This document shows positions 1 through 32,007 of a DNA stretch of 32,007 nt, piece by piece. Position numbers and translations under genes: made by a program. Below the pieces are notes generated by a model. That model saw nothing but the letters and a program-made list of their open reading frames with translations. It was not told where the DNA came from and made no database searches. Source of the stretch: Clostridia bacterium (lineage in GTDB: Bacteria > Bacillota > Clostridia > Oscillospirales > CAG-272); assembly GCA_017450885.1 (NCBI GenBank), contig JAFSSR010000019.1, forward strand, positions 1 through 32,007. The letters are read 5' to 3'. Each line of letters opens with the position of its first letter. The first letter of the stretch is position 1.

Positions 1-528
1 AACCGGTAGGGGCGGGGTCCCACCCCCGCCCTAAAGGGTACAGTCAGCAACCGACTCTGTTTCCGCGCTCCGCGAGCTCCTCATCCGTCAGCTAACGCTG
101 ACACCTTCCCCTGAAGGGGAAGGCAACGGTAAACGCCGCTTCGGCGCACCCGACCACGTAGGGCGGGGGCTTGTCACCCCGCCGCCTTTGTTGTCGTCGC
201 ACCCAACGCTGTCATTGCGAGGAGCGCAGCGACGCGGCAATCCGTAATCCTGCCTTCGACGTCGTCCCACCCGAACGCCATTTCAACCGGTAGGGGCGGG
301 GTGCAATCCCCGCCCTAAAGGATACAGCCGGCAACCGGTTTCGTTTTCCCCTCCCCTCAGTCGCCTGCGGCGACAGCTCCCCCTCCCCACCTGCGGTGGG
401 GGAAGGAGCTTTGCGTGAATGCCGTTCGGGATGGACTGTCTCGAAAGCGGCGGGGTTTTAACCCCGCCGCCTTCGTTGTCGCCGCATCCGGGCGCGTTTG
501 GTATTTCTTCCGCTTTGCCGTAAATCTA
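1..528. repeat. Repeat-rich intergenic region without a credible gene
   Basis: No convincing gene lies here; the open frames are low-complexity and lack ribosome binding sites. The region is a mosaic of short GC-rich repeats. Positions 1-55 and 285-339 are near-identical direct copies, both starting AACCGGTAGGGGCGGGGT. Positions 87-102 (GTCAGC/GCTGAC) and 104-123 (CCTTCCCC/GGGGAAGG) form two adjacent hairpins. Positions 212-222 hold TCATTGCGAGG, which recurs at 591-601 and inverted at 31928-31938. Positions 447-470 form a perfect palindromic hairpin (GCGGCGGGGTT/AACCCCGCCGC), and a diverged relative lies near 160-178. This pattern is typical of non-autonomous interspersed repeats in clostridial genomes; how they spread cannot be seen here. 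Confidence 0.75.
349..412 (+). repeat. Interspersed hairpin repeat, left copy
   Basis: A roughly 64-base GC-rich element built from CCCCTCCCCTCAG, a small CGCC/GGCG hairpin, CTCCCCCTCCCCAC and GGGGGAAGGAGCTTT. It matches the reverse complement of 31558-31625 closely, differing mainly in the central loop. The two copies therefore flank nearly the whole window in inverted orientation. Confidence 0.8.
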
Positions 529-556
529 TTGCTTTTTTTTCGATATGTGTTATAAT
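529..556 (+). promoter_or_regulatory. Sigma-A type promoter for the fakA operon
   Basis: A -35 box TTGCTT (529-534) and a perfect -10 box TATAAT (551-556) are separated by 16 bases. They lie about 50 bases upstream of the fakA ATG and follow the repeat region directly. No other good promoter is seen before the next five genes, so it probably drives all of them. Confidence 0.65.
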
Positions 557-605
557 AACTATATTGACGAAATATTTGTCGATATAACTATCATTGCGAG
601 GTAAT

Positions 606-2267
606 ATGAAAACCGATCTGATAGACGGCGCGCTGTTTGCCGACATGGTAAAGGGCGGCGCCGCGAACCTCGGGGCGAACAGACAGCTTGTCAACGATCT
701 CAACGTCTTTCCGATCCCCGACGGCGACACCGGCGACAATATGTATATGACCATAAATTCCGGCGCGGCGGAGCTCGAACACGGCAAAGCTTCGACGCTC
801 GCCGAGAACGTGGCGCTCGTCGCGCGGGGCATGCTGCTCGGCGCGCGGGGAAATTCCGGGGTGATACTCTCCCGTATCTTCGCCGGAGTCTCGCAGGGAC
901 TGCAGGGGGTGGAGCGCGCCGACGTGGCCGATATCCACCGCGCTCTCCGGATGGGCGTGGACGAGGCGTACCGCGCCGTTTCCGTCCCGGTCGAGGGGAC
1001 CATACTGACGGTATATCGCGACGCCGTGGATTTCGCTTCTTCACGGCTTGACGAAAACTCCACGCTGGAGAGCTATTTTTCCGACTTCATCGACGAGGTC
1101 AAGCGCTCTCTCGACCGCACTCCCGAGCTGCTTGACGTGCTCCGTCAGGCGGGGGTGGTGGACAGCGGCGGAGCCGGCTTCCTCTACATCATGGAGGGAA
1201 TGATCCGCGCCTTCCTCGGCGAAGGAGAAAGCGCGTTTTCAGCCGGGGCAGAAGGCAAAGACGCCCCCAAAAGGGCTGATATTTCGCTCTTTACCGAGGA
1301 CAGCGAGCTAAAGTTCGGCTACTGCACCGAATTCCTTCTCCGTCTACAGCGGTCGAAATGCGATATCGACGCTTTCGATCTCGAGGGCTTTATCGACTGG
1401 CTCAACTCCGAGGGCGACTCGGTGGTCGCCTTCCGCGACGGCAGCATAGTCAAGGTCCACGTTCACACCTTCCGCCCGGGCGACGTGCTCAATCATTGTC
1501 AGCAGTTCGGCGAGTTCCTCACCCTCAAAATCGAGAATATGACCCTCCAGCACAGCGAGACGAAGATAGAAAACCGCTATTCGCCCGTGCAGCAAAAGCC
1601 GCACAAGCCCTACGGCATTGTGACGGTCGCGGCGGGCGGCGGCATAAAGGACACCTTCGTTTCGCTCGGATGCGACGAGGTGGTCGACGGAGGACAGTCC
1701 ATGAACCCGTCGGCGGAGGATTTCATCCGCGCCTTCGAGCGCATCAACGCCGACGTGATACTCGTCTTCCCCAACAACGGCAACGTCATCCTGACCGCAA
1801 ACCAGGCTGCGGCGCTCTACGAGGGCGCCGAGGTGCGCGTCATACCCAGCAAAACGGTCGGCGAGGGATACGCCGCCGTCTCCATGCTCGACACCTCGTC
1901 GGGCGACACCGACGCGATAGTCTCCGAAATGGAGGAGGTCATCGCCGGCGTGGTCACCGGGCTCGTCTCCTGCGCTTCCCGCGATACCGAAAAGGACGGC
2001 GTGACGGTGAAGGCGGGCGACTTCATCGGATTTGAGGGCGACACCATCTACGTCGACAGCGACGTGAGGAACGAAGCCGCTCTCGGGCTCGCCGAAAAGC
2101 TCGGCGCGGGGGATTACGACATCATCCTCATCATCTGCGGCGGGGACGTCCCCTCGGATGAGGTGCACGCCCTGACCGACAAGCTCCGCGAGAGCTACAG
2201 ACGCACCGAGGTCATCACCATAGACGGCGGACAGCCGATATACGATTATATTATGATTTTCGAATAA
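606..2267 (+). CDS. fakA: Fatty acid kinase catalytic subunit FakA (DAK2/YloV family)
   Basis: Probably the ATP-binding subunit of fatty acid kinase, which phosphorylates fatty acids held by a FakB (DegV) protein to give acyl-phosphate in the cytoplasm. The 553-residue length fits the family. The N-terminal DAK2 domain has the Mg-ATP loop PIPDGDTGDNM (D39, D41, D44) and the ARGNSGVILS motif near residues 79-88. The C-terminal half carries the family's VDGGQSMNPS motif and ends with a GG-rich segment. I chose the ATG at 606, preceded by GAGG four bases upstream; an in-frame TTG at 594 lies upstream of that site and is less likely. A DegV/FakB gene follows 15 bases later, and plsX and acpP are in the same operon, which strongly supports the role. 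The family assignment is firm; the fatty acid substrate is inferred from context. Confidence 0.92.
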   Translation: MKTDLIDGALFADMVKGGAANLGANRQLVNDLNVFPIPDGDTGDNMYMTINSGAAELEHGKASTLAENVALVARGMLLGARGNSGVILSRIFAGVSQGLQGVERADVADIHRALRMGVDEAYRAVSVPVEGTILTVYRDAVDFASSRLDENSTLESYFSDFIDEVKRSLDRTPELLDVLRQAGVVDSGGAGFLYIMEGMIRAFLGEGESAFSAGAEGKDAPKRADISLFTEDSELKFGYCTEFLLRLQRSKCDIDAFDLEGFIDWLNSEGDSVVAFRDGSIVKVHVHTFRPGDVLNHCQQFGEFLTLKIENMTLQHSETKIENRYSPVQQKPHKPYGIVTVAAGGGIKDTFVSLGCDEVVDGGQSMNPSAEDFIRAFERINADVILVFPNNGNVILTANQAAALYEGAEVRVIPSKTVGEGYAAVSMLDTSSGDTDAIVSEMEEVIAGVVTGLVSCASRDTEKDGVTVKAGDFIGFEGDTIYVDSDVRNEAALGLAEKLGAGDYDIILIICGGDVPSDEVHALTDKLRESYRRTEVITIDGGQPIYDYIMIFE

Positions 2268-2282
2268 AGGGAGGAAACATCA

Positions 2283-3152
2283 ATGCTCGTTTTATTTACC
2301 GATACCGATACCGATATAACTCCGGAGATCGCGGCTGAATACGGATACAAGCTGATCAGTATGCCGTACAGCATCGACGGCAAGACCACCTATCCTTACG
2401 TAGATTTCGACAAGTTCGACAGCAAGGCGTTCTACGATATGCTCCGCGGCGGAGTTCTTCCCAACACCTCCGCGATAAGCGTCGAGCAGTACAAGCGTTA
2501 TTTCGAGCCGGTCTTCGCCGCGGGCGACGACATCCTTTACGTTCACTTTTCCCGTGCGATGACCGCCACCTTCGACGCCATGGACGAGGCGGTCGCCGAG
2601 CTTGAAAAGCTCTATCCGGAGCGCAGGTTCTACGAGATAGACACAAAGGGCATCACCATAGTCAGCTACAATATAGTCCGCGCAGTCGGCGACCTTTACA
2701 AGGAAGGCAAGACGGTAGACGAGATACTCGAGTGGGCGAAGACCGAGGTCGATCACTACGCCCAGTATTTCTTCGCGGACGATCTCAAGTTCTTCAAGCA
2801 CAGCGGCCGCGTCTCCGGGCTCGCCGGAACGATGGGCACTCTGCTCGGCATCCGCCCGATAATCTGCATGAGCGCCGAAGGCAAGATGGTCTCGGTCGGC
2901 AAGGAAAAGGGCAGGGCCAAGGCGATCGACCGCCTCGTGCAGTATGTCGAGGAGCTGGGCGACGACGTAAAGTCCCATCGCGTAGTCATCGGTCACAGCG
3001 ACTCCGCGGACATCGCCGAGGAGCTCGCGAAGGAGCTGCGTGAAAAGTTCGGCGACGATCTCAAGATCGAAACGGTGCTGGTCAATCCCACCGCCGGAAG
3101 CCATTGCGGGCCCAACGGCGTCGGAGTCAGCTTCCACGCGATACATAGGTGA
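2283..3152 (+). CDS. fakB: DegV family fatty-acid-binding protein (FakB)
   Basis: A 289-residue DegV-fold protein, which in characterised systems binds a fatty acid and presents its carboxylate to FakA. The family layout is visible: an N-terminal strand with TDTDTDI, the TS pair at residues 62-63 (TSAIS), the central segment KHSGRVSGLAGTMGTLLGIRP and a C-terminal stretch with HCGPNGVGVSF. The loop that usually reads SSGLSGTY is FSRAMTATF here (S90 conserved), so lipid selectivity may differ from studied FakB proteins. A strong AAGGGAGG site precedes the ATG. The gene sits 15 bases after fakA and 3 bases before the next gene, so co-expression as a kinase pair is likely. Which fatty acid it binds cannot be told. 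Confidence 0.88.
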   Translation: MLVLFTDTDTDITPEIAAEYGYKLISMPYSIDGKTTYPYVDFDKFDSKAFYDMLRGGVLPNTSAISVEQYKRYFEPVFAAGDDILYVHFSRAMTATFDAMDEAVAELEKLYPERRFYEIDTKGITIVSYNIVRAVGDLYKEGKTVDEILEWAKTEVDHYAQYFFADDLKFFKHSGRVSGLAGTMGTLLGIRPIICMSAEGKMVSVGKEKGRAKAIDRLVQYVEELGDDVKSHRVVIGHSDSADIAEELAKELREKFGDDLKIETVLVNPTAGSHCGPNGVGVSFHAIHR

Positions 3153-3155
3153 TAT

Positions 3156-4286
3156 ATGGTCACCGTACTTGAAGCCAAAACTAAAAAACAGCAGAAGGAA
3201 TTTTTACGGTTCCCTCTGAAAATGTATAAGGACAATCCGTATTTCGTCCCGCCGCTCTACGGCGACGAGAAAAAGATGTTCCGTCCCGATTACGTCTACT
3301 ACGACACCTGCGAGGCGGTCTATTACAACGCCTACCGCGGCGGAGAAATGGTCGGGCGCATCTCCGGCATCCTCCAGAAGGCGAGCAACCTGAAGACGGG
3401 CGAAAAGCGCATCCGCTTCACCCGCTTTGACGCGATAGACGACCAGGAGGTCGCTTCCGCGCTTTTTGACGCGGTCGAGAAGTGGGCGCTCTCCAAGGGG
3501 ATGGACACCGTATGCGGTCCGCTCGGCTTTTCCGATCTCGAGCGCGAGGGACTGCTCGTCGAGGGCTTCGACCAGCTCTCCACCTTCGAGGAGCAGTACA
3601 ACGCCGAGTATTACGGCAGGCTGATAGAAAACTGCGGCTACGCGAAAGAGGTGGACTGGGTCGAGAACAAGATCTACCTGCCCGACGAGCCGGACGACAC
3701 TCTGCCCAGGATGACCGAGTATATAATGAAGCGCTACAATCTCCATTTCGGAGAGGCGAAGAACGTAAACAAGTTTCTCGACAAGTACGCCGATCCCTTC
3801 TTCGAGCTGCTCGATATCGGTTACAAGGACATCTACGGGACCGTCCCGTTCACCGACGGGATGAAGAAGATGCTGATATCCAATTTCAAGCTGATAATCG
3901 ACCTCAAGCACGTCGCCGTCATTCTCGACGAAAACGAAAAGCTGGTCTGCCTCGGGCTCTGCTTCCCGTCGATCGCAAAGGCGGTGCAGAAGTCGGGCGG
4001 CCGCCTTACACCCGCCGCGCTGGTCCGTATCCTCCGCGCCATCAAGAAGCCGAAGATCATAGATCTCGGGCTTGTCGCCGTCGCGCCGGAGTACATCAAC
4101 CGCGGCATATCCACCGCCGTCTCCGCGGGGCTGCTCCGTATGCTCCGGGAGGACGGGATCGAGTACGCCGAGACCAACCTCAATCTCGAGGATAACTATG
4201 CGATACAGAACCAGTGGAAGCGCTTCAAGGCGATCCGCCACAAGCGCCGCCGCTCATATGTGAAGAAGCTGGAGGAAAAGGCGTGA
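3156..4286 (+). CDS. YghO-like protein with GNAT-type C-terminal region
   Basis: A 376-residue protein of the poorly characterised YghO-like family. The recognisable signatures are the opening FLRFPLKMYKDNPYFVPPL segment, then GRISGI, the central GPLGFSDLEREGLLVEGF block followed by YNAEYYGRLIENCGY, and a C-terminal region (about residues 300-370) resembling GNAT acetyltransferase motifs (VAPEYINRGIST, then ednyAIQNQWKRF). There is no signal peptide or membrane segment, so it is probably cytosolic. It lies 3 bases after fakB and overlaps plsX by 4 bases (GTGA), placing it inside a fatty-acid activation operon. This suggests, but does not show, an acyl-group or lipid-related transferase role. 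Family membership is moderately sure; function is unknown. Confidence 0.75.
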   Translation: MVTVLEAKTKKQQKEFLRFPLKMYKDNPYFVPPLYGDEKKMFRPDYVYYDTCEAVYYNAYRGGEMVGRISGILQKASNLKTGEKRIRFTRFDAIDDQEVASALFDAVEKWALSKGMDTVCGPLGFSDLEREGLLVEGFDQLSTFEEQYNAEYYGRLIENCGYAKEVDWVENKIYLPDEPDDTLPRMTEYIMKRYNLHFGEAKNVNKFLDKYADPFFELLDIGYKDIYGTVPFTDGMKKMLISNFKLIIDLKHVAVILDENEKLVCLGLCFPSIAKAVQKSGGRLTPAALVRILRAIKKPKIIDLGLVAVAPEYINRGISTAVSAGLLRMLREDGIEYAETNLNLEDNYAIQNQWKRFKAIRHKRRRSYVKKLEEKA

Positions 4287-5302
4287 AGATACTTATCGAC
4301 TGCCACGGCGGAGATAACAGTCCGCGGGCAAACGTGCTCGGCGCTCTCCGCGCGATGGAGCGGTATCCCGATCTCGAGGCGATCTTTGTCGGCGACGAGG
4401 CGCGGATAAACGCCCTCCTCGCCGAGAACGGAAGTCAGCCGGGCGGCAGGATATCGGTCGTCCACGCGCCGGAGGTGATCACCGGAGAGGAAAAGCCGAC
4501 CGACGCGATAAGGCTCAAAAAGGACAGCTCGATGATCCGCGCGATAAAGCTGCTCCGCGAGGACCCGGAGATAAGCGCTCTCGTCTCGACCGGAGCCACC
4601 GGATCGCTGGTCGCCGCCGCCACCCTGCGCATCGGCAGGATAAGAGGCGTGCGCCGCCCGGCGTTCTGCCCCATCCTGCCCACAATGGACGGCGGGATGG
4701 TCGGTATCTGCGACAGCGGCGCGAACGTCGATATTACCGTCGATCAGCTCCGCCAGTTCGCCATCCTCGGCAGCCGCTATCTCGAAAACGTCTACGGCGT
4801 CGAAAAGCCGCGCGTGGCGCTGCTCAATATCGGCACCGAGACCGAAAAGGGGGACGCCCTCCGCCGCGAGGCGTATCCGATGCTCGAAAAGGTCGCCGAT
4901 ATCAACTTTGTCGGCAATATGGAGAGCCGCGATCTGCTTTCGGGAAAGTACGATCTCGTAGTCTGCGACGGCTTTTCCGGCAACGTGCTCGTCAAGACCA
5001 CCGAGGGCACCGCGCTCGAACTGCTCAAAAAGATAAAGAAAGATATTTATTCTAAAACCGTTTATAAAATGGGCGCCCTGCTGATGAAGCGTATGTTCGC
5101 CGACATGAAGGAGTTCATGAACTACCAGAATTACGGCGGAAGCGTCCTTCTCGGTACGGAGAAGACGATAGTCAAGGGGCACGGCTCCTCCGACGAAGCC
5201 GCCGTCGCGAAATGCGTCGATCAGGCGTACGCGGTCGAAAAGAACCGTATGAACGAGAAGATAGAGGCGTCTCTCAAAGCGAGCGCGCCGGATGAAGAAT
5301 AA
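4283..5302 (+). CDS. plsX: Phosphate acyltransferase PlsX
   Basis: PlsX interconverts acyl-ACP and acyl-phosphate, supplying acyl-phosphate to PlsY for phosphatidic acid synthesis; it is a peripheral membrane enzyme. The start is the GTG at 4283, with GGAGG seven bases upstream, overlapping the previous stop by four bases. This gives 339 residues, the usual length. Family motifs seen are LLNIGTETEKGD, YDLVVCDGFSGNVLVKTTEG and GHGSSDEAAV. Two normally conserved motifs are altered: the N-terminal DAMGGD reads DCHGGD, and the SAGNTGA-like segment reads STGATGS. The gene is otherwise intact. acpP follows 24 bases later and plsY is present at 13737. Confidence 0.93.
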   Translation: MKILIDCHGGDNSPRANVLGALRAMERYPDLEAIFVGDEARINALLAENGSQPGGRISVVHAPEVITGEEKPTDAIRLKKDSSMIRAIKLLREDPEISALVSTGATGSLVAAATLRIGRIRGVRRPAFCPILPTMDGGMVGICDSGANVDITVDQLRQFAILGSRYLENVYGVEKPRVALLNIGTETEKGDALRREAYPMLEKVADINFVGNMESRDLLSGKYDLVVCDGFSGNVLVKTTEGTALELLKKIKKDIYSKTVYKMGALLMKRMFADMKEFMNYQNYGGSVLLGTEKTIVKGHGSSDEAAVAKCVDQAYAVEKNRMNEKIEASLKASAPDEE

Positions 5303-5326
5303 CGACTTACGAAAGGAAGAAAAGCA

Positions 5327-5551
5327 ATGTTCGAACAGGTAAAAGAACTGCTCATCGACCAGCTCCATATCACCGGGACGGAGGTCACTCCCGACTCCAA
5401 GATCAAGGACGACCTCGGCGCGGACTCGCTCGACGTCCTGCAGCTCCTTATGACCATCGAGGAGGACTACGGCATAGTCATCCCCGACGAGGAGCTCGCG
5501 ACGTTTGAAACGGTCGGCGATATAGTCGGATATCTCGAGACGAGAGAATAG
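5327..5551 (+). CDS. acpP: Acyl carrier protein
   Basis: A 74-residue acidic acyl carrier protein. The phosphopantetheine attachment serine is S34 in the DSLD motif (GADSLDVLQLLM), followed by the usual acidic helix. A GAAAGGAAG site precedes the ATG. It is the last gene of the fakA operon and is followed directly by a terminator. It would carry acyl chains for PlsX and fatty acid synthesis. Other ACPs may exist elsewhere in the genome, so its exact duty is inferred from its position next to plsX. Confidence 0.93.
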   Translation: MFEQVKELLIDQLHITGTEVTPDSKIKDDLGADSLDVLQLLMTIEEDYGIVIPDEELATFETVGDIVGYLETRE

Positions 5552-5555
5552 AGTA

Positions 5556-5585
5556 AGCGCGGAGGCCACGGTTTCCGCGCTTTTT
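5556..5585 (+). terminator. Rho-independent terminator of the fakA-acpP operon
   Basis: Stem AGCGCGGA (5556-5563) with TCCGCGCT (5574-5581), a ten-base loop, and a run of five T ending at 5585. It begins five bases after the acpP stop codon. Confidence 0.85.
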
Positions 5586-5852
5586 CATGTTTAGATTTCT
5601 ATCGGTGCGGACTGATCAACTGCGCTTACCGTCATAATTCACAAATAATTGTTACTGATTTTATGCAAAATACAACATTTTAACAGTTTTTTAAAAGAAT
5701 GTTGCCAAATTTGTTAAACAGGGTTTATTTCAGATTTAAGAATAAAGCGTAAACTGTAACTGTCGGTGAAGGACGCCGGAAAGATCGGCGCACTGTCTGT
5801 ATTTGTCCCGCGCCGCGCCGAATTCGTATCGTGCAACCGAGGAGGAACAATT
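5586..5852. other. AT-rich upstream region and leader of the LRR-SLH gene
   Basis: No gene is seen. The first half is AT-rich; the second half is GC-richer and contains a small hairpin near 5771-5791 (ACGCCG/CGGCGC). A weak promoter candidate is TTGCCA (5702-5707) with TTTATT 16 bases downstream. No known riboswitch was recognised. Confidence 0.4.
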
Positions 5853-8285
5853 ATGAGATCCAGAGTTTTGGGTATTCTGATCGTACTCTCTTTACTGATC
5901 GGATCTACCTTTGCGCCATCGTTTGCGGAAAAACAAACGGCTGAAATTGACAATTTCACGGTCTCTTTCGATCCCGTTACCAAGGAGGCGACGATAATAG
6001 GTCAGAATTTCGGTACCGGAGGCATGGAGGTCATGACGGTGCCCCATCATCTCGGAGAGCTTACGGTGGTTGCCATAGGCACCAGCGGGCTTTTCGGAGC
6101 CCTGACCAACAAGATCGTTGTTGAGGAAGGCATTACCGAACTGAAGGACGGCGCGCTTCAGGGTACGCTCGCTCTGGAGATAGAGCTGCCGTCGACTATA
6201 AAGACCATGGGCAAAAAGGTCTTAAACGGTAATCAGAGGCTGGAGAAGGTCACGTTCAAGCACGATTTTGATGAGATACCTGAGGGCTGCTTTGAATATT
6301 GCAAGAGCCTGAAAAGTACAAAGGACGTCTTCGCTCCCGGTACCGTGAAAAAGATCGGAAAAGGCGCGTTCAGTATGTGTTTCGCGCTCGAGGAGGCGGA
6401 TCTTCGCGGGGTGGAATACATCGGTGGCTGCGCGTTTGAAAATTGCAGGTCGTTGAAAAAAGTCGAGATGGACGCGGCGAAAACAATCGAGTATTACGCG
6501 TTTGCCTCATGCTCGGCATTGGAGAGCGCCGAAATTCCCGCTTCCGTCCAGAAGATACAATACTCCACCATATTCCGTGACTGCGATCAGCTCAAAACCT
6601 TGACGGTGAACGCACGGGAGGTCTATTCATTATTTGTAAATAACTGCCCCGCGCTTGAGGAGGTCGTTTTCGGCGATTCAAACTTCAGTATTGAAAGCGG
6701 ATTTGGTAATTGCCCGTCGCTTAAGACCATTAAGATCGGAAAGGGGACAAAGTGGCTCAAAGGTAAGGTCACCGACTGCCCTGCGCTTGCCGAGATCATA
6801 TTCGCAGAGGGCTCGGAGTGCATTGTGGAAGGCAATTATGCCGAGGGCACGGCGTTTGAGAGCGACCCCGCAAATACCGTGGATGGAATATACTATATCG
6901 GCAACTGTGCTGTGAAAGGGAAAAACGTGTCGGGGGAGGTGACGTTCCGTCCCGGGACAGTAGGGGTTTCGAAGCTGGCTTTTATCAACAACGATGAGAT
7001 AACTTCCGTGGTCCTCCCGAAAACAATGAAAGTTTTGCTGGACGGTTCGTTCTGCGGATGCAATAATCTCGTCTCGGTCAAGGCGCAAGGTCCGCTTGAG
7101 ATGGTCGGAGGCGCGTTCGGAGGCTGCGAAAAGCTTACGGATATCGAAATACCGTTCAATCAAAACAATTATCACGTCTTTTCGGGAGCGGTCACGTTTA
7201 ATAAAACTCCGTTTGCAAAAGATCCGAAAAATCTGGACTCTTCCGGCGTTTTGTATTACGGAGAGACCCTGCTCGGAGTCGTGGAACGAGACTATAGTAA
7301 AACTAAACCGAGCCCTTGGAACAAGACCCGTCATTATTCTGTTCGCCCGGGTACTGTGGTGATCAACGACAGAGCGTTTGCAGGATCGTATGGTTACAAT
7401 TTTGACAAATCTGCGGACAACTCTCTGTCGGTAACGATACCCGAGGGGGTGGTCAGCATAGGCGAACGCGCTTTTTCACACGCCGCCTCGATCACGTCGA
7501 TGGTGATACCTAAAAGCGTCATATATATCGGCGATGGCGCGTTTAACGCGTCGAGCTATGATCCGGACATCATTTTCGATGATGATTATGACGGACCGTG
7601 GGAGGGATTGCCGAGTGAAGAATACTATTATTCCGCTCCATCCGATATATACTATCTCGGGACAGAAAATGACTGGAAGAAGATAGATAATCATGCTAAA
7701 ATCCCGACAAATACTACGGTGCATTACGCCGCAGACTTCAAGGACGTGCGCGACGGGAAATGGTACGCGAGCGGCGCGAGGTACTGTTCCGCGCGCGGGT
7801 TGATGAACGGGACGGGCGGCGGCATGTTCAGCCCGAACGCAAAGTTGACGCGCGCAATGTTCGTCACCATGCTCGCAAAGCTGGCGAAAGCGGATCTTAC
7901 GGGATACAAAGCCGGAAGATTTACGGACGTCCCGTCAGGCAAATGGTATACTAAGGCGGTGAGCTGGGCGGCTGAAAACGGATATACCGCCGGGACCGGA
8001 AAAAACGTGTTCTCTCCGAACAAGACGGTAACTCGCGAGGAGCTTGCGCAGTTCCTTTATACATATGCCAAAAAGAACGGCAAGGACGTTTCCGCTTCTG
8101 CGGATATCTCAAGGTATAAAGACGCGGGAAGAGTGTCAGGCTGGGCGGTGAATTCAATGAAATGGGCGGTCGGCGCCGGCATGATATCCGGTACTTCGGC
8201 TGCGGTGCTGTCTCCGGGCGGTACCGCGACCCGTGCTCAGGCAGCGGTGATCCTTATGCAATTCGCTCAGAATATTATTGATTAA
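5853..8285 (+). CDS. Secreted BspA-type leucine-rich-repeat protein with three C-terminal SLH domains
   Basis: An 810-residue predicted surface protein. It opens with a signal peptide (basic MRSR, hydrophobic stretch, likely cleavage near FAPSFA, residue 25). Residues ~90-600 are BspA/LRR_5-type repeats of the form yIGgcAFenCrSLkkVem and IPasVqkI. A segment typical of the end of BspA repeats follows (YYLGTENDWKKI). Residues ~628-810 are three SLH domains (FKDVRDGKWY, FTDVPSGKWY and YKDAGRVSGW), which in this family bind pyruvylated or other secondary cell-wall polymers. I chose the ATG at 5853 because GAGGAGG lies just upstream; an earlier in-frame ATG at 5766 lacks such a site and would bury the signal peptide. 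It is monocistronic between two terminators. The likely role is adhesion or surface display; the ligand is unknown. Confidence 0.9.
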   Translation: MRSRVLGILIVLSLLIGSTFAPSFAEKQTAEIDNFTVSFDPVTKEATIIGQNFGTGGMEVMTVPHHLGELTVVAIGTSGLFGALTNKIVVEEGITELKDGALQGTLALEIELPSTIKTMGKKVLNGNQRLEKVTFKHDFDEIPEGCFEYCKSLKSTKDVFAPGTVKKIGKGAFSMCFALEEADLRGVEYIGGCAFENCRSLKKVEMDAAKTIEYYAFASCSALESAEIPASVQKIQYSTIFRDCDQLKTLTVNAREVYSLFVNNCPALEEVVFGDSNFSIESGFGNCPSLKTIKIGKGTKWLKGKVTDCPALAEIIFAEGSECIVEGNYAEGTAFESDPANTVDGIYYIGNCAVKGKNVSGEVTFRPGTVGVSKLAFINNDEITSVVLPKTMKVLLDGSFCGCNNLVSVKAQGPLEMVGGAFGGCEKLTDIEIPFNQNNYHVFSGAVTFNKTPFAKDPKNLDSSGVLYYGETLLGVVERDYSKTKPSPWNKTRHYSVRPGTVVINDRAFAGSYGYNFDKSADNSLSVTIPEGVVSIGERAFSHAASITSMVIPKSVIYIGDGAFNASSYDPDIIFDDDYDGPWEGLPSEEYYYSAPSDIYYLGTENDWKKIDNHAKIPTNTTVHYAADFKDVRDGKWYASGARYCSARGLMNGTGGGMFSPNAKLTRAMFVTMLAKLAKADLTGYKAGRFTDVPSGKWYTKAVSWAAENGYTAGTGKNVFSPNKTVTREELAQFLYTYAKKNGKDVSASADISRYKDAGRVSGWAVNSMKWAVGAGMISGTSAAVLSPGGTATRAQAAVILMQFAQNIID

Positions 8286-8632
8286 AAGACGGAGACCGGG
8301 TCGATCCTGACGCTGTTTTTTAACAGCGAGCTTCATTTTGAACTCCGGGAGACCTTGCGGGTCAAAGCGACCGGGAAAATAATTACCGCTTTCTCGGACA
8401 GAAGGCGCGGCGAATTAATCTTTGCGGGTCCGCCGCCGTCAAAAATAAAATAGAGGATTGTTTTACGGGACTGACCTTGGTCGGTCCCGTGTTTTTTCAT
8501 CCGTATGGATGCCGATTTCAGGGACGTTTGATCTCGGATATTCGTATTATTATCCCCGGCCGCCCTTTTACGACCTTTTACGCGTCGGGACGCGGATATA
8601 ATCAAGATATTAAAAAAGAAAGGACGCAAAAT
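8286..8632. other. Intergenic region before spoIIA
   Basis: No gene is supported. It holds a short hairpin at 8311-8328 (CGCTGTT/AACAGCG), the terminator at 8465-8497, and the spoIIA upstream region. TATAAT occurs at 8597-8602 but without a good -35 box. A sigma-H type promoter would be expected for spoIIA in this group, but I could not place one with confidence. CGCGTCGGGACGCG (8581-8594) is a near palindrome just before it. Confidence 0.4.
8465..8497 (+). terminator. Rho-independent terminator downstream of the LRR-SLH gene
   Basis: Eleven-base stem ACGGGACTGAC (8465-8475) with GTCGGTCCCGT (8480-8490) including one G-T wobble, loop CTTG, then GTTTTTT to 8497. It is about 180 bases past the stop codon and upstream of spoIIAA, so it separates the two transcription units. 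Confidence 0.8.
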
Positions 8633-8965
8633 ATGGACAAGATAAAATGCGATATCAAATACGCGGACGGCGAGCTGCGCGTCGAACTGTCCGGCGAGAT
8701 CGACCACCACACGGCGAAGGGACTGCGCGAGAGGATCGACACCGCCATATTCCTCTACCGCGCGGAGTCGGTGGTGCTCGGTCTGGGCGGAGTCGGGTTC
8801 ATGGACAGCGCGGGACTCGGTCTGATACTCGGCAGATACGCAAAGGTGCGCGAGCTGGGCGGGCGCCTGACCGTCGCCGATCCGACGCCGGAAGCGGAAA
8901 AAATACTCAGGCTTGCCGGAGCGGACAAGCTGGTGACAATAAAGAAAAGGGAGGCGGTAAAATGA
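8633..8965 (+). CDS. spoIIAA: Anti-sigma F factor antagonist SpoIIAA
   Basis: A 110-residue STAS-domain protein. When unphosphorylated it binds SpoIIAB and frees sigma F in the forespore. The phosphorylatable serine is S59 in the motif MDSAGLGLILGRY. Gene order and length match the classical spoIIA operon. The ATG at 8633 is preceded by AAAGGACG; an upstream in-frame extension exists but would add an unrelated GC-rich peptide overlapping the terminator. The stop overlaps the spoIIAB start by four bases (ATGA), which suggests translational coupling. Confidence 0.93.
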   Translation: MDKIKCDIKYADGELRVELSGEIDHHTAKGLRERIDTAIFLYRAESVVLGLGGVGFMDSAGLGLILGRYAKVRELGGRLTVADPTPEAEKILRLAGADKLVTIKKREAVK

Positions 8966-9393
8966 AAAAGAAGCCTGTAAACGAGATGCGGCTCGAGCTC
9001 GACGCAAAGAGCGTCAACGAGAGCTTCGCAAGATACGCGGTGTCGGCGTTCATCTGCCCGCTCGATCCGACGGTAGGCGAGGTGGCAGACATCCGCACCG
9101 TCGTTTCGGAGGCGGTGACCAACTGCGTCGTCCACGCCTACCGCGAGACGGAGGGCAGGATCTACATAACGGTATCCTGGGACGACTCCCGGCGCGTTAA
9201 GATAAAAATCAAGGACAAGGGCTGCGGCATCGAGGATCTCGAACAGTCGATGCAGCCCTTCTGGTCGTCCGATCCGTCGGGCGAGCGGGGCGGCATGGGC
9301 TTTACCATAATGAGCTCCTTCACCGACAAGCTGACCGTCCGCACCGCAAAGGGCAAGGGCACGACGGTCACGATGGTCAAAAAACTGGTGTGA
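8962..9393 (+). CDS. spoIIAB: Anti-sigma F factor SpoIIAB
   Basis: A 143-residue GHKL-fold serine kinase and anti-sigma factor that holds sigma F inactive and phosphorylates SpoIIAA. The N-box is seen in SEAVTNCVVHAY (E50, N54), the G1 box in DKGCGIED and the G2-like glycine loop in SGERGGMGFTIM. The start has a GGGAGGCGG site and overlaps the spoIIAA stop. The stop overlaps the sigF GTG start by four bases. All three gene products are therefore probably made in fixed proportion. Confidence 0.94.
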   Translation: MKKKPVNEMRLELDAKSVNESFARYAVSAFICPLDPTVGEVADIRTVVSEAVTNCVVHAYRETEGRIYITVSWDDSRRVKIKIKDKGCGIEDLEQSMQPFWSSDPSGERGGMGFTIMSSFTDKLTVRTAKGKGTTVTMVKKLV

Positions 9394-10112
9394 GCGAGAG
9401 GGACGAAAACTCGGCTCTTCTTCTCGCGCTGAAAGACGGCGACGAAAGCGCGCTCGACGCCATAGTCGAGCGCAATATGGGGCTGGTCCGCTCCGCCGCC
9501 CTGCGGTTTACCGGACGGGGGATGGAGTACGACGACCTCGTGCAGACAGGCGTCATCGGCATGATAAAAGCGGCGCGCAGCTTCGACCCGTCCTTCGGCT
9601 GCGTCTTTTCGACCTACGCGGTCCCGCTTATCATCGGGGAGATAAAGCGCACCCTGCGCGACGACGGAACGGTAAAGATAGGACGCGAGCTCAAACGCCG
9701 CGCCGCTCTCGCGGCGAGGGCGAGGGAGCGGCTGGAAAACCGCCTCGGCAGAGAGCCGAGGCTTTCCGAGCTCGCCGAGGAGGCGGGCATGACTCCCGAT
9801 GAAACAGCCGAGGCGCTCGCCGCCTACTCTCCGGTGAGGTCGCTTTCGGAGCCCGCCGACGGCGAGGACGGCTGCGAGCTCGGCGGCATGATAGCCGATC
9901 CGGACGATCCCTACTCCCGCGTGTGCGAAAGGGAAGCGCTCGGGAGGGCGATCTCCGGGCTGGGCGAATTTGAAAGGAGGCTTGTCGATCTCCGTTTCAG
10001 GCGGGAGCTTTCGCAGAGCAGGGTGGGCGAGCTTCTGGGGGTCAGCCAGGTGCGCGTCTCCCGCTCCGAGAAGAAGATAATCGAAAAACTGCGCGCGGCG
10101 ATGGGCGGATAG
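9390..10112 (+). CDS. sigF: Sporulation sigma factor F
   Basis: A 240-residue sigma-70 family protein, third gene of the spoIIA operon, so sigma F (SpoIIAC) is the best call; sigma G is closely related but is normally elsewhere. Region 2 is clear (MEYDDLVQTGVIGMIKAA, then FDPSFGCVFSTYAVPLIIGEIKR). A region 3 helix pair (EPRLSELAEEAGM) and a C-terminal region 4 (ELSQSRVGELLGVSQVRVSR) follow. The GTG start at 9390 overlaps the spoIIAB stop and has no obvious ribosome binding site, so it probably depends on re-initiation by ribosomes finishing spoIIAB. Confidence 0.92.
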   Translation: MSERDENSALLLALKDGDESALDAIVERNMGLVRSAALRFTGRGMEYDDLVQTGVIGMIKAARSFDPSFGCVFSTYAVPLIIGEIKRTLRDDGTVKIGRELKRRAALAARARERLENRLGREPRLSELAEEAGMTPDETAEALAAYSPVRSLSEPADGEDGCELGGMIADPDDPYSRVCEREALGRAISGLGEFERRLVDLRFRRELSQSRVGELLGVSQVRVSRSEKKIIEKLRAAMGG

Positions 10113-10168
10113 GCGAGCCCGGCTGAAAATTAATTAAAAGTTTACAATTACATATCTCAACTTTGGTA

Positions 10169-10197
10169 TTGACAAATCGTCGGGTATTATATATAAT
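10169..10197 (+). promoter_or_regulatory. Strong sigma-A promoter for yceD-rpmF
   Basis: A consensus -35 TTGACA (10169-10174) and a consensus -10 TATAAT (10192-10197) are separated by 17 bases. It lies about 45 bases upstream of the yceD start. It is the best promoter in the window, as expected for a ribosomal protein operon. Confidence 0.93.
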
Positions 10198-10242
10198 ATT
10201 TGGTGCATATTTTTCGGGACGTATCCGGAAAGGAAGCAGCGT

Positions 10243-10761
10243 ATGGAAAAATACGTCGACATTTCGCCTATTTTAGAGGGTTCGGCGGACAAGATCGGCT
10301 TTTCGTTCGAGTTCGAGGTACCGGACAGCTCGGAGTGGCGTGACGTCGCCTTTCCCACACCCGTTAGGGTGACCGGCAGTGTGACCGACACCGGTGGGTA
10401 TATCGAGTTGTCCTGCCATACCGACGTGGATTACGTCACCCCCTGCGCGCGCTGTCTGCGCGAGGTGCGGGGAACGCTCCATCTGGTATGGACAAAGGGC
10501 GTCGCCGTCGCGGGGACGCTGGTCAACGAGGATACCGACGATTACGTGCTCGCCGAAAACGGCAGGATAGAGGTCTTTACCCCGCTTGCCGAGCAGATCG
10601 TTCTTGAGTTTCCCGCAAAGGTCCTGTGCAAGCCTGATTGCAAGGGACTTTGCTCCAAATGCGGGAAGGACCTGAACGAGGGCGAGTGTTCCTGCCCGAA
10701 AAAAGAGATCGATCCGCGTCTCGCCGCGCTGGCGAAGATACGCGATCAGCTCGACGATTGA
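10243..10761 (+). CDS. yceD: YceD/DUF177 family protein
   Basis: A 172-residue DUF177 protein, the usual upstream partner of rpmF; the family is linked to large-subunit rRNA accumulation. It has the CARCLREV motif (C68, C71) and a C-terminal cysteine cluster starting at C129 (CKPDCKGLCSKCGKDL, then CSCPKK), ending with the typical DPRLAALAKI. The cysteines could bind a metal. The start at 10243 follows AAAGGA and lies just downstream of a strong promoter. rpmF follows 40 bases later. Confidence 0.88.
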   Translation: MEKYVDISPILEGSADKIGFSFEFEVPDSSEWRDVAFPTPVRVTGSVTDTGGYIELSCHTDVDYVTPCARCLREVRGTLHLVWTKGVAVAGTLVNEDTDDYVLAENGRIEVFTPLAEQIVLEFPAKVLCKPDCKGLCSKCGKDLNEGECSCPKKEIDPRLAALAKIRDQLDD

Positions 10762-10801
10762 TAATGAAACAGTAAGATAACTACAGAGGAGGATAAAAAA
10801 G

Positions 10802-10984
10802 ATGGCAGTACCGAAGAGAAAGGTTTCCAAATCGAGAAGAGACCTCAGACGTTCCAACAACTCCAAGCTCGAAGCGCCCACCCTCGTAAAATGCCCCAAG
10901 TGCGGCGAGTACAATCTTGCCCACAGAGTTTGCAAGGCGTGCGGCACTTACGCCGGCAAAGAGATAATCAAGACCGAGGCGTAA
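10802..10984 (+). CDS. rpmF: 50S ribosomal protein L32
   Basis: A 60-residue L32. It has the basic N-terminus [19 protein letters not shown] and two CxxC pairs (CPKCGEYN and CKACGTY) that form the zinc-binding type. A strong GAGGAGG site precedes the ATG. It is co-transcribed with yceD and followed by a terminator at 11003. Confidence 0.97.
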
Positions 10985-11002
10985 TTATTTGCAAAGGTTA
11001 GG

Positions 11003-11046
11003 GGCGTGTCTATACGCTTTTGCGTATAAACGCGCCTTTATTTTTA
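11003..11046 (+). terminator. Terminator of yceD-rpmF
   Basis: Stem GGCGTGTCTATACGC (11003-11017) with GCGTATAAACGCGCC (11022-11036), a TTTT loop, one wobble and one mismatch, followed by TTTATTTTT. It ends only eight bases before the DUF512 start, so some read-through may supply that gene, for which no separate good promoter was found. Confidence 0.75.
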
Positions 11047-11053
11047 CGAGAAC

Positions 11054-12364
11054 ATGGTCGAAGTAACGGCGGTCGAAAAGGGGTCTCCCGCGTCCCGCGC
11101 GGGGCTTCTCCCCGGGGATTATATCATCTCGATAGACGGGCACGAGATAAACGACGTGCTCGACTACCGGTATTATCTCACTCCGCGCGCGGTCAAGCTG
11201 AAGATACACCGCGGCCCGGAGCTTTTTGACGTTACGGTACATAAGGAGGAGTACGCGGACATAGGTCTCGGATTTTCGAGCTACCTTATGGACCGGAGCC
11301 GGACCTGCCGCAACAACTGCATTTTCTGCTTTATCGACCAAAACCCGCCGGGAATGCGCGACACCGTGTATTTTAAAGACGACGACTCGCGTATGTCCTT
11401 CCTCACGGGGAGCTACATAACGCTTACAAATCTGTCGGACAAGGACGTCGATCGCATAATCGAAATGAAGATGTCGCCGGTCAACGTCTCGGTCCACACG
11501 ACCGACCCGGCTCTGCGCTGCGAGATGATGAAAAACCGCTTCGCGGGCGACTCGCTCCGGCATATGTACCGTATGGCGGAGGCGGGGACAGAGCTCCATT
11601 GTCAGATCGTGCTCTGCCGCGGGATAAACGACGGCGCGGCGCTCGACCGCACCATATCCGATCTCGCCGCGCTCGCCCCGGCGGTCAAAAGCGTCTCCGT
11701 GGTGCCGGCGGGACTGACGAAGCACCGCGCCGGGCTCTATCCGCTGACTCCGTTCACCCCGGAGGAATGCGGAGCGGTCATCGCGCAGGTCGACGCGGCG
11801 AGGGAGAAGTGCAGGGCGGCTCACGGGAGCGGGATCTTCTGCTGTTCGGACGAATTTTACCTCAAAGCGGGGATACCCCTGCCGGACGCGGACTACTATG
11901 AAGATTACCCGCAGCTCGAAAACGGGGTCGGAATGATCCGCTCGATGGGCGACGAGTTCCGCCGTGCGGTCGAATTTGCCGGCGAGGATTTCGACCTTTC
12001 AAAAAAGCGCCGCTGCTCGGTCGCCACGGGGCACGCGGCGTACGGTTTCATAAAGTCGCTCGCCGACGAGCTTTGCCGTATTTCTCCCGCGCTCGAGATG
12101 AACGTCTACCGTATAGACAACGAGTTTTTCGGCCCCGAGATAACCGTGGCGGGACTTGTGACCGGCGGAGATCTTATCAGCCAGCTGAAAGGCAGAGAGC
12201 TGGGCGATAGGCTTTTTATCCCGAGCGTCATGCTCAGATACGAAAACGACCTCTTCCTCGACGACGTCAGTCTCGAAGACGCCGAGAGGGAGCTGGGAGT
12301 AAAGATAGTATACGTTAACAACGACGGATACGAATTCGTCAACGCGATATTAGGAGGTGACTGA
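11054..12364 (+). CDS. DUF512 family radical-SAM-like protein with PDZ domain
   Basis: A 436-residue protein of the DUF512 family. Residues ~1-65 form a PDZ-like domain (VEKGSPASRAGLLPGDYIIS). An iron-sulfur cluster motif follows, C85-x3-C89-x2-C92 (CRNNCIFCFIDQNPPGMR), as in radical SAM enzymes. The C-terminal part has family motifs ATGHAAYGF and FFGPEITVAGLVTGGDL. The reaction is unknown. The start is the ATG at 11054 with only a weak GAG upstream. It ends one base before the der start and shares the AGGAGG region used by der. The order DUF512-der-plsY recurs in Clostridia, hinting at ribosome or envelope housekeeping. Confidence 0.88.
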   Translation: MVEVTAVEKGSPASRAGLLPGDYIISIDGHEINDVLDYRYYLTPRAVKLKIHRGPELFDVTVHKEEYADIGLGFSSYLMDRSRTCRNNCIFCFIDQNPPGMRDTVYFKDDDSRMSFLTGSYITLTNLSDKDVDRIIEMKMSPVNVSVHTTDPALRCEMMKNRFAGDSLRHMYRMAEAGTELHCQIVLCRGINDGAALDRTISDLAALAPAVKSVSVVPAGLTKHRAGLYPLTPFTPEECGAVIAQVDAAREKCRAAHGSGIFCCSDEFYLKAGIPLPDADYYEDYPQLENGVGMIRSMGDEFRRAVEFAGEDFDLSKKRRCSVATGHAAYGFIKSLADELCRISPALEMNVYRIDNEFFGPEITVAGLVTGGDLISQLKGRELGDRLFIPSVMLRYENDLFLDDVSLEDAERELGVKIVYVNNDGYEFVNAILGGD

Positions 12365-12365
12365 A

Positions 12366-13733
12366 ATGCCTCAACCGGTAATAGCGATAGTGGGACGCCC
12401 CAACGTGGGCAAGAGCACCCTTTTCAATAAACTGACCGGGACCAGGATGGCTATAGTCGAGGATACTCCGGGCGTCACCCGCGACCGCATCTACTGCGAG
12501 ACCGAGTGGAACGGCAGGAGCCTCATGCTTGTCGATACCGGCGGCATCGAGCCGCGCACCGACGACGCCATGCTCGCCCATATGCGGGTGCAGGCGGAGA
12601 TAGCCATAGAGACCTCGGACGTCATAGTTTTCATGACCGACGTGACCGCCGGCGTCACCGCCGACGACCGCGAGGTGGCGCATATGCTGCAGAAGAGCGG
12701 GAAGCCGCTCGTGCTGGCGGTAAACAAGTGCGACCGCACGGGAGAGCCGCCGCTCCAGTTTTACGAGTTTTACGAGCTGGGCATAGAGGGCGACCCCATC
12801 CCGGTCTCCTCTCTGCACGGCAGCGGATCGGGCGATCTGCTCGACCGGGTATGCGAGCTGCTCCCCGACGAAATCGAGGAGCCGGAGGAGGAAAAGGACA
12901 CCGTCAAGGTGGCTTTTATCGGCAAGCCGAACGCCGGAAAGAGCTCGATAATCAACCGCTTCCTCGGCGAGGACAGGCTGATAGTTTCCGATATCCCCGG
13001 CACTACCCGCGACTCGATCGACACTCTCGTCGTGAACGGGCACGGGAGGTACACCTTCATCGATACGGCGGGAATGCGCCGCCAGTCAAAGATCGACTCC
13101 AAGATAGAGCACTACAGCGTGCTCCGCGCAAAGCTCGCGGTCGACCGCGCCGACGTCTGCGTCATTATGGTGGACGGAGCCGCGGGCGTCTCGGAGCAGG
13201 ACGCGCGTATCGCCGGGATAGCTCACGAGGCGGGCAAGCCGTCGATCATCTGCGTCAACAAGTGGGATCTTGTGGAAAAGGACACCAACACCGCGTCCGA
13301 GTACACAAAGGACGTCTACGACACGCTCTCTTTCATGACCTACGCCCCGGTGGCGTTCGTCTCGGCTCTGACCGGACAGCGCACCGACCGGCTGTACGAT
13401 ATGATAAACTCGGTATACGCCATGTCGCACAAGCGGGTCACGACCGGTATGCTCAACGACGTGCTCAACGACGCGACGGCGCGCGTACAGCCTCCGTCCG
13501 ACAAGGGCAAGCGCCTGAAGATATACTATATGACCCAGAACGCGGTCGCTCCGCCCACCTTCGTCATATTCTGCAATTCGGCGGCGCTCTTCCATTTCTC
13601 CTATCAGCGATATATCGAAAACCAGCTCCGCACGGTATTCGGCTTTGAGGGCACTCCGATAAAGCTGATAATCCGCCAGAAGGGCGACGCCCCCGGAGAG
13701 ATCTCCGGAGAGATAAAGGAAAGGCAGGCGTAA
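12366..13733 (+). CDS. der: Ribosome assembly GTPase Der (EngA)
   Basis: A 455-residue tandem GTPase needed for 50S assembly. G domain 1 has GRPNVGKST (G10-T18), DTGGIE and NKCD. G domain 2 has GKPNAGKSS (from G186), DTAGMRR and NKWD. A KH-like C-terminal domain follows (about residues 345-440). I chose the ATG at 12366 with AGGAGG eight bases upstream; an in-frame GTG at 12357 lies inside that site and is unlikely. plsY starts three bases after the stop. Confidence 0.97.
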   Translation: MPQPVIAIVGRPNVGKSTLFNKLTGTRMAIVEDTPGVTRDRIYCETEWNGRSLMLVDTGGIEPRTDDAMLAHMRVQAEIAIETSDVIVFMTDVTAGVTADDREVAHMLQKSGKPLVLAVNKCDRTGEPPLQFYEFYELGIEGDPIPVSSLHGSGSGDLLDRVCELLPDEIEEPEEEKDTVKVAFIGKPNAGKSSIINRFLGEDRLIVSDIPGTTRDSIDTLVVNGHGRYTFIDTAGMRRQSKIDSKIEHYSVLRAKLAVDRADVCVIMVDGAAGVSEQDARIAGIAHEAGKPSIICVNKWDLVEKDTNTASEYTKDVYDTLSFMTYAPVAFVSALTGQRTDRLYDMINSVYAMSHKRVTTGMLNDVLNDATARVQPPSDKGKRLKIYYMTQNAVAPPTFVIFCNSAALFHFSYQRYIENQLRTVFGFEGTPIKLIIRQKGDAPGEISGEIKERQA

Positions 13734-13736
13734 AAA

Positions 13737-14498
13737 ATGCCGATAACCTTTGACAACCTCCGAATGTTCGGAATGTTCGGACTCAAGCTGTTCAGCTTCG
13801 ATACTGCGGGCGACGACGTGATCGTCGAGGTCCCCGCCGGCGTCACGACGTGGCTGATCCTCGCCTTCATCGGCGTCGGGATAATAGGCTACCTCCTCGG
13901 CACGCTCAATTTCGCCCTGATAATATCAAGGAAAAAGTATAACGAGGATATCCGTGATTACGGCAGCGGCAACGCCGGAATGACCAACATGATGCGCACC
14001 TACGGCAAAAAGACGGGTATAGTCACCTTCCTGCTCGACATCCTCAAAGCGGTGCTCGCCGTGGTGATCGGCTGGTTCGTCCTCGGCGAGGCGGGCGGAT
14101 ATTTCGCCGGCTTCTGCTGCGTGCTCGGTCACGCCTTCCCCGTGTGGTTCGGCTTCAAGGGCGGAAAGGGAGTCGCGGTTATGACCGGCGTCATCTTCAC
14201 GCTCGAGCCGTTGCTCGGCCTGCTCCTGCTTGCGATATTCATCGCCGTCGTTGCGTTCACCAAATACATCTCGCTCGGCTCGATAATGGCGGTGCTGGCG
14301 TACCCCCTTCTTCTCGGCAACATCTATAAGGCGATACACCGGAGCCGCTCGCCCTTCTTCTTCGTCGTTATGATCTGCGCCGTGCTGACCGCCTTTCTGG
14401 TGATCTTCCTGCACCGCTCCAACATGAAACGCATCCTCGATCACACCGAAAACAAGTTCTCGTTCAAGAGCAAGGGCGAGAAAAAAGAGAAGGAATAA
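13737..14498 (+). CDS. plsY: Glycerol-3-phosphate acyltransferase PlsY
   Basis: An integral membrane enzyme that transfers the acyl group from acyl-phosphate (made by PlsX or FakAB) to glycerol-3-phosphate. Motifs seen are the GSGNAGMTN loop, GHAFPVWFGFKGGKGVAV and several hydrophobic helices. At 253 residues it is longer than the usual ~200: about 40 residues precede the first membrane helix (MPITFDNLRMFGMFG and an acidic VIVEVPAG stretch), and a charged tail ends the protein. The gene immediately follows der. It completes the acyl-phosphate route begun at 606-5302. Confidence 0.93.
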   Translation: MPITFDNLRMFGMFGLKLFSFDTAGDDVIVEVPAGVTTWLILAFIGVGIIGYLLGTLNFALIISRKKYNEDIRDYGSGNAGMTNMMRTYGKKTGIVTFLLDILKAVLAVVIGWFVLGEAGGYFAGFCCVLGHAFPVWFGFKGGKGVAVMTGVIFTLEPLLGLLLLAIFIAVVAFTKYISLGSIMAVLAYPLLLGNIYKAIHRSRSPFFFVVMICAVLTAFLVIFLHRSNMKRILDHTENKFSFKSKGEKKEKE

Positions 14499-14516
14499 AA
14501 AAATTTAAAAAAACTA

Positions 14517-14545
14517 TTGCATTTTTCGGCGGAATATGATATACT
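14517..14545 (+). promoter_or_regulatory. Sigma-A promoter for rpmB
   Basis: TTGCAT (14517-14522) and TATACT (14540-14545) are separated by 17 bases, in the AT-rich gap after plsY and about 68 bases before rpmB. Confidence 0.75.
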
Positions 14546-14612
14546 AATTCCCGCGCTATGCAAAAAGAACGAAAAAAGTACGAAAAAGTAACCGTAATGG
14601 AGGGATAGATAA

Positions 14613-14801
14613 ATGGCAAAATGCAGTGTATGCGGCAAGGGCGTGACCTTCGGTCACAACGTCTCCCACTCCAACCGCAAGACCAACAGAATGTGGAAGC
14701 CCAATATCCGCAAGGTCAAGGCTAACGTCAACGGGACTGTCAAGACGGTCGCCGTTTGTTCCCGTTGCCTGCGCTCCGGCAAGGTCTCCAGAGCCGTTTA
14801 A
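14613..14801 (+). CDS. rpmB: 50S ribosomal protein L28
   Basis: A 62-residue L28 of the zinc-binding type: CSVCGKG near the N-terminus and CSRCLRSG near the C-terminus, with the family stretch GHNVSHSNRKTNRMWKPNI between them. A GGAGGG site precedes the ATG. It is monocistronic, with its own promoter and terminator. Confidence 0.97.
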   Translation: MAKCSVCGKGVTFGHNVSHSNRKTNRMWKPNIRKVKANVNGTVKTVAVCSRCLRSGKVSRAV

Positions 14802-14819
14802 TTCAGTCACAGAGTCTTT

Positions 14820-14854
14820 TTAAGGATGGCAGACGCCATCCTTAATTTGTTTTT
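14820..14854 (+). terminator. Terminator of rpmB
   Basis: Perfect stem TTAAGGATGGC (14820-14830) with GCCATCCTTAA (14835-14845), loop AGAC, then a T-rich run to 14854. Confidence 0.88.
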
Positions 14855-14868
14855 CCGGGGTAACGGAT

Positions 14869-15561
14869 ATGAAACTCATCCTCTGCGGCGCGGATATGCC
14901 GCAATTCTACAGAAAAAAGCTGGAAAACTACGCCGACCGGGTCGCCTGTATGCCGGAGTATCCGGAGATAAAGGGATCGACGTCAACACATCCCGATATG
15001 CTCGGGTACGCGGCGGGGAACAGGCTCTTTATCGCGCGGGACTTCTATCTGCGCCGCCGCGCTTTCTTCGACTCGCTCGGCTGCGAGATAGTTCCCTGCA
15101 AAGTCGCCTACGGAGAGTATCCCCGCGACGTGTATTTCAACGTGTTCGCCGTCGGGGGAACGCTTTTCGGCAGGACGGATATGACCCCGCCCGAGATCAC
15201 GGGCATATATAATAAATGTATTATAATTAAACAGGGGTACGCGAAATGCTCGACCCTTCTCCTCGGCGCGGCGGGCGTCACGGCGGATAAAGGGATAGCC
15301 GACGCGCTTGCCGGGAACGGTTCCGACGCGCTTCTTATCCCGCCCGGCGGAGTGAGCTTGAGAGGCTACGGATACGGTTTTATCGGCGGAGCCTGCGTCA
15401 CGCCGGACGGAGCGACCCTCCTTCCCGCGGGCGATCTCGACACCCATCCCGACGCCGGAAGGATCCGCGCTTTCGCCGCCGACCACGGCTTTAAGACAGA
15501 CAACGGGATCCCCGGCGATCCTCTCCTCGACTGCGGGGGGATACTTATACTTGAAATATGA
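14869..15561 (+). CDS. DUF6873-like protein (predicted GME fold)
   Basis: A 230-residue soluble protein resembling the DUF6873 family, assigned a fold like guanidino-group-modifying enzymes. Visible features are an N-terminal ILCGADMP strand, STHPDM, a PRDVYFNVFAVGG block, KQGYAKCSTLL (a possible active-site Cys) and a C-terminal GYGFIGGACV then DCGGILILEI. No signal peptide or membrane segment is seen. A GGGG site lies eight bases before the ATG. It ends eight bases before the azlC start, so the three genes to 16607 are probably co-transcribed. The substrate is unknown; the fold name is from memory of the family. Confidence 0.65.
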   Translation: MKLILCGADMPQFYRKKLENYADRVACMPEYPEIKGSTSTHPDMLGYAAGNRLFIARDFYLRRRAFFDSLGCEIVPCKVAYGEYPRDVYFNVFAVGGTLFGRTDMTPPEITGIYNKCIIIKQGYAKCSTLLLGAAGVTADKGIADALAGNGSDALLIPPGGVSLRGYGYGFIGGACVTPDGATLLPAGDLDTHPDAGRIRAFAADHGFKTDNGIPGDPLLDCGGILILEI

Positions 15562-15568
15562 GCGAGAT

Positions 15569-16279
15569 ATGGAAAAGAAAAAACTGATCCCTCACGCCTT
15601 CCGGCTGACCCTGCCCGTTATGTTCGGGTATCTGGTCATGGGATGCGCCTTCGGGATAATAATTCATACAAAAGGATATAACTTCATATGGGCGTTCGTC
15701 ATCAGCCTGACCTGCTACTCCGGCTCGATGCAGTTCGTCCTCGCCGACCTGCTCGGCGCCGCCGCCCCGCTGCCGTCTGTCGCGCTGATGACGCTGGCGG
15801 TGCAGATCCGCCACGTTTTCTACGGGCTCTCTCTTGTGGACGACTACAAAAAGTGCGGCAAAAAGAAGTATCTTATGATGCAGCAGCTCACCGACGAGAC
15901 GTATTCCCTCCAATGCTCGCTCACCGTTCCCGACGGGATGGACGAGGGCAGGCTGCGCTTCGCCGTTTCGATGTTCGATCACCTCTACTGGATGGCGGGA
16001 TGCACCCTCGGCGCCGTCGCCGGAGCGCTCATTCCATTTGACTTCGAGGGGGCGGATTTCGCCATGACCGCTCTCTTCGTGGTCATTTTCGTCGAACAGT
16101 GGCGCTCCTTCGGCACTCACGTCCCGGCGCTCATCGGCGCGGGATCGGCTGTCGTCTGCCTGCTTATATTCGGAGCCGACGGCTTCATCTTCCCGGCGCT
16201 TTCCGCCGCCACTCTCGCTCTGCTGGCGCTCAGACCCGTCCTCTCGAAAAAGACGAAGGAGGGTGATGAAAATGCCTGA
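15569..16279 (+). CDS. azlC: AzlC family branched-chain amino acid exporter, large subunit
   Basis: A 236-residue integral membrane protein of the AzlC family. The signature LPVMFGYLVMGCAFGI, then SGSMQFVLADLL and RHVFYGLSLVDDYK, is typical. It normally works with the small AzlD protein to export branched-chain amino acids and analogues. I chose the ATG at 15569; a TTG at 15551 inside the preceding gene is possible but less likely. The end overlaps azlD by eight bases. Confidence 0.85.
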   Translation: MEKKKLIPHAFRLTLPVMFGYLVMGCAFGIIIHTKGYNFIWAFVISLTCYSGSMQFVLADLLGAAAPLPSVALMTLAVQIRHVFYGLSLVDDYKKCGKKKYLMMQQLTDETYSLQCSLTVPDGMDEGRLRFAVSMFDHLYWMAGCTLGAVAGALIPFDFEGADFAMTALFVVIFVEQWRSFGTHVPALIGAGSAVVCLLIFGADGFIFPALSAATLALLALRPVLSKKTKEGDENA

Positions 16280-16607
16280 AAGACTCGGATTTTTCAACTC
16301 CGCTGTGATGATCGCCCTCGTCGCCGCCATCACCTTCATACTCCGCGCCGCGCCGTTCGCCCTTTTCGGAGGGAGGAGGAAGACCCCCGCCGTAATAATC
16401 TATCTCGGCGGCGTCCTGCCTCCGGCGATAATCGCCGCGCTGGTCGTATACTGCCTGCGTTCGACCGACTTCACCGTTCACCCCTACGGTCTGCCGGGTA
16501 TCGCCTCGGTAATCGTTGTCGCGCTCCTGCATATCTGGCGCAAGAACACGCTTTTGAGCATACTCGGAGGAACCGTCCTTTATATGACGCTCATCCGCGT
16601 GGTTTGA
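16272..16607 (+). CDS. azlD: AzlD family branched-chain amino acid transport subunit
   Basis: A 111-residue membrane protein with about four helices and the family pattern FILRAAPFALFG, then YLGGVLPPAIIAALVVYCL. Three starts are possible (GTG 16263, ATG 16266, ATG 16272). The AGGAGGG at 16257-16263 is best placed for ATG 16272. It overlaps azlC, which supports a two-part transporter. Confidence 0.85.
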   Translation: MPERLGFFNSAVMIALVAAITFILRAAPFALFGGRRKTPAVIIYLGGVLPPAIIAALVVYCLRSTDFTVHPYGLPGIASVIVVALLHIWRKNTLLSILGGTVLYMTLIRVV

Positions 16608-16629
16608 GCGCCCCGACGCGCTGATCGTA

Positions 16630-16673
16630 CGCCCGTCTCCCGGTAAATGCCGGCAGGCGGGCGCTTTATTTTG
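16630..16673 (+). terminator. Terminator after azlD
   Basis: Outer stem CGCCCG (16630-16635) with CGGGCG (16658-16663) and an inner CCGG/CCGG stem, followed by CTTTATTTTG. It lies 22 bases past the azlD stop. Confidence 0.75.
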
Positions 16674-16753
16674 TTAAAGCGATAAATTCATAAAATGTCC
16701 ACATTCAATTCACAAAAAATTGGAAAATTATTAAAGAAATTTTCAAAAATATG

Positions 16754-16782
16754 TAGACAACCACCTTTTTTAGTAGTATAAT
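16754..16782 (+). promoter_or_regulatory. Promoter of the maltodextrin-type ABC operon
   Basis: TAGACA (16754-16759) and a perfect TATAAT (16777-16782) are separated by 17 bases. The predicted transcript start is near 16789, leaving a leader of about 150 bases before the binding-protein gene. The preceding region 16674-16753 is AT-rich and holds no gene. Confidence 0.8.
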
Positions 16783-16810
16783 AATCTCGACAAAGATTTA
16801 ACGGACTCGC

Positions 16811-16859
16811 ATAACGGGTACCCGTTATTCCTTTTCGCCGCAGACGAAAAGGAATAACG
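16811..16859 (+). promoter_or_regulatory. Palindrome and overlapping hairpin in the ABC operon leader
   Basis: Positions 16811-16828 are a perfect 18-base palindrome, ATAACGGGTACCCGTTAT. Positions 16823-16837 (CGTTATTCCTTTTCG) pair perfectly with 16845-16859 (CGAAAAGGAATAACG) around a seven-base loop. The two structures share 16823-16828, so in RNA they would exclude each other. The palindrome sits about 22-40 bases after the predicted transcript start, a usual place for a LacI-type operator. No T-run follows the hairpin, so it is not a simple terminator. DNA operator and RNA switch are both open. Confidence 0.6.
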
Positions 16860-16942
16860 ATCTTGAAGACGGATCGAACGGCAAAAACAAGCCGAGATCA
16901 TATATCAATATTATTAATTTTTTTCATCTGGAGGAAATTAGA

Positions 16943-18547
16943 ATGAAAAGAATTCTTGCTCTGCTGCTCACAGCGCTCATGGTATTCGCCCTGGCGGCCT
17001 GCGGCGGCACAAACGACCCCAAGGATACCGGAAAGACTCCCGACACCAAGGCCGGTGACGACACCCAGCAGTCCGGCGGCGAGCTCGCCGGAACCTATGA
17101 CATCGTCGTATGGGTCGCTGAAAACGCTGTTGAGCTCACCAAGACTCAGATAGCCAAGTTCAACGAGACCAACACCGACGGCATCAAGATCAACGCGACT
17201 GTAGAGCCCGTTTCCGAGGCTGACGCGGGCACCAACATGGTCACCGACGTTGAGGCCGGCGGAGACATCTTCTGCTTCGCTCAGGACCAGTTCGCACGTC
17301 TGGTTCTCGCCAACGCTCTTGCAAAGCTGGGCACCAACGCCGCTTCCATCGTTAAGGAAGCCAACGCCGCGGGCGTTGTCGCAGCCGCTACCGCGGGCGA
17401 CGAGCTCTACGCTTATCCGCTCACCGCCGACAACGGCTACTTCATGTACTACGACAAGTCGGTCATCCCAGAAGCCGACATCGACAGCCTTGAGAAGCTG
17501 GTCGCCGACTGCGAAGCCGCCAACAAGTACTTCTCCATGGAGCTCAACACCTCCGCTTGGTACCTTGCTTCCTTCTTCTTCGCTACCGGATGCGTCTCCG
17601 AGTGGACCACCGACGCTGACGGCAACTTCATCTCCGTAAATGACACCTTCGATTCTCCCGAGGGCCTCATCGCCGTCAAGGGAATGGAAAAGCTCATCAA
17701 GTCCCCCATGCACCTCAGCTCCTCCAAGGGAACCGAGTTCGCTTCCGGCGCCGCTATCGTTGTCACCGGAACCTGGGACTATGAGGCTGTCAAGGAGATC
17801 CTCGGCGACAACATGGGCGTTGCCGATCTTCCTTCCTTCGAAGTAGACGGAAAAGAATATCATATGGGTTCCTTCAACGGCTGCAAGCTGATGGGTGTCA
17901 AGCCCCAGACCGACGCCGTCAAGCAGGCCGCTCTCCACAAGCTGGCTCAGTACCTGACCGGCGAGGAGTGCCAGATGGAGCGTTTCGAGGCTCTGTCCTG
18001 GGGTCCCGCAAACCTTGCTGACCAGGCTTCCGAGAAGGTCCAGTCCAACCCCGGTCTCGCAGCTCTGCTCGCTCAGTCTCCTTACTCCGTTCCTCAGGGC
18101 CAGATCCACGGCTCCTGGTGGGATATAGCTAAGGTCATCGGCGACGACGTCAAGGCCGCGACCGACGAGGCAGGTCTCCAGGCCGCTCTCGACAACTACA
18201 AGGCTAAGATCGAGGAGCTCTTCAAGCTCGATTCCTCCGCTCTCCTCTTCGTGGGCGCTTGGAACGACTGGAACAACGCCGACGATGCCGACACCTACTA
18301 TCTCGTAAAGGCGGACGACGGCACATATTCTCTTACCCTCGACGTTCCCGAGTCCGATTACATGGGCGGACGTATAGTCAACCCCGGCAAATGGGACAAC
18401 GATAAGGGATTTGCACAGGTCACCACCGGCGTCGAGCTCGTAAAGGATCTCGGCGACGACAACCCCGACAACAACATCGTTTTCGTCGAGGCCGGCAACT
18501 ACACCGTAACCTGGGACGGCACCGCCGTTACCATAGTTAAAAACTGA
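16943..18547 (+). CDS. Sugar ABC transporter lipoprotein binding protein with extra C-terminal beta domain
   Basis: A 534-residue lipoprotein. The signal peptide ends in the lipobox LAAC with C20 as the lipid-bearing cysteine, then a Gly/Thr/Asp-rich linker. Residues ~35-425 are a family 1 (MalE-like) solute-binding domain (EIVVWVAENAVELTKTQI-type start, TADNGYFMYYDKSV and GTWDYEAVKEIL). Residues ~431-534 form an additional module starting LLFVGAWNDWNN, with YYLVKADDGTYSLTL and ending AGNYTVTWDGTAVTI. It resembles starch-binding beta-sandwich modules of the SusE/SusF or pullulanase X25 type. It has a strong GGAGG site, and codon use suggests high expression. Permeases and ATPase follow. The substrate is probably an alpha-glucan oligosaccharide such as maltodextrin; this is inferred from homology of the whole operon. 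Confidence 0.9.
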   Translation: MKRILALLLTALMVFALAACGGTNDPKDTGKTPDTKAGDDTQQSGGELAGTYDIVVWVAENAVELTKTQIAKFNETNTDGIKINATVEPVSEADAGTNMVTDVEAGGDIFCFAQDQFARLVLANALAKLGTNAASIVKEANAAGVVAAATAGDELYAYPLTADNGYFMYYDKSVIPEADIDSLEKLVADCEAANKYFSMELNTSAWYLASFFFATGCVSEWTTDADGNFISVNDTFDSPEGLIAVKGMEKLIKSPMHLSSSKGTEFASGAAIVVTGTWDYEAVKEILGDNMGVADLPSFEVDGKEYHMGSFNGCKLMGVKPQTDAVKQAALHKLAQYLTGEECQMERFEALSWGPANLADQASEKVQSNPGLAALLAQSPYSVPQGQIHGSWWDIAKVIGDDVKAATDEAGLQAALDNYKAKIEELFKLDSSALLFVGAWNDWNNADDADTYYLVKADDGTYSLTLDVPESDYMGGRIVNPGKWDNDKGFAQVTTGVELVKDLGDDNPDNNIVFVEAGNYTVTWDGTAVTIVKN

Positions 18548-18605
18548 TCTGAAGTAGGACGAAGGACCTTCTAATAAGGGCCCCTACTGAAGTGCGAAGT
18601 ATTCG

Positions 18606-18640
18606 GCCGGAGCCAAACCTCAGTTTGGCTCCGGCTGTTT
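18606..18640 (+). terminator. Intra-operon hairpin between binding protein and permease
   Basis: A perfect 13-base stem GCCGGAGCCAAAC (18606-18618) with GTTTGGCTCCGGC (18623-18635), loop CTCA, then TGTTTT. It probably acts as a partial terminator or a 3' mRNA stabiliser, giving more binding protein than permease. A second, weaker fold lies upstream (AGTAGG 18553-18558 with CCTACT 18583-18588). Confidence 0.75.
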
Positions 18641-18654
18641 TAAGAGGATAAACT

Positions 18655-20187
18655 ATGAAAAAATACAGCGATCTCGAATATCTGAAGCTGACCAAGTGGC
18701 AGAAATTCCTGTATAAGCTGAAGATGTTCTTTGTCGGTATCCCGAGAGCGATAAAGAACGGCGTGTTTGCCATCGGCAGGTTTTTCAAAAACCTTATCTT
18801 CGGCATAGGCGGCTTCTTCAAAAACCTCTGTCTCACATTTGTCCGCGGCGACTGGAAGACCAAGGTGTCCTACGTAATCATGGGCTTCGGCAATCTGATG
18901 CGCGGACAGATCCTGCGCGGAATAATGTTCCTCGCGTTCGAGGGCGTCTTCATTTTCTACATGATAACCACCGGAGGCTACTGGCTTTCCAAGCTGCCCA
19001 CGCTCGGGACCGTCGGCCCTCACGAGGAATATAACGCGGTCCTCGACGCCTACACCATGGCGTACGGCGACAACTCTTTCAAAATACTTCTATACGGCGT
19101 GCTGACCATCTTTTTCATCATCGCTTTCGCATACACCTGGTACGCCAACATCAAACAAAACAAGACCGCGGAAGAGATCCTGAAGTCGGGCAAGAAGCTG
19201 AAATCCGGCAAGCAGGACCTCCACTCCATGGTAGACGATCAGTTCCACAAGACGCTGCTCGCCCTCCCGATGACGGGAATACTCGTTTTCACCGTGCTTC
19301 CGATCGTGTTCATGATACTCGTAGCCTTCACCAACTACGACGGCGCGCACGACGGCTACAACAACAGCCTCTTCCAGTGGGTGGGTCTCGATAACTTCAA
19401 GACCATGCTCTCCTGGTCCGGCACGGGCGGACACTCCTACGCCGCCACCTTCGGCGAGATACTCACCTGGACCCTTATCTGGGCATTCTTTGCGACCTTC
19501 ACCAACTACTTCCTCGGAATGTTCGTCGCAATGATGATAAACAAGAAGGGCATCCGCGTAAAGAAGCTGTGGCGAACCATCCTGGTCATGACGATAGCCA
19601 TCCCGCAGTTCATCTCTCTGCTGTACGTCTCAAAGATGTTCGCAAAGAACGGTCTTATAAACCTGTTCCTTCTGAACGCCAAGTGGATAAATCAGGCGAT
19701 CCCGTTCTGGGAGGATCCGACGCTCGCCCGCGTGATGGTAATAGTCATCAACATCTGGATAGGCATCCCCTACCTCATGCTGATAGCGACCGGCATCCTG
19801 ATGAATATCCCGCAGGACCTCTACGAGTCCTCGCGTATAGACGGAGCCAACGCATGGCAGCAGTACCGCAAGATAACCCTTCCGTATATGCTGTTCGTCA
19901 CCGGTCCGTACCTGTTGACCCAGTTCATCGGAAACATGAACAACTTCAACGTCATCTACCTATTGACCGGAGGCGCGCCGACGAATGCATCCGCCTCATG
20001 GGCTTCGGGGTCGGTGGGACATACCGACCTGCTGATCACATGGCTCTTTAAGATCACGACGGGAGCCGAGTCGAAGTATTACCTCGCGTCGGTCATAGGT
20101 ATACTGGTGTTCGCCGTTGTCGCGGTCATAGCGCTGATCGTCTACAACGTGCTGCCTTCCATTAAGAACGAGGAGGACTTCCAGTGA
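18655..20187 (+). CDS. malF: MalF-type sugar ABC transporter permease
   Basis: A 510-residue permease, close to the length of MalF of Escherichia coli and longer than most ~300-residue sugar permeases. The first ~90 residues are basic and Phe-rich (e.g. FFKNLIFGIGGFFKNL), followed by two early membrane helices, a long basic loop (KTAEEILKSGKKLKSGK) and the six-helix core. The EAA loop that contacts the ATPase is YESSRIDGANAWQQYRKITLP. An AAGAGGA site precedes the ATG. It overlaps malG by one base (TGATG). It forms the channel with MalG; the maltodextrin substrate is inferred. Confidence 0.9.
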   Translation: MKKYSDLEYLKLTKWQKFLYKLKMFFVGIPRAIKNGVFAIGRFFKNLIFGIGGFFKNLCLTFVRGDWKTKVSYVIMGFGNLMRGQILRGIMFLAFEGVFIFYMITTGGYWLSKLPTLGTVGPHEEYNAVLDAYTMAYGDNSFKILLYGVLTIFFIIAFAYTWYANIKQNKTAEEILKSGKKLKSGKQDLHSMVDDQFHKTLLALPMTGILVFTVLPIVFMILVAFTNYDGAHDGYNNSLFQWVGLDNFKTMLSWSGTGGHSYAATFGEILTWTLIWAFFATFTNYFLGMFVAMMINKKGIRVKKLWRTILVMTIAIPQFISLLYVSKMFAKNGLINLFLLNAKWINQAIPFWEDPTLARVMVIVINIWIGIPYLMLIATGILMNIPQDLYESSRIDGANAWQQYRKITLPYMLFVTGPYLLTQFIGNMNNFNVIYLLTGGAPTNASASWASGSVGHTDLLITWLFKITTGAESKYYLASVIGILVFAVVAVIALIVYNVLPSIKNEEDFQ

Positions 20188-21062
20188 TGAATAATACAGT
20201 AAAATCGCCCAAACGTCATATGGGACTCGCCAGATCCCGCGCGATAAGCAATACCGTGATCCATATCGTTCTGGTGATAATCTCGATCATCTGGCTCATC
20301 CCCTTCGTCTTTATCCTTCTGCAGTCCTTCCGCTGCGAGTCGGCGTACCAGGTCGGTTACGTCGTTCCCCAGCAGTGGGGCTTCGACAACTACGTATCGC
20401 TCTGGAACAGCAACTTTCCAAAATGGTATCTCAACACCTTCATTATCGCGCTGGTCAACGCGGTGGCGCAGACAGTCATCGTGCTCTGCATGAGCTACGC
20501 GCTCTCCCGCTTCCGCTTCAAGCTGCGTAAGGCGCTTATGCGTTTTATGCTGGTGCTCGGCTTCTTCCCGGGCATGCTGACCATGATAATCCTCTACCGA
20601 GTCCTTAAGGACATAGGTCTTACGCAGGCGCACGCCGTGCCCGGACTGATACTCGTCTATATCGCATCCTCCGGAATGGGCTACTACGTCTCGAAGGGCT
20701 TCTTCGACACGCTGCCCAAGTCGCTTGACGAGGCGGCGCGCGTGGACGGCGCGACCCGCTTCCAGATATTGCGCAAGATAATCCTTCCGCTCTCCAAGCC
20801 GATCGTTATCTATACCATCCTGACGGCGTTCATGGCGCCCTGGGGCGACTTCGTGTTCGCGCGCTACATCTCGTTCGAGAATTCAGCCGGAATGAACGTG
20901 GCGGTAGGTATGTACAACTGGCTCAATCTTGACCAGATAACGACCAAGTATACCATGTTCTGCGCGGGCGGCGTCATAGTCGCCGTGCCCGTTACCATCC
21001 TCTTCCTCTGCCTGCAGAAGTACTACGTCGAGGGTGTTACCGGCGGCGCGGTCAAGGGTTGA
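20187..21062 (+). CDS. malG: MalG-type sugar ABC transporter permease
   Basis: A 291-residue permease with six predicted helices. The EAA loop reads LDEAARVDGATRFQILRKIILPL. I chose the ATG at 20187, nine bases after GAGGAGGA; a GTG codon immediately upstream is a weaker option. It pairs with MalF. The C-terminus ends YYVEGVTGGAVKG, a pattern usual for maltose-type MalG proteins. Confidence 0.9.
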   Translation: MNNTVKSPKRHMGLARSRAISNTVIHIVLVIISIIWLIPFVFILLQSFRCESAYQVGYVVPQQWGFDNYVSLWNSNFPKWYLNTFIIALVNAVAQTVIVLCMSYALSRFRFKLRKALMRFMLVLGFFPGMLTMIILYRVLKDIGLTQAHAVPGLILVYIASSGMGYYVSKGFFDTLPKSLDEAARVDGATRFQILRKIILPLSKPIVIYTILTAFMAPWGDFVFARYISFENSAGMNVAVGMYNWLNLDQITTKYTMFCAGGVIVAVPVTILFLCLQKYYVEGVTGGAVKG

Positions 21063-21104
21063 TATCCGGCGTATCCGATAATTGATGATAAGGAGAATAC
21101 ATAA

Positions 21105-22226
<1,122 letters not shown>

Positions 22227-22238
22227 GACAAAAAACAC

Positions 22239-22278
22239 ACGGACTGCCGCGCAAGCGGCAGTCCGTTTTTTGTTTTTT
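22239..22278. terminator. Bidirectional terminator between the ABC operon and the minus-strand module
   Basis: A perfect 12-base stem ACGGACTGCCGC (22239-22250) with GCGGCAGTCCGT (22255-22266), loop GCAA, followed on the plus strand by TTTTTTG. Read from the other strand the same stem is followed by GTGTTTTTT, so it also serves the minus-strand genes ending at 22298. Confidence 0.9.
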
Positions 22279-22297
22279 TGATCGCACTTTATACGGG

Positions 22298-22678
22298 TCA
22301 TTGTATTCTTGTATACTCAAACCCGTCGAAGATCAACTTATCGCCTTTGAATTCATAATCGTAAACAGAGGTGTCTTCGACCCCTTCGATGGTGATCATC
22401 GTTTGCTCGATTTGGGTATCATTTAATATCTTATATGTAAATTCGAACACAGTACCGGAGTTATCTATAAAACGTCCTTTCCCATCTTCTTCAAAAACAC
22501 ATCTTGTTGTATTTCCATTAAAAGTCATCTCCCATGTTCCCAACAATTTTTTCTCTGTTTCGAAAAAAGGACTGTTGGAAGAAACCGATTTACTGTCATC
22601 GGCTTTTTCAATGGTTGAGCTGCAAGAGCAAAAAACAAACAACATAGAGATCAGAAAAATGCAAAAAAGACGTTTCAT
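22298..22678 (-). CDS. Small lipoprotein with lipocalin-like domain
   Basis: A 126-residue predicted lipoprotein. The signal peptide (MKRLFCIFLISMLFVFCSC) has C19 as the likely lipidated cysteine, although the lipobox (FCSC) is not ideal. After a Ser/Lys linker, a compact beta-rich domain begins LLGTWEMTFNG and continues as FEEDGKGRFI and YDYEFKGDKLIF, resembling small lipocalin-like domains (DUF5640 type) in clostridial proteins. An AAAAGGG site precedes the ATG. It is the last of four minus-strand genes led by a sigma factor, so it may be a target or sensor part of that module. The function is unknown. Confidence 0.75.
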   Translation of the reverse strand: MKRLFCIFLISMLFVFCSCSSTIEKADDSKSVSSNSPFFETEKKLLGTWEMTFNGNTTRCVFEEDGKGRFIDNSGTVFEFTYKILNDTQIEQTMITIEGVEDTSVYDYEFKGDKLIFDGFEYTRIQ

Positions 22679-22713
22679 ATTGAGTTTCCCTTTTCTATAG
22701 AAAATATGAATAA

Positions 22714-23112
22714 TTAATTACAACAATAGATTCTATCTGAACTAATTAAAGTTCTGATTTCGTATCCGCAAACAGAACATGTTTTTACTGAGTATGTTTT
22801 TTTCAGACAACGCGGGGCAGTTGTGTAATATCTATGAGTTGTTGTTGTTGTAGTTGAATTAACATATGAATGCCCATAAATATTACAATACGATCCATTG
22901 ATGTGTGCTTGGCCATCGTTTCCATATACGATACGGTGAGCTATGCCATAAGCGAAATCCTCAGTGATTTCTTCTTCTGACGATATGTTTATTTCCAGTC
23001 CGTCGATGAAGAAATCATATGAGTAATCATCTTCGGCAAATACATTATTACTGATTATGGTTACAATACAAATGGCGATTACTAAAACGAATGATATTTT
23101 TTTCATGATCAT
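22714..23112 (-). CDS. Small secreted Cys- and Thr-rich protein
   Basis: A 132-residue predicted exported protein. The signal peptide is clear, with likely cleavage after NNVFA (about residue 26). The mature part has an acidic start (EDDYSYDF), then GSYCNIYGHSY, a run of six Thr (residues ~86-91) and a C-terminal cluster with CLKK, CSVCGYE and a terminal CCN. The Cys/His pattern suggests a metal site or disulfides. The first ATG (23112) overlaps the previous stop by four bases (ATGA); a second ATG at 23106 is also possible. I do not recognise a named family. Confidence 0.7.
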   Translation of the reverse strand: MIMKKISFVLVIAICIVTIISNNVFAEDDYSYDFFIDGLEINISSEEEITEDFAYGIAHRIVYGNDGQAHINGSYCNIYGHSYVNSTTTTTTHRYYTTAPRCLKKTYSVKTCSVCGYEIRTLISSDRIYCCN

Positions 23113-23951
23113 AATTCCTTTACATTTTTAATGAAGTGAATTATATCATCTTTATTACCGGAGCTTATTATATACACATTGTCGCCTATTCTCGCTAAAG
23201 CTTGATAACCGATCTCACTTTCCATTATGAAAAACGAATTGTTGTTTTCGGTTTCAATTCTCTCATATTCACAAGAATTGACTTCCTCCTGCGTCGGGCG
23301 ATCACAATTAATGTAAACCGTATAATTGATTTGTACATTGTTGTATGTATAATCAATAAAAACAGCAGGGTCGCTTTTCAGAGGGCTATAGAATATGTTA
23401 GCTATCTGTCTTTCGTTATTGTTTCCTGGACATACTATCGGAACGTCAATTGCAGATCTAAGCTCTTCAATTGAATCGAATTGTTGAAGCTCAGAAGAAA
23501 TGGTCATCTCATAATTGCCGATCCGGCGGGATTCACCGTCTTTCCATTCGAGCTTTTCTCTCGGATCTTTGAAGAATAACGAGAATATATCAGTAAATGC
23601 ATTTACTGCAATTCCGGCAATAAGGATGGATATAATCGCAGCAATGATCGCTATTTTGATTTTTTCGGGTATTTTCTTTTTTGCTTTGCTTTTCTTTATT
23701 TCGGGGGAAAAGTCTTTGTGAAGATCATTATATTTCTCAACGACCGCGGCTTTTAAAGCCTGCTTTTTTTCCTCTGAAATAATAAACCTTTTGTCAATTT
23801 GAGGAGCGAGATCGACACACGTTTTGATCGCTTCCACGTTGATATGCTCTTTTGACTTTGTCATTTCAAAGTTGACAATATAAAACAAGGTGGAAAGAAT
23901 ACTTATTTTGCCGTTCTGACCGCCGCATGTGCTGCGCTCGTCCACTTTCAT
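23109..23951 (-). CDS. Single-pass membrane protein, putative anti-sigma factor
   Basis: A 280-residue protein with a cytoplasmic N-terminal part (residues 1-97, with a basic KKSKAKKKIPEKIKI stretch), one membrane helix (~98-118) and an extracellular C-terminal domain (~130-280, beta-rich). It starts 36 bases after the sigma factor gene with a strong AAGGAGG site. This topology and position match ECF anti-sigma factors, although no zinc-binding HxxxCxxC motif was seen. The outer domain resembles DUF4367-type sensor domains (NYEMTISSEL, DPAVFIDYTYNN, then NNSFFIMESEIGYQAL). The anti-sigma role is an inference from context. Confidence 0.65.
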   Translation of the reverse strand: MKVDERSTCGGQNGKISILSTLFYIVNFEMTKSKEHINVEAIKTCVDLAPQIDKRFIISEEKKQALKAAVVEKYNDLHKDFSPEIKKSKAKKKIPEKIKIAIIAAIISILIAGIAVNAFTDIFSLFFKDPREKLEWKDGESRRIGNYEMTISSELQQFDSIEELRSAIDVPIVCPGNNNERQIANIFYSPLKSDPAVFIDYTYNNVQINYTVYINCDRPTQEEVNSCEYERIETENNNSFFIMESEIGYQALARIGDNVYIISSGNKDDIIHFIKNVKEL

Positions 23952-23987
23952 CGCCTCCTTTTTACTGTTTTTTGCATCAAAAAATGA

Positions 23988-24611
23988 TCACAGATCCTCT
24001 TTGTATAACAAGATCAAAAGCAGACGTATCGTAAAAAACAAATACGCGAGTCCGGACAGATCGAGGGCGTCGGCCTTCAAAACGACCTGTTTTTTTATCT
24101 TGTCTCTCAGCCTTTTCGCTTTGGTCGACACATCGGTATATGAGACGGAATACAAATTAACGATATCGTTGTAAGAACGTCCGTTTTCAAATAAATCATT
24201 ATATAACGATCTTTCTTCTTCGGTCAATGAAGATAATATCTCGTCCTTTGCTTTTTCCAATAATTCGGGATCAACTTGAAAGTATTCGTCATAGGTCGCC
24301 AAGTCGGGAAAAACGGAACTCGGATCGTCGAACGATATTACCTGCTTTCCTCCTCTTTGCTTTTCCTCCGCTCTGAAGAAGTCGATGATCTTCCGCCTCG
24401 ACACTTCGAACAGCCATGCTCCGATATGACGTTTATCTAATTCATCCCATTTTTGCGCTAACAGCAGGAAGACGTTTTGTGTGATATCATAAGCGTCTTC
24501 TTCCGAAAATCTTACGAGGAAAAGAGCGTTTCTCCAAATAGCGTCATAGTATTTTTCGACCGTCTCTTCCAAAGAAAGCCCGGAGTCGTTTGAATACTCT
24601 TTGTTATCCAC
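23988..24611 (-). CDS. ECF-like sigma factor with hydrophobic C-terminal tail
   Basis: A 207-residue sigma-70 family protein. Region 2 spans residues ~14-82 (DAYDITQNVFLLLAQKW, then HIGAWLFEVSRRKIIDFFR), and region 4 spans ~127-176 (LTEEERSLYNDLF, then SYNDIVNLYSVSYTDVSTKAKRL). The odd feature is the end: residues 185-203 are almost wholly hydrophobic (LSGLAYLFFTIRLLLILLY) before KEDL, which could be a membrane helix or amphipathic anchor. I chose the GTG at 24611 with GGAGG seven bases upstream; a longer frame to 24689 would run into the promoter. The gene after it encodes a likely anti-sigma factor. Confidence 0.82.
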   Translation of the reverse strand: MDNKEYSNDSGLSLEETVEKYYDAIWRNALFLVRFSEEDAYDITQNVFLLLAQKWDELDKRHIGAWLFEVSRRKIIDFFRAEEKQRGGKQVISFDDPSSVFPDLATYDEYFQVDPELLEKAKDEILSSLTEEERSLYNDLFENGRSYNDIVNLYSVSYTDVSTKAKRLRDKIKKQVVLKADALDLSGLAYLFFTIRLLLILLYKEDL

Positions 24612-24642
24612 TTGACCGCCTCCTTTCATAAGCGCTGATAGA

Positions 24643-24671
24643 ATTATAACATAGAAAACAGAGTGTTGCAA
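24643..24671 (-). promoter_or_regulatory. Promoter of the sigma factor operon
   Basis: Read on the minus strand: -35 TTGCAA (24671-24666), a 17-base spacer, and -10 TATAAT (24648-24643), about 32 bases before the GTG start. The -35 box lies partly inside the 3' arm of the inverted repeat at 24657-24695. Confidence 0.7.
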
Positions 24672-24695
24672 TAGTTGCCTATACAACACTCTGTT
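24657..24695 (-). terminator. Inverted repeat, likely terminator of the XRE gene
   Basis: Perfect 12-base arms AACAGAGTGTTG (24657-24668) and CAACACTCTGTT (24684-24695) with a 15-base loop. On the minus strand the hairpin follows the XRE gene stop by about 33 bases and is followed by TTC, so the T-run is short and it is a modest terminator. It also overlaps the sigma promoter. Confidence 0.55.
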
Positions 24696-24727
24696 AAAAC
24701 TTTTGTTACGAAAAAGAACAAAACGGT

Positions 24728-25051
24728 CTACTGTATCATTTCTATAATGATTTTTAAAATATCACGGAAAAGATCCCGTTCTTTTTTCGACAGAAGCCCA
24801 AACGCTGTAGTGAGGTTGTCCGGCTTACGATGTTTTAAGCAATACTCTTTGCCAAAAGCCAAATAATCTAAAGGGACATTAAGTTCTTTGGAAATAGCCA
24901 TCAGTTTTTCTAACGTTATCCCGTATATCCCGCGTTCCATCTTACTGAGAGTTTCATAGCTGACGCCGATCTTTTCCGCGAGCTTGACCTGAGTCAGACG
25001 GCTCTCCTGACGGTAATATTTGATGTTTTGACCGATGATCTTGCTTTTCAT
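24728..25051 (-). CDS. XRE family transcriptional regulator
   Basis: A 107-residue protein with an N-terminal helix-turn-helix of the Cro/CI type (residues ~6-62: IKYYRQESRLTQVKLAEKIGVSYETLSKMERG, given here as key landmarks LTQVKLAEKIGV and YETLSKMERG). The rest is a charged helical tail (LLSKKERDLFRDIL) that may dimerise. GAGGAG lies eight bases before the ATG. It is divergent from the SLH and protease genes and upstream of the sigma module, so it could control either. Its operator may be among the short inverted repeats at 25109-25145. Confidence 0.85.
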   Translation of the reverse strand: MKSKIIGQNIKYYRQESRLTQVKLAEKIGVSYETLSKMERGIYGITLEKLMAISKELNVPLDYLAFGKEYCLKHRKPDNLTTAFGLLSKKERDLFRDILKIIIEMIQ

Positions 25052-25433
25052 GATGCAATCTCCTCACTACGTCTATTATTTTACAACAAATCGATAATAA
25101 ACATAAGAGGTTAAAATAACCCATATATTAGGTGTATAAAACCTATAGGCGCCGTCTCGATATTTAAAGGATTTTGATAATTTTGATATTTTGATAATGG
25201 TTTATAAATTTTAATAATATATAATAGTATCTAAAATTCGTTATTTATTCTTTAAAAACTTATAAAATTATAAAAGCGAAAAACAAAGAAAAATGTAAAC
25301 AAATTGTAAATTCCATAGAATTCATTGTGACAAAAACGTTTTTTCTGCATTAATGTATAGAGCAATGAACAAACTCGCTACAAACACAAATCTGATCCAT
25401 CTGCCGATGGAATAGAAAAAAGGAGGACAAATA
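25052..25433. other. AT-rich divergent regulatory region
   Basis: No gene lies here. It separates the XRE gene (minus) from the SLH gene (plus). It holds inverted repeats GGTTA/TAACC (25109-25113/25117-25121) and TAGGT/ACCTA (25129-25133/25141-25145), and three direct copies of TTTTGATA at 25172, 25181 and 25189. TATAAT occurs at 25220-25225 without a well-spaced -35. These are candidate regulator sites, but no promoter could be assigned firmly. Confidence 0.5.
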
Positions 25434-26453
25434 ATGATAATTAAAAAAACAAGGCGTATCGTTTTATTTATTGTTTGTTTTTGCTTGTCGGTCGGCTTAT
25501 CGGCGCCTTCTTTCGGATCAAAGGAAAAAGACTCCGCAAACGATCGGGAATTCAACAATCCATTTGTTGACGTGCAAAACGGAAAATGGTATACCGAAGC
25601 TGTTTTGTTCTGTAAAGAACACGGGTATATGAGCGGTACGTCCGCCGAGACTTTTTCTCCCGACGTTATCGCATCGCGTGCCATGCTGATAACTGTTCTT
25701 TGGAGGATAGCCGGTGCTGAAACGGTCGAAGAAAACCTTTTTGAAGACGTTCCGGATACAGCGTGGTACAAAAACGCGGTCAACTGGGCAAAGCGGAATG
25801 GTATAGCTGTTGGCGTTTCCGAAAAGACGTTCGCTCCGAGTGCTCCCGTATCCAGAGAACAACTTGCGCTGATAATGCAGAAATTCCGCCGCTACTTAGA
25901 TTTATCGGTCTCCGGGCGTTCCGAACTCAGATATTTCAGAGATATTGACGCTGTTTCGGGATGGGCATATGATTCGGTAAGATGGGCGGTTTCAAACGGG
26001 ATCCTGACAGGTAAAGACGACCATATTCTCGATCCCAAGGGCGCCGCTGCCCGAGCTGAATTAGCGCAAGTAATATATAAATTCATGACCCTCCCTCCAG
26101 AGGAGGAGGAATGTGAAGATATCCTCGACAAATTCGGAATTCGTCTGACCGCGGAGGCGTTTGTGCAGCCCGGATCGGAATACCATCGCAACAATATCGT
26201 TCTTCATGTTTTAGAAGCCGACCCTGACAGTAATATTAAAATTACCGCATACGTTTCCGGTAACGGTAAAACCGTCGAGGTCGATCTTATGCCGAGCGGA
26301 AGAACGCTCTGGAACACGTATTATACGGGTCTTGAGAAAGTTTTGATCCCCGGGAAAACGGTAGATATTACATTGACCTTTAGAATAGACGGGTATAAAG
26401 GAAACGTATATCTTAAAGAAACCGTTGAAGAAATTGAAATAATTCTTGATTGA
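25434..26453 (+). CDS. Secreted protein with three N-terminal SLH domains
   Basis: A 339-residue surface protein. A signal peptide (basic MIIKKTRR, hydrophobic core, end near SAPSFG) is followed by three SLH domains at residues ~43-92 (FVDVQNGKWY), ~102-155 (FEDVPDTAWY) and ~167-220 (FRDIDAVSGW). An acidic hinge (PPEEEECED) leads to a C-terminal ~110-residue beta-rich domain (IVLHVLEADPDSNIKITAYV, key part IKITAYVSGNG) that may be Ig-like. AAGGAGG precedes the ATG. The protease gene begins 17 bases after the stop, so the two are probably co-transcribed. It may display or anchor a partner at the cell wall; the partner is unknown. Confidence 0.88.
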   Translation: MIIKKTRRIVLFIVCFCLSVGLSAPSFGSKEKDSANDREFNNPFVDVQNGKWYTEAVLFCKEHGYMSGTSAETFSPDVIASRAMLITVLWRIAGAETVEENLFEDVPDTAWYKNAVNWAKRNGIAVGVSEKTFAPSAPVSREQLALIMQKFRRYLDLSVSGRSELRYFRDIDAVSGWAYDSVRWAVSNGILTGKDDHILDPKGAAARAELAQVIYKFMTLPPEEEECEDILDKFGIRLTAEAFVQPGSEYHRNNIVLHVLEADPDSNIKITAYVSGNGKTVEVDLMPSGRTLWNTYYTGLEKVLIPGKTVDITLTFRIDGYKGNVYLKETVEEIEIILD

Positions 26454-26469
26454 AAAATGGAGGTTAATT

Positions 26470-29400
26470 ATGAATATGATGAAAAAACATAGAAAAATAT
26501 ATATGATCGAAAGTTTACTTCTTGTTTGCGTGTTATTATTGAGCATAATACCTTCTCCGGTATTCTCTGATAACAATGTCTGGTACAATGTGTTTCCGGA
26601 AGATGAACACGAAAACAATTATTCTAAAGATGAAGCGGTTATAGTGCTTTCTGATTATGCGCAGTCAGAAATAGGAGAAATATATGGAATCTATTCTGAC
26701 GACTATATTTCAATTAACAGCAATGCCGGGACAACTATTGCAGGATCTCCAGATGCAATAGAAAGTTTATTGGAACTTGATTTCGATGTTTCTGAATTCA
26801 GAGTTCTTAACAAATCGAATGATAGCACCGCGTACAATACTTATTCCATTAGCGATACTGGCAATAATATATGCTTTATTAAATCATCAGAGATAAATGT
26901 GGGCGACATGTTGGAAAAGTTACGTTCAAATGACTATGTTGAAATAGCAGAACCTAACTATAAATATGATCTGCATGCGGTCCCAAATGATCCAGAATAT
27001 GACCTACAGTATGCTTTAGATTTAATAAACGCTGAGGACGCATGGAATATTACAACAGGCAGCAATAGTGTCGTTGTAGGCATAATTGATACAGGAATAC
27101 AAGGCAATCATCCAGATCTCCAAAACCATATTTGGGTAAACAATTACTATAATACAACAACTCAAAGTTGTCAGGCATGCGGAAGAGAAGATGATACAAA
27201 CGGGTATAATTTTTCGGGCTTTGGCAATTTTGGAAATCCGGTTGGAGGATTTCCGACTGATTCAAACGGGCATGGCACTAACGTAGCAGGAATAATTGGT
27301 GCTTGTACTAACAATAATGATGGTATTGCCGGGATAAATTGGAATATTAAGCTTGCATGGCTTGGGGCATATGATGGTAGCGGTCATTTAAGTCTTTACT
27401 CTATTATCGATGCAATTAATTATGCCCAAAATCATAATATCCAATTGATTAACTGCAGTTTTGGATGTTCTCAGTATTCAAAAACGCTATATAAAATGAT
27501 GTCCCTTTATAATGGATTGATTATAGCTTCAACGGGAAAAACAAATATAAATATTGACAATAATCATATTTATCCTGCAGCTTACGACCTTTGGAACATC
27601 GTTAGCGTCACTTCAACCGGGGAGACGAATCAGCTAACTTCTTCCTCACCGTATGGCCCTATAAATGTAGATGTCGCTGCTCCAGGCGATAGTATTTACA
27701 CAACAACAATTTATTCAGAAAATGACTTTGCTTCCGGTACTTCGATGTCTGCTGCGATTGTTACTGGTATTGCTGCACTTATAAAATCTGCAAATCCGAC
27801 ATTCAACTATAAGCAAATAAAGGCGGCTATATGTAATACCGTTCAAAGCATGAACAAAAACTATCAAATCAAGTATGATGGAGGTATAGTCGACGCATAT
27901 GCCGCTTTGCAGGTGACATCGAGCGATTTGTGCAAGATAATACTCTCATATAATTATAGCGGATCTCAAAACAATTACGTTGAATATGTCCCTTATGGTA
28001 GTTCAGCATTAAAAACATACTTTGTTCCATCAAGACCAGGATATGTTTTTAATGGGTGGTATACATCGAGTAATGGAAATACTCTGTTTGATTTTAATAG
28101 TTTAATTACATCTACACAACTATTATACGCTCATTGGGATCAGGTAATCCCTAATTCTTTTGCAGATTTGTTTCCAGATGATAACTTTAGAGATGCTATA
28201 ATCTCTTTACTGAATACTAATGATAATGGAAGCAGACAGCCTAATTCAATAGTATCTTCTTCTGATATCAGTTTTTTAGGAAGTATTGATGAACTTGATG
28301 TTAGTAATCTCGAAATAAACAGTTTAGATGGATTGGAGTATTTTGAGAATCTTGAATCTTTGATTTGTAGTCATAATAATTTAACTAATCTAGATTTAAC
28401 AAATCTTGGCTGGCTGAATACATTAGATTGTAGTTACAATGAATTAACATCATTGGACCTGAGTAGCACTCCAGATATTACTAATATTAACTGCTCTCAT
28501 AATGTAATAAGAAATATTATATACCCTACATATACTAATGGTCCGCATATCCTTATCTGTAACAATAATGAGCTTTCAGCGTTATATGCTAGTTTTGCTT
28601 GGCTTGAAGTTTTGGACTGCAGTTATAATAATCTTATTTATTTAAACATTAACAGTACAAATAGATTGAGGTTTTTAAATTGTTCCAACAATAATTTAAG
28701 CGAATTGAACACCCCGTTATCATTTTGTATCGAATACTTAAATTGCAGTCATAATTTCCTTACGCAAATTGGATTTGGAACAACTGTAATAGAGGGGGAT
28801 TGTTCTTTCAATAATTTAACAAGCATATATATTCCAAGCATAAATGCTATTCAAAGATTGTACTGCAATAACAACAGTTTAACGTTGCTTAATACAACTG
28901 AACTTTCTTCATTATATAGATTGGACATTAGCAAAAACGAACTGAATGATCTAACCGACGTTCTTAGCTCTTTTTGTACTCCATCGATTCAATTATTAAC
29001 ATATAACACTCAGAATGGATGGGAGAATTGTCCGTTTTCAGATATACCTAATGGATATATAAAAGCAATTGAATATGTATATAAACAAGGTTTTATTAGC
29101 GGAACAACACCCACAACATTCTCTCCTAATAATAATGTTACCCGTGCAATGTCTGTCGAAACGTTATATAATATGGCTGGATGCCCTGATGTATCGCAGT
29201 TAACAATTCCATTTAACGATGTTTCTAGCAATGCCAGTTATTATAACGCTGTAAAATGGGCATATAACAATGGAATAACAAGCGGAACTTCTCCCACAAC
29301 GTTCTCCCCTAATAATGGAGTTACGCGAGTTATGATCACAGTAATGCTAAATAAATACGCTCAATATTTATCCTATACACCAAATCTCTACAGAGATTAC

Positions 29401-29592
29401 GAAGTATTTGACGATGAAAGCCAAATCGCGTCATGGGCAAAAACATCAGTTAAAAAAATGTATAAAGCCGGAATTATAAATCCTTATGACGATGGAACAG
29501 GAAATGTCGTTTTTGCTCCATCTGTATCAGTAACAAGAGCAGAATTGGCTTTGTTGGTTCGGAAATTTGATATGATAAGAATTTATAATTAA
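26470..29592 (+). CDS. Subtilisin-like (S8) serine protease with Listeria-Bacteroides repeat, LRR and SLH domains
   Basis: A 1040-residue surface protein. Parts in order: signal peptide (to about VFS, residue 34), a propeptide-like region (~50-180), an S8 catalytic domain (~185-490), a Listeria-Bacteroides (InlB B-type) repeat (~492-557, GYVFNGWYTSSNG), leucine-rich repeats (~600-830, pattern LdCSyNeLTsLDLSs) and three SLH domains (~856-1040). The triad is D207 (GIIDTGI), H268 (NGHGTNVAG) and S425 (SGTSMSAA). At the oxyanion-hole position, where S8 enzymes usually have Asn in AAGN, the sequence is STGK, so K357. The usual PH after GTSMA is AI. It may be weakly active or altered in specificity. 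GGAGG lies six bases before the ATG at 26470. Codon use is very AT-rich compared with flanking genes. The substrate is unknown. Confidence 0.9.
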   Translation: MNMMKKHRKIYMIESLLLVCVLLLSIIPSPVFSDNNVWYNVFPEDEHENNYSKDEAVIVLSDYAQSEIGEIYGIYSDDYISINSNAGTTIAGSPDAIESLLELDFDVSEFRVLNKSNDSTAYNTYSISDTGNNICFIKSSEINVGDMLEKLRSNDYVEIAEPNYKYDLHAVPNDPEYDLQYALDLINAEDAWNITTGSNSVVVGIIDTGIQGNHPDLQNHIWVNNYYNTTTQSCQACGREDDTNGYNFSGFGNFGNPVGGFPTDSNGHGTNVAGIIGACTNNNDGIAGINWNIKLAWLGAYDGSGHLSLYSIIDAINYAQNHNIQLINCSFGCSQYSKTLYKMMSLYNGLIIASTGKTNINIDNNHIYPAAYDLWNIVSVTSTGETNQLTSSSPYGPINVDVAAPGDSIYTTTIYSENDFASGTSMSAAIVTGIAALIKSANPTFNYKQIKAAICNTVQSMNKNYQIKYDGGIVDAYAALQVTSSDLCKIILSYNYSGSQNNYVEYVPYGSSALKTYFVPSRPGYVFNGWYTSSNGNTLFDFNSLITSTQLLYAHWDQVIPNSFADLFPDDNFRDAIISLLNTNDNGSRQPNSIVSSSDISFLGSIDELDVSNLEINSLDGLEYFENLESLICSHNNLTNLDLTNLGWLNTLDCSYNELTSLDLSSTPDITNINCSHNVIRNIIYPTYTNGPHILICNNNELSALYASFAWLEVLDCSYNNLIYLNINSTNRLRFLNCSNNNLSELNTPLSFCIEYLNCSHNFLTQIGFGTTVIEGDCSFNNLTSIYIPSINAIQRLYCNNNSLTLLNTTELSSLYRLDISKNELNDLTDVLSSFCTPSIQLLTYNTQNGWENCPFSDIPNGYIKAIEYVYKQGFISGTTPTTFSPNNNVTRAMSVETLYNMAGCPDVSQLTIPFNDVSSNASYYNAVKWAYNNGITSGTSPTTFSPNNGVTRVMITVMLNKYAQYLSYTPNLYRDYEVFDDESQIASWAKTSVKKMYKAGIINPYDDGTGNVVFAPSVSVTRAELALLVRKFDMIRIYN

Positions 29593-29610
29593 CTTATTCA
29601 ATAACAAATC

Positions 29611-29655
29611 GGCTATACGATCTGAAACGCGGTAACAGGTCGTATAGCCTTTTTC
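29611..29655 (+). terminator. Terminator of the protease gene
   Basis: A 14-base stem GGCTATACGATCTG (29611-29624) with CAGGTCGTATAGCC (29636-29649), one wobble, an 11-base loop and TTTTT. It lies 19 bases past the stop codon. Confidence 0.88.
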
Positions 29656-29658
29656 GTC

Positions 29659-29686
29659 TTGATTTTTCGACGCGATCTGATATAAT
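29659..29686 (+). promoter_or_regulatory. Promoter of the DUF2079 gene
   Basis: TTGATT (29659-29664) and a perfect TATAAT (29681-29686) are separated by 16 bases, directly after the preceding terminator and about 47 bases before the ATG. Confidence 0.72.
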
Positions 29687-29733
29687 ATTGTAAAAGGAAA
29701 AATCGAAAAAACACGACTTTCGGGGAAACAGAA

Positions 29734-31617
29734 ATGGGAAAGTACACCGAAAAAGCGACAGCCTCTTTTTTCACCGCGCTCTTTATCACGGGGACGGTGA
29801 CCGTCCCGCTCGCGTCGGTAAAATTCTATGAGGCGAAGTTTTATGAGCTTATAAACATCGGCGCGGCGATCGGCGTTTTCGCCGCCGCCTTCGCCTTCGT
29901 TTTCCTCACGTCGGTAAAGGTCGACCGCCCGGAATACGACCGGATGATGACGCTCGTCTGGTTTACCGTCTACGCGGTCATCTGCTCCTATCAGGCTGAC
30001 AATCCCTGGTTCCCGGTCGGCGCCTGCGCGGTGCTCTGCGGGATATGCGTCTACTGCTTCTCGGGCGGCGCGTTCGGCGGTAAGCTCCGTCTGCCCCGCG
30101 GGCTCGTCTACGCCGTCTGCGGAGGCGCCGCGGTCTATCTCGCCGTTTTTGTCGGCGTCCAGACGGTCATGCGGTATCTCACCTTCTCGACCCCCACTTA
30201 CGATTTCGGGATCTTCAGTCAGATGTTCTATAATATGCGCCGCTCATTCCTGCCGGTCACGACGCTGGAAAGGGAAACGCTCCTCTCACATTTCGCGGTG
30301 CATTTCTCGCCGATATTCTATCTCTGGCTGCCGTTTTACGCGGTCTTCCCCTCGCCCGCGACCCTTATGATCTGCCAGGCGGTCACTCTCGCCTCCGGCG
30401 TCGTCCCGCTGTGTATGATCTGCAAGCGGCTGGGGCTCTCCGGAAAGTCGAGGATGATCTTTTCGCTCGTCTACGTCCTCTACCCCGCGCTCGCGGGCGG
30501 GACCTTCTTCGACGTCCACGAAAACAAGTTCCTCGCCCCGCTGCTGCTCTGGCTCATTTACTTCATCGAGCGCGAGAGCTTGGTCGGGACGCTCGGCTTC
30601 ACGGCGCTCACCTGCCTTGTCAAAGAGGACGCGCCGATCTACGTCGTCTTTCTCGCCCTGTTCGTGCTCGCCGCTAAGAAAGGGAAGCGGGCGAAGATGA
30701 TCGGGCTCGCGGCGCTCGGCTTCGCCGCGGTATACTTCGCGGCGGCGGTCGCCCTGATGTCAAAATTCGGGATCGGGATAATGTCGGACCGCTTCTCCAA
30801 TTTCACCGACGCGGACGGAGGACTGGTATCGGTCGTCATCAACGTCTTCAAAAACCCGGCGAGGGTCATATACGAGATATTCTCGCCCGCCGCGTCCGCC
30901 GGGGACACGCCAAAGACGGTGTTTATACTGCAGACGCTCGTCCCGCTGGGATTTCTTCCCTTTTTCGGCAAGCGGATAGAGCGCCTGATCTTGGCGCTCC
31001 CGTATTTCCTCGTCAATCTGATGCCCGACTACGTCTATCAGCATAATATATTCTTCCAGTATACCTACGGATCGTTCATCCTCCTGCTTTACGCCTCCGT
31101 CCTGAATTACCGGGACCTCCCGAGGCGCGCCGGAAGGACGATAGGCGCGTTCGCCGTCTGCGCGTCGCTGATATTCACCTCCAACACCGTTTACAAGAGG
31201 GCGAATTATCTCTCCTACTACGCGGAAGACGGTGAAAAATACGCCGAGATGAGCCGCGTCCTCTCGGAAATACCCGAGGAAGCGTCCGTGTTCGCCACGA
31301 CCTTCCTCTGTCCCGCCCTGTCCGAAAGGGAGGAGCTTTACGACCTCAATTTCTCTAAAGAGGATCACTTGACCGACTACGTCGCCGTCGATACGCGCTA
31401 TAGCGAGAACGAAAAATTCTACGTGCGGTATTCGATGGACGAGCGGTACGAGATCGTTTACGACTCCGAAGAAAACGGGATCACGGTGTTCAGAATAACA
31501 GGGGAAAAGGAATTAGGAATTAGGAATTGCGGTGTCGCCTGCGGCGACGCATACAAAAAAGCTCCTTCCCCCGCGGCGAAGCCGTGGGGAGGGGGAGCTG
31601 TCGCCGTAGGCGACTGA
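29734..31617 (+). CDS. DUF2079 family polytopic membrane protein with a repeat-derived C-terminus
   Basis: A 627-residue membrane protein with about ten or more hydrophobic helices. DUF2079 landmarks are TYDFGIFSQMFYNM, LLSHFAVHFSPIFYLWLPFYA, FDVHENKFLAPLLLW and CLVKEDAPIY; the family resembles integral-membrane glycosyltransferases. The part after ~470 is a soluble extracellular domain. From about residue 592 the frame enters an interspersed repeat (DNA 31509-31625): the tail GVACGDAYKKAPSPAAKP is low-complexity and not family-like. The original stop was therefore probably displaced by repeat insertion. The gene is GC-rich, unlike the protease next to it. The donor and acceptor sugars, if any, are unknown. 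Confidence 0.82.
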   Translation: MGKYTEKATASFFTALFITGTVTVPLASVKFYEAKFYELINIGAAIGVFAAAFAFVFLTSVKVDRPEYDRMMTLVWFTVYAVICSYQADNPWFPVGACAVLCGICVYCFSGGAFGGKLRLPRGLVYAVCGGAAVYLAVFVGVQTVMRYLTFSTPTYDFGIFSQMFYNMRRSFLPVTTLERETLLSHFAVHFSPIFYLWLPFYAVFPSPATLMICQAVTLASGVVPLCMICKRLGLSGKSRMIFSLVYVLYPALAGGTFFDVHENKFLAPLLLWLIYFIERESLVGTLGFTALTCLVKEDAPIYVVFLALFVLAAKKGKRAKMIGLAALGFAAVYFAAAVALMSKFGIGIMSDRFSNFTDADGGLVSVVINVFKNPARVIYEIFSPAASAGDTPKTVFILQTLVPLGFLPFFGKRIERLILALPYFLVNLMPDYVYQHNIFFQYTYGSFILLLYASVLNYRDLPRRAGRTIGAFAVCASLIFTSNTVYKRANYLSYYAEDGEKYAEMSRVLSEIPEEASVFATTFLCPALSEREELYDLNFSKEDHLTDYVAVDTRYSENEKFYVRYSMDERYEIVYDSEENGITVFRITGEKELGIRNCGVACGDAYKKAPSPAAKPWGGGAVAVGD

Positions 31618-31625
31618 GGGGAGGG
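31509..31625 (+). repeat. Interspersed repeat overlapping the 3' end of the DUF2079 gene
   Basis: It starts with tandem GGAATTA units (31509-31527), then a GTCGCC/GGCGAC hairpin. Positions 31558-31625 are an inverted copy of 349-412. The DUF2079 reading frame runs through it and stops inside it at 31615-31617. Confidence 0.8.
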
Positions 31626-32007
31626 GCAGGCTCGCTTCGCTCGCAATGAAGACTTAAGAATGAATAACGAATAATGAATAATTTCGGTGTCGGCTTCGCC
31701 GACAATTATTTGAAAAAGTAAGGGCGGGAAAACGATATCAGGTGCGCAGAATGAACAAAACGCACCTTACTCCGTAGGGCGGGTTTTAACCCCGCCCTAC
31801 GGTGTCGGGTGCGTCTTACGACGTTTCAGCACCGACCATTCTGGCGACTGGCGACTGTATATATCATACCGGGCGTTTGTGTTCGCGCGAGTCGATATAC
31901 GCGTTTCGGGTCCGGCGACCCGCCGGTCCTCGCAATGACAGCGCTTTGGCGCGGGTCAGCCGTCTTTCTTTTCCGGCTTTGCAAATCCGTGGGAGAAGCC
32001 GTGCATA
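31626..32007. repeat. Repeat-rich intergenic right end
   Basis: No gene is supported. It contains a GCTCGCTTCGCTCGC hairpin-like unit (31630-31645), AT-rich tandem GAATAA-like units (31659-31684), a GTCGGC/GCCGAC hairpin (31689-31702), a strong inverted repeat CCGTAGGGCGGG/CCCGCCCTACGG (31772-31783/31791-31802) and CCTCGCAATGA (31928-31938), the inverse of the 11-mer at 212-222 and 591-601. Confidence 0.7.

Follow-up and report, generated by a model that had tools for sequence, protein, structure and literature searches.

An ECF sigma factor with a putative C-terminal membrane anchor, encoded beside a probable anti-sigma factor, recurs in related gut bacteria

The 32,007-nucleotide stretch of DNA analysed here (the window) is the whole of contig C66 of a 2.2-Mb draft genome and, as modelled from its sequence, most likely encodes a tail-anchored ECF sigma factor under the control of a separate membrane anti-sigma factor; insertion of the tail, inhibition and proteolytic release are put forward as proposals. 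To the full reading, a sigma/anti-sigma signalling operon whose ECF sigma factor has its own C-terminal membrane anchor and is freed by intramembrane proteolysis, we give about an even chance. About two dozen related gut bacteria share the arrangement, and we therefore take it to be a real variant of a known signalling type, in which a tailed sigma factor next to a separate membrane inhibitor is apparently undescribed. An ECF sigma factor is regarded as a soluble protein if no anti-sigma domain is fused to it. If our reading is correct, a separate anti-sigma factor combined with a minimal anchor on the sigma factor would be one more means of linking the envelope with transcription, and it would raise the question of whether a site-2 protease acts on the sigma factor itself.

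The genes lie on the minus strand at 22298-24611, from the GTG start of the sigma gene at 24611 to the stop codon of the lipoprotein gene at 22298, in the order sigma factor, one-pass membrane protein, secreted Cys protein and lipoprotein (Table 1). A sequence-only reading of this DNA had described four tightly spaced genes with their own promoter and terminator, and this description stands with exact coordinates; the terminator is bidirectional and common to the four-gene unit and a convergent ABC transporter gene. Gaps of 36 bp (sigma/membrane protein) and 35 bp (Cys/lipoprotein) flank the overlapping middle pair, and the sigma start codon is preceded by a good Shine-Dalgarno sequence (AAAGGAGG at about 24625-24619). 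Both the HTH gene upstream of the sigma gene and the inverted repeat over the -35 box were absent from that reading.

Table 1. Positions of the module, its signals and the adjoining regulator gene in the window, with the basis of each assignment.
Feature	Position	Strand	Basis
ECF sigma factor, 207 aa, GTG start	23988..24611	-	Pfam and NCBIfam above cut-offs; sigma2/sigma4 folds
Hydrophobic C-terminal tail, codons 185-203	24003..24059	-	Insertion energy, separate helix, tails in relatives
One-pass membrane protein, 280 aa, probable anti-sigma factor	23109..23951	-	Topology, profiles, predicted structure
Secreted Cys/His/Thr-rich protein, 132 aa	22714..23112	-	Signal peptide; overlaps membrane-protein gene by 4 bp
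Lipoprotein-like DUF5640 protein, 126 aa	22298..22678	-	DUF5640 E 2e-7
Xre-type HTH regulator, 107 aa	24728..25051	-	HTH_3 E 2.5e-16; upstream of sigma
Housekeeping-type promoter TTGCAA-N17-TATAAT, extended -10	24643..24671	-	10/12 matches; kept in G015
Perfect 12-bp inverted repeat AACAGAGTGTTG / CAACACTCTGTT over -35 box	24657..24695	.	Read from sequence
Bidirectional intrinsic terminator	22239..22266	.	Perfect 12-pair stem, T-run on both strands

The ECF-like identity first proposed for the sigma factor is borne out by matches to Pfam Sigma70_r2 (32.2 bits, cut-off 24) and TIGR02937 (51.3, cut-off 42.9, residues 14-175); the protein has regions 2 and 4 without regions 1 or 3 and falls within the ECF length of about 170-210 residues. 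As also noted earlier, its residues 185-203, ahead of a final KEDL, are nearly all hydrophobic (LSGLAYLFFTIRLLLILLY, with a single Arg inside). The position-dependent calculation gives this segment a predicted insertion energy of -1.45 kcal/mol, a value to be judged against its internal controls, which are -1.8 for the transmembrane (TM) segment of the next protein and 4.1 kcal/mol for the best non-tail segment of the sigma factor. AlphaFold2, run with a 21-sequence alignment, makes the tail a helix of its own (187-203) after a break at 183-186, with a block pLDDT of 83-88. On these predictions residues 185-203 form a TM-competent helix. The Lys/Arg-rich end of sigma4 directly precedes the tail and is compatible with a cytoplasmic N side, and the predicted layout is that of a tail-anchored protein, namely a soluble domain, a single C-terminal TM segment and a short end. 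Counting against anchoring are the Arg within the tail and the tails of several relatives, which have only 11-14 consecutive uncharged residues.

A helix of this kind could also be an ordinary soluble one, packed on the sigma factor's own domains as an internal regulatory lid. The fair confidence of AlphaFold2 for the tail would suit such a lid, as would the precedent of ECF41 and ECF42, which are regulated by C-terminal extensions (PMC8999054). These two groups and ECF56 resemble the window protein in having a C-terminal addition on a sigma2-sigma4 core; their extensions, however, are soluble domains of 100-200 residues, unlike the short hydrophobic helix found here. The tail moreover has a low hydrophobic moment and no polar face of the sort expected of a surface-packed helix, the sigma model as a whole reaches a pTM of 0.49, so that the packing of the tail is neither predicted nor settled, and the aligned ECF structures mostly stop at about residue 175-186, ahead of the tail. 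We consider a lid very unlikely.

Tails are also found outside the window. The closest relative found, G015, belongs to another genus of the same family; its sigma factor is 50% identical over residues 4-204, and its genes follow the same order of HTH regulator, sigma factor, membrane protein and Cys protein, without the lipoprotein. At the same place, the G015 sigma factor has a divergent hydrophobic tail of its own (LYGMLYIPFAIYLTMALYTKR), which disposes of the concern that the tail might stem from a recent frameshift in one genome. G003 combines a tailed sigma factor with the membrane and Cys proteins, and G038:C98 has a sigma factor with a short tail and the membrane protein. Many more modules came up in profile searches of the family and order; a single-protein homologue scan of genome and viral contigs confirmed none. 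A search blind to the sigma factor, in which a DNA motif derived solely from the Cys protein was run over 84,980 species genomes, returned 45 stretches, nearly all from herbivore gut Clostridia. In 30 of the 45 the membrane and Cys genes are preceded by a sigma gene, and 17 of these 30 sigma factors (the G015 and G003 loci included) are tailed.

The main count covered 71 non-redundant loci with a sigma gene preceding a homologous membrane-protein gene, a sigma factor being scored as tailed at an insertion energy below 3 kcal/mol. By this measure 27 of the 71 are tailed; 24 of the 27 have values at or below 1.3 kcal/mol, and the rest of the 71 have values of 3.3-8.2. As a control, a tail-containing profile was run over 341 genomes taken from the class and 348 taken from the phylum, and 52 ECF sigma factors were examined: besides the window's own, none (0/51) has a hydrophobic tail, the lowest control value being 3.07 kcal/mol. 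Tail length ranges from about 15 to more than 25 residues, and shorter hydrophobic ends also occur. In the first search, the ECF sigma factors with no recognised partner include a single clearly tailed one (G038:C167), and no intact partner is recognisable downstream of it. The tailed sigma factor of L033 (9036-9710; AISQSFVSLIFLAGLFTYLNSWFFY) is followed by no recognisable membrane partner, and the adjoining reading frame is glycoside hydrolase-like.

On a maximum-likelihood tree built from the sigma cores, with the tails left out, the presence of a tail changes 7 times (4 changes forced by supported branches), compared with 21.6 times when labels are shuffled. One supported clade of 16 divergent sigma factors is tailed throughout (16/16), and the sigma factors of the window and G015 have as their sisters three that lack a full tail (G247, G276 and G297). 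Together these results indicate, at the level of sequence, that the tail is kept within lineages and has been gained or lost more than once; a single clean clade of tailed sigma factors is ruled out by the 7 changes, at least 4 of them forced. Since many modules, even those of sister sigma factors, are tail-less, we regard the tail as a lineage-specific addition. Of the tail and the four-gene order, whose conservation in homologues was to be checked, the tail is conserved in a part of the modules and the order for the recurring trio of sigma, membrane and Cys proteins, but not for the lipoprotein. The result named beforehand as one that would refute tethering, homologues lacking the tail, has in part been obtained: the module does not depend on a tail. 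Tails are recurrent in relatives. All pairs compared give the tail codons a pN/pS of less than 1 (0 to 0.72), as a rule above the sigma4 values, and replacements are mostly among hydrophobic residues, with a high mean hydrophobicity and a low helical moment; the substitution pattern would look like this under selection for a membrane segment. The tail-less sisters would also be expected if the tail were a product of chance or artefact, whether by local frameshift, by read-through or as a functionless random hydrophobic end. Tails with different letters in other genera, however, rule out a frameshift or annotation artefact, their absence from the 51 controls rules out a chance hydrophobic end in the main, and the tail codons are constrained, which leaves such an origin with next to no likelihood.

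The partner protein comprises a helical N-domain (about 18-79), a TM segment (about 98-120) and an alpha/beta ectodomain; in the AlphaFold2 model (mean pLDDT 69) the N-domain consists of three helices and is followed by the TM helix and the alpha/beta ectodomain. Its topology and gene position fit class I (ASD) anti-sigma factors, and the likeness of its N-domain to known anti-sigma factors is weak and co-linear. A Pfam search with the window protein matched no family, DUF4179 included. Among 27 members of the partner family, 6 match DUF4367 (best E 3.6e-14) and 6 give weak matches to DUF4179 (best E 0.011), a domain reported as confined to anti-sigma families, RsiV among them (PMC6066255). 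The partner-family profile also aligns, weakly and co-linearly, with proteins of neighbouring genes in which the zinc-finger anti-sigma Cys pairs are retained; the ZAS motif H-x3-C-x2-C, sought in the N-domain of the window protein, is absent (C9 and C45 are present, with no C-x2-C). The predicted ectodomain shows a borderline resemblance to the C-terminal domain of RseB/MucB (Z 8-9), and sequence searches of solved structures, made with each of the two partner families, gave nothing significant. Because of the DUF4367 and DUF4179 matches, the zinc-finger-type alignment, the predicted topology and the RseB-like ectodomain, we infer that the partner very probably serves as the cognate anti-sigma factor. 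The sequence-only reading had set the sigma factor against ECF sigma factors controlled by a membrane anti-sigma factor; that contrast finds no support, and tethering would add to anti-sigma control, not replace it. Many family members have AxA-like residues at the end of the TM segment (AVNA in the window; matches were counted loosely), which would be compatible with signal-peptidase cleavage at site 1 as in RsiV and RsiP. Both M50 and signal peptidase genes occur in the source genome, as in nearly all bacteria.

No known family was found for the secreted Cys protein, whose residues C76, H81, H93, C102, C112, C115, C130 and C131 are conserved across 22 relatives. Its gene stands next to the membrane-protein gene in many modules, usually abutting or overlapping it, so the cell probably produces both proteins jointly, in keeping with a cell-surface complex. 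Judging from the loci compared, sigma factor, anti-sigma factor and secreted Cys protein are the conserved core of the module, and this apparently unnamed three-gene sensing cassette (sigma factor, DUF4367-type anti-sigma factor, secreted Cys/His protein) recurs in herbivore-gut Clostridia. No homologue of the lipoprotein was found in the other loci gathered at that stage; on gene order it is within the transcription unit but local to the source genome and outside the conserved module. Of the two small exported proteins earlier suggested as parts of the system, the Cys protein is therefore retained and the lipoprotein is not. Three loci (L105, L106 and L108) have no separate Cys gene and a longer membrane protein ending in H..C..C-like motifs. 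A fusion of Cys domain and anti-sigma factor is suggestive there by eye and was set aside, the profile match being not significant (E 0.13 or worse). In L149 (237-2206) and L034 (5770-9207), an Xre-type HTH gene precedes the membrane/Cys pair, no sigma gene is directly upstream, and a sigma gene is on the pair's other side.

We propose that the cytoplasmic helical domain of the anti-sigma factor would hold the sigma factor, and that the sigma tail would insert N-in/C-out, so that both proteins would be held against the membrane from the inside. A signal from the envelope, which the anti-sigma ectodomain may sense in concert with the secreted Cys protein, would lead to site-1 cleavage of the anti-sigma factor (signal-peptidase type) and then to M50 site-2 cleavage. 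The sigma factor itself may be a site-2 substrate, since its tail would leave few residues outside, and the cut would free it for RNA polymerase. This proposal is supported by the TM-like insertion energy, the separate helix and a hydrophobicity kept despite changing letters; by the counts in modules and controls, the all-tailed clade and the sigma-blind search; and by the anti-sigma-like partner together with the M50 and signal peptidase genes. Against it count the many tail-less modules, sister sigma factors included, the one tailed sigma factor without a recognisable partner, and the weak anti-sigma homology and missing Pfam match of the window membrane protein. A stronger version, in which natively tail-anchored sigma factors form a class, sigma and anti-sigma factors being separate membrane proteins and full activation a two-lock switch of site-2 protease cleavage of the tail and anti-sigma loss, is possible and on balance doubtful.

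Without being an independent anchor, the tail might dock on the anti-sigma factor, either on its TM helix or in a cytoplasmic groove, and so make inhibition tighter or more specific. Tailed sigma factors almost always adjoin a membrane partner, and the observed range of tail lengths and the shorter ends suit docking as well as spanning. The partner, however, shows no matching change: no difference in its cytoplasmic length separates tailed from tail-less modules (p 0.24), so that a length compensating for the tail is rejected as well, and one tailed sigma factor has no recognisable partner. Docking is in our view unlikely. Short nonpolar C-termini are known to act as FtsH degrons, and the tail might serve as a hydrophobic degradation signal by which FtsH or a Clp protease destroys free sigma factor, with the anti-sigma factor covering it when bound. 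Such a signal would tolerate the drift in length and sequence that is seen; a few residues would suffice for it, yet most tails reach TM-like insertion energies. Our literature search on hydrophobic degrons found no paper. We hold a degradation signal to be quite unlikely.

Membrane-bound ECF sigma factors are known as anti-sigma fusions (IutY/ECF243, ECF48, ECF52, ECF53 and some ECF36), and for IutY proteolytic release was shown (PMC8999054). In these fusions, and putatively in the window, the sigma factor is held to the membrane through a part of its own chain, and by analogy the window system may work similarly. Its sigma factor is nevertheless outside the definition of an ECF fusion, because the anti-sigma-like protein is a separate gene product and a tail of only about 25 residues follows region 4. 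SigV/RsiV and SigP/RsiP of Firmicutes (PMC6066255, PMC8844934) likewise pair a sigma factor with a one-pass anti-sigma factor that has an extracellular sensor; their cleavage by signal peptidase at site 1 and RasP at site 2 is a plausible model for the window system. DUF4179, the anti-sigma domain by which an ECF30/RsiV-type system is recognised, is weakly matched among relatives. Unlike them, the window system has a DUF4367-like partner ectodomain, a downstream secreted Cys protein and a sigma tail. With SigE/RseA/RseB of E. coli and AlgU/MucA/MucB it shares the logic of sigma factor, membrane anti-sigma factor and exported partner; it differs in that the predicted RseB-like fold is inside the anti-sigma factor, a small Cys/His protein serves as exported partner and the sigma factor is tailed. 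We found no paper on a tail- or membrane-anchored ECF sigma factor with a separate anti-sigma factor in a literature search that excluded the 2021 ECF reclassification, where a prior mention is possible.

Judged by eye, the regions upstream of 19 tailed sigma genes hold mostly housekeeping-type TTGACA/TATAAT promoters and no obvious ECF-type autoregulatory promoter. This points to control that is probably post-translational, not autoregulatory, and to an operon read, we infer, by the main sigma factor. The inverted repeat over the -35 box is a candidate operator or possibly the terminator of the HTH gene; it may be an operator of the upstream Xre-type regulator because TTGCAACACTC is also present in G015 (L031, about 12165-12195). 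An HTH gene is found upstream in 6 of the 63 modules with enough upstream sequence: G015 has one upstream of its sigma gene, and four tail-less modules have distant homologues that directly abut or overlap the sigma gene. Upstream of the HTH gene in the window, and transcribed away from it, is a gene for a surface protein with S-layer-homology-like repeats (25434-26453); its G015 counterpart (L031, 10098-11360) is likewise upstream of the HTH gene and transcribed away, and such a surface gene is possibly linked to the module. At 26446-29592 the window has a gene for a 1048-aa protein that is subtilisin-type-protease-like and continues into leucine-rich-like and S-layer-homology-like repeats.
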